Shown here piece after piece: positions 1 through 64,000 of a stretch of 64,000 bases of DNA. The notes below the pieces were generated by a model. The model had not been told where the DNA came from, ran no database searches, and saw only the letters and a list, made by a program, of their open reading frames with translations. This stretch comes from an uncultured Kangiella sp. GTDB taxonomy: Bacteria > Pseudomonadota > Gammaproteobacteria > Enterobacterales > Kangiellaceae. The number at the start of each line of letters is the position of its first letter. Position 1 is the stretch's first letter. The DNA is taken from the NCBI GenBank assembly GCA_947498625.1, contig CANMKR010000002.1:372001-436000 (forward strand). The letters run 5' to 3'. A program made the translations under genes and the position numbers.

Positions 1-296
1 TGAATCGCAACTTGCAGCAAATAGGCAGGTTCTTGGTATGGTATCGATTGGACTAAATAATCACACTCAATCCCTGATAAAGCCTTAGGCGAAACCACTT
101 CGCAATATTCAGGGTAAATTTCATCGTAATATGGACCGCCCTCATTGTCATTAGAACTTAAGTAATCGTCATTAAACGAACCTTTATCATTATCAGAAAC
201 TATAGCATCGGGATTGATATCGTTATTAGCATCGCCGCATGAAATTACAGAAAAAGTTAAACAAATGGTGATTATCGCTAGATAGGTTTTGTTCAT
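1..296 (-). CDS. Putative lipoprotein, cut by the window edge
   Basis: An open frame runs leftwards from an ATG at 294-296 off the window edge, so only about 98 N-terminal residues are visible. It begins with MNKTYLAIITICLTFSVISC, a lipoprotein signal peptide with a V-I-S-C lipobox; the mature protein would be anchored by Cys20. What follows is very rich in Asp and Asn (DANNDINPD, DNDKGSFNDD), a low-complexity linker common in secreted marine proteins. No domain is recognisable in the visible part. The signal peptide makes the start credible; the function is unknown. Confidence 0.6.
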   Translation of the reverse strand, partial: MNKTYLAIITICLTFSVISCGDANNDINPDAIVSDNDKGSFNDDYLSSNDNEGGPYYDEIYPEYCEVVSPKALSGIECDYLVQSIPYQEPAYLLQVAI

Positions 297-665
297 ATTT
301 ATCACTATGAATTGCAAAATTAGAAAATGGAACGTTATCATCAAAAACAAAGTTGAAAGATTTACCAGTTCACGAAAATACAAAACCGATAACTAAATTT
401 CTTAGACCACAAAATAGAAATGGTGCTGCCAAATTAAGTACGGCCTTTGTTATAAACCAGGCTTATAGCATTTTTAGTTAAACCTTTGACACTTACAGAC
501 AAACCTCAGAATAAGGAGCTAGGTAAGATAGCTAGCGAAGTAAATCTTACTTTGTTGACTTCAAAAGGCTTGAATAACTCTGTTAATCTCTATGTGACTG
601 ATAAAGCCAGCCTCTTGAGTCAATCTTACAATAATGAATCATAACGATATGACTTGGGGATACTC
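297..665. other. Gene-free stretch between divergent genes
   Basis: This AT-rich stretch separates two divergently transcribed genes for exported proteins and should hold both promoters. I see no RNA gene, no convincing inverted repeat and no consensus promoter pair. A TGGGGA Shine-Dalgarno-like sequence sits at 655-660, just before the rightward gene. Confidence 0.4.
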
Positions 666-1151
666 ATGAAACTATTTAATAAAACCATCACAGCAGTTTT
701 AACTACTGCAGCTTTAGGTATGTCTGTTAACGCAAAAGCGGCATCTTGCGCAAATCCTGTTGAAAAATTAACCAGGGTTTTAGAGTGTATTGATGTGGAA
801 AACGCTTTCTGTGCAGCCAGGGGTTATGCTTGGAACTTCAAAAAATTTCATAATGGCGTCGATACCAAAACCAATAATTTCTTGTTAAGTCCGATTGGTT
901 GGATGACAACTTTTAACTTTATCGGCTTTGAGTTTGACATTCAGCACCTTGAACAAATTGACGAAGATACTGTTGATATCCATTACTACGAATACGTTCG
1001 CTTCCCTGATGGCGAAATCATTACTCAATACGAAGAAGCGGAAGTCACCTTTAACAGAAGCTGCCGCATGACAGTGTGGGACCAAGAAGGCGATCAAGCA
1101 GAGCAAGATGCCGTGGATGAAAAAACCAAAGAACTTTTCCCTTTCTTTTAA
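666..1151 (+). CDS. Secreted protein of unknown function
   Basis: This encodes a 161-residue protein with a clear Sec signal peptide (about residues 1-25, cleaved after AKA). I chose the ATG at 666 over an in-frame TTG at 654 because TGGGGA lies at 655-660 and because the signal peptide then starts with the normal MKLF. The mature part has four cysteines (near the new N-terminus, then LEC, AFC and SCR), suggesting disulphides. A predicted alternation of short helices followed by beta strands (DIQHLEQ, VDIHYYEYVRF, EAEVTF) loosely recalls NTF2/SnoaL-like folds, but this is a weak structural guess. I do not recognise the family. It stands alone, followed by a hairpin at 1178-1208. Confidence 0.65.
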   Translation: MKLFNKTITAVLTTAALGMSVNAKAASCANPVEKLTRVLECIDVENAFCAARGYAWNFKKFHNGVDTKTNNFLLSPIGWMTTFNFIGFEFDIQHLEQIDEDTVDIHYYEYVRFPDGEIITQYEEAEVTFNRSCRMTVWDQEGDQAEQDAVDEKTKELFPFF

Positions 1152-1177
1152 TTAAGAAACTCTAGACAAGAACGGTT

Positions 1178-1208
1178 TACGCCCACCTCTTTATAGAGCT
1201 GGGCGTAT
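1178..1208. terminator. Hairpin after the secreted protein gene
   Basis: TACGCCCA and TGGGCGTA form an 8-bp stem, with CTC/GAG extending the pairing inside. The stem is strong but is not followed by a clear T run on the plus strand, so it is only a possible terminator. Confidence 0.4.
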
Positions 1209-1235
1209 TCATTCAATATAACACTCAAAGGTTAT

Positions 1236-1293
1236 TGGGGTCAGAGTTAATATCTAAAACTAACAATTCTCAAATTAATTAACTCTGCCCCCA
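1236..1293. repeat. REP-like palindrome with GGGGTCAGAGT arms
   Basis: Two 16-nt arms (1236-1251 and 1278-1293) are inverted copies of TGGGGTCAGAGTTAAT with one mismatch, around a 26-nt AT-rich centre. A second element with the same GGGTCAGAGTtA core but perfect 25-nt arms lies at 41313-41398. Palindromes with this core are widespread in gammaproteobacterial genomes, often near REP-associated Y1 (IS200-like) transposases. No transposase is in this window, so these would be non-autonomous copies. Confidence 0.7.
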
Positions 1294-1337
1294 TTTATTT
1301 CCTATTAAGTGTCGAAAAGCCATTTTTATGGCACTCC

Positions 1338-1541
1338 TTGTTTGATATCGCAGCGATCGGTGCGCTTTGCCTAATTTCATTCATTATATTTTGCAAAATA
1401 ACTACAGAGTATATAGAAAAAGTTGCTGGCTATTTTTGTGATTTCTTTTGGCAAAAAATTATTTTTGCATCAATAGTAACGGCCTTATCTAGCGTTATGG
1501 TTTCAGCTGCAGCTATTTTTGCTTGGAATATCATGAAATAA
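1338..1541 (+). CDS. Possible small membrane protein
   Basis: A 67-codon frame from a TTG at 1338 encodes two hydrophobic segments (about residues 5-20 and 42-62) separated by a short charged loop (TTEYIEKVAGYF). The nearest ATG (1328) is out of frame and stops at once. No good ribosome-binding site is visible, and the frame starts just after the REP-like palindrome. It is followed four bases later by a good hairpin terminator shared with the convergent gene, which is the main argument that something is transcribed here. It could be the remnant of a larger gene. Confidence 0.3.
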   Translation: MFDIAAIGALCLISFIIFCKITTEYIEKVAGYFCDFFWQKIIFASIVTALSSVMVSAAAIFAWNIMK

Positions 1542-1544
1542 GAA

Positions 1545-1566
1545 AAAAGCTCCCGGGGGAGCTTTT
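1545..1566. terminator. Bidirectional intrinsic terminator
   Basis: AAAAGCTCCC at 1545-1554 and GGGAGCTTTT at 1557-1566 form a perfect 10-bp stem with a 2-nt centre, with A and T runs at both ends. It lies between convergent frames and could serve both strands. Confidence 0.75.
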
Positions 1567-1574
1567 AAATTGCA

Positions 1575-1961
1575 TCATTTTGGTAAGTCTTTCTTTCTTA
1601 GCACCTTTTCTATTCTAGACCATATATCATGAGAACCACTTTCCCAAATCCAGCTCAATACTTTATAGAATTTAGGATTCCTGTCAGCCTCGGCTTCAAT
1701 TCTTTCAATGAATTTATGTCCGTGATCTTCTATTAAATCTTCCAATGGCCCAGCCGCTAACATTCCTAAGACTTTCTCGTTATCTGTCTTATCAATAATT
1801 AATTGAATTGCGTTCCAACAATCTTCCGGGTTATCTTCACCTAAATCATAAAATTTCCAAACAGGCCACCAAGATGAATCTCCTTCATCAGGAAGTTCAT
1901 CTTTTGACTGAAAATCAATATATGCCAAAGCCCACTCTTGAAGTTTATCTATACTTAACAT
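1575..1961 (-). CDS. DUF6869-like protein, candidate immunity protein
   Basis: This is a 128-residue acidic, soluble, helical protein without a signal peptide. The stretch AIQLIIDKT...AAGPLEDLIEDHGH..FIERIEAEA, followed by a Trp-rich end, is how I recognise the DUF6869 type, whose members often lie beside polymorphic toxins; the assignment is from memory. The gene starts 8 bases downstream of the stop codon of the orphan Rhs tip and reads in the same direction, the normal position of a cognate immunity gene. I infer that it neutralises, or once neutralised, the toxin encoded by that tip. The ATG at 1959-1961 fits the family start. Confidence 0.6.
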   Translation of the reverse strand: MLSIDKLQEWALAYIDFQSKDELPDEGDSSWWPVWKFYDLGEDNPEDCWNAIQLIIDKTDNEKVLGMLAAGPLEDLIEDHGHKFIERIEAEADRNPKFYKVLSWIWESGSHDIWSRIEKVLRKKDLPK

Positions 1962-1968
1962 ATCTGCC

Positions 1969-2593
1969 TCAGTGTTTAATAGGGAATACTTGGTTGGCTA
2001 TACTGCTCCACCTTTCACACTCAGGAGGAAATCTCTTGCAGTGTATCGCAATACGTCTTAAGGCATCTTTCAACCTAGATTGCAATTGAATCATAGAACC
2101 ATAGTGTTTTATGTCGGCATATGCATGTCTACCAGCATGATAATATTGCGGGATACGCTTTGTTGTCAATTTATGAAAAGCCGATTGAGCATCTTTAATT
2201 GCCTTTTTACATTTGCTATTTTCTTCTTCATCTGACTCACAAACCTCTGGCTCACCAGTTTCTTCATTGATCAAATCCTGAATGCTAGAGTTCTGATTTA
2301 ATGTTGGTTGGGGAATTGGAATCCCCCAGGCATCTCTCGGACCAGAATATGGCTCAGGTCCTAATGCAATCCCAGCACCGATCCCCAAAGCTCCTAAGCC
2401 AAGCTCCGCAAGCCCTACACAAACACCAGTAATGGGTGGAACAGCGCACACAGCAGCTAATCCATTTGGATCTACTCTATTAACAGGGTTCGCACCAACA
2501 TAGGCATAAGTATTTATTCCTCCTAATAGTCCAATCGGGTCAGACTGCAAGTATCTTCCTAATTCAGGATCGTAATCCCTAAAGTAGTTGTAG
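1969..2593 (-). pseudogene. Orphan Rhs C-terminal tip (displaced toxin module)
   Basis: This encodes the end of an Rhs core ([14 protein letters not shown], then [19 protein letters not shown]) followed by a tip of about 160 residues ending in FPIKH. The core portion is close to the core end of the complete Rhs gene at both protein and DNA level. The matching DNA stops abruptly at 2593, and the frame hits a stop at 2611-2613, with no ATG and no ribosome-binding site. The remnant is therefore not a normal gene but a silent C-terminal cassette. The tip has a glycine/alanine-rich stretch and a charged C-terminal domain ([19 protein letters not shown], then [13 protein letters not shown]). I cannot assign its toxic activity. 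It could be expressed after recombination into the complete gene. Confidence 0.75.
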
Positions 2594-2692
2594 ACTAAAC
2601 GGAAATAGGATTACTTTTGCTCACTATATTGAATGATAAAGAAGTCACTAAATTACTTGTTAAATTTAATAACAAAAGCTCCTATGGAGCTC

Positions 2693-3070
2693 TTATCTAA
2701 TTCTTTTCCTTATTAATTTTTCCCCTTTAGGATTCAGCAGTATCATCTCTTTATTATCAATTGAAATAATCTCATCGGCACTCAACACATTACTAGAATC
2801 ACTACTTTCTCTGATAATTAGATTATTATCCTTTATCTCCCACAAATCATAAAAAACGGACTCTTTAGTAGAACCATCAGGAAAATAAGCTTTACCCCAA
2901 CCAACAAAAACACCGCCTTCCTTATACTCACCCTCGCCTACAAATCTAATATCACCTTTATATTCCGCTCGCCACTTTCCTAATATCAACTTTGAAAGCT
3001 CTAGATCAGAGTTCTCTGAACAAGCCGATAAGCTAAAAACAATGCAGATAAAAGCAAAAATCTCTTTCAT
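2693..3070 (-). CDS. Small lipoprotein downstream of the Rhs toxin
   Basis: This is a 125-residue lipoprotein: MKEIFAFICIVFSLSAC with a perfect L-S-A-C lipobox. The mature part begins as an acidic tether, then GKWRAEY and a series of short beta strands, so a small beta-barrel or lipocalin-like fold is possible. I chose the ATG at 3068-3070, not an upstream in-frame one, because AGGAGA lies 7 nt before it and because it overlaps the stop of the preceding gene as TAATG. That overlap implies translational coupling with the 2-TM protein. It may act in the envelope as part of self-protection against the Rhs tip; this is inference from position only. Confidence 0.65.
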   Translation of the reverse strand: MKEIFAFICIVFSLSACSENSDLELSKLILGKWRAEYKGDIRFVGEGEYKEGGVFVGWGKAYFPDGSTKESVFYDLWEIKDNNLIIRESSDSSNVLSADEIISIDNKEMILLNPKGEKLIRKRIR

Positions 3071-3369
3071 TAGTTTCTCCTTTCTTTGTTGGAGCTGCTT
3101 TTGTCGACTAAAGAACCATTGGTAATAACCAAATAAAGACTTATAAAAACTATAATGACAAAAAGCAGTATTGGCCAAAAATTTTGATAGTATATGCATG
3201 CAATAACAACAGCAAAGCTTGCAAAATTAATAATGAAAAAAATCCACTTGAATTGCTTTTCCAGGAGTTTGGAATAAACATAATCTTTGCCATTGAACTC
3301 TACTTCGCCTTTAAACATCAGGCGAAATAATTTCATTATAGGTAATGACTTCCCATCAACTTCTTTCAT
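3070..3369 (-). CDS. Two-TM membrane protein, candidate Rhs immunity protein
   Basis: This is a 99-residue protein with a soluble N-terminal third and two membrane segments (about 42-60 and 65-84). Its ATG follows the Rhs stop codon with no gap (GAGGAGTAAATG), and its Shine-Dalgarno sequence is the last two Glu codons of the Rhs gene, so its translation must be coupled to that of the toxin. This is the classic position and size of an immunity gene in polymorphic toxin loci. A membrane-located immunity protein would suit a toxin that acts on or at the membrane. I do not recognise the family. Confidence 0.65.
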   Translation of the reverse strand: MKEVDGKSLPIMKLFRLMFKGEVEFNGKDYVYSKLLEKQFKWIFFIINFASFAVVIACIYYQNFWPILLFVIIVFISLYLVITNGSLVDKSSSNKERRN

Positions 3370-6300
3370 TTACTCCTCACAGCCACATGCAAACCAGTCA
3401 TTGAATTTATTAGGATCAATGTTTACTTGACCATCTGCTAGTAATTTTCCAATTTTTTCAGCTGCAAGTCCAGGCCCCTGTTTTTCTACAAAGTACCTTA
3501 AATCACCCATAACTGAACCAGAACCTGTTATTGTTGAAACAAAACCACCTGCCACATACCCTTTTAGAATATTACCAAACGAATTGTTACCTGGTGTCCT
3601 CACTCTGTTATTAACATATGAGCTAATAACTAAATTTGGCGCCATCCTGCCCAAGGTTCTGCTTTTATTATTTACAGCTGTGTCCCAAAATGCGTAATTC
3701 ACATCACTTTGTAAGCCTTCATCACCCATGATTTTGTCTAAAGCAGCCTGTAATGCTAAGCCTTCAATCGCAGCTTTTAGTTCTTCACAACTGCCCATCC
3801 AACCTTGGCTTCTAGCCAAGTGCCTAAAGTTTCTGTAATGTCCTCGAGCATATGTGGTTGCTCCTTCGACAAAATTATCACCTGCATTAACAGGAACCGT
3901 AGTTGCGTAAGTAGGGTTGTTTCCAGCTCTATGGTTAGCAAACCTTATGTCCCAACTATCTAACCCGTAAGGGTCAACATAATTTATAGGGTTAGCCCCA
4001 ACATATCCATAAGTATTAATACCACCATTGAGACCTATCGGATCAGATTGCAAGTATCTTCCTATCTCAGGATCGTAATCCCTAAAGTAGTTGTAGTAGT
4101 TGCCTGTTTCTGCGTCGTTTAGTTGACCTGGGAAACGCAGATCTTGGCTCACATTATCAATCTGTACCGAAAGATTGCCGTATGGGTCATAACTGCCCTG
4201 CCATTGGATATCGCCTGCTGAATCGGTTAAAGCAATTGGAGCATCTAAATGATTGGTATGTACATACATCAGTGCTGAAGCAGCATCTTGATGCCCCATC
4301 AAAGCAATATTGTCTAAACGTCCATGCCCTTTCACTTGAATGAACTTAACGTTAGTCAGTTGAATAGTGGAACTCAATGAACTTAAATCAGCTTGTAAAT
4401 CACGAGTGAAAGTTTGCCATGTGTTATTTCTGGCTTCGTTGCCTAAATAAATCTTAAAGGCATTGCCATTACTTGAAACTGAATCAGTACCTGCCTTAGA
4501 GTAATAAACAATCGTTTTATTCCCTTCATTGGAGGCTATTTTCACCTGCATCAGCATCGCTGATGTTTTTTGTTGCCAGCTCAAGTAATACTGAGTTTTA
4601 TTATTCCAATTTTTATTGTTGGCATTTTTTAAACGGAAACCATTCTTGGTTCCATCCCCTGTCAATACAATCACATTTGAATTTAATTCAGCATCAAATT
4701 CATTGGTCATAGTCGCGCCAGCTGGATTATTATCAAAAATAGTCCAACCGTTTAAAGCGCCATTTTCACCATCAAAATAGACTGTTTTGTTATTTGGATC
4801 TGCGCCACCTTCTACTGAATTAACATTGGCTAAACGCATTCCATCTAAGTAGATATATTCTTGAATGATGTTTCCGCTAGCATCAGTCTGCGCAATTAAC
4901 TGCCCAGCTTGGTCGTAATGATACAGAGTGACTTCACTATCGACTGTTTTCTTAACACGCTGACCTTGAGTATTGTATTGGTAGCTCGCGCTCATGCTGT
5001 TATGAGCAGCCGTAACCATCCGCCCCATCTGGTTGTAACTAAAGGTTAAATCGTCTTTGGTTAAAACATTGCCCACTGCATCATTGGTAAAGTTAGTGGT
5101 TCCAGCTTGAGTCAATCGATGGCTCGCAGGGTCGTATTGATAATTCTCTGTAGCACCATCTTGCGTTTTCGATAAGCGGTTGCCTATTGCATCAAAACTG
5201 TAATCTTGATCGCCATATTGGCCTGTAGCATCCGTTAAACGCGCTAAATTATCGTAACTAAAAGATTGATCAAAACTTGCGTCAAAACTATCAAGAATAC
5301 TGTTGATATTATTTCTTGGCGTATAACCATAAGTTAGGTCGTTAACACCTGTCACTGACTTATTCGTTAAACGATAATCTTGATCAAAGCTCTGAGTTAA
5401 GACTTTACCATTACCATAAGTCAAGCTGTCCATAGGACCAAATGGCAAGTAACTAACGTTCGAAGCAATCGTTTGCGTCACGCCGGAAACCGTTGAAGTC
5501 ACTTCAACCACTTGTCCTAAATTATTACGAACATAGTTAACTAAGCGTCCAGATGGATAAGTCATCTGAGTTAACAAACCCGAAGCATCGTATTGGTAAG
5601 CCGTTACGAAATCCAAATCGTTAACTCGACGAGTTTCTTGTATCAGCTGCCCTTTGCCATCGAATAAATAAGCTGTAGAACCGGATTCGTCATCGATACG
5701 AGTTAAGCGGCCTATGCCTTTGTTATTCGCTACTGTTTCATCGTAAGTGAAAGTTACATTCTCGGACGTATCTGGATAACTAATCGCCGTTACTCGATTA
5801 AGCGCATCGTAGCTATAAGTCGAAGTAATATTACGAGCATCAGTAGCGGTTAATAGATTACCCGCTAAATCATAACTAAAGCTTGAAGTTCCGGTGTCAG
5901 GACTGGTTTGTGAAAGCACTTCACCAAAAGCATTGTAAACATAGCTAGTAGTTTTATTAGTCGCATCGGTAACTGACGTTAAACGATCATGAGAGTCGTA
6001 ACCAAATTCAGTTTCGCCTAAGTCAGGGTCGACGGCTTTAGTTAAACGATCAAGTGCATCGTATTGATTACTGCTGACGTTATTTAAAGCATCAGTAGTA
6101 TCCGTTGGATAACCTTCAGCATCATAATTCACTTTATTGGATTGATTGTTCGCACCTAAAGTCTCTTTTAAGCGACCTAAGTCGTTAAATACTGATGTGG
6201 CAAAACTCTTAATAGTACCGCTAGAGTCTTTAATGTCCGATCGAGTACGGTTGCCCATTAAGTCTAGCGTGTATTCAATGCGATTACCTTGTGCATCGAC

Positions 6301-8583
6301 TATGGCTTTTAAACGCTGCGCTGCATCATACTCGTAACTTAAAGTTACACCGTTTGCCATGGTGACTGTTGTTAACTGTCCGGCATCATCGTAACTATAA
6401 TTAGTAGTGTCGCCATCTGTGGTGATGGATGTTAACCAACCACGAGGATGATAAGTCATGCTGGTCAAAGTGCCGTTCGGATCGGTTACCGATAGAGGCT
6501 TGCCGTGGGCATCGTGCGCTGTGATTAGCGTTTCATGACCTAAGGCATTAATGACCTTAACTAAATTACCGTTGCCTGACGCATCGTATTCGTAAGTCGT
6601 AATATCGCTCACGTCAGTACGTGCGCCATTAACCGTAAGCACTTGCCCTACTGAGTTATAGGTATAAGTAATGGTGCGGGTTTCATTAGTGGCTTTGTCT
6701 TTGACACTACGCGATAACAAGTTACCAGTCGCATCATAGGCATAGGTGGTTAAACGCTGTGGCTCGTCTACTGATAGCGGCAAGTTATAACTGCCATGCC
6801 AAGTGGTCGTGATGATTCTTTGCTCAGCGGTACCAAAAGCTTCAGTGCGTGATTCTTGCAAACCACGACTATTGTATTGATACTGAGTAATGGTGCCATC
6901 ATGGTGCGTGATTTGGCTTAAATACCCTTCGGTATCGTACTCATAATTAGTTTCACCCACCACACAATCAGGGCATGGTTGAGTACTAATTTTTAGTGGC
7001 TTATAAGCTCCGTTAAGCTTCTTAAAATCATACAAGGTTTCCGTAAAATTAGTCGCATCGCGATAATGCTTTACGCTACTCGAAGCCACTTCAGAAATTG
7101 GATTGGTGTAATCAATAGTTACCTTTTCGGCAGAGCCTGAGTGCTCAGACGAAGTCGCGCGACGGAAGCTGTCATAAGTCCAATTAGCGTAATCCGCGCC
7201 AAGCTCATCAGTGATAGAGCTTAAGCCTTGATGATTACCACCTAAATCTTGATAGCCATATGCTTTAAATGGATTGTCGGTTAGATCCGCAGGTGTTTCA
7301 TCTGGGTAAATAACTTTGGTTAACTGTCCTAAATTATCGTACTCGTATAGATATTCGTTGCCTGCTGGGTCAGTTAACTTACTAACGAATTGCTTAATGC
7401 CATAAAACGGTAAATTTAAATTAACGTAATCAATGGTTAAGCTGCGACCGAAGTTATCCGTAATCACCAGTTGATCAGCATTCGGGTAACTATAATCTTG
7501 GAACTGACCATTACGATAAACTTTCTTGATCAGTTTATTATCGCTATTAAAATGATATTCAGTGCCACCAATGGTTCTATGGATAGTTGTGCCCGCGCTT
7601 TCGGTAATAGTGCCTTGCTGGGCTCTAAATGCAGCGCTATCAATAAAGTTCTTACGACTACCTCTTCCATTAGTGAAAGATATAAGTCGAGTTCCACTTT
7701 TCTCTAACTGAGGAACGTTAGGTGTCCAGAAGTTATAGAAATCGGAAGCAATACGATATTCGTTATCGTAAATAATTTGGATATTGTCAGGCAATATTGA
7801 GCGATCAAATTGCACCAACTGTTGACCTGATTCCACTTGCTCAGGTTCTTGGATGTAAGTGCGTGAGAAGTTTAAATTACCGACGCTGGATTGATAATCG
7901 AGTTCTGATTGAATCTTTTGACCCGAAGCACAGCTGATAGGATTGCCAAACTCGTCCATGTTCTTAATCGGACCTTCGCCAGCACAAGCTTGATCAGGTA
8001 CAAAGATACCGCAAGACAAGCCTTGATTGTTTTCGTCAGACTCTCTAACAACGCCACCGGTTTCAAGATTTGGATGAAGGTTTTCAGAGGTATCTGGCCA
8101 GATAATGTCACGAGCAACACATTGATTGGTTGTAGAATCTAAATTCTCAGTACAGTCACAATCCGGCGGCAACTTCTGACAAAATTCGGGAACGCCATCA
8201 CCGTTATTATCAATCTCTATAGGGTATTCAGGAAGCGATTCACATGAAGCAATATAATTAATAGTTACTTGTATCAAACCTGCAGAATAACCGCAAGTAC
8301 TAACATAGCAATATTCAGCACCACTTATTTGAAATTGGGTGCTAGTCATTTCGTAACTATCATAAGAACAATCGTAATAGCGATCGTCATTTAAGACTAC
8401 GCAAAGAGAAAAGTTTAATCGCCAGTATTCTGCCGCTTCAGCTTGTTGAGTTTCTTCAAATTTTGTGCCATCAGTAAAAGTGATAATGGGTTTATCTACA
8501 GGAGCTGGAAGGCTTTCTGATTTAGCTTTAAAAGAAGCTGATGAAAAAATTAATATAAATAAAATGTAATAGATATGCTTCAT
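3370..8583 (-). CDS. Secreted Rhs/YD-repeat polymorphic toxin
   Basis: A 1737-residue Rhs protein. The ATG at 8581-8583 is chosen over one five codons upstream because AGGGA precedes it and it gives a clean signal peptide (MKHIYYILFILIFSSASFKA). The order is: a Cys-rich N-terminal region (about 60-205); a DUF6531-like start of the core (CASGQKIQSELDY, near 218); many YD/RHS repeats (about 340-1250); an inserted beta-rich domain (about 1260-1425) resembling carbohydrate-binding or jelly-roll modules; the core end with [15 protein letters not shown] and DPIGL...DPYGL (to 1541); and a 196-residue variable tip (1542-1737) of unknown activity. The core should form a closed shell that encloses the tip. 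No VgrG, PAAR or other T6SS gene is nearby, and the signal peptide argues for Sec export. The two coupled downstream genes are likely protective partners. Confidence 0.85.
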   Translation of the reverse strand: MKHIYYILFILIFSSASFKAKSESLPAPVDKPIITFTDGTKFEETQQAEAAEYWRLNFSLCVVLNDDRYYDCSYDSYEMTSTQFQISGAEYCYVSTCGYSAGLIQVTINYIASCESLPEYPIEIDNNGDGVPEFCQKLPPDCDCTENLDSTTNQCVARDIIWPDTSENLHPNLETGGVVRESDENNQGLSCGIFVPDQACAGEGPIKNMDEFGNPISCASGQKIQSELDYQSSVGNLNFSRTYIQEPEQVESGQQLVQFDRSILPDNIQIIYDNEYRIASDFYNFWTPNVPQLEKSGTRLISFTNGRGSRKNFIDSAAFRAQQGTITESAGTTIHRTIGGTEYHFNSDNKLIKKVYRNGQFQDYSYPNADQLVITDNFGRSLTIDYVNLNLPFYGIKQFVSKLTDPAGNEYLYEYDNLGQLTKVIYPDETPADLTDNPFKAYGYQDLGGNHQGLSSITDELGADYANWTYDSFRRATSSEHSGSAEKVTIDYTNPISEVASSSVKHYRDATNFTETLYDFKKLNGAYKPLKISTQPCPDCVVGETNYEYDTEGYLSQITHHDGTITQYQYNSRGLQESRTEAFGTAEQRIITTTWHGSYNLPLSVDEPQRLTTYAYDATGNLLSRSVKDKATNETRTITYTYNSVGQVLTVNGARTDVSDITTYEYDASGNGNLVKVINALGHETLITAHDAHGKPLSVTDPNGTLTSMTYHPRGWLTSITTDGDTTNYSYDDAGQLTTVTMANGVTLSYEYDAAQRLKAIVDAQGNRIEYTLDLMGNRTRSDIKDSSGTIKSFATSVFNDLGRLKETLGANNQSNKVNYDAEGYPTDTTDALNNVSSNQYDALDRLTKAVDPDLGETEFGYDSHDRLTSVTDATNKTTSYVYNAFGEVLSQTSPDTGTSSFSYDLAGNLLTATDARNITSTYSYDALNRVTAISYPDTSENVTFTYDETVANNKGIGRLTRIDDESGSTAYLFDGKGQLIQETRRVNDLDFVTAYQYDASGLLTQMTYPSGRLVNYVRNNLGQVVEVTSTVSGVTQTIASNVSYLPFGPMDSLTYGNGKVLTQSFDQDYRLTNKSVTGVNDLTYGYTPRNNINSILDSFDASFDQSFSYDNLARLTDATGQYGDQDYSFDAIGNRLSKTQDGATENYQYDPASHRLTQAGTTNFTNDAVGNVLTKDDLTFSYNQMGRMVTAAHNSMSASYQYNTQGQRVKKTVDSEVTLYHYDQAGQLIAQTDASGNIIQEYIYLDGMRLANVNSVEGGADPNNKTVYFDGENGALNGWTIFDNNPAGATMTNEFDAELNSNVIVLTGDGTKNGFRLKNANNKNWNNKTQYYLSWQQKTSAMLMQVKIASNEGNKTIVYYSKAGTDSVSSNGNAFKIYLGNEARNNTWQTFTRDLQADLSSLSSTIQLTNVKFIQVKGHGRLDNIALMGHQDAASALMYVHTNHLDAPIALTDSAGDIQWQGSYDPYGNLSVQIDNVSQDLRFPGQLNDAETGNYYNYFRDYDPEIGRYLQSDPIGLNGGINTYGYVGANPINYVDPYGLDSWDIRFANHRAGNNPTYATTVPVNAGDNFVEGATTYARGHYRNFRHLARSQGWMGSCEELKAAIEGLALQAALDKIMGDEGLQSDVNYAFWDTAVNNKSRTLGRMAPNLVISSYVNNRVRTPGNNSFGNILKGYVAGGFVSTITGSGSVMGDLRYFVEKQGPGLAAEKIGKLLADGQVNIDPNKFNDWFACGCEE

Positions 8584-8715
8584 GGGTTCCCTATGCAAAC
8601 AATTGAAAGTGACTCACTATTTTAGCTAGACAGTCCTTAAAAAGTGATGCAATTTTAATCAATTGAAATTAGTGAGTAAAGAATAAAAAAGCAGATATGA
8701 TGTGAACCGAATTAG

Positions 8716-8735
8716 ATTCCCGCTTACGCGGGAAT
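8716..8735. repeat. dRS3-like palindromic repeat, copy 1
   Basis: ATTCCCGCTTACGCGGGAAT is a 20-bp palindrome of the form ATTCCC-N8-GGGAAT, the pattern named dRS3 in Neisseria and seen widely in other bacteria. Further copies lie at 9072, 42809 and, degraded, 42862. Confidence 0.8.
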
Positions 8736-8754
8736 GACATATTAAGCTACAAAC

Positions 8755-8783
8755 AAAAAAGCCCGCACAAGGTGCAGGCTTTT
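8755..8783 (-). terminator. Terminator of tRNA-Asp transcript
   Basis: Read leftwards, AAAAGCCTGCAC and GTGCGGGCTTTTTT form an 8-bp stem with one mismatch around a 3-nt loop, followed by a T run. It begins 8 bases past the CCA end of the tRNA. Confidence 0.8.
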
Positions 8784-8790
8784 GAAATAA

Positions 8791-8867
8791 TGGCGGAGCG
8801 GACGGGACTCGAACCCGCGACCCCCGGCGTGACAGGCCGGTATTCTAACCAGCTGAACTACCGCTCC
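8791..8867 (-). tRNA. tRNA-Asp (GTC)
   Basis: The leftward strand gives a 77-nt cloverleaf starting GGAGCGG, with the D-arm AGTTCAGCTGGTTAGAA, an anticodon loop CCTGTCACG containing GTC, the T-arm GCGGGTTCGAGTCCCGT and an encoded CCA end. It matches the Escherichia coli tRNA-Asp closely from memory. Confidence 0.97.
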
Positions 8868-8941
8868 GCGACGAGTGTTAGTGTATCAAGGATGATGACT
8901 AACAAGGTGTTTGCTGGGTGACCTCTCGGTCAACGGCGTGC

Positions 8942-8970
8942 ATAATACTGTCGTTCGAATTTTCCGTCAA
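8942..8970 (-). promoter_or_regulatory. tRNA-Asp promoter with GC-rich discriminator
   Basis: Read leftwards: TTGACG, a 17-nt spacer, TATTAT, then GCACGCC. The -35 and -10 are near consensus, and the GC-rich stretch after the -10 is the discriminator typical of stringently controlled stable-RNA promoters. The transcript would start about 70 nt before the mature tRNA. Confidence 0.75.
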
Positions 8971-9071
8971 CATCTTTTTTCAAGAATATTTAAATTTATT
9001 TTAAAAAGGTGCAAAGTAAGGCTTTGCACGATGGATTTACTGGAAGAATTTCTTAAGATATAAAGGAAAGG

Positions 9072-9091
9072 ATTCCCGCTTATGCGGGAAT
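9072..9091. repeat. dRS3-like palindromic repeat, copy 2
   Basis: ATTCCCGCTTATGCGGGAAT differs from the copy at 8716 by one base and stands in the same orientation (both followed by GAC), 356 bases away, so the two bracket the tRNA-Asp gene. Confidence 0.8.
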
Positions 9092-9156
9092 GACGACTAG
9101 GATGACGTTATGCAGAAGTCGTTTTACTTATGCTAATGCCATCAGCGGTTTAAGTT

Positions 9157-9615
9157 TTAGTCTTCTTCGGAATCTTCTATAGGTAACCAGGAGATGATTC
9201 TATCTTCGATATCTTGACCGTCTAACAGGTTCTCTGGAGTGACCTTGCCTCTAACACTAAAACCGAGTTTATGAACCGTTTCTCTATCGCCTGTTTTAAG
9301 GTGATGCCAGTCAGGTAAGTCTTTCCCAGCTGCTACGCGGCGATAGCCACAAGTATCGGGTAGCCAATAGTAGTCATGAATATTATCCGGGGTGATTTGC
9401 ATGCAGTCTGGAACTAGCCTAGTTCTATTGCCATAATCAGTGCAATTAAGCGATTTTTCATCGAGCAGATAACAAACCACATCGGTTTGCATTAAAAGCC
9501 CCTCTTCCTCATCCACAAATTGCATTCGGCAACATTTGGCGCAACCATCACACAATAACTCCCATTGCTCGGAAGTCATTTCTCGCATTGGCGTTTCTAA
9601 CCAGAAATCACTCAA
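9157..9615 (-). CDS. ycgN: YcgN-family (UPF0260) cysteine cluster protein
   Basis: This 152-residue protein matches the YcgN family along its length: an FW near the start, EMTSEQWELLCDGCAKCC, then CTDYGNR, VPDC, WLPDTCGYRR and DLPDWHHL. The family is also classed with the CxxCxxxC zinc/iron-chelating proteins; its biochemical role is not established. The start is a TTG directly after the stop of ycgL (TAG TTG), supported by AGGA about 9 nt upstream and by the family N-terminus. It is the last gene of a leftward group with rnd and ycgL. In E. coli, ycgN and ycgL are also neighbours. Confidence 0.9.
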   Translation of the reverse strand: MSDFWLETPMREMTSEQWELLCDGCAKCCRMQFVDEEEGLLMQTDVVCYLLDEKSLNCTDYGNRTRLVPDCMQITPDNIHDYYWLPDTCGYRRVAAGKDLPDWHHLKTGDRETVHKLGFSVRGKVTPENLLDGQDIEDRIISWLPIEDSEED

Positions 9616-9879
9616 CTAGTTGGTTCCTATCAAGCGAGCGATATCATCTTCGGTTGGCGGCATCTGCAAATAATAACCATCCTCTTCAAGCTTAGCTTTA
9701 ACATCTTCAATCTTAACTAATGCTAGTTTGTCTTTCTTAGCTAAGTCTAAATGCATAACCAGCTCAGGTTCACCCCACATGGCCATTAAGGTTTCCGGTA
9801 ATGCTTCTAGCTTGCTATTAAAAGGAACATAGAGATAAGTATCTAATCGTTTAGAGCTTTTATAGATTGAGCACATCAT
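9616..9879 (-). CDS. ycgL: YcgL-family protein
   Basis: This 87-residue protein has the family pattern CSIYKSSKRLDTYLYV near the start, then LPETLMAMWGEPELVM and GYYLQMPP near the end. YcgL proteins are small alpha/beta proteins of unknown function found mainly in Gammaproteobacteria. Two tandem ATGs (9879 and 9876) are possible starts. Its stop codon is directly followed by the TTG of ycgN, suggesting joint translation, and rnd lies 49 bases upstream. Confidence 0.88.
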   Translation of the reverse strand: MMCSIYKSSKRLDTYLYVPFNSKLEALPETLMAMWGEPELVMHLDLAKKDKLALVKIEDVKAKLEEDGYYLQMPPTEDDIARLIGTN

Positions 9880-9928
9880 AGGTAATTGTCTTTAACTTTT
9901 TACGTTTGGTTTTAGCTGCTTTAGCGCT

Positions 9929-11074
9929 TTAGAATTGAACGGCTTCAAATGCTTCCGAAAGCAACGCTTTTCGCCAGTTATTCCAAAAGCGATTTGGCCT
10001 AACATCTAACTTCATATTGCGCATTATATAATATTCAATAAGCCTTTTGTTAGTTAAAACCTCTTGCGGAATATCATTCTTATCTGCCACTTGATTGGCT
10101 AAAGTTTTCAATTGCCTAGAAAACTCTTTGGCTTTGGGGATTTTATGAAAAGCTTTTACTGGCTCTGGCCATAGTTCTGCATTAATAAGATCGGCTTGTT
10201 CGATGGTCGCTAATAATTCTGCGCCATATCGACGTATACTGGCTCTATGACAACCAGCTGCCAATAAGTCAGACATTTTAGGATTTGCAGTTTCGCAAAT
10301 TTCTAATAATTGCGGATCACGAAAAATAAAGGTCTTAGGTATGTTTTTAAGTCTGGCTAATTGCTCACGCCAGCTGGCCACTTGCTTTAAGCGATTGGTT
10401 TGTTTGGCATCTAATCGGAAAGTGCCTTTGATCCGAAGATAATAATTGTCATAATTTTCTGGAGCTGAAACTGCCTCAAACATACTATCCACATCCTGAA
10501 TAACATACTCAAAAGTTCCAAGCTCTAACATCTTATCGCGCAGCATATAATAAGCTGGCAGTAAAAACTGAACATCCTGCGCCGCATAGATTAGCTGTTC
10601 ATGCTGTAAAGGCCGTTGCATCCAATCGGTCTTAGTATGTCCCTTATCCAGACTAATACCTGAAATCAATTCAACTAAGCGCAAATAGCCTAAACTGAGC
10701 CCCATATCGGCAAAAGCTGCGGCGATTTGCGTATCAAAAATTTGATTAAAGTTGAAATGGTACTTGTTGAATAGTGCTTCTAAGTCTTCACCACAACTGT
10801 GAAAAATTTTGATCAGCGTTTTACATTCAAAGACAGCTTTTAACGGCGATACATCTTCAAGCTCTAGAGGATCAATAAACCAAATTTGCTGACCATCATT
10901 AATCTGAATCAGCGCTAAGTTATGGAAATAGGTATTGGTTCTATCAAACTCAGTATCAACTGCGATCGCTTCTTTACTGAGCCATTGGGAGCAGAGTCGA
11001 CTTAAGGTTTCAGTATCACGAATAAAAGATACTGAAACGCTTTCGTCATGTTCTGATAATTTAAAGTCCTGCAA
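9929..11074 (-). CDS. rnd: Ribonuclease D
   Basis: A 381-residue 3'-5' exoribonuclease that trims tRNA precursors and other structured RNAs. The DEDDy exonuclease domain (about 12-190) shows its four acidic residues: DTEF (Exo I), the Asp of HSCGEDLEAL (Exo II), and Tyr/Asp in YAAQDV (Exo III). An HRDC domain follows (about 222-290). The start is a TTG at 11072-11074 with AAGGAT 5-6 nt upstream. The fadD-rnd order is the same as in E. coli. The gap to ycgL is short, so all are probably on one transcript. Confidence 0.94.
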   Translation of the reverse strand: MQDFKLSEHDESVSVSFIRDTETLSRLCSQWLSKEAIAVDTEFDRTNTYFHNLALIQINDGQQIWFIDPLELEDVSPLKAVFECKTLIKIFHSCGEDLEALFNKYHFNFNQIFDTQIAAAFADMGLSLGYLRLVELISGISLDKGHTKTDWMQRPLQHEQLIYAAQDVQFLLPAYYMLRDKMLELGTFEYVIQDVDSMFEAVSAPENYDNYYLRIKGTFRLDAKQTNRLKQVASWREQLARLKNIPKTFIFRDPQLLEICETANPKMSDLLAAGCHRASIRRYGAELLATIEQADLINAELWPEPVKAFHKIPKAKEFSRQLKTLANQVADKNDIPQEVLTNKRLIEYYIMRNMKLDVRPNRFWNNWRKALLSEAFEAVQF

Positions 11075-11134
11075 ATCTATCCTTAATCATTATGTAGTTT
11101 TATTTAAGAACTATTGTCTTAGTAATTGTTCTAG

Positions 11135-12790
11135 TTATTTTCTTAGTTCTTTTCTTAGTATTTTACCAACATTAGACTTTGGTAACTCGTCATAAAACTC
11201 AACAACTTTAGGGATCTTATAACCTGTTAAGTGATCACGACAATGTTCGATCAAATCCTTATCTGTTAAATCAGGATCTTTTTTGACAACACAAATCTTA
11301 ACCACTTCACCTTTAACATCATCTGGCTCACCAATAGCAGCCACCTCTAAAACACCAGAATGAAGTGCCACAACATCTTCAATTTCATTGGGGTAAACGT
11401 TAAAACCGGAAACTAAAATCATGTCTTTTTTTCTATCGACAATCCTTAAATAACCGCCCTCATCTATGGTCGCCATATCGCCAGTCGCTAACCAACCATC
11501 AGCATCAATGACTTTAGCGGTTTCTTCAGGACGGTTTAAATACCCTTCCATCACTTGCGGGCCTTTAACCCATAACTCTCCAGCTTCATTCAGCCCAAGC
11601 ACATTATTATCATCATCGCGAATTTCAATATCAGTATTTGGCACAGGTAAACCAATAGTGCCGCTGTAGCTAGTGGCATCTAACGGATTCATACTCACTA
11701 CAGGCGAGGTTTCAGTAAGGCCATAGCCTTCTAAAATTGGAACGCCTGTGATTTTTTGCCAAGCATCGGATACTGATTTTTGAACAGCCATGCCGCCGCC
11801 AATCGCTAAATTTAAATGGCTAAAATCTAAAGCTTTAAAATCGGCGGTGTTGCACAAGCCATTAAATAAAGTGTTAACGCCAGTGATAGCGGTGAATGGG
11901 TATTTATTCAAAGTTTTGCAGAAGTCTTTCATATCACGGGGATTTGTGATTAAGACACTATGACCGCCCGCTTTAGTAAACAACAAGCAATTAACAGTTA
12001 AAGAAAAAATATGATATAGCGGTAAAGCCGTAATGATCGTTTCTTTTCCCAAGTCCAAAAATGGTCGCATCCAAGCATCGGTTTGCATAAGATTAGCGAT
12101 CATATTTCTATGGCTCAAAACAGCACCTTTTGAAACGCCAGTAGTGCCGCCTGTGTATTGCAAGAAAGCAACATCCGATTGGTTGACTGAGACTGCTTCA
12201 AGGTTTAAGCTTTTACCACGGTTTAGAGCTTCAACAAATGAAATGCCTTTAACAGAATGTTTTGGCACCATTTTTTTAATGCGGCGAACCACAAAGTTAA
12301 CAATAAAACGCTTAATACCGGAACAAGCATCGCCGACATTTGTTAGCACGACTTGTTTTAAACTAACGTCATTAAGCACCTCTTCAAGGGTGCTAGCAAA
12401 GTTTTCAAGAATGACGATAGCATCAGCACCACTGTCATTGAGTTGATGCTTTAATTCTCTTGGAGTATAGAGCGGATTGACATTAACTATGGCTACACCG
12501 GCTTTTAAAGCGCCATACAATGCAATTGGATATTGCAATAAATTTGGCATCATAAGGGCAAGTTTATCGCCCTTTTCTAAGCCCAAATCTTGTTGTAAAA
12601 ATGCCGCAAAGTCAGTGGCTTTTTGATCAAGCTCTTTATACGTAAGAGTAATACCTAAATTTGAAACTGCAGGTCTTTCACCATATTTATCAACGCTTTC
12701 CGCTAAAATTTCGGCTAAATTATTATATTGGCTACAGTCTACATTTTGCGCTACCTGTTCTGGGTAGTTTTTAAACCAGATGGGTTCCAT
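11135..12790 (-). CDS. fadD: Long-chain-fatty-acid-CoA ligase
   Basis: A 551-residue acyl-CoA synthetase that activates long-chain fatty acids with ATP and CoA for beta-oxidation or lipid synthesis, at the inner membrane. It shows the AMP-binding P-loop YTGGTTGVSKGA (near 213), GYGLTETSPV (near 355), the ATGD motif (near 435), and a C-terminal PKSNVGKILRKEL with the catalytic lysine. The N-terminal LMMPNLLQYP and NVNPLYTPREL blocks are those of FadD itself. Length and start match the family. It sits 16 bases after an alpha/beta hydrolase gene and just before rnd. I see no clear FadR- or PsrA-type operator. Confidence 0.95.
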   Translation of the reverse strand: MEPIWFKNYPEQVAQNVDCSQYNNLAEILAESVDKYGERPAVSNLGITLTYKELDQKATDFAAFLQQDLGLEKGDKLALMMPNLLQYPIALYGALKAGVAIVNVNPLYTPRELKHQLNDSGADAIVILENFASTLEEVLNDVSLKQVVLTNVGDACSGIKRFIVNFVVRRIKKMVPKHSVKGISFVEALNRGKSLNLEAVSVNQSDVAFLQYTGGTTGVSKGAVLSHRNMIANLMQTDAWMRPFLDLGKETIITALPLYHIFSLTVNCLLFTKAGGHSVLITNPRDMKDFCKTLNKYPFTAITGVNTLFNGLCNTADFKALDFSHLNLAIGGGMAVQKSVSDAWQKITGVPILEGYGLTETSPVVSMNPLDATSYSGTIGLPVPNTDIEIRDDDNNVLGLNEAGELWVKGPQVMEGYLNRPEETAKVIDADGWLATGDMATIDEGGYLRIVDRKKDMILVSGFNVYPNEIEDVVALHSGVLEVAAIGEPDDVKGEVVKICVVKKDPDLTDKDLIEHCRDHLTGYKIPKVVEFYDELPKSNVGKILRKELRK

Positions 12791-12806
12791 TCAATACCTA
12801 CTAATC

Positions 12807-13655
12807 TTATTTTAAAAATTCTAATATCTTTGCTGCAGTTTCCTTGGGGTACTGCATATGAAAGTGGTGGCCACCTTCACAGTTAATTTGTTCGAAATTC
12901 TGTATTTGAGCCGTACGAGACTCAATTGGGAATTGATTTAATATTCCGTTATTTGCCTTCAACAATAACACATCTGCTTCAACCTTGGCTATTATTGCGG
13001 AGTGCTGATTTTCCGTCATCCTCAACCAGGACATACGTTTTAAACGGGCATCGCTGGACCACTGATAACCCTTATCCGTCAACATAACGCCTCGTTCAAT
13101 TAAGGGGTAAAGGATCTGCCAGCTAAGCTCTGAAACTTGCGCTCGAGCCTTGGCTGCAACTTCCAGATCATTGAAAAATCGTTTGTTACTCGTTTTTTTA
13201 CGTCTTTGGATTATCGCTTCTTCTAAATGCTCGACTGCTTGCTCAGAAGGTGCGGTAATGGCGCCCATAGAATCTATCAAGGCTAAGCGTGTGAACCTGC
13301 CTGGAATCGCTCCTGCATACAATAAACCCAAAGCGCCGCCCATGGAGTGTCCAATAAACTGGCATGATTCGATATTTAAAGTATTCAGAACAGAATCAAT
13401 CACAGAAATGCCAGAAACGAATTGATAATCCGCGTCTTGCGATAAATGCTCTGATTGGCCATGCCCAGGCATCTCAAAAGCTATCAGACGATACTTTTTG
13501 TCTAAGTAAGGCGCTAAATAATGAAAGGTAGCAGCATTATCCAACCAACCATGCATACATATCACTGGCTCAGCATCGGCTTCTCCCCACTCTACCACTG
13601 AGATCTTCTTATCATTTACGACTAAATGATACTCGCGTTCAAATTGAAATTGCAT
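12807..13655 (-). CDS. Alpha/beta hydrolase
   Basis: A 282-residue cytoplasmic alpha/beta-hydrolase. It has the oxyanion HGWLDN near residue 35, the nucleophile elbow GHSMGG (Ser near 103), and a terminal catalytic His in GGHHFHMQYP. The sequence is of the serine-hydrolase-like type (short lid, MPGHGQS loop). The substrate is unknown; an ester or thioester linked to fatty acid metabolism is possible because fadD starts 16 bases downstream on the same strand. The ATG at 13655 has only a weak ribosome-binding site but fits the family N-terminus. Confidence 0.85.
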   Translation of the reverse strand: MQFQFEREYHLVVNDKKISVVEWGEADAEPVICMHGWLDNAATFHYLAPYLDKKYRLIAFEMPGHGQSEHLSQDADYQFVSGISVIDSVLNTLNIESCQFIGHSMGGALGLLYAGAIPGRFTRLALIDSMGAITAPSEQAVEHLEEAIIQRRKKTSNKRFFNDLEVAAKARAQVSELSWQILYPLIERGVMLTDKGYQWSSDARLKRMSWLRMTENQHSAIIAKVEADVLLLKANNGILNQFPIESRTAQIQNFEQINCEGGHHFHMQYPKETAAKILEFLK

Positions 13656-14070
13656 CTGGCTTTAGTTTAAAACTACCACTTATAAAATGTGCCAAAATTA
13701 TAGGGATTTATCGGGCAAAGATAAACTGGTCATTCCAGATTTATTATCCTTAAGCCGCTATGCCCGATGGTTTATTTTTTGCAGGCATAAAAAAAGGGTC
13801 ATTTATTGAATGACCCATTTGAGTAAGAATTCTCAAAAGAGAAGTGACAATGACAACCAAGACAGTAGAAAAGTATTGCTAGTGCAATTCAGAGAGGGGA
13901 AACTTTTCTACTCTCTTCGTAATATAAGAGTGCTAAATATCGAAAAAGTTCAACTTGAAGAAGCACTTAGCAGCTTTTTTGGTAGCATTTTACAATCTCA
14001 GAAAGACTTGAATTATAAAACAATAGCTTAAGTATTTAAATTAAAGTCAAATTGCATGTCCATTTTACAA
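13656..14070. other. Gene-free stretch with one terminator
   Basis: This stretch holds the promoter side of the hydrolase-fadD group and, further right, a long 3' region of the leftward operon, closed by the terminator at 13789-13816. Between that terminator and 14070 there are about 250 transcribed but apparently non-coding bases. I found no leftward frame of useful length in it. Confidence 0.5.
13789..13816 (-). terminator. Terminator of the five-gene leftward operon
   Basis: Read leftwards, GGGTCATT and AATGACCC form a perfect 8-bp stem with a 5-nt loop, followed by seven T. It would end transcripts from the transglutaminase-like gene, about 255 bases after its stop codon. Confidence 0.75.
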
Positions 14071-15486
14071 TTAACGTTGAATATTGATTACTTTAAACTC
14101 AATTTCAGTGGCTTTTAAGAGTAATTCTGGGGTTTTATTGGCACCAAGCATCAAAGGTATATGAGTTGCCGTAACATTGAATAAATTCCATGTAGGATCA
14201 ACGGCTTGCCAATAACCGTCGTTAAAAAACTCAACCCAAACATGACCGCCAAACCTTTGTTTATCGTCGCCTAAGTAAATAAGCCCACTAACTTGTCGAG
14301 CAGGGATATCAATAGCATTTAACATCTCAGTTAATAATAGAGCATGCTCAGTACAGTCCCCTATTGCATTATCTAAAATATCATCGATTTCAAAACTTGC
14401 TGGCAGGGTTTGATAGGTCAAGCGGTTATAAACATGCGAAATCAAAGATTCTACTTTTTCATGAGTGGTTTGCGTGGGCTTAATTAATGACTTTGCTAAA
14501 GCTTCAGCTCTGGGATGTACGGCTTCTATCGCCAAGCTGTTTCCTCGATACTGATACCCTTGCTTGAGACTGAGTTGATTCTTCGCTATGTTTAAAGCAG
14601 GATGAGCATTATTGCCGATAGTAAAACCTGGAGCTATAAGTAAATCCAAACCCTTAATTTGTTGTGTTTTGCCCAAAGCTTGATCAACAGAAATGCCTGA
14701 TGACAAATACAAATCTCGTTGCATTTCAGGATTAATAGTTACCTTGCCCTCACTTCTAACGTAAGTCATGCCATTGGCTTTGGTTTCTCGTAACAAGTAG
14801 CCATCCTTGGAAAATTCTAATAATGAAGCTTGCGATTGATAGCTGTCGTTAATATCAGCGCTATTTTGCAACTGATGTTTTACCTGATAGACCTTATCGC
14901 TATTAGGCTCAGTGCCCATTAACTGATAGCGGGAATAATGTAATCCATAATCATCATTATTGAATTCTTTTACGATTTGCATTGGCTTAGGGGACTTTTC
15001 TTGTAGCCAAGAATACTTAGACAAATAATCTTCAAAGGTATAGTCGATATTTGGCCTTAGAGCTTTTGTCGTCTTCCCATTTCGAGTTTCAGTGGCAGTT
15101 AACTGTTTAGCATTAATAATGCGCTTTTCAACTGATAAATAAGGTTCTTTCGAAACAATAGTGATCTGATTTAATTGGTATGGCGATTTATTTGAAAATA
15201 CCAACTCCCTTTTAAAACTAAACTCCATTCTTTGGGATTGCACCCTTCCTGTAATAAAGTCTTCTTCCGTGACTGTAAAGTTATTACTGTTTTTTTCAAA
15301 AGATAAACTTGCCCATCCTACGGCTTGGTCTTGCCAATTAATTTGATACCAAAATTTTTGTGCTCCAAAATTTTCAGGCTTCCAAGGATTGTCTCGGGAC
15401 TCATCAGTGGAGTAAAAGAAAAATGCTGCTAAACCTAAAAGGCTTAACAGCATTATTAAAACAATTGTATTTTTTGCTTTAAGCAT
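14071..15486 (-). CDS. Membrane-anchored transglutaminase-like protein
   Basis: A 471-residue protein with an N-terminal signal anchor (about 8-27) and a C-terminal transglutaminase-like domain. The catalytic triad is visible as Cys in GDCTEHA (near 374), His in GGHVWVEF (near 414) and Asp in VDPTWN (near 427). Between these lies a long beta-rich periplasmic region (about 45-300). Such proteins are usually periplasmic thiol peptidases or amidases rather than cross-linking enzymes. Its ATG overlaps the end of nhaC by 8 bases, so it is the last gene of the transporter/amidohydrolase operon. The substrate is unknown. Confidence 0.85.
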   Translation of the reverse strand: MLKAKNTIVLIMLLSLLGLAAFFFYSTDESRDNPWKPENFGAQKFWYQINWQDQAVGWASLSFEKNSNNFTVTEEDFITGRVQSQRMEFSFKRELVFSNKSPYQLNQITIVSKEPYLSVEKRIINAKQLTATETRNGKTTKALRPNIDYTFEDYLSKYSWLQEKSPKPMQIVKEFNNDDYGLHYSRYQLMGTEPNSDKVYQVKHQLQNSADINDSYQSQASLLEFSKDGYLLRETKANGMTYVRSEGKVTINPEMQRDLYLSSGISVDQALGKTQQIKGLDLLIAPGFTIGNNAHPALNIAKNQLSLKQGYQYRGNSLAIEAVHPRAEALAKSLIKPTQTTHEKVESLISHVYNRLTYQTLPASFEIDDILDNAIGDCTEHALLLTEMLNAIDIPARQVSGLIYLGDDKQRFGGHVWVEFFNDGYWQAVDPTWNLFNVTATHIPLMLGANKTPELLLKATEIEFKVINIQR

Positions 15487-16927
15487 CAGCAGTTTTGGTG
15501 ATCTTGAAATTCAAAATACCGTAAATGAAGGATACAATTGGATTGATTAAGTTAAAGAAACAATAAATCCAGTATGCACCCGTAGCAACGCCTAAAGTAC
15601 CCGCCATATAAGCACCACAGGTATTCCATGGAATTAATGGTGAAGTAATGGTTCCTGCATCTTCTAGCGTACGAGAAAGATTTTTCGCATCCAATCCGCG
15701 ACGTTTAAATTCAGCGCGGTACATACGACCAGGTAATACAATCGCAATATACTGATCCGATGCAATCACATTCATACCAATACAGGTTAGAAGAACTGAG
15801 CCGATTAGTGAGCCTGTGGATTTTGCCATTCCAATAATTGAATGGACTAGTTTTTGCAGCAGGCCGGTTTTTTCCATAGCCGCGCCAAAAGTCATGGCAC
15901 AAATAATCAACCAGATAGTATTGAGCATGCTCGACATACCACCACGACTTAGCAGACCATCAAAAGCTTCAACTCCTGTACTGATGGAGTAGCCAGAAAA
16001 CAATGAGCTCCAAACTGCAGTTGTATAAGTTGCAACTGTCGATAACTTATCGTTATTAACAAAGTTAGTTACCGCATCACTTTGTAAAAACACTGCAAAA
16101 ATACAACCTAAAAGTGCGCCAACTAAAATAGTAGCCACCGCTGGTACTTTTTTGAATGCCATTACAAAAACCGCTAACAAAGGAACTAACGACCACAAAC
16201 TAATATTAAAATTACTATCCAGTAAAGTTAGTGTTTCTTGCAAACCCAAAGCAGTTTCAACCGGGGCTTGCTTTAGACCAATAACCGTGAAAATAACCAT
16301 AGCAATAATCAATGATGGCAAGGTAGTCCAAACCATATGACGAATATGGGTAAACAGATCTGTGCCAGTGATTGCTGGGGCTAGATTGGTAGTATCCGAT
16401 AAAGGCGACATTTTATCGCCAAAATAAGCTCCAGAAATAATAGCGCCAGCGGCAATTGCAGGATTAAGCCCTAAACTGTCTGCAATAACAATAAGGCTAA
16501 CCCCAACGGTTCCGGCGGTCGTCCAAGAGCTTCCGATGCTGATGGAAACAATGGCGCAGATTAGAGTTGAAGCGACATAAAAGTAATCTGGTGATAAAAC
16601 CTGCAACCCATAATAGATCATAGTGGGTACTGTACCAGCTAAAATCCAAGCACCGATTAAGGCCCCAACCATTAACAAGATCAGCATTGCGCCCATGGCA
16701 AGACTGATACCTTCTACGATCCCTTTTTCCAACTCTTTCCAGGTTTGACCATTAAGCAGACCAATAATAATTGCTATAGAAGCTGCTAGTATCAGTGCTA
16801 TTTGGTTAGCACCATATGAAGAGTCTGAACCGAATAGCTGTACCGAAAAAAACAACAAACCAATCAAAAATAAGATTGGTATTAATGCTTGTAAAATACT
16901 CGGTTGACGGCTTTGTGAATCTACCAT
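15479..16927 (-). CDS. nhaC: Na+/H+ antiporter, NhaC family
   Basis: A 482-residue integral membrane protein with about 11-12 predicted segments. The block SSWTTAGTVGVSLIVIA followed by GAYFGDKMSPLSDTTNLAP is the NhaC signature; the last part carries the conserved acidic and polar residues of the transport site. It would exchange cytoplasmic Na+ for H+ and could re-export Na+ brought in by the symporter encoded upstream. AAAGGAT precedes the ATG. It lies 24 bases after the second amidohydrolase and overlaps the transglutaminase-like gene. Confidence 0.92.
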   Translation of the reverse strand: MVDSQSRQPSILQALIPILFLIGLLFFSVQLFGSDSSYGANQIALILAASIAIIIGLLNGQTWKELEKGIVEGISLAMGAMLILLMVGALIGAWILAGTVPTMIYYGLQVLSPDYFYVASTLICAIVSISIGSSWTTAGTVGVSLIVIADSLGLNPAIAAGAIISGAYFGDKMSPLSDTTNLAPAITGTDLFTHIRHMVWTTLPSLIIAMVIFTVIGLKQAPVETALGLQETLTLLDSNFNISLWSLVPLLAVFVMAFKKVPAVATILVGALLGCIFAVFLQSDAVTNFVNNDKLSTVATYTTAVWSSLFSGYSISTGVEAFDGLLSRGGMSSMLNTIWLIICAMTFGAAMEKTGLLQKLVHSIIGMAKSTGSLIGSVLLTCIGMNVIASDQYIAIVLPGRMYRAEFKRRGLDAKNLSRTLEDAGTITSPLIPWNTCGAYMAGTLGVATGAYWIYCFFNLINPIVSFIYGILNFKITKTADA

Positions 16928-16951
16928 TAGTTATCCTTTTTAGTTTATTGC

Positions 16952-18235
16952 TTATTTACGATAGGCGGTATTTTGATCTGTAGAAATATCTTTATATCTA
17001 TCACGAAGACGTTTCGATTTAGTTGCCGTATCGACAAGTTCACCATCGATAATGACACTAACAGCAGTCGTCGTAACTTCTAGCGGATCACCATCCCAAA
17101 CGACTAACTCAGCATCATAACCTGACATAATTTTGCCGTAGCTAGTATCGCTGCCAAAAACTTTCGCTGGAGTCGCTGTAAAAGCTTTCAAAGCCGCTTC
17201 ATAAGGCATGCCGTAACTCACTGCCACACCTGCTGAGTGACGAACGGTATGGGCATTATGGGTATTTTGAAAACCGGGCCCTAAAAACATCAGCTCCACA
17301 CCAGCTTTGTTCATTAAGCTGGAGTTTTCGATGCGCTGCCCTAATGATTCAAAACTTCTAGGAATATTATCAAGTGGATCGATTAGCACAGGGACATTAG
17401 CCGCTGCAATCTCTTTAGCAACCATCCAACCTTCTGCTGCGCCTTTAAGCACCAAGCGAATGCTATTTTTCTTTGCAAAACGCAATAATGTCATTATATC
17501 GCTGGCACGATTAACACTCATGACCAATGGCGTGTTGCGATTCAAAACATCTTGCATGGCTTTTAAATCATCAATCGAAAAACCTAACTCGCGATATTCA
17601 CCTGCTAAAATAGCTTCGTAATTATCAGCATACTCTCTAGCTTCATCCAATAAGGTTTGAAGTTCTTTCAAGGCCGTTGCTCTTGAACCGCCTACTCTGC
17701 CGGAACCTGACTCACCGTAAGATCCAAAAATAGCAACCGCACTTTTAATTAATGGATTATAGTTACCATTCAAACTCATAATCGAGCCTTGACCATAAAC
17801 TAGATGTACGCTGCTATAAGCAGGACTGACAAGAGTACGAGTAACTCCATTAACACGATTATGTGGAATTAAAGTCGAGTTTGGATTAAAGGCTTCGTCT
17901 AAATTAAAACTAGCGCCTGACATTTCATCATTAGTAACGGAATCAACGGTTTGATTAAGCGCGTCAATTTCAGCTAAACCTAAACTGTTAGCAACTGCGA
18001 AAATACCTGGGGTAACTACTTTACCGGTCGCATCAATCACGCGATCCGCAGAATTGGTTAATTTCTTACCTACCGAAATAATTTTTCCGTTATTAATAAA
18101 CACATCCGATTGCTGCAATGTTCCTTGAGAACCTAAGGTATGGATTTTGGCGTTCTTGATTAAAATAGATTCTGCGGAAACAGAAAAACCGGTCGCAGCT
18201 ACTATTCCTGCCAATAAGAATTTGGATAGTTTCAT
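16952..18235 (-). CDS. Amidohydrolase-family protein lacking the HxH metal motif
   Basis: A 427-residue exported protein (signal peptide about 1-21, cleaved after VSA) with the two-part beta-sandwich and TIM-barrel layout of imidazolonepropionase-like amidohydrolases. The first strand reads VTPGIFAVANSLGL where active members have PGxIDxHxH, so the first metal-binding pair is missing. The later THNAHTVRHSAG and the C-terminal GYDAELVVWDGDP are kept. It may be a non-catalytic or altered partner of the intact amidohydrolase next to it. The ATG overlaps the upstream stop as ATGA, with AGAGGAGA before it. Confidence 0.82.
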   Translation of the reverse strand: MKLSKFLLAGIVAATGFSVSAESILIKNAKIHTLGSQGTLQQSDVFINNGKIISVGKKLTNSADRVIDATGKVVTPGIFAVANSLGLAEIDALNQTVDSVTNDEMSGASFNLDEAFNPNSTLIPHNRVNGVTRTLVSPAYSSVHLVYGQGSIMSLNGNYNPLIKSAVAIFGSYGESGSGRVGGSRATALKELQTLLDEAREYADNYEAILAGEYRELGFSIDDLKAMQDVLNRNTPLVMSVNRASDIMTLLRFAKKNSIRLVLKGAAEGWMVAKEIAAANVPVLIDPLDNIPRSFESLGQRIENSSLMNKAGVELMFLGPGFQNTHNAHTVRHSAGVAVSYGMPYEAALKAFTATPAKVFGSDTSYGKIMSGYDAELVVWDGDPLEVTTTAVSVIIDGELVDTATKSKRLRDRYKDISTDQNTAYRK

Positions 18236-19635
18236 AGTCTATTCTCCTCTGGCTTAACTGCACCTAAATCAAAATCGCTCACAGGTTGAAGCTCTGCATT
18301 AGCACGATCGTATTTCAAAGCTCCATCTATAAATACTTTTTCCGCTTTAGAATAAACACTAAAAGGATTGCCATCCCAAATCACGATGTCTGCCATTTTG
18401 TCTTCTTCTAAAGAACCCGTTTGTTTTTCTACACCAATGGCTTTGGCTGCATTAATGGTGATCCACTTAATCGCATCTTCCGCTTTGATATCTAAGCCCA
18501 TATTAACGCCTGAAGTCATGGCTTTTGCGGCTTCTTTATTTAGGTGCTGAATGCCAACGGCTGAGTCAGAATGCACAATCGCACAAGCACCGGCTTTATC
18601 GACTAATGCTACATTTTCAGGAACCGTATCGTAAGCTTCTTGTTTAAAGCCCCACCAGTCTGACCACATAGCAGAACAGACATCATTCTCAGCTAATAGA
18701 TCGGCAATTTTGTAAGACTCAATCGCATGATGAAAAGTAGATACTTTATAATCAAACTCTTTAGCGATATCGAGCATCACCGCCATTTCATCAGCGCGAT
18801 AGCAATGGTTATGCACTAGGATTTCACCATTTAATACACCCATTAAAGTATCAAGCTTTAAATCGCGCTTTGGTTTCTTACCTGGCTTACCAGCTTCAAC
18901 CGATTTGTTATAAGCATCCCATTGCTTTTTATAGTCTGAAGCCTGAATCCAAGATTTGCGATAACCTGCGACATTACCCATTCGAGTGGCTGGTGCTCTA
19001 CCTTTTGAGCCATAAACCCGCTTTGGATTCTCACCACAAGCCATTTTCATACCGTGTGGCGCATCAGGAAATTTCATATCCATCACAGAACGACCCAAGA
19101 CATTCTTCAAAGTCACGCTACGGCCGCCTACAAGGTTTGCTGAGCCCGGTAAAATTTGCATAGAAGTTACCCCAGCTGCTAAAGCAAGACTAAACTGAGG
19201 ATCTTGTGGCCACACTGAATGTTCCGCCCAAACTTCTGCGGTAACAGGTGCTGTCATCTCATTACCGTCTGCACTGGTTTGCACTCCAGGCGCTGGATAA
19301 ACACCTAAGTGTGAATGCACATCAATAATACCCGGGGTAATCCACTTGCCCTTCGCATCTATCACTAGCAAGTCATCATCTGAAGGCTCAGATAAATCAT
19401 CACCAACGGAAACAATTTTGCCATCTTTAAAATAAATAGCACCGTCATTGATTTGCTCACCTGCGGCAGTAAGAATGGTGGCATTCTTAATAAATACAGG
19501 TTGAAACTCTTGCGCCTGATAGCGGCTGGCAAAAGGTTTTATCGTTTCTTTTTCTTGCTCAGAATCATCCGCACAAGAAACAACAACAGCGCTTAAAAGC
19601 GCCGCTATTGCAGTTTTATAAAACTTATTTTTCAT
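18232..19635 (-). CDS. Amidohydrolase, imidazolonepropionase-like lipoprotein
   Basis: A 467-residue metal-dependent hydrolase. The start is the ATG at 19633-19635 (AGGTGAG precedes it) rather than an in-frame GTG four codons upstream. It has a lipoprotein-type signal ending V-V-S-C at residue 22, so it is anchored to the membrane. The metal site is intact: HSHLGVY for the first pair, VHNHCYRADEM, FHHAIES, and Asp in HSDSAVGIQH. It should hydrolyse an amide or C-N bond in a small molecule or dipeptide; the substrate cannot be told. It lies 4 bases after the Na+-dependent transporter gene, which suggests transport and hydrolysis work together. Confidence 0.88.
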   Translation of the reverse strand: MKNKFYKTAIAALLSAVVVSCADDSEQEKETIKPFASRYQAQEFQPVFIKNATILTAAGEQINDGAIYFKDGKIVSVGDDLSEPSDDDLLVIDAKGKWITPGIIDVHSHLGVYPAPGVQTSADGNEMTAPVTAEVWAEHSVWPQDPQFSLALAAGVTSMQILPGSANLVGGRSVTLKNVLGRSVMDMKFPDAPHGMKMACGENPKRVYGSKGRAPATRMGNVAGYRKSWIQASDYKKQWDAYNKSVEAGKPGKKPKRDLKLDTLMGVLNGEILVHNHCYRADEMAVMLDIAKEFDYKVSTFHHAIESYKIADLLAENDVCSAMWSDWWGFKQEAYDTVPENVALVDKAGACAIVHSDSAVGIQHLNKEAAKAMTSGVNMGLDIKAEDAIKWITINAAKAIGVEKQTGSLEEDKMADIVIWDGNPFSVYSKAEKVFIDGALKYDRANAELQPVSDFDLGAVKPEENRL

Positions 19636-19651
19636 TTTCAATCTCACCTAT

Positions 19652-21043
19652 TTAGAAAAATTGAACTCCAAAGAATCTATCCAGAATCGTGATAATACCA
19701 ATGGTTCCCAATATCACTGGACAAATAAACATAACAGCAAAATTAATATATTTGGTTACGAGCGGAATAGCATTCTCGCGGCCAATAGCAATTTCTTCAT
19801 TTAAATTATTGGTCTTCCAAATATAAGCTACAAAAATCGAAATTAAAGCACCGCCTATTGGTAAGAATGAATCACTAGCAATCAAACCTATAAAGTCCAT
19901 AAAGTTAGTCGCTTTATCATCGTCACCTAAGGTCACGAAACTGGTTAAGGCTTCAACACTACCATTTGACAGCATAGACGGAATACCTAACAAGAAGATA
20001 AATATAGCCATCCCCCAAACCGCATAAGGACGCTTGATTTTCTTTTCATCCACTAAATAAGCTACCGGCACCTCTAGCAGCGAAACCGTCGAGGTTAAAG
20101 CTGCAAAAGATAACAACAAGAAGAATAGAGAGCCAATAACGATGCCTAAAGTTGGTCCTAAACTTTCGAAGACACCTGGCAAGGTTGCAAAAATAAGACC
20201 AGCGCCGCCTTCAACACCTTCCATGCTACCTTGGCTTAAATAAGCTACAAACGGGAAAATCATCAGACCAGCAAGGAATGCGATAGAAACATCAGTTAAG
20301 GTGATTAAAGCAGCTGAGCGAACAATATTTTGTTTTCTAGATACATAAGAGCCGTAAGTAATTAACGCGCCCATACCTAATGATAAGGAGAAGAAAGCTT
20401 GTCCTAATGCAGAATAAACCACTTCACCATTAATTTCAGAAAAGTCCGGCACCAGATAGAATTTAATTCCTTCCATAGCTCCATCTAGAGTCAAAGCATA
20501 GAAAATCAAACCTAAGATTAGAATAAATAAAGTTGGCATTAAAATTTTTGCAGCTCTTTCGATACCACCTGAAATACCGCGAGATACGATAAAGGCGGTA
20601 ACGCCCATAAAGACAATGCCATACAAACTAATTTTCGTAACGTCTGTAATAAAAGTACCGAATTCTTTACCGATACCAAAGTTACCTTGAACCATTTCTA
20701 GGAAATAACCAAATGCCCAACCTGCAACGACATTGTAAAAAGATAAAATCAATACGCCGGCTATAATTCCTAGCAGACCAATAATTGACCAGTTGCCGTG
20801 CCCTAATTTCTTGAAGGCGCCGACAGGATTGAGTTGAGTTTTACGTCCAATAGCAATTTCCGAAACCATTACTGGGAAGCAAAGTAAAAAACAGAAAGCT
20901 AAGTAAAGGACAACAAAAGCAGCGCCGCCGCCTTGTCCTACTTCAAAAGGAAATTTCCAGATATTACCTAAACCAACCGCCGAACCAGCAGCCGCTAAAA
21001 TAAATCCGATACGTGAATTAAATTGACCACGTTCAGTTGCCAT
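19652..21043 (-). CDS. Sodium-dependent transporter, NSS family
   Basis: A 463-residue member of the neurotransmitter:sodium symporter (LeuT) family with about 11-12 TM segments. TM1 reads GSAVGLGNIWKFPFEVG, the signature that makes Na+ and substrate contacts, followed by GGGAAFVVLY. It imports amino acids or related compounds with Na+. It is the first gene of the leftward five-gene operon. The divergent Kelch gene starts 171 bases away, so this gap should hold both promoters. Confidence 0.92.
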   Translation of the reverse strand: MATERGQFNSRIGFILAAAGSAVGLGNIWKFPFEVGQGGGAAFVVLYLAFCFLLCFPVMVSEIAIGRKTQLNPVGAFKKLGHGNWSIIGLLGIIAGVLILSFYNVVAGWAFGYFLEMVQGNFGIGKEFGTFITDVTKISLYGIVFMGVTAFIVSRGISGGIERAAKILMPTLFILILGLIFYALTLDGAMEGIKFYLVPDFSEINGEVVYSALGQAFFSLSLGMGALITYGSYVSRKQNIVRSAALITLTDVSIAFLAGLMIFPFVAYLSQGSMEGVEGGAGLIFATLPGVFESLGPTLGIVIGSLFFLLLSFAALTSTVSLLEVPVAYLVDEKKIKRPYAVWGMAIFIFLLGIPSMLSNGSVEALTSFVTLGDDDKATNFMDFIGLIASDSFLPIGGALISIFVAYIWKTNNLNEEIAIGRENAIPLVTKYINFAVMFICPVILGTIGIITILDRFFGVQFF

Positions 21044-21214
21044 AACTACTTCTCTTTATTAAATTATTAAAATATAACCCCAGCCGCTAATATCATCATA
21101 TTATGAGGTGGCTAACAAGGTTTAAGCCTTGAAATCATGAAGTTTTTGCTGGTTTTTCTTTATTTAAGCTAATTTTCAGATAGGATATTTACAAAAGCTA
21201 TTCTAATCATCCTT

Positions 21215-22276
21215 ATGTTCAAGATAAAAACTATTCTAATAACCTTTATTCTATTGTTTATCGTTGCTTGTGAAAAACAGCAGCACAGCTCGAAACAAGA
21301 AATCCCCATTAGTAATAATGCGGTTGCAATTGCTTATAATTCATCCAACCAGCCGATGATTTATTCCTTTAATGGACTTAAAGCCGATAAAACTTGGCAA
21401 GATGTTAGCTCCAATAGTTTTGCTGTTAATCCTATTGATGGCTCCATTAAACAATTAGCCGATGTACCCGGCAATGCAGGTCGTTTAGCTTCGATAGCAG
21501 CAACCGTTGGCAACAAGGTTTATATCTTCGGCGGTTATACCGTTGAAGCCGATCACTCTGAAGTTTCCACTCCTGAAGTTTATCGCTTTGATCCTAACCA
21601 GGACACCTATGAGCTTGTCACTCAAATGCCTACACCGGTTGACGATTCGGTAGCCTTAGTTTATCAAGATCGCTATATCTACTTAGTTAGCGGTTGGCAT
21701 AATGATGGCAATGTCTCATTAGTGCAAATATTAGACACCGCTGACATGAGTTGGCACTTGGGCACCCCCTACCCTGGCGCTCCAGTTTTTGGTCACTCAG
21801 CAGGGATCTTAAAAAATGAAATGATTATTAGTGATGGTGTAAAAGTGCTAAAAGTTGTCGACGGCAAGCGCCATTACGGTATTAGTGATGATAATTATTT
21901 AGGCTCGATCGACGCTAATGATTTTCGTAAAATCAATTGGCAAAAACTCCCTATGCATCCAGGACCTGCGCGTTATCGAATGGCTGCTGTCGCTAGTGAA
22001 AAACTAGGCAAAGCAATCTTTGTTGGCGGTAGTGACAACCCTTATAATTTTAATGGTATTGGTTATAACGGAATAGCTAGCGAACCGGTAGACTTAATTT
22101 TTGCTTATGATTTCACTACTGAACAATGGCAAACATTGGGTACACAAAAAAAGCCCACCATGGATCATCGTGGGCTTCTTGAAATTGAACAAAACTTTTT
22201 TATTTTTGGTGGCATGGAGTCAAATCAAAAAACCACCGCCAAGCTATATAAAATTGAGTTAGATGTACCTAAATAA
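21215..22276 (+). CDS. Kelch-repeat lipoprotein
   Basis: A 353-residue lipoprotein (lipobox I-V-A-C at residue 19) whose mature part has Kelch-type blades: KVYIFGGYT, RYIYLVSGWH, KAIFVGGSDN and FFIFGGM, each followed by a conserved Tyr or Trp block. The fold should be a six-bladed beta propeller, as in N-acetylneuraminate epimerases and related periplasmic binding or isomerase proteins. A specific function is not supported. The ATG has a poor Shine-Dalgarno context. A leftward terminator hairpin lies inside its 3' coding region. Confidence 0.82.
   Translation: MFKIKTILITFILLFIVACEKQQHSSKQEIPISNNAVAIAYNSSNQPMIYSFNGLKADKTWQDVSSNSFAVNPIDGSIKQLADVPGNAGRLASIAATVGNKVYIFGGYTVEADHSEVSTPEVYRFDPNQDTYELVTQMPTPVDDSVALVYQDRYIYLVSGWHNDGNVSLVQILDTADMSWHLGTPYPGAPVFGHSAGILKNEMIISDGVKVLKVVDGKRHYGISDDNYLGSIDANDFRKINWQKLPMHPGPARYRMAAVASEKLGKAIFVGGSDNPYNFNGIGYNGIASEPVDLIFAYDFTTEQWQTLGTQKKPTMDHRGLLEIEQNFFIFGGMESNQKTTAKLYKIELDVPK
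22144..22177 (-). terminator. Antisense terminator inside the Kelch gene
   Basis: Read leftwards, AAGCCCAC and GTGGGCTT form a perfect 8-bp stem (22151-22158 with 22170-22177) with an 11-nt loop, followed by seven T. The leftward acyl-CoA dehydrogenase gene ends at 22281, about 100 bases upstream. Its transcript would therefore end inside the coding sequence of the convergent Kelch gene. Confidence 0.65.
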
Positions 22277-22280
22277 TAGC

Positions 22281-23990
22281 TTAGCCTAACTCACTTTCAA
22301 TGCTTGCCTTTAGACCTAAGGTTCTAGTCATTAAGCGTTTAAAATAAAACTCTTTTAATTGCTCTTTATCAGCAATAAAGTCCTGACTCTGCTGAGCAGT
22401 TTTATTGGTCATTTTTAACCACAAATAACCGTATATGATCAAAGCAATATAATTGAGATAATCACAAGCAATTAATTGCTGAGTATCTGCATCAGCTTTG
22501 TCGATAATAGCTTGTGATAAGTTCTCAAGCTCGGTTAATTTTGCAGCAAGCTCAGACTTACGCGAACAGTCTACAAATGAAACCATATCCGACTTAAGCG
22601 CCTGCAGGAATAAATTCAATATAGCGCCTTTATTGGCCACTAACTTACGACCGATTAAATCCAGCGCTTGAATACCGTTAGTGCCTTCGTAAATTTGTGC
22701 AATCCGAGCATCACGGACATGCTGTTCCATACCCCACTCTTTGACATAACCGTGACCACCAAAACATTGCTGACCAATAGTACAAACGTCATAACCTATA
22801 TCGGTAAAGAAAGCTTTCGCAATCGGTGTTAAAAAAGCCGCCATAGCATCTGCATTTTTAACCGCATCTTGATCCGCGGAATGATGAGCTATATCCATAT
22901 AAGAACCTAACCATACGCCCAAAGCACGACCGGCTTGATTATAAGCCTGCATGGTATTTAGCATACGCTGAACATCACCATGTTTGATAATTGGCGCAGT
23001 TCCTTCATGCCCTTTAGCGCGACCTTGTAAACGATCATTGGCATAATCATTAGCTTGTTGATAAGCCATTTCTCCTAAGCCGATGCCTTGAATACCAATC
23101 GATAAACGCTCAAGATTCATCATCGTAAACATGCAACGCAAACCTTGATGCTCTCCACCAATTAAATAACCTTCAGCATCATCAAAGTTCATCACGCAAG
23201 TTGATGAACCTTTAATACCCATTTTGTGCTCTATTGAGCCGCAAGCAACGCCATTGCGCTCACCAATACTGCCATCAGCATTCAACTTGAATTTTGGCAC
23301 CAAGAATAAGCTAATACCTTTAGGACCAGCTGGTGCTCCTGGTAAACGCGCCAAAACTAAATGGATGATATTCTCTGCCATATCATGCTCGCCACCGGTG
23401 ATAAAGATTTTCGAGCCTGAGATTTTATAACTACCCTCTTGGGCTGGTTCTGCTTTAGTTTTTAATAAGCCCAAATCTGAACCTGCATGCGCTTCTGTTA
23501 AACACATAGAACCAGACCATTCGCCAGAAATCATTTTTGGCAAATATGTCGACTTAATGGCTTCATCCGCGTGTGCTTGCAATAGATGGTAAGCACCGGC
23601 TGTTAAACTGCCATATAAACAAAATGAGGTATTGGTTGAATAGAAAGTTTCTTCCACTAAAACGTGTAAGGCTTTAGGCAAACCTTGTCCGCCATATTCT
23701 GGACTTGCCGTAAGCGACTGCCAGCCACCTTCCACAAATGCTTGATAAGCTTCTTTGAAACCTTTGGGGGTGGTTACTACCGTATCGTTATATTGGCAAC
23801 CTTCTTCATCGCCTGATTGATTAATAGGCTGTAAAACGCCAGCTGCGAACTTACCAGCTTCTTCTAAGATTGCCGAGTACAGTTCATTATCAAACTCAGC
23901 GAAATCTTCAACGCCTGCAAACCGCTCATCGAATTTAAAAACATCATTAACCAAAAACATCATGTCTTTATGTGGAATTTGATAACTCAT
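22281..23990 (-). CDS. Acyl-CoA dehydrogenase (long, DmdC/AcdB type)
   Basis: A 569-residue FAD enzyme that makes the first double bond in acyl-CoA beta-oxidation. The N-terminal, middle (MCLTEAHAGSDLG) and C-terminal domains are present. The catalytic Glu is in YEGTNGIQALDL (near 430), and QQCFGGHGYVKEWGMEQ is the FAD-binding stretch. A C-terminal extension (about 465-569) corresponds to the extra helical domain of long bacterial ACADs. The acyl chain specificity is unknown. It is alone on its strand; the upstream AGCS gene ends with its own terminator. Confidence 0.92.
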   Translation of the reverse strand: MSYQIPHKDMMFLVNDVFKFDERFAGVEDFAEFDNELYSAILEEAGKFAAGVLQPINQSGDEEGCQYNDTVVTTPKGFKEAYQAFVEGGWQSLTASPEYGGQGLPKALHVLVEETFYSTNTSFCLYGSLTAGAYHLLQAHADEAIKSTYLPKMISGEWSGSMCLTEAHAGSDLGLLKTKAEPAQEGSYKISGSKIFITGGEHDMAENIIHLVLARLPGAPAGPKGISLFLVPKFKLNADGSIGERNGVACGSIEHKMGIKGSSTCVMNFDDAEGYLIGGEHQGLRCMFTMMNLERLSIGIQGIGLGEMAYQQANDYANDRLQGRAKGHEGTAPIIKHGDVQRMLNTMQAYNQAGRALGVWLGSYMDIAHHSADQDAVKNADAMAAFLTPIAKAFFTDIGYDVCTIGQQCFGGHGYVKEWGMEQHVRDARIAQIYEGTNGIQALDLIGRKLVANKGAILNLFLQALKSDMVSFVDCSRKSELAAKLTELENLSQAIIDKADADTQQLIACDYLNYIALIIYGYLWLKMTNKTAQQSQDFIADKEQLKEFYFKRLMTRTLGLKASIESELG

Positions 23991-24031
23991 TAATATTTAC
24001 TCTTTTCAAACAAATGTATTAATCCTAGTAT

Positions 24032-24071
24032 AAAAAAAGCCTGGTCAGACCACAAGTCCAAACCAGGCTTT
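24032..24071 (-). terminator. Terminator of the AGCS symporter gene
   Basis: Read leftwards, AAAGCCTGGT and ACCAGGCTTT form a perfect 10-bp stem (24037-24046 with 24062-24071) around a 15-nt loop and end in seven T. It lies 18 bases past the symporter stop. Confidence 0.8.
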
Positions 24072-24088
24072 ATTATTACTTTGGAAAC

Positions 24089-25765
24089 TTAGTCTGCTTT
24101 ATTTTCTTTAAAGTGCTTCCAATAGTCTTTTACCGTATTTTTCATATCTTTGTGCAGTAAGAGAATACCTATCAAGTTGGGTATGGTCATTAAGGCGACT
24201 GTCACCAGCGCCAGATCCCAAACGATTGAAGCATCAATAATAGCGCCAACAAAGAACAGCCCTACATAGACAATACGATATGGCAATACTGCTGCTGGTC
24301 CCCAAAGATAGGTTGCAGCTCTATCACCATAATAAGACCAAGCCACTGCTGTGGTAAATGCAAATAGCAATAAACCAATCGTTACGATGTATTTTCCGTT
24401 ATCTCCAAAGAAACCTCGAGTAAAGGCTTCTTGAGTTAATTTAACCGAGTGAATCAGAGACTTACCCTCAACAGTTAAACCATCTCCTTCGAGCTTACCA
24501 TCTACGACACGAATGACACCTGTCAACAGCTTACCGTTTTCTTTGTAAACAACATCTTCAGCAACTGAGCGAGCATTAACTAAAGTAAAGCCATTAGAAA
24601 TAGCCTTGCCTTCATTAACAGAAATACTACCGGTGTAATTAGAAATAACATCTTCTTTACTTGGATTACGATCTAGATGCTTAAAGAGTTTATTAACATC
24701 GGTATCATTTTTATCGCTGTAGTCGCCTACCAAGAATTGCATATCAGCACGGTCAAATTGGTTATGATGTTTTTCTGACCAAACACCTGAAGATAACAAG
24801 ACTAAGCCAGTGATAGTACAAATGATGATGGTATCAATAAAAGGCTCTAACAGAGAAACCATACCCTCTGACGCTGGCTCATTGCCCTTTGCAGCTGCGT
24901 GAGCGATTGGTGCTGAACCTTGTCCCGCTTCGTTCGAGAACAAACCCCGGTTTACACCACGATTGAAGGCATAAGCGATACTTGCGCCCATAAAGCCGCC
25001 AACTGCTGCTGAACCAGAAAATACAGAGCTAAATATAGAAGTAAACGATGGGATAATATTTTCGTAATTATAAAAAATAACAGCAAAAGCACCGACTACA
25101 TAAATTAGTGCCATTAAAGGAACGACTTTCTCGGCCAATTTTGCGATTCGCTTGATACCGCCAATAATAACTAGTGCCAATAATACTGCTAAAACCGCAC
25201 CCGTAATCCAAGTCTCAATACCAAAACTATCTTCCATACCAGAAGCGATGTTATTGATCTGAGGCATATTACCAGAGCCAATCGAACTGACGATTGTGGC
25301 TAAAGCGAAAAATACTGCCATCCATTTTAAATTTAATTTCTTCTCCATGAAATACATAGGGCCACCAGCCATAGTGCCGTCAGCAGTTTTCTCTCGGTAT
25401 TTGTGGGACAAAGTCACCTCAACAAACTTGGTAGTCATACCCAAGAAAGCGGTAACCCACATCCAGAATAATGCCGCAGGGCCACCCAGATAAATAGCTA
25501 AAGCTACGCCACCAATATTACCGGTACCAACAGTGCCAGATAATGCAGTGGACAAGGCTGCAAAGTGCGAAGTATCTCCAGGAGCGTCTTTTTTGGTGTA
25601 TTTACCGCGAACAATGCGGGTAGCTTGACCAAAATAACGAATTTGTGGGAAGCCAAGATAAATGGTGAAGAAAACGCCCGTACCTAATAGCAAGTATGGA
25701 AAAATCCAATAAGAACCTAGGTAGGCATCAAGAGTTAGAATAAAGTCATGTATTGCGTCAAACAA
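24089..25765 (-). CDS. Alanine/glycine:cation symporter, AGCS family
   Basis: A 558-residue membrane protein of the AGCS family: [15 protein letters not shown], then [19 protein letters not shown], the family signature, then a C-terminal membrane block. It imports alanine or glycine with Na+. Between about residues 325 and 455 there is a hydrophilic insertion of roughly 130 residues (with [19 protein letters not shown]) where most members have a much shorter loop. The start is a TTG with GGGGA about 8 nt upstream. It is transcribed alone, with its own terminator. Confidence 0.9.
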
Positions 25766-25838
25766 AGGTCAATCCCCAATATTTTTATAGTAAGAAAATT
25801 GACATAACCTTAACATTTAGGCTTAAACATGACTAGAG

Positions 25839-26945
25839 TTATTCTAAATCCATCTCCTCTTCGTTGTATTCTAGAGGTAATTGCCTGAAACTTGCAGACT
25901 CTGACACTTGAAACCGGACGCCTAGACCTAATAAGCGGACAGACTTTTCTCGCCGATAAAAACCTTCTTCAATGAGCTCGTAAAACAAATCATCATTGAT
26001 TCCGAAGCTTGTTTTTTCGACTGTAGTGGCAGTGAAATCACTAAATTTAATCTTTGCATACAGTTTATTAATCGGAGAATCCACTTTAGAGCTCGCTATT
26101 CGCTGCTTTAAAGTAGCCAGTAAGTCAGGCAGTTCCTCGAAGCATTCTTCTAGTTTATTCAGGTCATGCTCGTAAGTATTTTCAACACTTAGCGATTTTC
26201 TAGGGTATGAAACGATAACTTCTCTTTCATCGATACCGTGGGCTAACTTATGCAGTCTATCACCATAAGTTCCAAACTTTCTGGATAAGGTTAATAAATC
26301 AAACTCGCGGACATCGTTACAATTATAAATCCCTAGATAGTTTAATTTTTGAGTGGTTTTCTTTCCTACACCTGGGATCTTCTTAACATCTAATTTCTTA
26401 ACAAAGCTATCCACTTCTTCAGGGGTGATGACAAATTGACCATTAGGTTTATTCCAATCCGAGGCAATTTTGGCAAGAAATTTGTTCGGTGCTATACCAG
26501 CTGATGCGGTTAAATTGAGCTCTTGATAGATTTCATGGCGAATAGCTTGGGCGATATAGGTAGCGCTTCCTTTGTATTGCTCACAATGGGTCACATCTAA
26601 AAACGCTTCATCCAAAGACAAAGGCTCTATCTGATCAGTATATTTTGCAAAGATACTCCTGATAATTTTTGAATCATGTCGGTATTTATCAAAATTGCCA
26701 CCGACAATAATCAAACTGGGACACAAGCGCTTAGCATGAGCCGACGGCATAGCAGAATGGATCCCATAAGCCCTAGCCTCATAGTTACAAGTTGCAATAA
26801 CGCCGCGACGTGAAGGATGACCTCCTACGGCAACCGGATGGCCTTTTAAACTGGGATCGTCACGTACTTCAATGGCTGCATAATAGCAGTCCATATCCAC
26901 ATGGATTATCTTCTTTTGAGATTTTTCAAAACTGCTATTCGTCAT
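25839..26945 (-). CDS. dinB: DNA polymerase IV
   Basis: A 368-residue Y-family translesion polymerase. It shows HVDMDCYYAAIE (first metal Asp), SLDEAFLDVT (the catalytic Asp-Glu pair), a helix-hairpin-helix IPGVGKKTTQKL, the little-finger domain, and a C-terminal RQLPLEY that could be a beta-clamp motif. I prefer the ATG at 26943-26945; an in-frame ATG two codons upstream (26951) is also possible. A perfect TATAAT lies 6 bases before the first of these, so the mRNA may start at or next to the start codon. No LexA box of the E. coli type is visible. Confidence 0.93.
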   Translation of the reverse strand: MTNSSFEKSQKKIIHVDMDCYYAAIEVRDDPSLKGHPVAVGGHPSRRGVIATCNYEARAYGIHSAMPSAHAKRLCPSLIIVGGNFDKYRHDSKIIRSIFAKYTDQIEPLSLDEAFLDVTHCEQYKGSATYIAQAIRHEIYQELNLTASAGIAPNKFLAKIASDWNKPNGQFVITPEEVDSFVKKLDVKKIPGVGKKTTQKLNYLGIYNCNDVREFDLLTLSRKFGTYGDRLHKLAHGIDEREVIVSYPRKSLSVENTYEHDLNKLEECFEELPDLLATLKQRIASSKVDSPINKLYAKIKFSDFTATTVEKTSFGINDDLFYELIEEGFYRREKSVRLLGLGVRFQVSESASFRQLPLEYNEEEMDLE

Positions 26946-26951
26946 ACACAT

Positions 26952-26957
26952 ATTATA
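26952..26957 (-). promoter_or_regulatory. TATAAT -10 box of dinB
   Basis: The leftward strand reads TATAATATGTGTATG, a consensus -10 six bases before the ATG at 26945. The 16-17 bases upstream of it are the T run and stem of the terminator of the preceding gene, so the -35 region would lie inside that hairpin and is poor (TTTTGA). Confidence 0.45.
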
Positions 26958-26961
26958 GACA

Positions 26962-26990
26962 AAAAAAAGCCGCTCAAAAGAGCGGCTCTT
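26962..26990 (-). terminator. Terminator of the M16 protease gene
   Basis: Read leftwards, GCCGCTC and GAGCGGC form a perfect stem around TTTT, followed by eight T. The core CCGCTCTTTTGAGCGG is identical to that of the sucD terminator at 29874-29903. Confidence 0.85.
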
Positions 26991-27003
26991 ACTTTTTTAC
27001 TGA

Positions 27004-29760
27004 TTATTTTCCAGCATTCATTTTTGCTTTATCACCGGCTTTGATAATTGATATATCAGATAATTTTATATGCTTACGGAAGGCTTTATTAACATCTTCT
27101 GCCTTTAAAGTACGCAACTTATCTTCATACTCTTTACCCCAGCTCATATCTCGGTTCAAATCGATATTACCGGTTAAGGTGCTCACCAAACGGCTATCTT
27201 TAGCTCGATCGATACGATTGCCTTGTAAGACACCTTTCACAGCATCATCCAATTCTTTTTGCGTAAAGCCATCTTTTACCACTCGCTCGAATTCTTCAAC
27301 AAAGCCTTGTTCTACTTTATCTAAGTTTTCCGGCGCACAAATCGCATAGGCACCAAATGTTGCATTGTTATCCCATGAGCTTGCATTAAACCATGAGCCA
27401 GCACCATAACTTAAACCATCTTTCTGGCGTAAACGTGTGGCTAAACGACTAGAAATAAAGCCGCCACCAAACATTTGATTAGCCATCATTAATGCTGGGT
27501 AATCTTCATGATCATCACGCATAGGTATAGAAAGCATAGCTCCAAATGCTGCCCCAGCTTTGTCAGGCGTATCAACAAATTTGTTCAACGCTTTTACGTC
27601 TTTAGTTTGTTGCTTAATTCTTTGGTATGGCACCATTGAACGCCACTCACCTAAAGTGCTATCTAATTTAGACTTTACGACGTCAGCAGCGAAGTCACCT
27701 ACTAATGCGATATCTGCATCTTGAGCACCCATAAAGTTTTTATGGAACTGCTTTAGCTGGGCTGGCTTAACGGCTTTAATTGCAGCAATTTCGTCATCAA
27801 TATCCATACTATAAAACGGATGAGATTCATCATAAGGACTTAGATGACGGCCTAATTGACGGAATACTTGAGAGGTTGGTTGTTGCTTCTGTTGCTCTAA
27901 CGCAACTACCATTTCTTGTTTCAAAATTTCTAATTCTTTTTCGTCAAAACCTGGATTTTTAAGCACCTCTTCAACCAAATCTAATACCGCTGGTAGATTT
28001 TCTTTGGTAGTGGTAATAGTGACACCTGAGTTGGTTGCACCGCCATAAGCACTGACATTAGCTTTCAATTTATCAAATTCAGCCTGCAATTCTTCACGGC
28101 TATACTTTTCAGTGCCGCGGTCAAGCATGCTGCCGGCCATTCTCGGAATGACATTTAAATTACGTAATTCTTCCAAATTACCTAAGTCAAAGTTAATTCT
28201 AACAACTACAGATTCACCACGAGTTTTCTTAGGTAAATAAACTACTTTTGCACCGTTACTTAATTTCGATTTCACTATACGCGCATCGATATTTTCGTGA
28301 GAAGGATCAAAATCTTCACCTTCTGCAATCGCTTCTCTACCCGTATAGCCCTCTAACATTTTCTTAATATCAGCTTCAGCAAAACGCTCGATAGAATCAG
28401 CACGATCTGGCGCTTGCTCTGGTTTGAATAAGCCTAATGTTCTATTGTCATTAACAAATAGCTCATCAGCCATACGTTGTACATCTGCAACCGTTACCTT
28501 TTCTAATCGATCACGATTCAAGAACAACATTCTCCAATCGCCCATTCCGATCCATTCTGTTAAGCCGATGGTTACACTTTGTGAATTGTTAAAAGCCAAT
28601 TCAGTTTGTTTTAATAACTTAGTTTTAGCTCGCTCCACCTCTTCTTGAGTGATCGGTTTTGCAGCCGTATTTTCTAAAGTTTCTAAAAATGCTTTTTCTG
28701 TAGGAGCTAAATCTTTATCTTTAGCAACTTGAGTCATAAATATAACTGCACCAGGCTCTGCTAACTGAAACGCAAAACCAAAGCTGCTAGCAGCTAATTT
28801 CTTTTTGACCACTTCTTTGTGCAATCGCCCTGTCTGGCTATCACCCATGATTTGAGTTAAAACTTGCACCGCTGCATAATCTTCATCAGCACCTGCTGGG
28901 GTTTTATACATAGCCCCAACTATTTGCACATCACCTGTGCGGCGGACGACAACTTTACGCTCACCATCTTGAATCGGTTCTTCGGTATATAGTTCCGGAA
29001 TAACTCGAGTAGGTTTTTTAATCTCGCCAAAATATTTATCAATCTTTTTAATCAATTCAGCCTCATCAACTTTACCTGCAACAATTAAAGTTGCATTATC
29101 CGGTTGATAATATTTTCTATAAAAGGCTTGTAGATTTTTGATGTCAACATTTTCCAAATCTGCACGAGCACCAATAGTGGACTTGCCATAGTTATGCCAA
29201 TCAAAACCTGTTGCTAATAAACGCTGAAATAAAACTCTTGTAGGATTATTTTCTCCATTTTCTAGCTCGTTACGAACTACCGTCATTTCGCTATCTAAGT
29301 CTTTCTTAGCGATAAAAGAATTGATCATTCGATCTGCTTCTAAATCTAACGCCCAGTTTAAGTTTTCTTCGGTTGCTGAAAAAGTCTCAAAATAGTTAGT
29401 ACGATCAAACCAAGTCGTACCATTAGGCTCAGCGCCATGATCAGTTAGTTCTTTGGCAATATCTTTATGCTTTGGCGTGCCCTTAAAAACTAAATGTTCT
29501 AATAGATGCGCCATACCAGTTTCGCCATAATTTTCGTGCTTCGAACCAACATGATAGACAATGTTCACGGTAATTGTTTCTTGTGTTTTGTCAGGGAAAA
29601 TAAGTACCTGCAAACCATTATCAAGTTTATATTCAGTAATACCTTCAACTGACGTAACTTTTGCTACTCCTTCGGGTAATTTTGCAAAAGTTGAGAAACT
29701 TGCAGAAGTGGCTACAGCCAAAGTTATTGCTAAAGCTGTTTTTTTGAAACTAAATTTCAT
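27004..29760 (-). CDS. Periplasmic M16 zinc metallopeptidase
   Basis: A 918-residue insulinase/pitrilysin-type protease. The start is the ATG at 29758-29760, preceded by AAAGGAA; a frame extension upstream lacks a signal. A Sec signal peptide (about 1-26, cleaved after TFA) sends it to the periplasm. The inverted zinc motif HLLEH lies near residue 85, with the third ligand Glu in the ENGENN block about 75 residues later. A second, C-terminal M16 half (about 480-910) has no HxxEH and is the usual non-catalytic half. It probably degrades peptides. It stands alone between two terminators. Confidence 0.92.
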   Translation of the reverse strand: MKFSFKKTALAITLAVATSASFSTFAKLPEGVAKVTSVEGITEYKLDNGLQVLIFPDKTQETITVNIVYHVGSKHENYGETGMAHLLEHLVFKGTPKHKDIAKELTDHGAEPNGTTWFDRTNYFETFSATEENLNWALDLEADRMINSFIAKKDLDSEMTVVRNELENGENNPTRVLFQRLLATGFDWHNYGKSTIGARADLENVDIKNLQAFYRKYYQPDNATLIVAGKVDEAELIKKIDKYFGEIKKPTRVIPELYTEEPIQDGERKVVVRRTGDVQIVGAMYKTPAGADEDYAAVQVLTQIMGDSQTGRLHKEVVKKKLAASSFGFAFQLAEPGAVIFMTQVAKDKDLAPTEKAFLETLENTAAKPITQEEVERAKTKLLKQTELAFNNSQSVTIGLTEWIGMGDWRMLFLNRDRLEKVTVADVQRMADELFVNDNRTLGLFKPEQAPDRADSIERFAEADIKKMLEGYTGREAIAEGEDFDPSHENIDARIVKSKLSNGAKVVYLPKKTRGESVVVRINFDLGNLEELRNLNVIPRMAGSMLDRGTEKYSREELQAEFDKLKANVSAYGGATNSGVTITTTKENLPAVLDLVEEVLKNPGFDEKELEILKQEMVVALEQQKQQPTSQVFRQLGRHLSPYDESHPFYSMDIDDEIAAIKAVKPAQLKQFHKNFMGAQDADIALVGDFAADVVKSKLDSTLGEWRSMVPYQRIKQQTKDVKALNKFVDTPDKAGAAFGAMLSIPMRDDHEDYPALMMANQMFGGGFISSRLATRLRQKDGLSYGAGSWFNASSWDNNATFGAYAICAPENLDKVEQGFVEEFERVVKDGFTQKELDDAVKGVLQGNRIDRAKDSRLVSTLTGNIDLNRDMSWGKEYEDKLRTLKAEDVNKAFRKHIKLSDISIIKAGDKAKMNAGK

Positions 29761-29873
29761 AGGTTTTCCTTTATATTTGTTATTCACTTAGACAAGCATA
29801 CTTATAAAATAAAAAATGTCTTTCTCCATTTGGTGTATTTTTGTTAATAAGTATTTCACAAGTTTTATCAAGG

Positions 29874-29903
29874 CATAAAAAAACCGCTCAAAAGAGCGGT
29901 TTT
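29874..29903 (-). terminator. Terminator of the suc operon
   Basis: Read leftwards, AAACCGCTC and GAGCGGTTT form a perfect 9-bp stem around TTTT and end in seven T, 16 bases after the sucD stop codon. Confidence 0.88.
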
Positions 29904-29918
29904 AAGTGGTTATGTCAA

Positions 29919-30791
29919 TTACCAACCGGTAATCTCTTTTAAGCCTTTGCCGATATCTGCTAATGAGCGCACAGTTTTCACACCAGCATCTTCAAGCGCG
30001 GCAAACTTTTCTGCAGCTGTGCCTTTACCGCCTGCGATAATTGCACCCGCGTGCCCCATACGCTTGCCTGGAGGCGCTGTAACACCAGCAATGTAAGAAA
30101 CCACTGGCTTAGTAACGTTAGCTTTAATAAATGCAGCCGCTTCTTCTTCAGCTGAACCACCAATCTCACCAATCATTACGATAGCTTCCGTTGCAGGATC
30201 TTCTTGGAACATCTTCAAAATATCAATAAAGTTTGAACCAGGAATTGGGTCGCCACCAATACCCACACAGGTTGATTGACCGAAACCAGCATCTGTTGTT
30301 TGCTTAACCGCTTCATAGGTTAATGTACCAGAGCGTGAAACAATACCTACTTTGCCTGGCAAGTGGATATGACCTGGCATAATGCCAATTTTACATTCGC
30401 CTGGAGTAATAACACCTGGGCAGTTGGGGCCAATTAATTGTACGCCTAAATTGTCACATACAATTTTGGCTTCCAGCATATCCATTGTTGGAATGCCTTC
30501 AGTGATACAAACTACTAATTTAATACCTGCATTAGCAGCTTCTAAAATAGAGTCTTTACAAAATGGTGCCGGTACATAAATCACAGAAGCATCTGCTCCT
30601 GTTTGCTCAACTGCTTCAGCTACAGTATTAAATACTGGTAAGCCTAGATGTTCTTGACCACCCTTACCTGGAGTCACACCGCCAACCATGTTAGTGCCGT
30701 ACTCGATGGCTTGCTCTGTGTGGAAAGTACCTTGCGAGCCAGTGATCCCTTGGCAGATAACTTTAGTGCTTTTGTTGATTAAAATACTCAT
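29919..30791 (-). CDS. sucD: Succinyl-CoA synthetase, alpha subunit
   Basis: A 290-residue subunit that carries the CoA-binding fold ([15 protein letters not shown] near the start) and the phosphohistidine in GHAGAI near residue 245, with the MIGEIGG loop that contacts it. With SucC it converts succinyl-CoA to succinate, making ATP or GTP, in the TCA cycle. Its ATG overlaps the sucC stop by one base (TAATG), so the two subunits are translated together. It is the last gene of the block. Confidence 0.97.
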
Positions 30792-31972
30792 TATTTAGCT
30801 CCCTCTTGTACAGATCGGGCCGCAGCAACAACTTTCTCAGCAGCGTCTCTTAAACTGGTAGCAGCGATAATATTCAAACCTGAATCCGCCAATACTTTTG
30901 AACCTAATTCAGCATTGTTACCTTCTAAACGTACAACCACAGGATCTTCGATACCTACTTCTTTAACTGCACCGATAATACCTTCAGCAATTAGATCGCA
31001 ACGTACGATACCGCCGAAAATATTGACCAATACTGCTTTAACATTTTCATCAGAAAGAATGATTTTAAAAGCTTCGGTAACACGCTCTTTAGTCGCGCCG
31101 CCACCAACATCTAGGAAATTTGCCGGCTCGCCACCATGCAATTTAATGATATCCATGGTGCCCATCGCAAGACCTGCACCATTAACCATACAACCAATAG
31201 TGCCATCTAGTGCAACATAGTTTAATTCAAATTTTGCAGCATGAGATTCGCGCTCGTCTTCTTGTGAAGGATCGTGCATTTCACGTAATTTTGGGTGACG
31301 GTATAAAGCATTAGAATCGATGCCAATTTTTGCATCCAAGCAATGTAAGTCACCATCTTCTTTAATGACTAAAGGATTAATTTCTAAAAGCGCTAAATCT
31401 TTTTCGGTAAACATTTTCGCTAATTGCATAAAGATATGGGTAAATTGCTTAACCTGCTTACCCTTTAAACCCAAACGGAAAGCTAAATCGCGTCCTTGGT
31501 ATGGTTGAGCGCCAACTAATGGATCGATAGTCGCTTTCAAGATTTTCTCTGGAGTTTCATGAGCAACAGTTTCAATTTCAACGCCGCCTTCAGTTGAAGC
31601 CATAAATACTACACGACGACTTGAACGGTCGACAACCGCGCCAAGATATAACTCTTCAGCAATATCAGTGCAAGTTTCAACTAAGATCTTACTGACTGGC
31701 TGACCATTTGCATCCGTTTGATAAGTTACTAAGTTCTTACCCAACCATTTTTGAGCGAACTCTTTTATCTCATTTTTATCACCAGTAACTTTCACGCCAC
31801 CCGCTTTACCACGACCACCTGCGTGAACTTGAGCTTTTACCACCCACATATCACCGCCGATACTTCCTGCCGCTTCAAAAGCTGCTTGTGGGTTATCAAC
31901 TGCATACCCTTCTGACACTGGTAAACCATACTCTCTAAAAAGTTGCTTACCTTGATATTCATGCAAATTCAT
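30791..31972 (-). CDS. sucC: Succinyl-CoA synthetase, beta subunit
   Basis: A 393-residue ATP-grasp subunit: [12 protein letters not shown] at the start, the nucleotide-binding [23 protein letters not shown], and the C-terminal [11 protein letters not shown] that forms part of the phosphate path. The length matches the E. coli protein closely. A hairpin lies between sucB and this gene (32032-32053). Confidence 0.97.
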
Positions 31973-32027
31973 AATAAGAATCCTATTTGAATAAATCTAA
32001 AATTAAAAAAACTAAAATACTAAAACA

Positions 32028-32053
32028 CAAAATGCCGAACTAATGTTCGGCAT
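32028..32053 (-). terminator. Hairpin between sucB and sucC
   Basis: ATGCCGAAC and GTTCGGCAT form a perfect 9-bp stem with a 4-nt loop. On the leftward strand it is followed by TTTTGTGTTTTAG, an imperfect T run. It may lower sucCD expression relative to sucAB, or protect the 3' end of the sucAB mRNA. Confidence 0.5.
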
Positions 32054-32071
32054 CATAAATCAACTACTTAC

Positions 32072-33283
32072 CTAAAGGTCTAATAAAAGACGTGCAGGAT
32101 CTTCAATAAACTCTTTAATGGTTTTTAAGAAACCAACTGACTCACGACCATCAATAATTCTATGGTCATAAGATAAAGCCACGTTCATCATAGGACGAAT
32201 CACGATTTCGCCGTTAACAACCACTGGACGATCTTCCATACGGTTCATGCCTAAAATAGCAGACTGTGGAGGATTAATAATTGGAGTTGCCATTAATGAG
32301 CCAAACACACCGCCATTAGAGATAGTGAAAGTACCGCCGGTCATATCTTCAACGGTTAACTTGTTATCACGAGCTTTAGCGCCAAACTCACGAATTTTCG
32401 CTTCTATTTCGGCCAAAGACATAGTGTCTGCATCACGTAAAATTGGTACTACCAAACCTCGAGGTGAAGATACTGCAACCCCTACATCATAATAGCCATG
32501 ATAAACAATATCGTCACCGTCAATAGATGCATTAACATCTGGGAAGCGTTTTAGCGCTTCAACAGTAGCTTTAACAAAGAAAGACATGAAACCTAAACGA
32601 GTGCCATGTACTTTTTCAAATTGCTCTTTATAACGCGCACGCAATTCAACCACTTCCTTCATATTAATATCATTGAAAGTCGTTAAGATAGCTGCGCTAT
32701 GTTGAGCTTCTAATAAACGTTCAGCAATACGTTTACGAAGACGCGTCATTGGCACGCGTTTTTCTTCACGCAAGCCTGCTGCCATAGGTGCAGAACCGCT
32801 GATAACAGGAGCTGCTTTTGCGCCACCAGTTTTACCATTTTTAATAAAGGCTTCGACATCCTCTTTAGATAAGCGCTTACCAGAAGCTGGAATTTGCTTA
32901 GGGTCTAAATTGTGCTCTGCCACTAGACGGCGTACCGCTGGAGATAACACGTCCAAATCTGCTGCTGCAACTGGAGCAGCCTCAGCGACTGGGGCTGTTT
33001 CAACTTTCGATTCTTCTTTAGCAGCAGGTGCGGCTGCGGCAGCTTCGCCAGCAACGAAGTTTGCAATCAATTCTTCTTGCAAAACTGTATCGCCTTCTTG
33101 CTTTAGAATTTCAGAGATTGAACCATCTTCTGGCGCAACCACTTCTAAAACCACTTTATCGGTTTCAATATCCACTAAGTTTTGATCGCGCGAAACGGCT
33201 TCGCCTGGTTGTACGTGCCAAGTCGCAATCGTTGCATCGGCAACCGATTCAGGTAACACAGGAACTTTGATTTCAATACCCAT
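32072..33283 (-). CDS. sucB: 2-oxoglutarate dehydrogenase E2 (succinyltransferase)
   Basis: A 403-residue E2 core subunit. It has one lipoyl domain (about 2-77, lipoyl Lys43 in ETDKVVLEV), an Ala/Pro/Glu-rich linker, one E3-binding domain ([16 protein letters not shown]..., about 112-147) and the catalytic domain ending [15 protein letters not shown]. The catalytic His and Asp of HRxxDG are both present, unlike the bkd-type E2 in this window. It follows sucA by 37 bases. No lpd gene for E3 lies in the operon. Confidence 0.96.
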
Positions 33284-33320
33284 TGTCCTAACCTATTTCT
33301 CTTAAATTAAAATTAATCTA

Positions 33321-36140
33321 TTATAAGCCAAGCGCGTCATTGACGAGCTGTGCTTGTTGTTCATTATGTAATCCAGCATAACCTACCGCTGGAGCTGCCG
33401 AGGCTGCTCGGCCAGCAAACGTTACTCGATGTTTAGTATCCATTTTCATCACTGCATCATCTAAATTATGACGAGTGCAATACCAAGCACCTTGATTTTG
33501 AGGCTCTTCTTGACACCAAATAAACTCTTTAGCATTTTTGTATTGAGCTAAAATATCTTCAACTTCTTCATGTGGGAACGGATACAGCTGTTCAATACGA
33601 ATAATAGCCACATGTTCTAACTTTTCTGCGCGACGTTTTTCCAACAAATCGTAATAAACTTTACCAGAACACATCACTATACGAGTAACTTTTTTAGCTT
33701 CAAGTGCATCAACTTCTGGGATCGCATTATGGAATTTACCATCGGTTAAATCGCTAATATCAGAAACTGCCAGCTTATGTCTCAATAAGCTTTTAGGAGT
33801 CATCACAATCAACGGCTTGCGCAAAGGACGAATCATCTGACGACGGATCATATGGAAAGCTTGCGCCGGAGTTGATGGAACCAATACTTGAATATTATGT
33901 TCAGCGGCTAATTGCAAGAAACGCTCTAAACGCGCAGAGCTATGCTCAGGACCTTGACCTTCATAGCCGTGTGGCAAGAACATAGAAAGACCAGAGAGTC
34001 TTGCCCACTTTTGCTCACCAGAACTAATAAACTGATCGATAACGACCTGCGCACCATTTACAAAATCACCAAACTGCGCTTCCCAAATAACCATTGAGCG
34101 CGGTTCATTTGAAGAATAACCGTATTCAAAAGCAAGCACCGCCTCTTCGGATAAGACCGAATCAATCACTTCAAATTTTGGCTGATCATCTTTAATATTC
34201 TGCAATGGAACATAAACTTCGGCATCGTTTTGATCATGCAAAACCGCATGGCGATGGAAGAAAGTTCCTCGGCCAGAATCTTGACCACATAAACGAACTT
34301 CATAGCCATCGTTTAATAAAGCAGCGTAAGCCATGGTTTCGGCGAAACCCCAATCCATAGCTACTTCACCTGACGCCATCTTTTTGCGATCGCCCATCAA
34401 TTTCTTAACTCGAGACTGCAAAGGATGGTCTTCAGGATAGTAACAAATGCGTTCTGCTAATTGCTTAAAATCTTTCTTGGTAATATTGGTATTAGCAGCT
34501 GACTGCCAAGTCTGCTCAAAATACGGTGACCAATCAACATTGAATTCGTTTTCTTGAACTGGCAATAGGTTCTTTACTGTGCTTTCGCCATTATCCAATG
34601 CATTTCTATAACCATCTAAAACCGCTTTAGCTTGCGTAGCTTCAAAAATACCGCGCGAAATCAAACTGTCTTCATACAGTTTGCGTGGCGTTGGATGTTT
34701 CTTAATTTTTTGATACATCAGCGGCTGAGTGGCATTCGGCTCATCCGCTTCATTGTGGCCATGACGACGGTAACATACCAAATCAATCACCACATCTTTT
34801 TTGAATTTATTTCTAAACTCTAATGCCAAGCGAGTTACGAATAACACAGCTTCAGGGTCATCACCATTAACATGGAAAATCGGAGCTTCCACCATTTTCG
34901 CAACATCGGTACAGTAAGCTGTTGAGCGAACATCGGTGGGTTTAGATGTGGTAAAGCCAACTTGGTTATTGATAACAATATGAACTGAGCCACCCACCTC
35001 AAAACCGCGAGCTTGAGACATATTAAATGTCTCCATCACAACGCCTTGGCCGGTAAAGGCAGAATCACCATGAATCAATACTGGTAAAACTTGCTCATGA
35101 TTATCATCTTTACGACGCTCTTGACGAGCACGGACTGAACCAATAACAACTGGGCTAACAATTTCCAAATGCGATGGATTAAAGGCCAAAGCTAAATGTA
35201 CAGGACCGCCATCGGTTTCCACATCCGAAGAATATCCCATGTGATATTTCACATCACCTGAAGTTCCTACCACATCGCCATTACCAGCAAATTCATTGAA
35301 TAAGATGCTTGGGTTTTTCCCCATAACATTAACTAGAACATTCAAGCGACCACGGTGAGCCATACCGATAACAATTTCTTTGGTTCCGGCCACACCTGCT
35401 TGATTTATCATGTCGCGCATCATTGGTACTAAACTATCACCACCTTCTAGCGAGAAACGCTTAGCACCTGGGAATTTTGCACCTAAATATTTTTCTAAGC
35501 CTTCAGCAGCCGACAAGCCTTCAAGAATCTTTTCTTGAGTTTCTTTTCTGAAAGCGTGCGAAGCATTAACAGCTTCTAATTTTTCCTGGATCCAGCGACG
35601 CTCTTCAAGCGAATTCATATGTAAGAACTCTGCGCCGATAGAGCTTGAATAGGTGGTTTTTAATCGCTCTAAGATTTCCGATAAAGGCTGCTCATCTGGC
35701 CCTGCAAGATTACCGACTGAGAATTTCGTATTTAAATCCGAATCAGAAAGCTCGAAGCTTTCAAGTGATAAATCGGTAGGATAAGGATGTTGCCAAATGC
35801 CCAGTGGGTCAATTTCAGCATGATGATGACCACGAGCGCGATATGACTCGATGAGGTGTAAAACCTTAACTTGCTTCGGATCTGCCGCTAACGAACCCGA
35901 TCCTTGAGAGAATGCTATTTTTTGACGGTTTAAACCGATTTGACGGAAATGCTCACGAATTGCTCCATGCCCTACTTCCTTTTTCTGGTTGACCTTCGAG
36001 TATTCGTCGAATTTAGCTCGCCAATCAGCATCGACTGATTGAGGGTCTGCTAAGTACTGTTCGTACAATTCTTCTAAATAGGCCGCGCTTCCACCTGACA
36101 GGTAGGCGCTCTCGAACATCGCCTCTAACCCATTTTTCAT
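33321..36140 (-). CDS. sucA: 2-oxoglutarate dehydrogenase E1
   Basis: A 939-residue thiamine-diphosphate enzyme that decarboxylates 2-oxoglutarate and passes the succinyl group to SucB. The TPP motif runs from HGDSAFTGQG to NNQVGF; the early HRGRLNVL and late HGYEGQGPEHSSARLERFL blocks are typical. The N-terminal FESAYLSGGSAAYLEELY and DPQSVDADWR match E. coli SucA and support the start. A terminator-like hairpin lies between sdhB and this gene, so a local promoter or read-through is needed. Confidence 0.97.
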   Translation of the reverse strand: MKNGLEAMFESAYLSGGSAAYLEELYEQYLADPQSVDADWRAKFDEYSKVNQKKEVGHGAIREHFRQIGLNRQKIAFSQGSGSLAADPKQVKVLHLIESYRARGHHHAEIDPLGIWQHPYPTDLSLESFELSDSDLNTKFSVGNLAGPDEQPLSEILERLKTTYSSSIGAEFLHMNSLEERRWIQEKLEAVNASHAFRKETQEKILEGLSAAEGLEKYLGAKFPGAKRFSLEGGDSLVPMMRDMINQAGVAGTKEIVIGMAHRGRLNVLVNVMGKNPSILFNEFAGNGDVVGTSGDVKYHMGYSSDVETDGGPVHLALAFNPSHLEIVSPVVIGSVRARQERRKDDNHEQVLPVLIHGDSAFTGQGVVMETFNMSQARGFEVGGSVHIVINNQVGFTTSKPTDVRSTAYCTDVAKMVEAPIFHVNGDDPEAVLFVTRLALEFRNKFKKDVVIDLVCYRRHGHNEADEPNATQPLMYQKIKKHPTPRKLYEDSLISRGIFEATQAKAVLDGYRNALDNGESTVKNLLPVQENEFNVDWSPYFEQTWQSAANTNITKKDFKQLAERICYYPEDHPLQSRVKKLMGDRKKMASGEVAMDWGFAETMAYAALLNDGYEVRLCGQDSGRGTFFHRHAVLHDQNDAEVYVPLQNIKDDQPKFEVIDSVLSEEAVLAFEYGYSSNEPRSMVIWEAQFGDFVNGAQVVIDQFISSGEQKWARLSGLSMFLPHGYEGQGPEHSSARLERFLQLAAEHNIQVLVPSTPAQAFHMIRRQMIRPLRKPLIVMTPKSLLRHKLAVSDISDLTDGKFHNAIPEVDALEAKKVTRIVMCSGKVYYDLLEKRRAEKLEHVAIIRIEQLYPFPHEEVEDILAQYKNAKEFIWCQEEPQNQGAWYCTRHNLDDAVMKMDTKHRVTFAGRAASAAPAVGYAGLHNEQQAQLVNDALGL

Positions 36141-36250
36141 TTTAAGGTTTTACCTTTTTATCGTTTAAGCTCTCTGAATTTGGCTATGGATTTTGCCTCA
36201 GAGAATCCAAGTCGCATATGATAACTAATTTTTGTCCGTCTTAACACAGT

Positions 36251-36279
36251 AAAAGCCCTTTTAATTGTTAAAAGGGCTT
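36251..36279 (-). terminator. Terminator-like hairpin between sdhB and sucA
   Basis: AAGCCCTTTTAA (36253-36264) and its exact complement (36268-36279) form a perfect 12-bp stem with a 3-nt loop, followed leftwards by TTTTAC. It is about 37 bases past the sdhB stop and about 110 bases before sucA. Confidence 0.65.
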
Positions 36280-36315
36280 CTTTAAGTTTGAGTATTAACT
36301 TCTTGTTTTATTTGG

Positions 36316-37014
36316 CTAAACGCCTCTTTTGAGCAACATCGAGCGAATATGACCAATTGCTTGTGTAGGATTTAAGCCTTTCGGACATACATCGACACAG
36401 TTCATGATACCTCGACAGCGGAAAACACTGTATGCATCATCCAGATCAGCTAAGCGCTCATCAGTTTCAGTATCACGACTATCAATCAAGAAGCGATAAG
36501 CTTGCAACAAGCCAGAAGGACCCACGAATTTATCTGGGTTCCACCAGAATGATGGACATGAAGTCGAACAACAAGCACATAAGATACACTCGTATAAGCC
36601 ATCCAACTTTGCGCGTTCTTCTGGTGATTGAAGGCGCTCTTTTGCAGGTGGCTCATCATTGGTAATTAAGTAAGGCTTAATTTTTTCGTATTGCTTATAG
36701 AACTGAGTCATATCCACAACTAGGTCACGCACTACTGGCAAGCCTGGTAATGGGCGAACAACAATAGGCGCTTTCAGACTGGAAAGAGGTGTAATGCAAG
36801 CTAAGCCATTTTTGCCATTAATACTCATACCATCAGAACCACATACACCTTCACGACAAGAACGACGGAAAGATAAAGTTGCGTCTTGATCTTTTAACAA
36901 CAACATAGCATCAAGCAACATCATATCAGAGCCTTCTGGCACCTCCAGATCAAACTCTTGCATGTAAGGTTTCTTGTCAGTCTCAGGGTTATAGCGATAA
37001 ATACTAAATTTCAT
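36316..37014 (-). CDS. sdhB: Succinate dehydrogenase iron-sulfur subunit
   Basis: A 232-residue subunit carrying three clusters: [2Fe-2S] ligands in CREGVCGSDG with a later Cys in LACITPL, [4Fe-4S] in CILCACCSTSCP, and [3Fe-4S] in CRGIMNCVDVCPKGLNP. It passes electrons from SdhA to the membrane quinone site. It lies 31 bases after sdhA. Confidence 0.97.
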   Translation of the reverse strand: MKFSIYRYNPETDKKPYMQEFDLEVPEGSDMMLLDAMLLLKDQDATLSFRRSCREGVCGSDGMSINGKNGLACITPLSSLKAPIVVRPLPGLPVVRDLVVDMTQFYKQYEKIKPYLITNDEPPAKERLQSPEERAKLDGLYECILCACCSTSCPSFWWNPDKFVGPSGLLQAYRFLIDSRDTETDERLADLDDAYSVFRCRGIMNCVDVCPKGLNPTQAIGHIRSMLLKRGV

Positions 37015-37045
37015 AATTCATTTCTCCGTTCTCTTTTATGGAGAA

Positions 37046-38821
37046 TTAATAAGTACGTGCTTTCGGCGGGAAAGCATCCACTTTTTCTGGTTGCATATTA
37101 ACGTCGCGCTTACCCATTTCTTCAGTTTCAGGGTAATAAACTGAGTGTACTAACCAGTTTTCATCATCACGATCTAAATAATCTTCGCGAGAGTGTGCGC
37201 CACGAGATTCTGTTCTGTATTCTGCAGACATTGCGGTCGCATAAGCTACTTCCATTAAATTCTCTAACTCTAAACATTCAATACGCTCAGTATTAAAGGC
37301 TTTAGACTTATCCTTAAGATAGCCATGTTTAAGACGCTCACGAAGCTCTTTAACTTTCGCTAAACCTTCTTTCATTAAATCACCAGTTCGGAATACTCCG
37401 AAGTGATTTTGCATCACGGTTTGTAATTCTTTACGCAACTCAACTGGATCAACCGCATCTTTATCTTCTGCAGAAGAATTATCCCAACGATTATATCGAG
37501 CCATCGCATTATCAGCATCTTCATCAGTAAGCTCAGAGAAAGTTAAACCTTCACGTAACGCTTCTTCTAAATGCATACCTGCGGCACGACCAAAAACCAC
37601 TAAGTCTAATAATGAGTTACCACCTAGACGATTTGCACCGTGTACCGATACACAAGCAATCTCGCCAACGGCATAGAAACCTTTCACAATGTTTTCTGTA
37701 CCATCAGGATTACGGTCAATGACTTGGCCAAATTTATTCGTAGGAATACCACCCATCATATAGTGACAAGTAGGAATCACTGGAATAGGCTCTTTAACCG
37801 GGTCTACATGTCCAAAGGTACGAGCCAACTCTAAAATACCTGGTAAGCGCTTGTTAAGAACTTCTTCACCTAAATGATCAAGCTTTAACATCACATGGTC
37901 ACCATTAGGTCCACAGCCATTACCCGCTAAAATTTCTTTTGTCATAGAACGAGCAACAACGTCACGCGATGCTAAATCTTTAGCATTCGGAGCATAACGC
38001 TCCATAAAACGCTCACCATCTTTATTGATCAGGTAACCACCCTCACCACGACAACCTTCAGTCACTAAAACTCCAGCACCGGCGATACCCGTTGGGTGGA
38101 ACTGCCACATTTCCATATCTTGAACCGGCAGACCTGCGCGCAATGCCATACCAACGCCGTCGCCGGTGTTGATCAATGCATTCGTAGTTGAAGCATAAAT
38201 ACGACCAGCACCACCAGTTGCAAAAACAGTTGCACGCGACTTAAACATAGCGATTTCGCCCGTTTCAATCGACATAGCTGTGACACCACAAACGTCACCA
38301 TCTTCGTTACGAACCAAGTCCATCGCATACCACTCATTAAAGAACTGAGTTTTTGCTGCTAAGTTAGCTTGGTATAAAGTGTGTAATAAAGCATGGCCAG
38401 TTCTATCCGCCGCAGCTGCAGTACGAGCCGCCTGCTCACCACCAAACTCTTTTGATTGGCCACCAAAAGGTCTTTGGTAGATTTTGCCATTATCTAAACG
38501 AGAAAATGGTAAGCCCATATGCTCAAGCTCATAAATAGCTGCAGGACCTGACTCACACATATATTCGATAGCGTCTTGGTCACCAATATAATCAGAACCT
38601 TTAACCGTATCGTACATGTGCCAGCGCCAATCATCATCATGACTGTTACCAAGTGCAACGGTGATACCGCCTTGAGCAGATACAGTATGCGAACGAGTTG
38701 GGAAAACTTTTGAAATCAAAGCGACCTTCTGACCGCTTTTTGCCAGCTGTAGCGAAGCACGCATACCTGCGCCGCCGCCACCTACGATTACGGCATCAAA
38801 TGTATAAGTTGGAATAGACAT
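37046..38821 (-). CDS. sdhA: Succinate dehydrogenase flavoprotein subunit
   Basis: A 591-residue flavoprotein that oxidises succinate to fumarate. It has the N-terminal dinucleotide fold [14 protein letters not shown], the covalent-FAD His in [10 protein letters not shown], the active-site loop HPTGIAGAG...[10 protein letters not shown], and the catalytic Arg region SRDVVARSM. It is 3 bases downstream of sdhD, so sdhCDAB is one tight operon. Confidence 0.97.
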
Positions 38822-38824
38822 TAA

Positions 38825-39172
38825 TTAAATGCTCCACAAAATTTGAATGCCCCAAATCATCAAGGCAAGACACATAATAATTACAAAGGCTTGGAAAATC
38901 ATTCGGATTGCCAACTTTGGCATATAGTCAGTGGACACAATCCATAAACCAATCCAAGCATGCATCACTATTGAACCTAAGGCTAATAGTGAAAAAACTT
39001 TCATAAAGGTGGTTGCAAACAAAGCTTGCCATGCAGCAGCTGTCACATCACCGGTACTAATGACGAAATACGTTAAATACAGCGTATAAGCCAACATAAT
39101 AACTGCTGACAAACGTTGAATAATCCAATCGTGTAAGCCTGAACGACCTAAACTAGTGACTGTTGCTACCAT
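38825..39172 (-). CDS. sdhD: Succinate dehydrogenase membrane anchor
   Basis: A 115-residue three-TM anchor. The conserved HAWIGLWIVSTDY near the middle fits the heme- and quinone-proximal block of SdhD. I chose the internal ATG (MVATVTSLGRSGLHDW), which overlaps the end of sdhC by 7 bases; a longer frame upstream adds only Arg/Ser-rich residues read through sdhC. RSGLHDWIIQRLSA matches the normal SdhD start. Confidence 0.93.
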   Translation of the reverse strand: MVATVTSLGRSGLHDWIIQRLSAVIMLAYTLYLTYFVISTGDVTAAAWQALFATTFMKVFSLLALGSIVMHAWIGLWIVSTDYMPKLAIRMIFQAFVIIMCLALMIWGIQILWSI

Positions 39173-39540
39173 ACCCAAACTCCTAATGCGACTGCGACGA
39201 TTGCTGATAGGATTAACACTATCCATGCGCCGCGCTTACCGCCTTCTAATGACTCACCAATACCAGCATCCATTAATAGGTGACGAACACCTGCAATAAT
39301 GTGGAATGCTAAAGCGGCCAAGATTGCCCAAAATACAAACTGACAAATGAAATTGTCGTTAAGACTGTTCTGTAATTCGGCAAAACCGGCTGGGTTGAAT
39401 GATTTTTGCAAAGCCCAAAGAAGAATAGGTATTGCGATGAATAGAATAACGCCTGTGATACGGTGCAAAATCGAAGAAATTGCCGTCACAGGGAATCTTA
39501 CTGTCATAAGATTCAAGTTTTTAGGTCTATTATGCTTCAC
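39166..39540 (-). CDS. sdhC: Succinate dehydrogenase cytochrome b556 subunit
   Basis: A 124-residue three-TM protein. RPKNLNLMTVRFPVTAISSILHRITG is recognisable as the SdhC N-terminus (given here only in part: RPKNLNL, then SILHRITG), and the heme His is in FHIIAGVRHLLMD. The start is a GTG at 39538-39540, the only one upstream of the conserved block, since an in-frame stop lies four codons before it. No Shine-Dalgarno sequence is visible. A possible promoter at 39552-39581 would leave only a very short leader. Confidence 0.93.
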   Translation of the reverse strand: MKHNRPKNLNLMTVRFPVTAISSILHRITGVILFIAIPILLWALQKSFNPAGFAELQNSLNDNFICQFVFWAILAALAFHIIAGVRHLLMDAGIGESLEGGKRGAWIVLILSAIVAVALGVWVW

Positions 39541-39940
39541 GATTAGTATCTATTTTAATGCCCAGGTCGGTGGCGTTACAAAAAGATGTCTTCAAACCTT
39601 AAGTCTCTCAATGGCTAAAACTTATGATCCATTGAAATTATTGCATTTTTCGACCTAATAAATGCAGTTTGAAAGACGTCCCCAGTGATACAAACTGATA
39701 GGCAGAGAATTATATAAGTGCTTGATGCTGATTACAAACAAATCGCTATAAAAGCTTTTAAAAAATAAAAGCTGTAGCATTCTTGAATAAAAAGCATCCA
39801 ATGCTGTTTAAAAAGCCAACAATTTAACTTATTTCAAACGGTTGTTATAAAAATGTCTTAGAAAAGTCATGAAAATTTTGTAGAATGAACGGCTATCTAG
39901 GAAATAAACTTCTGTATTCAATAAAGTCTAAGGAGACTTC
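39541..39940. other. Divergent sdhC/gltA control region
   Basis: These 400 bases separate sdhC from gltA and should carry both promoters. A leftward TTGTAA, 18-nt spacer and TAAAAT at 39552-39581 is the best sdh candidate. An imperfect inverted pair (GATGTCTTCAAAC near 39584 and GTTTGAAAGACGTC near 39669) spans about 100 bases. AGGAG at 39931-39935 is the gltA ribosome-binding site. I see no recognisable ArcA or Crp box. Confidence 0.45.
39552..39581 (-). promoter_or_regulatory. Possible sdh operon promoter
   Basis: Read leftwards: TTGTAA (39581-39576), 18 bases, TAAAAT (39557-39552). A start about 7 bases later would fall about 5 bases before the GTG of sdhC, giving a nearly leaderless mRNA, in line with the lack of a ribosome-binding site there. 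Confidence 0.3.
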
Positions 39941-41230
39941 ATGTCGGATAAAACAGCAAAACTAAGCCTTCCCAACGGCGAAACGTTAGACTTAAATGTT
40001 TTAAGCCCTACTATGGGGAAAGACGTTATCGACGTCCGCGCTTTAGGAAAAGCAGGCTATTTCACTTATGACCCTGGTTACGTTTCAACAGGTGCTTGTG
40101 AATCTAAGATCACTTTTATCGACGGCGGCAAAGGCCAATTATTATACAGAGGCTATCCAATTGAGCAGTTAGCCGATGAAGCGACTTTCGAAGAAGTGGC
40201 TTATTTACTACTTAACGGCGAACTACCTAACCAAGAAGAATACGATGCGTTTGTGGCTAAAATAAATAACCACACCATGGTTCACCAGCAAATGATGAAC
40301 TTCTTCAATGGTTTCCGTCGTGATGCGCACCCAATGGCGATTATGATCGCTGTAGTTGGCGCTCTTTCTGCTTTCTATCATGATTCTTTGGACATTAACG
40401 ATCCACAACATCGTGAAATCAGCGCAATGCGTTTAATCGCTAAGGTTCCGACGATTGCAGCTATGTGCTACCGCTATACAGTGGGACACCCTTTCGTTTA
40501 TCCGAATAATGACAAAAGCTTAGCTTGGAACTTCCTAAACATGATGTTCAGCCAGCCAACTATGGACTGGGAGCCGGATCCAATTTTAGTAGATGCAATG
40601 GATAAGATTTTTACTCTGCATGCTGATCACGAACAAAACGCTTCTACTTCAACAGTACGTTTAGCGGGCTCTTCCGGCGCTAATCCTTTCGCTGCGATTG
40701 CTTCAGGTATTGCTTGCTTATGGGGACCAGCACACGGCGGTGCCAACGAAGCCTGCTTGAATATGCTGCGTGAAATTGGTGATGTAGAGCGTATTCCCGA
40801 GTTTATTGCGCGCGCTAAGGATAAATCTGATCCATTCCGCTTAATGGGCTTTGGTCACCGCGTTTATAAAAACTTTGACCCACGTGCAAAAGTGATGCGC
40901 GATTCGGCATATCAAGTTTTAGAACTATTAGGTAAGCATGACGATCCAACTTTCAAGGTTGCTTTAGAGCTTGAAAAAATTGCATTAGAAGATCCTTATT
41001 TCGTTGAAAAGAAACTGTATCCTAATGTTGATTTCTACTCAGGCGTTATCTTAGACGCTATCGGTATTCCGACCAATATGTTCACCGTCATTTTTGCTTT
41101 AGCAAGAACTGTGGGCTGGGTATCGCAGTGGAATGAAATGATTGGTGAACCAAATCGTAAGATTGGTCGTCCTCGTCAGTTATATACTGGTGAAACTGCA
41201 AGAGATTATGTAGAAATTTCTAAGCGTTAA
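39941..41230 (+). CDS. gltA: Citrate synthase (type II)
   Basis: A 429-residue enzyme that condenses oxaloacetate and acetyl-CoA. It shows the active-site His in [15 protein letters not shown] and GFGHRVYK, and the catalytic Asp region [13 protein letters not shown]. The length and the N-terminal beta domain are those of the hexameric, NADH-sensitive type of Gram-negative bacteria. A strong AGGAG precedes the ATG. It is divergent from sdhCDAB and followed by its own terminator. Confidence 0.97.
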
Positions 41231-41277
41231 ATTTAGAAAAATTCTACTGACATTTATTTTTTCAAATGTCTATAATC

Positions 41278-41305
41278 AAGGGAACTTAAACAGTTCCCTT
41301 TTTTA
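41278..41305 (+). terminator. Terminator of gltA
   Basis: AAGGGAAC and GTTCCCTT form an 8-bp stem with a 7-nt loop followed by a T run, about 48 bases after the gltA stop. Confidence 0.85.
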
Positions 41306-41312
41306 TTGCTTT

Positions 41313-41398
41313 TTTAAGTAGGGTCAGAGTTACTTTTCATACTCTTCTATACTTCATTAGACAACTCAATAAAAAAAGTAACTCTGACCCTACTTAAA
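41313..41398. repeat. Perfect REP-like palindrome against the dioxygenase start
   Basis: Two 25-nt arms (41313-41337 and 41374-41398) are exact inverted copies with the core GTAGGGTCAGAGTTAC, around a 36-nt centre. The core is shared with the element at 1236-1293. The right arm ends 2 bases before the ATG of the dioxygenase gene, leaving no room for a normal ribosome-binding site, and the left arm starts 8 bases after the gltA terminator. Confidence 0.85.
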
Positions 41399-41400
41399 TC

Positions 41401-42486
41401 ATGCAGAAAAACGTTAAACCTTGTTATTACAGCGATTACCTACAACTTGATAAACTTCTTGATGCGCAACATCCAGAAAGTAAAAAGTATGGTAAAGAGG
41501 CGCATGATGAAATGCTTTTTATCATGGTGCATCAAGCCTATGAGCTATGGTTTAAACAAATTTTACACGAAGTAAACGCCATACTTCCTGTGCTATCGCA
41601 AAAATCTGTTCCAGAAAAAGAATTAAGTACTATTAACCTACGATTAGAGCGTATTCATAAAATTCAAGAAGTCATGGTCAATCAAATTGATATTCTTGAA
41701 ACCATGACTCCCCTTGATTTCTTAGACTTTAGAGACTATCTGATTCCAGCCTCAGGTTTCCAATCCATTCAATTTAAAGAAATCGAAATTATTCTTGGCT
41801 TAAAGTCAGAATTTAGAATTAACTTCGACAAAGAGTCTTTTTATAGTCGCTTAAATGAAAAAGATCGTACTCACTTAATGGCACTTGAAGAAGCGCCAAG
41901 CATGTATGATGCGGTAGAAAATTGGCTTGCGAGAATGCCGTTTTTAGAATTTGGCGACTTTAACTTTTGGGAACAGTATCAATCGTCGGTAAAAGCCATG
42001 CTCGACCACGATGAAGAAACTCTTAAAGAAGCTGATTATTTATCCGATGGCGAAAAGCGCTTTCAACTGAATGATTTAAATAATACTCGAGCTAATTTTG
42101 CCGCATTATTTGATAAAGAAAAATATCAAGAAATGAAGCAGCAAGGTGTATTTCGCATGAGTCAGGAAGCTACATTAAGCGCTATTTTTATTAATCTTTA
42201 TCGCGAACAGCCGATGCTAACTGCCCCATTCCGCTTGCTGCAAGCTTTAGTTGAACTGGACGTAAACTTTACCCTATGGCGTTCACGTCATGTGGATATG
42301 GTGATGCGTATGATTGGTAATAAAATTGGTACTGGCGGTTCCTCAGGTCATGACTATTTACGTCAAACCACCATGAATAATAAGTTCTTTAGAGACTTAA
42401 TGAATATCACCACTTTCTTGATACCCAGATCGGCTTTACCAGAATTACCACAAGAAGTGATTGATGCTATGAGCTTTGGGAAATAA
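41401..42486 (+). CDS. kynA: Tryptophan 2,3-dioxygenase, long form
   Basis: A 361-residue heme enzyme that opens the indole ring of tryptophan to N-formylkynurenine, the first step of the kynurenine route. By comparison with known structures, the active-site His is in MVHQAYELWFK (His44) and the proximal heme ligand in RSRHVDMVMRMIG (His297), followed by the substrate loop GTGGSSG. Typical bacterial forms are about 280-300 residues. The extra middle part here (ENWLARMPFLE...FNFWEQY, LFDKEKYQEM, FINLYREQPM) resembles the animal enzyme. The N-terminal YSDYLQLDKLL supports the ATG at 41401, yet no ribosome-binding site is present because a palindrome abuts the codon. No kynureninase or formamidase is nearby. 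Confidence 0.93.
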   Translation: MQKNVKPCYYSDYLQLDKLLDAQHPESKKYGKEAHDEMLFIMVHQAYELWFKQILHEVNAILPVLSQKSVPEKELSTINLRLERIHKIQEVMVNQIDILETMTPLDFLDFRDYLIPASGFQSIQFKEIEIILGLKSEFRINFDKESFYSRLNEKDRTHLMALEEAPSMYDAVENWLARMPFLEFGDFNFWEQYQSSVKAMLDHDEETLKEADYLSDGEKRFQLNDLNNTRANFAALFDKEKYQEMKQQGVFRMSQEATLSAIFINLYREQPMLTAPFRLLQALVELDVNFTLWRSRHVDMVMRMIGNKIGTGGSSGHDYLRQTTMNNKFFRDLMNITTFLIPRSALPELPQEVIDAMSFGK

Positions 42487-42488
42487 CT

Positions 42489-42656
42489 ATGGTTTGGGCT
42501 AAACGAATTCTAAAAATAACGCTTGCAATAGTTTTGCTTAATGACATGTCGTTTACATTAACTCATTATGCACTTATACCTAACGATTATAATAATGACG
42601 CTTACTCAAATAAAGAAGTAGTAGAGTTAGCCAGAAAGGAAAGTATGAAGGGTTGA
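42489..42656 (+). CDS. Possible 55-residue exported peptide
   Basis: A short frame starts 2 bases after the dioxygenase stop codon. It encodes 55 residues: a positively charged start (MVWAKRILK), a hydrophobic stretch (ITLAIVLLNDM), then a polar, Asn/Tyr-rich tail and a charged end. It looks like a small exported or membrane-anchored protein. GGGA at the end of the dioxygenase gene could serve as its ribosome-binding site, which would couple the two. I recognise no family. Confidence 0.4.
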   Translation: MVWAKRILKITLAIVLLNDMSFTLTHYALIPNDYNNDAYSNKEVVELARKESMKG

Positions 42657-42751
42657 GAGTAGCCCATCATGTTAATGAGCAACATTGCTTTTTGGATATT
42701 TACCAATTTTAATTATTCTTATATTGCTACTAATAATTTCAAAATATGAAA

Positions 42752-42793
42752 TTACCAGAAGAAGTGACTGATACTATGAACTTTGAATATTAG
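42752..42793 (+). repeat. Partial copy of the dioxygenase gene 3' end
   Basis: These 42 bases align without gaps to the last 42 bases of the dioxygenase gene (42445-42486), with 33 identities by my count, and the reading frame is kept to a stop codon: LPQEVIDAMSFGK in the gene, LPEEVTDTMNFEY in the copy. It looks like a decayed direct duplication 307 bases downstream. Confidence 0.7.
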
Positions 42794-42808
42794 CTCAAAG
42801 AGCTCGTC

Positions 42809-42881
42809 ATTCCCGCGCAGGCGGGAATCGATTTCAAGGAATGGCATTTGACTCAAGATAGATTACCGTTTACACGGGAAT
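42809..42881. repeat. Two facing dRS3-like palindromes
   Basis: ATTCCCGCGCAGGCGGGAAT at 42809-42828, preceded by GTC, and a degraded copy ATTACCGTTTACACGGGAAT at 42862-42881, followed by GAC, face each other. The outer GTC/GAC bases match the context of the copies at 8716 and 9072. Confidence 0.75.
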
Positions 42882-42897
42882 GACGGAGCTTGGTTTT

Positions 42898-43317
42898 TTA
42901 CTTCTCAAACAATCCACTCAAATCCTTAAACCCCTTAAATTCAAGTGCATTCCCTGATGGGTCATAGAAAAACATAGTGGCTTGTTCGCCTGGCTTTCCT
43001 TTAAAACGAATATAAGGTTCTATTACAAATTGCACGCTTTTTTCTTTTAATTTATCTGCAAGAGCTTGCCAATTAGGCATATCCAAAATCACCCCAAAAT
43101 GCGGCACTGGCACATCATGGCCATCTACCGCATTAGTCGCTTTCTCTGATTCAACTTTCATCGTTTCATCAAGATGTACAACTAACTGATGACCATAACA
43201 ATTGTAATCAATCCAATGATCACTTGAGCGGCCTTCTTCAAAACCTAAAACTTGCCGATAAAACTCTCGAGCAAGATGTATATCGTGTACTGGAATAGCT
43301 AGGTGGAATGGTCTCAT
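42898..43317 (-). CDS. VOC-family protein (glyoxalase/dioxygenase superfamily)
   Basis: A 139-residue protein with two beta-alpha-beta-beta-beta modules. It starts FHLAIPVHDIHLAREFYRQVLGF and ends FFYDPSGNALEFKGF, the standard VOC pattern; His5 and the Glu of ALEFK are likely metal ligands, with HFGVILD in the middle. The substrate cannot be predicted. It is a single gene on the leftward strand. Confidence 0.88.
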   Translation of the reverse strand: MRPFHLAIPVHDIHLAREFYRQVLGFEEGRSSDHWIDYNCYGHQLVVHLDETMKVESEKATNAVDGHDVPVPHFGVILDMPNWQALADKLKEKSVQFVIEPYIRFKGKPGEQATMFFYDPSGNALEFKGFKDLSGLFEK

Positions 43318-43511
43318 ATAGTTTATAAAATGTTGCTCAATCTAATAGTAATTACGTATGTTTACATATAGTTACAAAATATGCCTAATTATTTTGCTTT
43401 CAAAGCTACATAATAATATTTGAACTATAAAGTGTGAATGACTTATCAATTTATTCAAACTAAAATTGATACATTATACTAACGTAAAGATATATAAAGG
43501 ATTGAAATACC

Positions 43512-44297
43512 ATGTTAAATATTGCAAAACTGTTTTTGGTAGTATCATTAGTAGCCACTACCTATACAACGAATGCTTCTTATTCTAAAGAAGAATCAAG
43601 AAAAGCGGATCAAGCATTTGAGACTAAAGATTATGACACCGCTTTTAGTAAGTATTCAGAGTTAGCTAAGGTTGGAGATAAATTCGCACAATATCGCCTA
43701 TCTGTTATGCATTTAGAAGGTTTTGGTACCCAAACTAATGATATTGAAGCATATGCTTGGGCAGCCTTGGCTTCTCAAGATAAAACTCCAGTTATTGAAC
43801 AATATAGAGATGCTGTATATCTATTGATTCCTGAAGGACAAAAAGAAGCCGCAGAAAAATTAAAGGATGACTACTACAATAATTATAGTGATCCAAACTT
43901 AGTTCGCGCAGCTTTAAAAGAAACAAAAAAATTATTAAGAAAGTGTACAGGAACTAGAATTCGCGGCGGTGCAGGCTGTGATCGAGTAAGAACTGCCTCT
44001 TCTATCGAAATCGCTGGACTAGCTCCTGGTGTTGGCGGTGGCGGTAGCGCTTTAGGTAGCGGAGCAGGTAATTTCCTTGGCGGCGGTGAAGGCGGCGGTA
44101 AAGATGCTATGGGCATTATTGGTGCAATGTCATCATACACCACTCCTACAGGTTTAGGCGCCAAAGGCGACTTTCATGATCCTATGAAGTACACAAAATT
44201 GAAAAATGCTATTAGAGAAATGACTAAATATCTAAACAAGCAAGGTTCTGTGAATGTAATTGATGTTAGTGATGATAAAGAAGAAGAAAGTAAATAA
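43512..44297 (+). CDS. Exported Sel1-like protein with a glycine-rich region
   Basis: A 261-residue protein. A signal peptide (about 1-22, cleaved after TNA) is followed by Sel1/TPR-like helices (AFETKDYDTAFSKYSELA, then KFAQYRLSVMHLEGFG and EAYAWAALAS), which bind proteins or peptides. After about residue 145 comes a two-Cys loop (KCTGTRIRGGAGC) and a very glycine-rich linker (about 170-200), then a charged C-terminal helix. AGGA lies 12 bases before the ATG. The Sel1 part is common; the glycine-rich C-terminal half is not one I recognise. Confidence 0.75.
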   Translation: MLNIAKLFLVVSLVATTYTTNASYSKEESRKADQAFETKDYDTAFSKYSELAKVGDKFAQYRLSVMHLEGFGTQTNDIEAYAWAALASQDKTPVIEQYRDAVYLLIPEGQKEAAEKLKDDYYNNYSDPNLVRAALKETKKLLRKCTGTRIRGGAGCDRVRTASSIEIAGLAPGVGGGGSALGSGAGNFLGGGEGGGKDAMGIIGAMSSYTTPTGLGAKGDFHDPMKYTKLKNAIREMTKYLNKQGSVNVIDVSDDKEEESK

Positions 44298-44315
44298 AAT
44301 AATTGCTCAGTATTA

Positions 44316-44342
44316 AAAGGCGACTTTAAGTCGCCTTTTTTA
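44316..44342 (+). terminator. Terminator of the Sel1-like gene
   Basis: AAAAGGCGAC and GTCGCCTTTT form a perfect 10-bp stem with a 5-nt loop followed by further T. Confidence 0.88.
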
Positions 44343-44356
44343 TCGAATTAAACACA

Positions 44357-44869
44357 TCATTCGAATTCCGTTTTTGACATTAGTGTTGTTAATAAAAGCG
44401 TGAGCCCATCCGCATCCTCTTGATCAAAGCGATTATGTACTGGGCTATCGATATCGAATACTCCTACTAGCTTTCCGTTAGCAATCATAGGAATAACCAC
44501 TTCGCTGTTAGTGTCACCATCACAAGCAATATGTCCGGCAAAAGCATGCACATCCGCAACCAATTGGGTTTCGAGTGTTTCAGCTGCCGTGCCACAGACT
44601 CCTCGTCCAAAAGGAATGTGAACGCAGGCTACCTTGCCTTGATAAGGGCCAAGAATAAGCGCATTAGGATCTTTTGAGTTAACCAAGTAAAAGCCGACCC
44701 AATTCAAGTCTGGCAGCATCTGATACACAAAAGCGGACATCTGCGATAAATTGGTCACCCAGTTAGTATCTTCCGACAGCAGTGACTCAAGCTGCATAGC
44801 CAACTGACGGTAATATTCTGCTTTATCTTTTTGATACTCTTGGATCTGTGATTGGTCTAATTCAAACAT
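44357..44869 (-). CDS. msrC: Free methionine-(R)-sulfoxide reductase (GAF domain)
   Basis: A 170-residue cytoplasmic GAF protein that reduces free Met-R-sulfoxide. The three family cysteines are in ACVHIPFGRGVCG (two) and HIACDGDTNSEVV (one), and the WVGFYLV and GPYQGKVAC blocks are conserved. I chose the ATG at 44867-44869 because the product then has the usual length; a frame extension upstream adds 24 unconserved residues. The gene is monocistronic. Confidence 0.9.
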   Translation of the reverse strand: MFELDQSQIQEYQKDKAEYYRQLAMQLESLLSEDTNWVTNLSQMSAFVYQMLPDLNWVGFYLVNSKDPNALILGPYQGKVACVHIPFGRGVCGTAAETLETQLVADVHAFAGHIACDGDTNSEVVIPMIANGKLVGVFDIDSPVHNRFDQEDADGLTLLLTTLMSKTEFE

Positions 44870-45065
44870 GGCTAAAATTCTTTTCAACGATTGGGCTAAT
44901 GTATCCAAGCTAGACGCTAAAAACAACGCTTTATTACACAAATCTACCCCTTTGATTTACCCACTATATTGTGTAGTTTTATTCTTAATACCACTAGCCA
45001 TAAAAGGACTCTCGCGGTAACATACGGCGTTGTTTTGCTTGATAGAGTTAGCCTGAGGTTTTGGC

Positions 45066-45278
45066 TTGTCCAATAAATTTAAAATTACTCCAAAAACCCG
45101 TGCGCGCAAGCCCACTGATTCACCCTGCATTGGCACTTGCAGTACCGTTTTGGGTGATGAGGTTTGTCGTGGATGCGGTAGAAGTTTTGATGAAGTTTTA
45201 AATTGGCATACTTTTTCTGATGATCAGAAAAAAGCCATTAATCTTCGATTAAAGCTCGAAGGCAAAATAAAATTTTAA
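45066..45278 (+). CDS. DUF1289 small cysteine protein
   Basis: A 70-residue protein with the DUF1289 pattern SPCIGTCSTVLGDEVCRGCGRSFDEVLNW (four Cys in CxxxC and CxxC), predicted to hold a metal or Fe-S cluster. The function of the family is not known. The start is a TTG at 45066 with TGAGG about 10 bases upstream; no ATG is available before the Cys block. asnS follows 43 bases later and may be on the same transcript. Confidence 0.82.
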   Translation: MSNKFKITPKTRARKPTDSPCIGTCSTVLGDEVCRGCGRSFDEVLNWHTFSDDQKKAINLRLKLEGKIKF

Positions 45279-45321
45279 CACTCTATTTCATTTATAATCA
45301 ATAACTTAAGAGATATACCTA

Positions 45322-46719
45322 ATGTTAGTTTCTATTGTCGACGCCCTTGCGGGCAAACCTGGCGAAGGTGAAGAAGTCACCGTTCAAGGCTGGGTACGTA
45401 CTCGTCGTGACTCGAAAGCTGGTCTTTCCTTTGTCAATATTCACGATGGTAGCTGCTTTAATCCAATCCAAGCAGTGGTCGATAATAATGTTAATAATTA
45501 TGATTCTGAAGTCACTAAACTGACCACTGGTTGCTCTGTTCGCGTAACCGGCACCTTAGTTCCTTCGCAAGGCAAAGGCCAGACTTTTGAAATACAAGCT
45601 ACTGCACTAGAAGTTTTAGGTTGGGTCGACGATCCTGATACCTACCCAATGCCAATGAAGCCGCATACGGTTGAGCATTTGCGTAAGCATGCGCATTTAC
45701 GCCCTCGCACCAACCTTATTGGTGCCGTTACTCGTGTTCGTAATTGTCTGGCGCAGGCGATCCATCGCTTTATGCATGAAAATGGTTTCAACTGGATCCA
45801 CACGCCAATCATCACCGCTTCTGATGCCGAAGGCGCCGGTGAAATGTTTCGCGTGAGCACTTTGGATCAAACCAACCTGCCAATGACTGACAAGGGTGAA
45901 ATTGATTATTCCAAAGATTTCTTTGGCCAGGAATCCTTCTTAACAGTTTCGGGTCAATTGAACGTTGAAAGTTACTGTATGGCTATGTCTAAGGTATATA
46001 CCTTCGGCCCTACCTTCCGCGCAGAAAACTCAAACACCAGTCGTCATCTAGCAGAATTTTGGATGGTGGAGCCAGAAATTGCCTTTGCAGATTTATCTCA
46101 AGACGCCGATTTAGCAGAAGCTATGATGCGTTATATTTTCAAAGCAGTTTTAGACGAATGTGGCGATGATATGGCATTCTTCCAACAGCGGGTAGATAAA
46201 GACTGTATTAACCGTTTAGAAAACGTTATCAATAACAGTTTTGAGCGGATGACTTATACCGATGTCATTTCTACTTTGGAAAAATCGAATAAAAAATTCG
46301 AATTCGATGTTAAATGGGGAATTGATCTTCAATCTGAGCATGAGCGTTTCATTGCTGAAGAGTATGTGGGGCGCCCTACCGTTGTCACTGATTACCCTAA
46401 AGATATCAAAGCCTTCTACATGCGTATGAACGATGATGGCAAAACCGTTGCTGCAATGGACGTTTTGGCTCCAGGTATTGGCGAGATCATTGGTGGCTCA
46501 CAACGTGAAGAGCGCTTAGACGTATTAGACGCTCGTATTGATGAAATGGGTTTACCTAAAGAGCATTACTGGTGGTATCGTGATTTGCGCCGTTATGGCA
46601 CTGTCCCTCACGCAGGTTTTGGTTTAGGCTTTGATCGCTGTGTATCTTATGTTACAGGAGTGCAAAATATCCGTGACGTTATCCCATTCCCACGAGTACC
46701 TAATAACGTTAAGTTCTAA
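45322..46719 (+). CDS. asnS: Asparaginyl-tRNA synthetase
   Basis: A 465-residue class IIb synthetase. The N-terminal OB fold binds the anticodon ([20 protein letters not shown]). Motif 2 is visible as [26 protein letters not shown] and motif 3 as [15 protein letters not shown], quoted here in pieces. The length is the same as in E. coli. It charges tRNA-Asn directly, so the organism does not depend only on the transamidation route. A terminator follows. Confidence 0.97.
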
Positions 46720-46731
46720 TTATAATAATTT

Positions 46732-46760
46732 AAAAGAGTCGCATAAGCGGCTCTTTTTTT
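46732..46760 (+). terminator. Terminator of asnS
   Basis: AAAAGAGTCGC and GCGGCTCTTTT form a stem with one G-T pair and a 4-nt loop, followed by a T run, 12 bases after the asnS stop. Confidence 0.85.
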
Positions 46761-46797
46761 ATATGCTTAAATCATAGCAAATGATTTTTTAACCATT

Positions 46798-46974
46798 ATG
46801 AGTAAAAGCAATCATACCAGTGAAATCACAGAGTTTTTAAAGAAACTTGATGAAGAAATAAAACCTAACTCACAGTCGCGCCAAGCTGAAAAAGACAAGT
46901 ATGCGCAAATCAATGAAAAGCGTGATAACCCAGAATACGATGAGCACAAGTCAACATTGTGGGAAGGGTTCTAA
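46798..46974 (+). CDS. Small CBU_0585-like protein
   Basis: A 58-residue, highly charged cytoplasmic protein starting MSKSNHTSEITEFLKKLDEE and ending STLWEGF. Small gammaproteobacterial proteins with the same pattern (an FLKxxD start, a Gln/Lys-rich helix, a WEGF end) are annotated as the CBU_0585 family; I make this link from memory. The function is unknown. It follows the asnS terminator and precedes a small membrane protein gene by 9 bases. Confidence 0.7.
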   Translation: MSKSNHTSEITEFLKKLDEEIKPNSQSRQAEKDKYAQINEKRDNPEYDEHKSTLWEGF

Positions 46975-46983
46975 TAGAGCTCT

Positions 46984-47382
46984 ATGATTTTGAATGCCCT
47001 AAAGCTCTCGTACACTATAATCTTTATACTTATCTTCTTACCACTATCGATCTTATGGTGTTACACGCTTTTTGCAATTCCTGTAGCTTTACAACAATTA
47101 TTAGTCGACGGTCTTGACTATGGTGATATTATTTTACTGCTGCTATCTCCAGTTTCAGGGTTTTCTATATTTTGTGCGTACTTCGCTTCTTTCAAATTGA
47201 TAACTAATCAATCACCAGTTTTTTATATTCATCCTTTATACCATCTAGGTGTTCTTATTGGATGTACTTTGAGCTTATATTTTGCTTGTGTGATTAATTG
47301 GTTTTTTATATTTCCTTTCTCTGTAATGGCGTTATTTTACTTAGGAGTTTATCTGCAAAACGTATATCTTATAAAACCGTAG
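46984..47382 (+). CDS. Hypothetical four-TM membrane protein
   Basis: A 132-residue, very hydrophobic protein with four predicted TM segments (about 8-32, 46-68, 82-103 and 105-127) and short loops. It has no recognisable motif. It starts 9 bases after the small CBU_0585-like gene, so the two may be co-transcribed. It is probably real because the hydrophobic periodicity is regular over the full length. Confidence 0.6.
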   Translation: MILNALKLSYTIIFILIFLPLSILWCYTLFAIPVALQQLLVDGLDYGDIILLLLSPVSGFSIFCAYFASFKLITNQSPVFYIHPLYHLGVLIGCTLSLYFACVINWFFIFPFSVMALFYLGVYLQNVYLIKP

Positions 47383-47424
47383 TAGTTCTAACTATATTCA
47401 CCATCAAGATTATGAGTACACATC

Positions 47425-48549
47425 ATGATTAAAGAAATAATACTGATAAGCTCTGTTTTTATACAAACAAGCACTATTGGAAACTTAACCATCGAAGAAC
47501 AGCGAATCCCTTTGGCAGAAGAAAAACTTGGTCAAGCCGCTAAAGAATACGATTTTATCCTAAACACTTTAACAAAAGCCGCTCCGAAACTATCAAAAGA
47601 AAGTATATCTCGATTGTCTATAAGCTATGCTAACAATTTATGGCTGAATGCAGTTGCAGACATTCAATCAGAAGATTCAAGCCCTGATGATAGAAGCCTC
47701 TACTGGGCGCGTCTGAAATTATCTAAACTCATTAAACAAAAAGCAAAAGTGAACTCTGACATTTTATGGGAAATGGAAAGAGGTTCTCGCGGTCAAAATG
47801 ATATAAACTTTTCTGACAAGGCTACAAAGAAGATACTCATCACTGGCTTTGATCCTTTTTTCCTTGATAAAAACATTGGACAAAGTAACCCCTCTGGTCT
47901 AGCAGCGCTAATGCTCGATGGAAAAACTTACCACATTGATGATGAGCTTATCCAAATTGAAAGCGTTATTTTTCCAGTACGTTTTGCAGATTTTGATCAT
48001 GGAGAAGTGGAACGTTTTTTAGAGCCTTATTTGTCGAGTAATAACGTGGATATGCTCGTGACCATCAGTATGGGTAGAGATGATTTTGATTTAGAGCGCT
48101 TCCCTGCCCTTCGTCGTTCCGCCAAAGCACCAGATAATTTAAACGTTTTTACAGGTGCCGATAGCAAAAACCCATTAATACCTATGATTGGAAATCAAAA
48201 GTTAATTGGTAATGAGTTTGTTGAGTTCAGCTTACCAGTTAAGGCTATGACTAAAATTCAGTCACCTTATCTAGTAAACGATAGAACAACAGTAACCACA
48301 ACTAAGAAGACATTTGATGCAGATTCCATAAAGCAGTTATTAGATACAACATCGGTTGCTGGTTCAGGCGGCGGCTTTTTATCCAATGAAATATCTTATC
48401 GAAGCATAAACCTAGCCAATCAACTAAATAGCAAGGTCGCCGTTGGTCATTTACACACGCCAAGAGTAAAAGGGTTCCACTTAGAGAAAGAGTTACAAAT
48501 CGTCCAGCAAATTCAAAAAATTATTATCGCTGGCGCTTTAAGTCTATAA
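47425..48549 (+). CDS. Exported pyroglutamyl-peptidase-I-like protein with Cys replaced
   Basis: A 374-residue protein. After a likely signal peptide (about 1-19) comes an unassigned helical region (about 20-130), then a C15 domain that begins ILITGFDPFF, the PGP-I start. In active C15 peptidases the nucleophile is the Cys of a (Y/F)xCN motif; here the matching stretch reads GGFLSNE, with Ser320. The His region reads GHLHTPRVKGFH (His344 likely equivalent). A possible Glu is in the DLERFPAL block. It may be inactive, may use Ser, or may bind pyroglutamyl peptides. Export is also unusual for this cytoplasmic family. Confidence 0.7.
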   Translation: MIKEIILISSVFIQTSTIGNLTIEEQRIPLAEEKLGQAAKEYDFILNTLTKAAPKLSKESISRLSISYANNLWLNAVADIQSEDSSPDDRSLYWARLKLSKLIKQKAKVNSDILWEMERGSRGQNDINFSDKATKKILITGFDPFFLDKNIGQSNPSGLAALMLDGKTYHIDDELIQIESVIFPVRFADFDHGEVERFLEPYLSSNNVDMLVTISMGRDDFDLERFPALRRSAKAPDNLNVFTGADSKNPLIPMIGNQKLIGNEFVEFSLPVKAMTKIQSPYLVNDRTTVTTTKKTFDADSIKQLLDTTSVAGSGGGFLSNEISYRSINLANQLNSKVAVGHLHTPRVKGFHLEKELQIVQQIQKIIIAGALSL

Positions 48550-48552
48550 TTT

Positions 48553-49005
48553 TTAGGCTTCGTTAGCTTTTTTAGTAACGGGCTTAATCGCAACTTCTTG
48601 AATAGTAAAAACCGCTTTGTCGTTGCCAAGTAAAGCATTATGTAAAGCATTCAACTTAATTTGATAGTTTTTGCCTTTGAACTTAATGGTACGTTTATCA
48701 CCGCTACGCATAGAGTTTCTATGCATCAAGGTTTCTTGAGTGTAAATTCCATTTGCATCTTTAATGCTAAAATAAACTGAAGTCATCACTTGCCCAGCAG
48801 TAATATCGCCTATGGAAAGTGTCACCTTATCTTTATATTCCAAAATGCGCTTACTACTGCGTTGAGAAATAGTAATAATAGATTTCTCGCCAATCGGTAA
48901 AACTACTTTAGCTTTTTTATGTGCTGCGATTAAATCGTTACTGACAGTGGCGATAATCACACTTAAAAACAATATGATGCTAGTAGTAAGGATGCTTTTA
49001 TTCAT
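48553..49005 (-). CDS. Exported protein of unknown function
   Basis: A 150-residue protein with a hydrophobic N-terminus (about 5-24) that is either a signal peptide or an anchor. The rest is Lys-rich with alternating beta strands (KVTLSIGDITAGQVMTSVYF, KGKNYQIKLNALHNALLG, AVFTIQEVAI). No family is recognised. It lies 15 bases downstream of the hotdog thioesterase gene on the same strand, and its stop faces that of the C15-like gene 4 bases away. Confidence 0.62.
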   Translation of the reverse strand: MNKSILTTSIILFLSVIIATVSNDLIAAHKKAKVVLPIGEKSIITISQRSSKRILEYKDKVTLSIGDITAGQVMTSVYFSIKDANGIYTQETLMHRNSMRSGDKRTIKFKGKNYQIKLNALHNALLGNDKAVFTIQEVAIKPVTKKANEA

Positions 49006-49020
49006 AATTATCTCTCTGTT

Positions 49021-49512
49021 CTACTGTTCCAAGAAGCTTTTAGGTACTTTAACAGCGATAAGTTTAGCTTCATTGCAGATCTCACCTTGAGACTCAAGGG
49101 TACATTCTAAAGTAATTTTCTTGGGTTTTGCTTGAACCACTTTGGCTTTTAGCACTACAGGGGTATCAATAGGCACCGGGCGATTAAATCGAACTTCCAA
49201 AGTGCCAGTAGCAAACCACAAAAAATCACCATTTTCAGTATCGCCAATCGGCCTTCCATCCATCTCATAAGCTTTAGCAAAAGCCGTACAAACACAATGA
49301 CAATCTATAATGGTAGAGATAATACCGCCATTAAGGACATGCTCAGGACCAGCATTATGATGCGTTTGAGGTACGAACTCACATACTGATTCTTCACCCT
49401 CTTTTCCTTGTTGCCAGTAGCTTTTGATCCCCAAGCCATTGTCATTTAAGGTGCCACAACCAAAACAATGGTTGTTTGGCATTTGATCTTGGAACGATAT
49501 CTTTATAGTCAT
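49021..49512 (-). CDS. PaaI-type hotdog-fold thioesterase
   Basis: A 163-residue hotdog protein. The central helix motif HVLNGGIISTIIDCHCVCTA has the Gly-Gly and acidic residue used by PaaI/YbgC-like thioesterases, followed by strands FATGTLEVRFNRPVP and PVVLKAKVVQ. An N-terminal NHCFGCGTLNDNGLGIK block is typical of the subgroup. It should hydrolyse an acyl-CoA of unknown chain type. It is the first gene of a leftward pair. Confidence 0.87.
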   Translation of the reverse strand: MTIKISFQDQMPNNHCFGCGTLNDNGLGIKSYWQQGKEGEESVCEFVPQTHHNAGPEHVLNGGIISTIIDCHCVCTAFAKAYEMDGRPIGDTENGDFLWFATGTLEVRFNRPVPIDTPVVLKAKVVQAKPKKITLECTLESQGEICNEAKLIAVKVPKSFLEQ

Positions 49513-49649
49513 ATTTAGAATAATTATCGGATTTTTAAGAATGTTAGCAAAAGATATTGTTTAAATCAGTTCTTTGTTAGCTATTTAGTTAATAGATATT
49601 GAGGCTATGAATTGTTAACCTGCTAGCTGGTCAACCACCACTCATTAAT

Positions 49650-50186
49650 ATGAAAGTTATTATCTGCTTAACGTTATTGCTAGCATCATTTGCAACGAGT
49701 TCTAAAGAACAGCTTGTTCCTAATGGACCTGCTATTAAAGATTACGGTCCTACTTATGCCATTGCTGACAGTGATGTAAAGCTACCAAAAGACCATATTT
49801 ATAAAGCTGTGTTTGATATTGTGGAGGCTCCAGATGGTCATTCTGCACATAATCGCTCTATTGAAAGTATCGCTCGCTTTATCAATATGCATGTTCGCAA
49901 CGGCGTAAAACCAGAAAATATAGAGTTAGCAGCCGTATTTCATGGTCCTGCAACTAAAAACACTTTATCAGATAAGGCATACCAACAAAGGTATCAGTCA
50001 AAAAACCCAAACTCTAAGCTATTGCAACAGCTGGCTGATTTTGGGGTAAAATTCTACTTATGTGGTCAGTCAGCATTTTTTAGTGGCATTGACAAAAATG
50101 AGCTCAATAGAGATATAAAACTAGGCTTATCGGCCATGACCATGTTCGTATTATTACAGGACGAAGGGTACAACTTAATCCCTTAA
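49650..50186 (+). CDS. Exported DsrE-like protein
   Basis: A 178-residue protein with a short signal peptide (about 1-17). The rest has the DsrE/YchN pattern: VFDIVEAPDG, SIARFINMHVRNGV, LAAVFHGPAT, LLQQLADFGVKFYLCGQSA (with the conserved Cys near 140), and a closing LSAMTMFVLLQDEGYNLIP. Members bind or transfer sulfur or form multimers, but periplasmic forms are not characterised. It is monocistronic, upstream of the bkd promoter region. Confidence 0.82.
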   Translation: MKVIICLTLLLASFATSSKEQLVPNGPAIKDYGPTYAIADSDVKLPKDHIYKAVFDIVEAPDGHSAHNRSIESIARFINMHVRNGVKPENIELAAVFHGPATKNTLSDKAYQQRYQSKNPNSKLLQQLADFGVKFYLCGQSAFFSGIDKNELNRDIKLGLSAMTMFVLLQDEGYNLIP

Positions 50187-50240
50187 TTCATTAGAAAATT
50201 TTATTTATAAGTGTTTAGCTATTAATACAACTAAAGAAGC

Positions 50241-50256
50241 TTTACGTTAACGTAAA
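50241..50256. promoter_or_regulatory. 16-bp perfect palindrome, LiuR-like operator
   Basis: TTTACGTTAACGTAAA is a perfect palindrome 150 bases before the bkdA1 start. It closely resembles the site I recall for LiuR, the MerR-family regulator of branched-chain amino acid breakdown in Gammaproteobacteria, whose regulon includes bkd genes in some relatives. No liuR is in the window. Confidence 0.55.
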
Positions 50257-50406
50257 TGCCACTATACAAATGGGCTAAAATTGCGTAGAATCGCGCCCGA
50301 AATTGAATCTATTTAAATTTAGGGGTTAGTTTAAATTCAGTAGCTAAGTTGCTGAAAAATAGCTGAAAAGCATAAATCCCCCTTCTTAATTAAAGGAGAT
50401 CTAGCC

Positions 50407-51492
50407 TTGACGACTAGAACCACTGCTTCTTTCGAGATTAAGTATCATCAGTACCTAGATGCTGATGGTAAAGCGACTCAAGAATTACCAGCTTTTGCCA
50501 AAGATATGGATAAGATGCGCTCACTTTATCGTGACATGGCTTTGTTACGCGCATTCGATGCAAAAGCTTACGCTCTTCAGCGCACCGGTAAAATGGGTAC
50601 CTTTCCAGCTTCATTAGGCCAAGAAGCTATCGGTATTGGTTATGGCGATGCTATGACTGAAAAAGATGTCTTAGTCCCCTACTACCGTTCTACCGGCGCC
50701 TTGTTAAAACATGGCGTTAGCATGAAAGAAATTTTACTTTACTGGGGTGGTAACGAGGACGGTTCTGACTACGCAGTGGCCAAAGAAGATTTTCCAATCT
50801 GCGTTCCAATCGCTAATCAAATCATTCATTGCGCCGGTGTCGCTAAAGCGATGCAAATGCGCGGTGAAAAGCGTGCTGCGGCAACTGAAATTGGTGAAGG
50901 TGGTACCTCTGAAGGTGATTTCTACGAAGGCATCAATGTTGCTGGAATTTGGAATCTAGGTTGTGTCTTTATGGTTAACAATAACCAATGGGCAATCTCA
51001 GTCCCTACTGAAATTCAAACTGCTTGTGAAACTTACGCCCAAAAAGCTATTGCAGCTGGTATTGAAGGTGTACAAGTTGATGGCAACGACATTATCGCTG
51101 TTAAGCAAATGGCCGAATACGCTTTTGAAAAGGCGCGAAATGGTGGCGGCCCTACTCTAATTGAAGCAATTACTTACCGTTTGTGTGATCACACTACAGC
51201 CGATGATGCTTCTCGTTATGATGATCCAGCGGTAAAAGAAGAAGCTTGGAAAAATGAGCCTATGGTTCGTTTACGCAAGTATCTTGAAGCTAACAATGCT
51301 TGGACTGACGCGGATGAAGACTCCATGAAAGCTGAGATTGCAGCCGAAGTTGATGCCGCAGTTAAAGAATACGAAGCTCATCCAAAACCTGGTGCTGAAT
51401 TGATGTTTGACCATCTATATGCAGAACTTCCAGAGATGACTAAACCACAACGTGAAGCAGCGCTTGCGCTTCAAGCAAAAGGAGCGAAATAA
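50407..51492 (+). CDS. bkdA1: Branched-chain 2-oxoacid dehydrogenase E1 alpha
   Basis: A 361-residue TPP enzyme subunit. The TPP motif runs from GEGGTSEGDF to NNNQWAIS; the GEG form and the PYYRSTGALLKHG block are more like BCKDH than the pyruvate enzyme (usually GDG). It decarboxylates 2-oxoacids from valine, leucine and isoleucine. The start is a TTG with AAGGAG 8 bases upstream; no other start fits. Its stop overlaps the next ATG by one base. PdhA of a pyruvate complex is the alternative; the upstream palindrome favours bkd. Confidence 0.85.
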   Translation: MTTRTTASFEIKYHQYLDADGKATQELPAFAKDMDKMRSLYRDMALLRAFDAKAYALQRTGKMGTFPASLGQEAIGIGYGDAMTEKDVLVPYYRSTGALLKHGVSMKEILLYWGGNEDGSDYAVAKEDFPICVPIANQIIHCAGVAKAMQMRGEKRAAATEIGEGGTSEGDFYEGINVAGIWNLGCVFMVNNNQWAISVPTEIQTACETYAQKAIAAGIEGVQVDGNDIIAVKQMAEYAFEKARNGGGPTLIEAITYRLCDHTTADDASRYDDPAVKEEAWKNEPMVRLRKYLEANNAWTDADEDSMKAEIAAEVDAAVKEYEAHPKPGAELMFDHLYAELPEMTKPQREAALALQAKGAK

Positions 51493-52472
51493 TGGCGGCA
51501 ATTACTTTAATTGAAGCAGTTAATGCTGCTCTTGCTTACGAGTTAGAACACGACCAAGATGTGGTTTTATTTGGTGAAGATGTAGGTAAAAATGGCGGTG
51601 TTTTCCGCGCAACCGATGGCTTACAAAAGAAATATGGCGAAGATCGAGTTATTGACTCCCCACTAGCAGAATCTATGATTGCAGGTTTGGCAGTCGGTAT
51701 GGCAGCACAAGGCTTAAAGCCAGTTGCAGAGATGCAATTTATGGGCTTTATTTTCCCTGCAGTGGATCAAATTTTCGGTCAAGCGGCTCGTATGCGCCAC
51801 CGTACCCGTGGCCGTTTGACTATGCCAATGGTTATTCGTGCACCATTTGGTGGCGGTATCCATGCCCCTGAGCATCACTCAGAATCAACAGAAGCTTTAT
51901 TTGCGCATATTCCTGGTTTGAAAGTGGTTATCCCTTCAAATCCAAGTCGCGCTTATGGTCTTATGTTAGCAGCCATTCGTGATCCAGATCCGGTAATATT
52001 CTTAGAGCCAAAGCGTGTTTATCGAATTGTTAAGCATGAAGTTGAAGACAATGGCGAAGAATATCCATTAGAAGCATGTTTTGTTGACCGCGAAGGCTCT
52101 GACATCACATTGATTTCTTGGGGCGCAATGATGCATGAAACCAATATTGCGGCTGAAAAACTAGCTGCTGAAGGTATTGATGCAGAAGTGATTGATGTTG
52201 CTACTGTTAGCCCCATCGATATGGATACCATTTTAGAATCAGTTCGTAAGACCGGGCGCGTTTGTATCGTACAAGAAGCACCTAAATCTGGCGCCGTAGG
52301 TTCAGAAATTGCAGCCGAGATTGCAGAACATGCCATTATGAGTTTATTAGCTCCGATTGGTCGTGTTTCAGGTTATGATACGGTGATGCCTTATTACAAA
52401 CTTGAAAAGCAATATATGCCAACGGTTGATCGCATCTTAGATGAAGCGCGTAAAATCATGGAGTACAAATGA
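51492..52472 (+). CDS. bkdA2: Branched-chain 2-oxoacid dehydrogenase E1 beta
   Basis: A 326-residue subunit that completes the E1 heterotetramer. It shows LFGEDVGKNGGVFRATDGL, DSPLAESMIAGLAVGMA (Glu near the TPP thiazole), QAARMRHRTRG, and a transketolase C-terminal domain (VSPIDMDTI). The ATG overlaps the bkdA1 stop (TAATG) and its own end overlaps bkdB by 4 bases, so the three subunits are made together. Confidence 0.9.
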   Translation: MAAITLIEAVNAALAYELEHDQDVVLFGEDVGKNGGVFRATDGLQKKYGEDRVIDSPLAESMIAGLAVGMAAQGLKPVAEMQFMGFIFPAVDQIFGQAARMRHRTRGRLTMPMVIRAPFGGGIHAPEHHSESTEALFAHIPGLKVVIPSNPSRAYGLMLAAIRDPDPVIFLEPKRVYRIVKHEVEDNGEEYPLEACFVDREGSDITLISWGAMMHETNIAAEKLAAEGIDAEVIDVATVSPIDMDTILESVRKTGRVCIVQEAPKSGAVGSEIAAEIAEHAIMSLLAPIGRVSGYDTVMPYYKLEKQYMPTVDRILDEARKIMEYK

Positions 52473-54193
52473 GACAGTTTAATTTACCCGACTTAGGTGA
52501 AGGCTTACCCGATGCGGAAGTAGTCCGCTGGTTAGTTGCTGAAGGTGATGAAGTTGCTGTTGATCAACCAATGGTTGAGATGGAAACTGCCAAAGCCGTC
52601 GTTGAAGTTCCTTCTCCATACGCAGGCCGCATTGCAAAATTACACGGTCAACCTGGTGATGTCATCGATGTAGGTGCTGTTTTAGTATCTTTTGGCGAGC
52701 TAGGTGAAGAGCCTGTAGCAGAAGAAGTTCCTGCTGATAAGCCTAAAAATGAACCTGTATCCCCAGCAACACCTGCAGTGGCTGACAATGCAGTTTCAGG
52801 CGATTCAGAAGTCTTCAAATTACCTGATTTAGGCGAAGGTTTGCCGGATGCGGAGGTGGTTCGCTGGTTAGTGAACGAAGGCGATACCGTTGCTGTAGAC
52901 CAACCGATGGTTGAAATGGAAACGGCTAAAGCAGTAGTTGAAGTCCCCTCTCCAGTTGCAGGTGTTGTCAGTAAATTACATGGCCAGGCTGGCGATGTAA
53001 TCGAAGTTGGTGCGCCATTAGTCGAGTTTGGTGGGACTGTAGGTTCATCCACTGCTTCTACTCCTGCTAAAGAAGACAAACCTGAAGAGCGTGAAGACAG
53101 CGGTACAGTTGTAGGTGCTGTAGAAGTTGGCAACACTGTAGTTGCAGAAACTTCCAGCGCGGTAGTTAAAGCGTTAGCTCGTAAGTTAAAAGTGGATTTG
53201 ACTCAAGTTAAAGGCACTGGCGCTAATGGCTCTATTACGCAGAAAGATGTTAAAGCAGCCGCTAAAAATGGTACAGCAAAATCTAACGCCTCTGCCCCAG
53301 TAGTAGAAACCAATACAAGTTACATTGAAACTAGCAACCCGCTTGCTTATAAAGCCTCGCCAGCAGTTCGTGCATTAGCACGCAAACTTGGCGTTGATTT
53401 AGCGACTTGTGCAACTTCGGGTCGTAAAGGCTCTATAACTCGTGAAGATGTTGAAATGGCAACTAAGGGCGTTACCGCTCCTGCTGCACAAACTCAACTT
53501 CTTTCGCAAGCTGATTTAAATGCCCCGCTAGCTAAAGGTTATCCTACCCTAGTCAATGGACAAGCTGAAACTGTACGCGGAGTACGCCGTGCTATGGCAA
53601 TGGGTATGTCCCATGCCCACGCAACGATTGTACCGACCACTCTAGTAGAAGACGTCGATATTACGGCATGGCCGAAAGGTACTGATTCACTAGCACGTTA
53701 TGTGCGAGCTTTGGTTGTTGCAGCTAAACAAGTTCCAGCTTTAAATGCCTGGTTTGATGGCGAAAAATACGAGCGTACCATGCACGCTTCTGTGAACGTT
53801 GGGATCGCAGTTGACTCTGAAGCAGGCTTATATGTTCCAGTAGTCCACAAAGCTGATGAGATGGGCATGGCCGGCGTTAGAGCTCGCGTTCAAGATTTAC
53901 GTCAAAAAATCGAAAGCAAAACCCTAAAGCAAGAAGATCAACAAGATGCCACCATTACCCTATCAAACTTCGGCTCTATTGCAGGCCGTTATGGCACACC
54001 TGTGGTATCTCCGCCGCAAGTAGCCATCATGGGCACTGGACGCTTCCGCAAAGAGCTTAAGTTAACTGAAAATGGTATTCAAAATGCAAAAATGCTACCG
54101 CTTTCGTTAACTTTTGATCACCGCGCCTGTACTGGCGGTGAAGCAGCAAGGTTCCTAGCGGCTGTTTTAGAAGATTTGCAAAAAGCTCACTAA
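52469..54193 (+). CDS. bkdB: Branched-chain 2-oxoacid dehydrogenase E2, two lipoyl and two E3-binding domains
   Basis: A 574-residue E2. Two nearly identical lipoyl domains (about 1-77 and 113-190; lipoyl Lys42 and Lys154 in METAKAVVEV) point to internal duplication. Two E3-binding-type domains follow (about 228-263, AVVKALARKLKVDL; and 296-331, AVRALARKLGVDL), where one is normal. The catalytic domain (about 360-574) ends FDHRACTGGEAARFL: His551 is present, but the Asp of HRxxDG is Thr555. SucB in this window keeps DG. I recall a TGGEA variant in some proteobacterial E2s, so it may be a clade trait, with catalysis less dependent on the Asp. No lpd gene follows. Confidence 0.88.
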   Translation: MRQFNLPDLGEGLPDAEVVRWLVAEGDEVAVDQPMVEMETAKAVVEVPSPYAGRIAKLHGQPGDVIDVGAVLVSFGELGEEPVAEEVPADKPKNEPVSPATPAVADNAVSGDSEVFKLPDLGEGLPDAEVVRWLVNEGDTVAVDQPMVEMETAKAVVEVPSPVAGVVSKLHGQAGDVIEVGAPLVEFGGTVGSSTASTPAKEDKPEEREDSGTVVGAVEVGNTVVAETSSAVVKALARKLKVDLTQVKGTGANGSITQKDVKAAAKNGTAKSNASAPVVETNTSYIETSNPLAYKASPAVRALARKLGVDLATCATSGRKGSITREDVEMATKGVTAPAAQTQLLSQADLNAPLAKGYPTLVNGQAETVRGVRRAMAMGMSHAHATIVPTTLVEDVDITAWPKGTDSLARYVRALVVAAKQVPALNAWFDGEKYERTMHASVNVGIAVDSEAGLYVPVVHKADEMGMAGVRARVQDLRQKIESKTLKQEDQQDATITLSNFGSIAGRYGTPVVSPPQVAIMGTGRFRKELKLTENGIQNAKMLPLSLTFDHRACTGGEAARFLAAVLEDLQKAH

Positions 54194-54210
54194 GTTTTAA
54201 AACTTAACAA

Positions 54211-54244
54211 AAAAGCGCAACTGGTAACAGCTTGCGCTTTTTTT
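54211..54244 (+). terminator. Terminator of the bkd operon
   Basis: AAAGCGCAA and TTGCGCTTT, with CTG/CAG pairing inside, form a strong stem followed by T, 18 bases after the bkdB stop. Confidence 0.88.
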
Positions 54245-54325
54245 ATGTTTTGAAACAATTGTTTTCTAGTGCATTGTTTATAGCTTTGTTATTCTCATAT
54301 AGTTTTTTAATTAATGGGAATAATT

Positions 54326-56509
54326 ATGAATCTAAAACTCATTTCGTTGGTATCAGCTATAACGCTGGCTTTAACTGCTTGTGATAACGCAGAACAATCA
54401 CAAGCTCCTGCAAAACCTGAAGTTAAAGTAGTTCAGGAAGTTAAACAGGATAAGAAACCTGGAGCTACAGCCCTAACTCAAGAAAATACTTCTAATGAGC
54501 AAGATCCTTTCATCTGGTTAGAAGAAGTTGAAGGCGAAAAAGCGCTTGCTTGGGTAGAAGAGAATAATAAAAAGTCATTAGGCTATTTAAAATCCAAGCC
54601 TCTTTATAATGAACTGTATGAGAAAAACTTAAAAGTTTATGACTCCGACGAGCGTATTCCTTATGTTAGTCAAATGGGTGATTATTTTTATAATTTTTGG
54701 CGTGATGCTAATAATCAAAAAGGTTTATGGCGCCGCACAACGTTAGCTGAATATAAGAAAGACAAGCCTAAGTGGGAAACCGTTTTAGATTTAGATAAGT
54801 TAGCCGAGGCTGAAGGCGAAAATTGGGTCTACAAAGGCTCCAACTGTTTATATCCAGAATATAAACGCTGCTTATTAAACTTATCTCGCGGTGGTGCTGA
54901 TGCCACTGTAGTACGCGAGTTTGATATTCCTAGCAAATCCTTTGTAAAAGATGGTTTTTCTTTGCCTGAAGCCAAATCGAATATAAGCTGGATCGATATG
55001 GATACCCTCTATGTTGGAACAGACTTTGGCGAAGGTAGTATGACGGACTCGGGTTATTCCCGAATCGTTAAAGAATGGAAGCGTGGCGAACCACTTGCAA
55101 AAGCCAAAACTATTTTTGAAGGTGAAAAATCTGACGTTTGGGTGGCTGCTTTTGTAACTCACGATAAAGATAAGTCTTATAAGATGATTTATCAGGGCTT
55201 AACTTTTTATACTTCAGATGTGTTTTTCGTTACTGATTCTGGATTAAAAAAATTCAATCGACCTAAAGACAGTTCATTGAGTGGAATTACTAATGGACAG
55301 TTACTTTTAGAGCTAAAGTCTGATTGGACTGTTGGTGGTAAAACTTATCCGCAGGCAGCGTTATTATCGATTGATATCAAAGATTATATTGATGGAAAAA
55401 CCACTTTCACAGAAGTAATAGTTCCTGATGCAAACACTTCATTATCAGGGGTATCTACTACTAAAGATTATATATTGGTTAATACATTAAAAGACGTCGC
55501 TAGTGAGCTTTACCGTTATCAGTATAAAGATGGTAACTGGTCTCGCGAAATGATTGATATGCCGGCACTGGGCTCTATTTCGGTGACAGGCGTTAGTGAT
55601 CAGCACAATAATTTCTTTGTGAATTATAACAACCACCTAACTCCAAGTAGCCTCTATTATTTCGACAGCCAAACTAGCAAAGCATCAGTACTAAAAAGCT
55701 TGCCCGCTTTTTTTGACGCTACTCCTTATAAAGTTGAGCAAAAATTTGCTACCGCCAAAGATGGTACCAAAATACCTTACTTCTTAATTATGAGAAAAGA
55801 CCTAGAGTTCAATGGTAAGAACCCTACTTTACTTTATGGCTATGGCGGCTTTGAAATATCCTTACGCCCTTCTTATTCATCAACAGTTGGAATTGATTGG
55901 TTAGATCAAGGCGGCGTCTATGCTGTTGCCAACATTCGCGGCGGCGGCGAATATGGTCCAAGATGGCATCAAGCGGCTTTAAAGAAAAACCGTCATATCG
56001 CCTTTACAGACTTTATTACTGTTGGTGAAGATTTAGTGGCAAGTAAAATCACTTCGCCTAAGCATTTAGGCATTCGTGGTGGTTCAAATGGTGGTTTATT
56101 AGTTGGCACCGTTGCTACAATGAGACCAGATCTTTTCAATGCGGTTGTGTGCCAAGTGCCTTTACTTGATATGAAGCGCTTTAATCAATTGCTAGCGGGC
56201 GCTAGCTGGATGGGTGAATATGGTAATCCTGATAACGAAGATGAGTGGGAATACATAAAAACTTACTCGCCTTATCACAACGTTGATAAAGACACCGATT
56301 ACCCAAAGATTTTCTTTACGACTTCAACTCGTGATGATCGAGTACATCCAGGTCATGCCCGGAAAATGGTTGCCTTGATGCAGTCACAAGGACACGATGT
56401 TTTGTATTATGAAAACACAGAAGGTGGTCACGGCGGCGCATCTAACAACAAGCAAGCTGCTAGCCTAAATGCATTGGTATATACATACCTCGCTGATCAA
56501 CTTAAGTAA
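54326..56509 (+). CDS. Prolyl oligopeptidase (S9A) lipoprotein
   Basis: A 727-residue serine peptidase that cuts short peptides after proline. The ATG at 54326 is chosen because GGGA precedes it and the product then has a clean lipoprotein signal (lipobox L-T-A-C at residue 19). An acidic/Lys-rich tether follows. The N-terminal beta-propeller (about 110-450) is followed by the alpha/beta hydrolase domain with Ser in GGSNGG (near 586), Asp in STRDDRVHPGHA (near 670) and His in EGGHGGA (near 700). It is anchored to the membrane, facing the periplasm or outside. Confidence 0.93.
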   Translation: MNLKLISLVSAITLALTACDNAEQSQAPAKPEVKVVQEVKQDKKPGATALTQENTSNEQDPFIWLEEVEGEKALAWVEENNKKSLGYLKSKPLYNELYEKNLKVYDSDERIPYVSQMGDYFYNFWRDANNQKGLWRRTTLAEYKKDKPKWETVLDLDKLAEAEGENWVYKGSNCLYPEYKRCLLNLSRGGADATVVREFDIPSKSFVKDGFSLPEAKSNISWIDMDTLYVGTDFGEGSMTDSGYSRIVKEWKRGEPLAKAKTIFEGEKSDVWVAAFVTHDKDKSYKMIYQGLTFYTSDVFFVTDSGLKKFNRPKDSSLSGITNGQLLLELKSDWTVGGKTYPQAALLSIDIKDYIDGKTTFTEVIVPDANTSLSGVSTTKDYILVNTLKDVASELYRYQYKDGNWSREMIDMPALGSISVTGVSDQHNNFFVNYNNHLTPSSLYYFDSQTSKASVLKSLPAFFDATPYKVEQKFATAKDGTKIPYFLIMRKDLEFNGKNPTLLYGYGGFEISLRPSYSSTVGIDWLDQGGVYAVANIRGGGEYGPRWHQAALKKNRHIAFTDFITVGEDLVASKITSPKHLGIRGGSNGGLLVGTVATMRPDLFNAVVCQVPLLDMKRFNQLLAGASWMGEYGNPDNEDEWEYIKTYSPYHNVDKDTDYPKIFFTTSTRDDRVHPGHARKMVALMQSQGHDVLYYENTEGGHGGASNNKQAASLNALVYTYLADQLK

Positions 56510-56525
56510 TCAGCAATTAATATCT

Positions 56526-56549
56526 AAGGGCGCATTAAGCGCCTTTTTT
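56526..56549 (+). terminator. Terminator of the prolyl oligopeptidase gene
   Basis: GGCGC and GCGCC form a short stem with a 5-nt loop followed by TTTTTT, 19 bases after the stop codon. Confidence 0.8.
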
Positions 56550-56565
56550 AATTTTATACACACAA

Positions 56566-56599
56566 TAAAAAAGCCGCTATATTTCTATAGCGACTTTTT
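56566..56599 (-). terminator. Terminator of the first tRNA-Lys
   Basis: Read leftwards, AAAAGTCGCTATA and TATAGCGGCTTTTTT form a stem with one G-T pair and a 4-nt loop ending in a T run, about 22 bases past the tRNA end. Confidence 0.8.
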
Positions 56600-56621
56600 A
56601 CTCTCTTTAAGAGAAGAATAA

Positions 56622-56697
56622 TGGTGGGTTGCACAGGAATCGAACCTGTGACCACCTGATTAAAAGTCAGATGCTCTACCGACTGAGCTAGCAACCC
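56622..56697 (-). tRNA. tRNA-Lys (TTT), copy 1
   Basis: The leftward strand gives a 76-nt cloverleaf starting GGGTTGC, with D-arm GCTCAGTCGGTAGAGC, anticodon loop CTTTTAA containing TTT, T-arm CACAGGTTCGATTCCTGTG and an encoded CCA. It differs from copy 2 by one base in the D loop (GTCGG against GTTGG). Confidence 0.97.
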
Positions 56698-56729
56698 ATC
56701 GTTGAAAACTGAATGATTCAACGGCGCGT

Positions 56730-56757
56730 ATAATACCTGTAAAAAAATAAAAAACAA
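56730..56757 (-). promoter_or_regulatory. Promoter of tRNA-Lys copy 1
   Basis: Read leftwards: TTGTTT, 16 bases, TATTAT, then ACGCGCC. This is the same layout and GC-rich discriminator as the other two tRNA promoters in the window. Confidence 0.65.
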
Positions 56758-56841
56758 GTTATTTTAATGGTTATTTTGCTCACTTGAATTTAACGCCTTT
56801 AGTCGCAAAATAGATACTATATAACTTATGGAAACACCTTT

Positions 56842-57705
56842 ATGAAAGATGTTGTCAGCATTCAGTTAGCCCCGCCGAAGCACTGGGTCGGCGATGGTTT
56901 TCATGTGAGCTCTTTATTTTCTTATAATTCCCATGGAAAATCCTTAAGCCCTTTTCTATTACTAGATCATGCATCTCCCGAACAGTTTCCACCTACAACG
57001 AGAAAACTAGGTGTGGGTGAACATCCGCATCGCGGTATAGAAACAGTGACTTTGGTTTATGCAGGCGAAGTTGAGCATAAAGATTCCACTGGGGCTGGAG
57101 GTGTGATTAAAGCTGGCGATGTGCAGTGGATGACGGCTGGAAGCGGTATTATGCATCAAGAGTTCCACTCCAATAAATTCGCGAAAACTGGCGGGCAAAT
57201 GGAGATGGTTCAACTTTGGGTTAATTTACCGGCTAAAGAGAAGATGACTAGTCCAAAGTATCAAGATATTAAGGCTAGCTCTATCCCAACCCTATCTTTG
57301 GGTAATGACTCAGCTGAATTAAGACTTATCGCAGGACAATATTTGGATAACACTGGACCAGCATCGACCTTCACACCACTTCAGGTTATGGACTTAATCT
57401 ACACCGATGAAACATCAGTTCGCTTAGATTTAAATGCCTCATGGAATGCTGCAGTGGTGGTACTCCAAGGAAAGGTCGAGATTAATAGTGTTAAATCCGT
57501 TAGCGAGCATCAAATGGCGATACTCAGTAATGATGGTGACTATATAGACTTAAAAGCTAATAAAAACACTAAACTGTTAATATTAAGCGGTGAACCAATC
57601 AATGAGCCCATTGTAGGATACGGCCCTTTTGTAATGAACTCGAGGGAAGAAATAGAACAAGCTCTAAGAGACTTTCGAGACGGAGCATTTAGACAAATCC
57701 AGTAA
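56842..57705 (+). CDS. Pirin-family bicupin protein
   Basis: A 287-residue bicupin. The first cupin holds the metal ligands in EHPHRGIETVTLVYAGEVEH (two His, then His and Glu in the later WMTAGSGIMHQEFH). The second cupin (about 165-270) lacks them, as usual. Pirins have been described as iron-dependent regulators or quercetinase-like dioxygenases; the role here is unknown. The gene is on the plus strand between two tRNA-Lys genes on the minus strand. Confidence 0.92.
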   Translation: MKDVVSIQLAPPKHWVGDGFHVSSLFSYNSHGKSLSPFLLLDHASPEQFPPTTRKLGVGEHPHRGIETVTLVYAGEVEHKDSTGAGGVIKAGDVQWMTAGSGIMHQEFHSNKFAKTGGQMEMVQLWVNLPAKEKMTSPKYQDIKASSIPTLSLGNDSAELRLIAGQYLDNTGPASTFTPLQVMDLIYTDETSVRLDLNASWNAAVVVLQGKVEINSVKSVSEHQMAILSNDGDYIDLKANKNTKLLILSGEPINEPIVGYGPFVMNSREEIEQALRDFRDGAFRQIQ

Positions 57706-57714
57706 TTAAGACAT

Positions 57715-57746
57715 AAAAAAAGCCGCATCAAATGATGCGGCTTTTT
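57715..57746. terminator. Bidirectional terminator, pirin and tRNA-Lys copy 2
   Basis: AAAAAGCCGCAT and ATGCGGCTTTTT form a perfect stem with a short TCAAATG-region loop and A/T runs on both sides. It would end the pirin transcript rightwards and the tRNA-Lys transcript leftwards. Confidence 0.85.
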
Positions 57747-57765
57747 AGCTCTTACGAGAAGAATA

Positions 57766-57841
57766 TGGTGGGTTGCACAGGAATCGAACCTGTGACCACC
57801 TGATTAAAAGTCAGATGCTCTACCAACTGAGCTAGCAACCC
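57766..57841 (-). tRNA. tRNA-Lys (TTT), copy 2
   Basis: A 76-nt cloverleaf like copy 1, starting GGGTTGC, with D-arm GCTCAGTTGGTAGAGC, the same TTT anticodon loop, T-arm and CCA. The copies are direct repeats 1144 bases apart. Confidence 0.97.
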
Positions 57842-57905
57842 ATTGTTTTTCAACGTGATTTTTAAAGCTTATCTGCTTACGAGAGTCACTCTCGTTGAGG
57901 CGTGT

Positions 57906-57933
57906 ATAATACTGTTTTTGGCGAAAAAAACAA
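57906..57933 (-). promoter_or_regulatory. Promoter of tRNA-Lys copy 2
   Basis: Read leftwards: TTGTTT, 16 bases, TATTAT, then ACACGCC. No terminator separates it from the fdx gene 60 bases upstream, so some tRNA may also come from ISC operon read-through. Confidence 0.65.
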
Positions 57934-57995
57934 GCCTAAATTAATAATATCTTACGCTTTTTAAATCCAATTTATAACGGATATCAATTTAACTC

Positions 57996-58334
57996 TTAAT
58001 GATTCTCTTTTGCATGATTTAAAGTGTATTTAGGGATCTCGACTACTAAGTCTTCATTAGCCACAAGGGCTTGGCAACTTAAGCGTGACTCAGGCTCTAA
58101 ACCCCATGCTTTATCTAGCATATCATCTTCTAACTCATCGCTTTCTTCTAATGAATCAAACCCTTCTCGAATAACCACATGACAAGTAGTACAGGCACAA
58201 GACATCTCACAAGCATGTTCAATATCAATATTGTTAGCTTTAGCAGCTTCTAACACCGTTTGTCCTTCTTCGGCTTCAACTACAGCACCTTCAGGACATA
58301 AGTCTTCATTGGGTAAAAATACGATCTTTGGCAT
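57996..58334 (-). CDS. fdx: ISC-type [2Fe-2S] ferredoxin
   Basis: A 112-residue adrenodoxin-type ferredoxin. Four cluster ligands are in CEMSCACTTCHV (three used, near 42-51) and LSCQAL (near 87). It gives electrons for cluster assembly on IscU. It is the last gene of the ISC operon here; iscX, which follows fdx in E. coli, is absent. Confidence 0.95.
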   Translation of the reverse strand: MPKIVFLPNEDLCPEGAVVEAEEGQTVLEAAKANNIDIEHACEMSCACTTCHVVIREGFDSLEESDELEDDMLDKAWGLEPESRLSCQALVANEDLVVEIPKYTLNHAKENH

Positions 58335-58373
58335 ATGCTTCTCTTAAACCTTTCTTTGCTAAATTATCTATCG

Positions 58374-60248
58374 CTAAATGTCGTCGACTTCGCTGCCCAC
58401 TAAAGCTTTAGCAATACTGGCATCCATACGTTTAGATGCAAATTCTTGGCTATTAGTATCAACTATCTTGATAGCTTCTTTAATAGCCTCTATATCGGTG
58501 CCCTGAGCGATAGTTTCAAGTTGTATAACTGACGATTCTATTGCTTCATACTCATCTTGTGATAACAGCAATTTGCCATTATCATCAAGCGCCGCTCTAA
58601 CGGCCTCTACAACCCTGGAAGCCTCGACTTGTTCTTCGCGTAACATACGCAGCTGCATATCTTCTTCTGCTTTTTCGATAGAGCTTTTAAGCATATCTGT
58701 AACTTGGCTATCGGTTAAACCGTAAGAAGGCTTCACTTGAATTTCAGCTTGAACGCCAGAAGTGGTTTCTTCTGCAAAAACATTTAACAAGCCATCGGCA
58801 TCCACTTGGTAAGTAACTTTTATTCGAGCCGCTCCAGCAACCATTGGCGGAATTCCACGCAACTCGAATCGAGCAAGCGAACGACAATCATCAACTAACT
58901 CGCGCTCACCTTGCACTACATGGATTGCCATCGCTGTTTGGCCATCTTTAAAAGTGGTAAATTCTTGTGCTCTAGCAATTGGAATTGGTGTATTACGAGG
59001 AATAATTTTTTCAACCAAACCACCCATAGTTTCTACACCTAAGGACAGGGGTAGTACATCCAACAACAGCAACTGATCATTGGATTTATTTCCAATCAAA
59101 ATATCAGCTTGAATAGCTGCGCCAATAGCCACTACCTTATCAGGATCTATTGAGGTCATTGGTTCTTGCTTAAAATATTGGCCAACTTTTTCTTGTACCA
59201 ATGGCACACGAGTAGAACCACCAACCATTACAATTTCTTTAATATCAGTAGGCTTTAAACCGGCATCTTTAATGGTTCTACGACAAGCTAATAGAGTTTT
59301 ATCAATAATCGGAGCCATAAGCTTATTAATTAGCTCACGAGCAACTTGGCCATTCCAATTCATAAAATGAACATCAATAGACTCATGATCTGTCAAAGCC
59401 TCTTTGACCTCACGAGCCTTAAGCATCGCCATTTGGTAGGCTTGACGATCATCTGAATCTACTTTGGCCAACTCCACTAAGTGAGCTGCAATAGCGCGGT
59501 CAAAATCGTCACCGCCTAATGCAGAATCGCCACCGGTTGAAAGTACTTCATAGACACCTTTTTCTAAGCGTAGAATTGATATATCAAAGGTACCGCCACC
59601 CAAATCATAGATAGCATGAATACCTTCATTACCAGTATCTAAACCATAAGCAACCGCTGCTGCAGTTGGCTCATTGATTAACCTCAGAACATTTAGACCC
59701 GCAAGTTGTGCCGCATCTTTAGTGGCTTGACGCTGGGCATCATCAAAGTAAGCTGGAACGGTTATCACAACGCCGCCTAACTGCTCATCTTTTTGCAAGC
59801 CTAAAGCACTCTCTGCACGCCTGGCTAAGACTTTTAAAATTTCTGCCGAGATTTCTATCGGGTTTTTTATTTGATCAAAAACTTGAATCGCTGGCATTCC
59901 TTTTTCGCCAATACCAGATGCGGTTAACTGATTAGCGGTGAATGCTTTTATCGCTTGAACATCAGCTAAACCCCGACCCATTAATCGCTTCACCGAGCTA
60001 ATGGTATTTTCTGAATCACTGCATTGGAATATTTTTGCTGAGTGACCAACTGAAACAGTTCCATCTTTTGCATAATGCACAATCGAAGGTAATAAGTGAT
60101 TGCCTTCTAGATCAGGTAATGTTTCGGCGACGCCACTACGAACCGTCGCGATTAATGAATTTGTGGTACCTAGATCAATGCCAGCCGCATAGCGATGCTC
60201 GTGCGGTTTAGTTGATTGACCTGGTTCTGCGATTTGTAATAAAGCCAT
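58374..60248 (-). CDS. hscA: Fe-S assembly chaperone HscA
   Basis: A 624-residue Hsp70-family ATPase specialised for IscU. It has the HscA start [12 protein letters not shown], then [30 protein letters not shown] and [12 protein letters not shown], and a shorter C-terminus than DnaK. It binds the LPPVK motif of IscU and drives cluster transfer. It follows hscB by 21 bases. Confidence 0.97.
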
Positions 60249-60269
60249 CTTATTGGTTATAGCCTTTCA

Positions 60270-60803
60270 TTAGCCGAGTATTTTTTCTTCTGCCGCATCA
60301 ATATCCATTAAAGTCTTACGCAAAAATTGTAGCTTGTATATTTCTGTGAGAATTTTATCAGATTCAAGCAATTGATTCTCTCCTTCCTGTTGAAACAAAT
60401 CATTAATAGAAGCTATTTGCGCATCTTCCATCGACTCAATCGTTTCAGCAAAATCCATTAAACCGCCCATATCCTTCTTTGTGCTTAGAGTTTCTAACTC
60501 TTCTCTCAACTCTAATTGCTGCATCAAGAAAACAGGATCTTTGACCGTTACTTCCTTAGATCCATCAAGTCCAGCTTTTAATTGAAGTAAGGCTTGCGCA
60601 CGACGCACAGGACTTTTTAAAACGCCGTAGGCATCATTAATTTGAGTGGTTTTTTGCATTGCTGCTAGTTGTTCTTGATCGCTTCCTGAAGCAAAACGAT
60701 CAGGGTGAACAGACTGCAGCATATTGCGCAGCTTCTGCGAAAGTTCCTGTTCATCTAATAAAAAATTCGGCTCAAGGCCGAATAGTTCAAATGGATTCTT
60801 CAA
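60270..60803 (-). CDS. hscB: Fe-S assembly co-chaperone HscB
   Basis: A 177-residue J-protein. The J domain starts FELFGLEPNFLLD and holds the HPD motif (SVHPDRF, near 34), which stimulates the HscA ATPase; the C-terminal helical domain (about 90-175) binds IscU. It lies 81 bases after iscA, the widest gap between iscU and hscA. Confidence 0.95.
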   Translation of the reverse strand: MKNPFELFGLEPNFLLDEQELSQKLRNMLQSVHPDRFASGSDQEQLAAMQKTTQINDAYGVLKSPVRRAQALLQLKAGLDGSKEVTVKDPVFLMQQLELREELETLSTKKDMGGLMDFAETIESMEDAQIASINDLFQQEGENQLLESDKILTEIYKLQFLRKTLMDIDAAEEKILG

Positions 60804-60884
60804 ATCAGTCTCTTAAATTATTTATCGAGCGCACAATCTATTTAGCTAGAAAAATTTCTGCCGCGCAATCGCAAATTTTAGCAG

Positions 60885-61208
60885 CTAAACTGTAAAACTT
60901 TCACCGCAACCGCACTCACCTTTCACGTTAGGATTGGTGAACTCAAAACCCTCATTCAAGCCTTCTTTCTTAAACTCCAAATGAGTACCATCCAAGTACA
61001 CTTGGCTTTTGGCATCAACGATAATTTTTATGCCTTTATCTTCATAAACTTTATCGCCTTCTGTCAGCTCATCAACAAACTCAAGTACATAAGCCAACCC
61101 CGAGCATCCGGTTGTGGTCACGCCTAAACGCAAACCTAAACCCTTGCCACGACTGGCCAAAAAGCTTTTTACCCGCTCTGCGGCGGCTTCTGATAAAGTA
61201 ATTGCCAT
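60885..61208 (-). CDS. iscA: Fe-S assembly protein IscA
   Basis: A 107-residue A-type carrier. The three Cys are in TTGCSGLAY (near 35) and the terminal [10 protein letters not shown] (near 99-101). It carries clusters or iron to target proteins. It starts 24 bases after iscU. Confidence 0.96.
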
Positions 61209-61232
61209 AAGTTACTCTTTATTCGATTTAGC

Positions 61233-61616
61233 TTACTTAGCGTTCTTTTCTTTATAATCTGAAACAGCGGCTTTAATCGCATCTTCCGCTAACACTGAGC
61301 AGTGAATTTTCACTGGTGGTAATGCAAGCTCTTCAGCAATGTCGGTATTTTTAATTGCTTGCGCTTCGTCAACACTTTTACCTTTTACCCATTCAGTAAT
61401 CAATGAGCTAGAGGCAATCGCAGAACCACAACCGTAAGTTTTAAATTTTGCATCTTGGATAATGCCATCTTCGCTAACTTTAATTTGCAACTTCATCACA
61501 TCGCCACAAGCTGGTGCGCCAACCATACCAGTACCAACGCCTTCCTCTTCCTTATCGAAAGAGCCAACGTTGCGTGGGTTTTCATAATGGTCAATTACTT
61601 TTTCGCTATAAGCCAT
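61233..61616 (-). CDS. iscU: Fe-S scaffold protein IscU
   Basis: A 127-residue scaffold on which [2Fe-2S] clusters are built. It shows YENPRNVGSF, the cluster Cys in GAPACGDVM, YGCGSAIASSS and KIHCSVLAEDA, and the HscA-binding LPPVKIHC. It starts 31 bases after iscS. Confidence 0.97.
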   Translation of the reverse strand: MAYSEKVIDHYENPRNVGSFDKEEEGVGTGMVGAPACGDVMKLQIKVSEDGIIQDAKFKTYGCGSAIASSSLITEWVKGKSVDEAQAIKNTDIAEELALPPVKIHCSVLAEDAIKAAVSDYKEKNAK

Positions 61617-61647
61617 AATATTTCTCCTGTTCTTTTACAAGAACTGA

Positions 61648-62862
61648 TTAATGAGCTGTCCACTCAACTTGTGACAAGTCGATTCCGTCTTTGTACATAT
61701 CCCAAAGCGGAGACAACTCACGTAAACGGCCGATGCCGTCGTTAATTTGTGTTAAGGCGTAATCCACTTCTTCTTCAGTGGTGAAACGGCCAATGGTGAA
61801 ACGAATCGAGCTGTGCGCTAATTCATCGTCTCTACCTAATGCTCTTAATACATAAGATGGTTCCAAACTGGCTGAAGTACAAGCCGAGCCAGAAGAAACC
61901 GCCAAATCCTTAAGCGCCATAATCAAAGATTCACCTTCAACAAAGTTAAAGCTGATGTTGATAATACCTGCTACGCGCTGAGTTTCATGGCCATTAAGAT
62001 AGACTTCTTCCATATCTTTCACGCCGTTCCATAAACGCTCGCGTAATTTAATAATACGCGCATTATCTTTTTCCATATCCAACTTAGCGATACGAGCAGC
62101 TTCACCCATGCCAACAATTTGGTGGGTCGCTAGAGTACCGGAACGCATACCACGCTCATGACCGCCACCATGCATTTGCGCTTCTAAGCGAACGCGTGGC
62201 TTACGACGAACATATAAAGTACCAATGCCTTTTGGCCCATACATTTTATGGCCAGACATAGATAATAAATCGACTTTGGTCTTAGTAATATCGATTGGCA
62301 ATTTACCCGCCGATTGTGCAGCATCTACATGAAACATGATTTTGCGAGAGCGACACATTTCGCCTATCGCATCTATGTCTTGAACCACGCCAGTTTCATT
62401 GTTTACATGCATCACGCTCACTAAAACTGTATCATCGCGCATAGCCGCTTCCAAAGCTGCTAAATCCAACAAACCGTCTTCTTGCACATCCATATAGGTA
62501 ACTTCATAACCTTCGCGCTCAAGCTGACGGGCCGTATCTAAAACCGCTTTATGTTCAGTTTTAACGGTAATGATGTGCTTACCTTTCTTGTGATAGAAAT
62601 GAGCTACGCCTTTAATCGCCAAATTGTTTGATTCAGTTGCGCCCGAAGTCCAAACGATTTCACGTGGATCAGCATTAATAAGATCGGCAACATGCGCACG
62701 CGCATCATCCACAGCTTCTTCTGCTGCCCAACCAAATTTATGCGAACGCGATGCAGGATTTCCATAAATCCCCTCGACGCCCATAAACTGAACCATCTTC
62801 TCTACAACTCGCGGATCAATTGGCGTAGTAGCAGCATAATCAAAATAGATGGGTAACTTCAT
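61648..62862 (-). CDS. iscS: Cysteine desulfurase IscS
   Basis: A 404-residue PLP enzyme that takes sulfur from cysteine for Fe-S clusters and tRNA thiolation. The PLP lysine is in [12 protein letters not shown] (near 206) and the persulfide Cys in [16 protein letters not shown] (near 328). The length matches E. coli IscS. It starts 30 bases after iscR. Confidence 0.97.
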
Positions 62863-62892
62863 TTTCTTCTCTTCACTTTAAATAGAATAAAT

Positions 62893-63372
62893 TCAACTTA
62901 AGAAAATCAGCTCTTCTTCGCTAATTTTCATCTCGTTCGCAGCATCTTGTCTTCCCGCGACTTTCTTTACGAAACGGCGCTCAACAACTTGTTCAAGACT
63001 AATGCCACTTAAAAACTGATAAATTTGGTCGGATAATTCCGCCCATAATTGATGAGACAAACAATGCTCACCATCCTGACAGCCACCCTTACCTTTACAA
63101 CGAGTCGCATCAATAGGTTCATCAACCGCCAAAACCACATCAACAATAGTAATTCTATTGGACGGGCGCTGCAGCTCATAACCGCCACCAGGGCCGCGAA
63201 TACTATCGACTAAATTCGCTTTTCGCAACTTAGAAAACAGCTGTTCTAAGTAAGATAAGGAAATATCTTGGCGTCCCGAAATCTCAGACAAACTAATAGG
63301 TCCACTTCCAGAATGAAGTGCCAAATCAAGCATCGCTGTCACCGCATAACGGCCTTTTGTACTTAATTTCAT
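62893..63372 (-). CDS. iscR: Fe-S regulator IscR
   Basis: A 159-residue Rrf2-family repressor. The winged helix-turn-helix ([18 protein letters not shown], then [19 protein letters not shown]) is followed by the three cluster Cys in [20 protein letters not shown], with the conserved His. With a [2Fe-2S] cluster it represses its own operon. It is the first gene of the ISC operon, and a type-1 IscR site lies in its promoter. Confidence 0.97.
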
Positions 63373-63423
63373 GATTAGATATCGTTCGGGTTAGAAAAAC
63401 TACGTTTAAGGAATATCTCAATG

Positions 63424-63429
63424 ATTATA
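63424..63429 (-). promoter_or_regulatory. -10 box of the isc operon
   Basis: A perfect TATAAT on the leftward strand lies 51 bases before the iscR ATG. The -35 at the right spacing is poor and falls inside the IscR site, as expected for a promoter under repression. Confidence 0.6.
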
Positions 63430-63436
63430 TTGTCTC

Positions 63437-63461
63437 AATTCCGACTAAATTAGTCAAGAAT
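63437..63461 (-). promoter_or_regulatory. IscR type-1 binding site
   Basis: The leftward strand holds GACT-A-ATT-T-AGTC flanked by CTT and GGA, a close match to the type-1 consensus bound by clustered IscR (GACT, R, WWW, Y, AGTC core with YY/RR flanks). It ends 7 bases upstream of the -10 box, which fits self-repression. Confidence 0.8.
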
Positions 63462-64000
63462 TATAGAGCCTATGTTTTTCTATCAATGAAGCTTAATTAG
63501 TACTGCTAGCTGGTTACCCAACTAAACTATTAGAATATTTGCAACTAATGGACTAGAAATACAAGTAGACTGCTAGAATTGGAAATCATACAGAATATCA
63601 ATAGGTTAGCTTTCTGGCTAATTTTAGCAATTTATCGGCTGAATATACCCTTTCGGTAAGTAACAGCTTTCAAAAAATGATTAGAAGCGAACTAACGTCC
63701 ATTTATATGAATGCGTACAAATATATTTCTTTAATTAAGTCGTATTAAAATGAAGCTATTTAGATTTGGCTCAGTGTCTGCTTGGTTCGAAAAGCGGACA
63801 TTAAAGTATAAGCTTCTAAAAGGATTTATGTTTGGACTAATCTAACCAAACCACCTCAATCGGATTCAATAAACCTATACATCTTGTTCAAATCTGTAAT
63901 ATGGCTTTCCCAGATATCAGGCTCTTTTATTAAAAAGCCCTACAGCCTAAAACATCAAATCCCTATGAGTATGTATTGACTGTAGAGTATGTCAAAAAAC
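63462..64000. other. Gene-free end of the window
   Basis: AT-rich sequence upstream of the isc operon. I found no RNA gene, no convincing reading frame on either strand and no long repeat. In E. coli-like genomes this position often holds cysE or trmJ; neither is present. Confidence 0.5.

Follow-up and report, generated by a model that had tools for sequence, protein, structure and literature searches.

Two peripheral subunit-binding domains in a threonine-type E2 acyltransferase of Kangiella and its relatives

The E2 acyltransferase, its lipoyl domains and its peripheral subunit-binding domain (PSBD) are textbook knowledge, and domain databases very likely already list architectures with more than one PSBD. 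In the pyruvate dehydrogenase (PDH) of B. stearothermophilus a heterotetrameric E1 is combined with an E2 carrying one lipoyl domain and one PSBD, and with a heterotetrameric E1 the E1 and E3 components exclude each other on the same PSBD. The accessible text of two papers describes E2s in which one PSBD follows one to three lipoyl domains (PMC8421416, PMC6270654), and no description of E2s with two or more PSBDs was found in the open-access papers searched. A stretch of 64,000 nucleotides from an uncultured Kangiella sp. (GCA_947498625.1, contig CANMKR010000002.1), here called the window, carries an E2 gene for which both the lipoyl domain and the PSBD were predicted to be doubled and the catalytic Asp to be replaced by Thr. 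The locus raises the question whether both PSBDs are genuine, where the second one came from, and what it may do for the complex. The features of the locus are collected in Table 1.

Table 1. Features of the E1alpha-E1beta-E2 locus, in positions of the window and residues of the E2.
Feature	Position	Strand	Basis
E1 alpha subunit gene	50407-51492	+	NCBIfam TIGR03181, above cut-off
E1 beta subunit gene	51492-52472	+	Top NCBIfam models are PDH E1 beta, below their cut-offs
E2 acyltransferase gene, 574 aa (two lipoyl, two PSBD, one catalytic domain)	52469-54193	+	ORF and Pfam
Lipoyl domain 1, residues 1-76, Lys42	52469-52696	+	Pfam and model
Lipoyl domain 2, residues 113-188, Lys154	52805-53032	+	Pfam and model
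Conserved linker segment around GTVVG, residues 211-227	53099-53149	+	Conservation
PSBD1, residues 230-266, extra copy; Lys234 in place of the usual helix-I Arg	53156-53266	+	
PSBD2, residues 294-333, retains Pro and Arg301	53348-53467	+	
2-oxoacid dehydrogenase acyltransferase (catalytic/core) domain, residues 365-574	53561-54190	+	
AGRY, residues 505-508, goes with Thr in the subfamily	53981-53992	+	
Active-site motif HRACTGG, residues 551-557, Thr555 at the Asp position	54119-54139	+	

Pfam detects in the protein two stretches of Biotin_lipoyl (PF00364), two of E3_binding (PF02817) and one of 2-oxoacid_dh (PF00198), the last with 189.4 bits against a cut-off of 23, which makes the protein an E2 by profile. 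The E3_binding total on the protein is 85.1 bits (cut-off 23.7), and a PF02817 search of the genome DNA scores the two PSBDs separately at 54.8 and 40.9 bits; with two matches above the cut-off the usual trait of one PSBD per chain, as given in the accessible text of PMC8421416, does not apply. The original prediction of two nearly identical lipoyl domains and two PSBD-like segments is upheld by this domain search, the PSBD bounds shifting from residues 228-263 and 296-331 to about 230-266 and 294-333. The lipoyl domains share 81.6% identity, each with its predicted lipoylation lysine (Lys42, Lys154) within ETAKA, while the two PSBDs share 54%.

The E2 gene is the third of an E1alpha-E1beta-E2 operon, its start overlapping the end of the E1beta gene, and no E3 gene is present within the operon. 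The next gene after E2 (54314-56509, forward strand), read by eye, encodes a prolyl-oligopeptidase-like lipoprotein and not an E3. At 80 related loci E1alpha and E1beta were found inside the examined flanks in 78 cases and Lpd in none. Two PF02852 proteins are encoded in the genome; judged from their redox-active sequences, one reads as a lipoamide dehydrogenase adjoining aceF and the other as a glutathione reductase. With a single Lpd-like gene in the genome E3 is therefore probably common to several complexes, and one Lpd would probably serve the pyruvate complex, the 2-oxoglutarate complex and the third one encoded here. A separate pyruvate dehydrogenase, with a 900-aa aceE candidate, aceF and lpd, is found at another locus, and an E1alpha-E1beta-E2 operon beside such a separate enzyme is a mark of branched-chain complexes. 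At the other end of the window, by eye and both on the reverse strand, 3370-8598 encodes a 1742-aa RHS/YD-repeat protein and 1969-2550 a short downstream ORF whose start resembles an RHS-core end.

Domain content, modelled folds, constraint, operon and ancestry together make it rather probable that the protein is the active E2 core of a complex with an alpha2-beta2 E1, most likely a branched-chain keto-acid dehydrogenase (BCKDH), in which the second PSBD is an extra docking site giving a higher E1/E3 load; the substrate, the E1/E3 competition, the higher occupancy and the role of Thr555 are the parts that we infer. Each chain would have two lipoyl domains as swinging arms and two domains for docking. 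A single PSBD in a complex with an alpha2-beta2 E1 would hold E1 or E3 and not both, and for PDHc the accessible text of PMC8421416 has E1 or E3 as possible partners of the PSBD. With a second PSBD each chain could then take two partners, which would relieve the competition and raise the E1/E3 load of the core, and the copies would go back to an ancient duplication and have stayed separate since. As to the substrate, a branched-chain keto-acid dehydrogenase would deliver the isovaleryl-CoA from which Kangiella makes its iso-fatty acids. Iso-fatty acids predominate in the lipids of K. koreensis (iso-C15:0 57.6%), and in the accessible part of their paper the authors deduce a starter enzyme selective for branched precursors (PMC3035244); the complex probably carries a heavy flux in Kangiella, assuming that these fatty acids depend on the E1alpha-E1beta-E2 operon. 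The branched-chain substrate stays an inference, because TIGR03181, against which the E1alpha scores 443.9 bits (cut-off 411.35), names it a pyruvate dehydrogenase subunit.

Matches at E 1e-60 or better were present in 38 of the 40 genomes of the GTDB family, the two others being 86% and 75% complete, and all 30 loci examined from those 38, the window's own included, encode two lipoyl domains and two PSBDs. In one genome of the genus (L016) the last 560 residues of the E2 are the same as in K. spongicola (L063). In a sample of the class 27 of 369 genomes matched at the same threshold, and the matches examined have a single PSBD except in the window's own genome; L047, from this sample, is a single-PSBD protein, as counted in the tree that follows. 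In a tree of catalytic domains (128 distinct rows, 36 multi-PSBD and 92 single) all 36 fall on one side of a branch with support 98/92, found in 99% of 200 bootstrap trees, and the T-type E2s (those with Thr at the Asp position) outside this clade have one PSBD in 92 of 92 rows. Judged by this tree multiple PSBDs have a single origin within the Thr subfamily, and the arrangement is not the standard one for such E2s; had it been standard, this would have spoken against the original prediction. The T-type E2s of Xanthomonas, Stenotrophomonas, Rhodanobacter and Marinicella share the operon, the HR..TGGEA and AGRY motifs and the GTVVG linker with the Kangiella E2 at about 40-45% identity, but have one PSBD and usually one lipoyl domain.

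The multi-PSBD clade is made up of the Kangiella/Aliikangiella/Pleionea family and of alphaproteobacterial genomes (MAGs). The alphaproteobacterial Thr/Ser-type E2s (L072, L073, L143-L146, L148) have tandem PSBDs and E1alpha and/or E1beta upstream within the examined flanks, and those of them placed in the tree and scored against the PSBD profiles, all but the truncated L148, belong to the same clade. They differ from the Kangiella E2 by a middle PSBD in four cases, with three PSBDs in L072 (Pfam 45.8, 43.5 and 32.1 bits), L143, L144 and L148 and at least two in L073, L145 and L146, and by three lipoyl domains in one. This last is L146 (genome G410), an 802-aa ORF.

When the alphaproteobacterial copies are scored with profiles of the Kangiella family, the first copy is closer to PSBD1 in 5 of 5 cases (L073 being without a first-type copy) and the last closer to PSBD2 in 6 of 6; by this positional sorting PSBD1 and PSBD2 had therefore diverged before the Kangiella/alphaproteobacterial split and were both retained. 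The two copies of one protein share a mean identity of 47.5%, while each copy is 76-78% identical across species, and the helix-I position is Lys in 31 of 32 PSBD1 and Arg in 32 of 32 PSBD2. Position, divergence and the Lys/Arg difference would all fit a division of labour with one PSBD for E1 and the other for E3, as the original prediction had suggested, which would be the single-chain equivalent of what eukaryotes distribute over E2 and a separate E3-binding protein. However, divergence in sequence does not imply distinct partners, and the Lys is limited to the Kangiella family, with Arg kept in those alphaproteobacterial first copies that were read, so that such a division is possible but should be regarded with some doubt. 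Mean net charges of the PSBDs are similar (3.2, 2.9 and 3.4), a count which is incomplete, comes from a set mixed with D-type tandems (Asp at the position of Thr555) and was set aside. As to which copy is the ancestral one, the signals conflict: PSBD2 outscored PSBD1 in 27 of 29 proteins against a profile of single PSBDs, the single PSBDs themselves split 41 to 51 between the PSBD1 and PSBD2 profiles, and MAFFT placed them on PSBD2 in one alignment (A1) and on PSBD1 in another (A4).

A profile built from PSBD1 alone finds solved PSBDs (best 2eq8, E 9e-10), and its nearest solved relatives are the PSBDs of PDH E2s, some of them complexed with E3 or E1. The AF2 model built for the tandem region from 12 sequences (121 residues, mean pLDDT 68.7) gives pLDDT blocks of about 77-80 for PSBD1 and 69-84 for PSBD2, with the linker below 50. 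Its PSBD1 (model residues 10-48) fits 2eq8_C with Z 6.5 and rmsd 0.6 over 39 residues, and its PSBD2 (75-116) fits 1w85_I with Z 7.3 and rmsd 0.8 over 42. The Foldseek E-values for this model are weak (best 0.017), which is to be expected when domains of about 40 residues lie inside a model of 121. The full-length model has two helices in each PSBD, in pLDDT blocks of about 79-94. The PSBD fold is shared with the PDH E2 of B. stearothermophilus, whose PSBD is solved with E1 (1w85) and with E3 (1ebd); in the alignment that enzyme differs by its canonical Asp.

Just upstream of PSBD1 lies the conserved linker segment, which is gap-free, 85% identical and, with a pN/pS of 0.15, constrained like the lipoyl domains while the rest of the linker drifts. 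Of 131 distinct T/S-type E2s 130 have a GTVVG-like segment, the exception being GAVVG in L144, and of 14 D-type E2s none has it; from its conservation it looks like a candidate docking motif. It could form part of a site by which PSBD1, having lost the usual Pro and Arg and yet kept its conservation, would dock something besides E1 and E3, be it another enzyme or a neighbouring chain. This is unlikely, since the segment is also kept in the single-PSBD relatives and the closest solved structures to PSBD1 are those PDH domains, complexes with E3 or E1 among them.

Among 30 sequences from the GTDB family both PSBDs are free of gaps, and pN/pS, taken as simple uncorrected proportions with synonymous sites close to saturation, is 0.24 for PSBD1, 0.29 for PSBD2, 0.16 for the catalytic domain and 0.64-0.79 for the four linkers. 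Both PSBDs are genuine domains that purifying selection maintains, in contrast to the drifting linkers, and the doubt that one of the segments might not be folded as a PSBD is answered by the match of both to solved PSBDs in the models and by the constraint on both. The number of PSBDs does differ among lineages, as it might if one of them were a neutral remnant of a domain duplication, but gap-free copies with a pN/pS far below that of the linkers, both retained since before the Kangiella/alphaproteobacterial split, make this very unlikely.

The active site was read correctly in the original prediction: the motif runs H551-R-A-C-T555-G-G and so departs from the HRxxDG of E2s, while SucB in the same window (32072-33283, reverse strand) has HRIIDG. 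Across the 145 distinct E2s from all loci examined, the Asp position is occupied by Thr in 130, Ser in 1 and Asp in 14. Among the 62 distinct E2s found via protein similarity it is Thr in 61 and Ser in 1; the set of 80 loci found by pattern gives Thr in 79 of 79 distinct E2s, which may be by construction because the search patterns included TGGEA. AGR[YF] accompanies Thr in nearly all T-type E2s, and Ser499, Asp550, His551 and Arg552 are invariant in both alignments (A1, A4). On these sequences Thr555 marks a subfamily and is not the oddity of a single protein. In E. coli E2p an Asp near the catalytic His is expected to hydrogen-bond to it (accessible text of PMC8421416), and on the simplest reading Thr555 probably stands in for this Asp through a hydrogen bond of its hydroxyl. 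That the loss of an Asp which is usual there (14 of 14 D-type E2s) would leave a catalytically dead E2, in the role of a structural or E3BP-like subunit, is most improbable, given that this is the sole E2 of the operon, that Thr is subfamily-wide (Ser once) with Ser499, His551 and the D550/R552 pair retained, that the catalytic domain is strongly constrained, and that A. vinelandii E2p has Asn at this position, so that Asp is not absolute (same text, PMC8421416).

The pairing of Thr with the doubled PSBD, implied in the original prediction, did not survive a survey of their co-occurrence. T-type E2s have one PSBD in 96 cases, two in 31 and three in 3, and D-type E2s, in a set enriched for tandems by the search used, have one in 4, two in 7 and three in 3. 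Thr555 and the tandem PSBD as one linked trait can be ruled out, most T-type E2s being single-PSBD.

Tandem PSBDs are likewise not exclusive to the Kangiella family, an idea overturned by alphaproteobacterial and gammaproteobacterial cases. A search of 289 alphaproteobacterial genomes with the tandem alignment (threshold 1e-12), which is biased toward tandems, matched 11; in 10 of these the E2 has two or three PSBDs, in the remaining one (G733) a single PSBD. Because of this bias all PF02817 matches were enumerated in smaller samples. ORFs with at least two matches above the cut-off occurred in 2 of the 70 genomes sampled from the phylum, one being the window's own, and in 7 of 67 genomes (8 ORFs) of an alphaproteobacterial sample centred on a known multi-PSBD case. 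The claim that tandem E3-binding domains are rare has to be qualified accordingly. Two gammaproteobacterial families (f152 and f123) also have multi-PSBD E2s, in genomes chosen for many matches. The multi-PSBD E2s read outside the T-type centre genome are HRxxDG enzymes, and those of Alpha- and Gammaproteobacteria (for example L178, L186, L188 and L192) resemble the Kangiella E2 in having two or three PSBDs beside an alpha2-beta2 E1, and differ in their canonical Asp, in the missing GTVVG linker (14 D-type E2s) and in their separate branch of the tree. With tandems in HRxxDG E2s as well, the arrangement therefore arose more than once; a wider tree has 13 changes of PSBD number, at least 4 of them forced by starred branches, but it is a quick tree with many open forks and no exact number is claimed. 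At five loci (L184, L185, L186, L194, L196) the neighbouring E1beta itself bears a lipoyl domain.

The surroundings of every PF02817 ORF of the 67-genome sample were compared. Multi-PSBD loci, the three-PSBD locus of the centre genome included, lie beside E1alpha/E1beta genes in 8 of 8 cases, against 61 of 112 single-PSBD loci; the other 114 loci comprise 61 with an alpha2-beta2 E1, 47 with a homodimeric E1 (SucA/AceE-like), 1 with both, 3 with no E1 seen and 2 without an E2 ORF passing both profiles. Multiple PSBDs are modestly associated with the alpha2-beta2 E1, a one-sided Fisher test giving p 0.013 with and 0.022 without the chosen centre genome; the test left out 6 unclear loci and ignores kinship. 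Of 12 further multi-PSBD loci 9 have E1alpha/beta, 2 are at contig ends and 1 (L191) has no E1 gene nearby. A second PSBD is not required for such a complex, because 61 alpha2-beta2 loci have a single one.

A bolder and decidedly speculative reading, doubtful at present, is that multi-PSBD E2s are an overlooked, repeatedly evolved design for complexes with a heterotetrameric E1, with E1- and E3-specialised copies in the Kangiella/alphaproteobacterial clade. If the copies are specialised, the E1:E3 stoichiometry would be encoded in a single chain and would not depend on competition or on a separate E3-binding protein. Natural multi-PSBD E2s, long retained and gained more than once, supply ready parts for complexes of fixed E1:E3 ratio, and with them it becomes testable whether competition or dedicated sites determine the ratio of partners.
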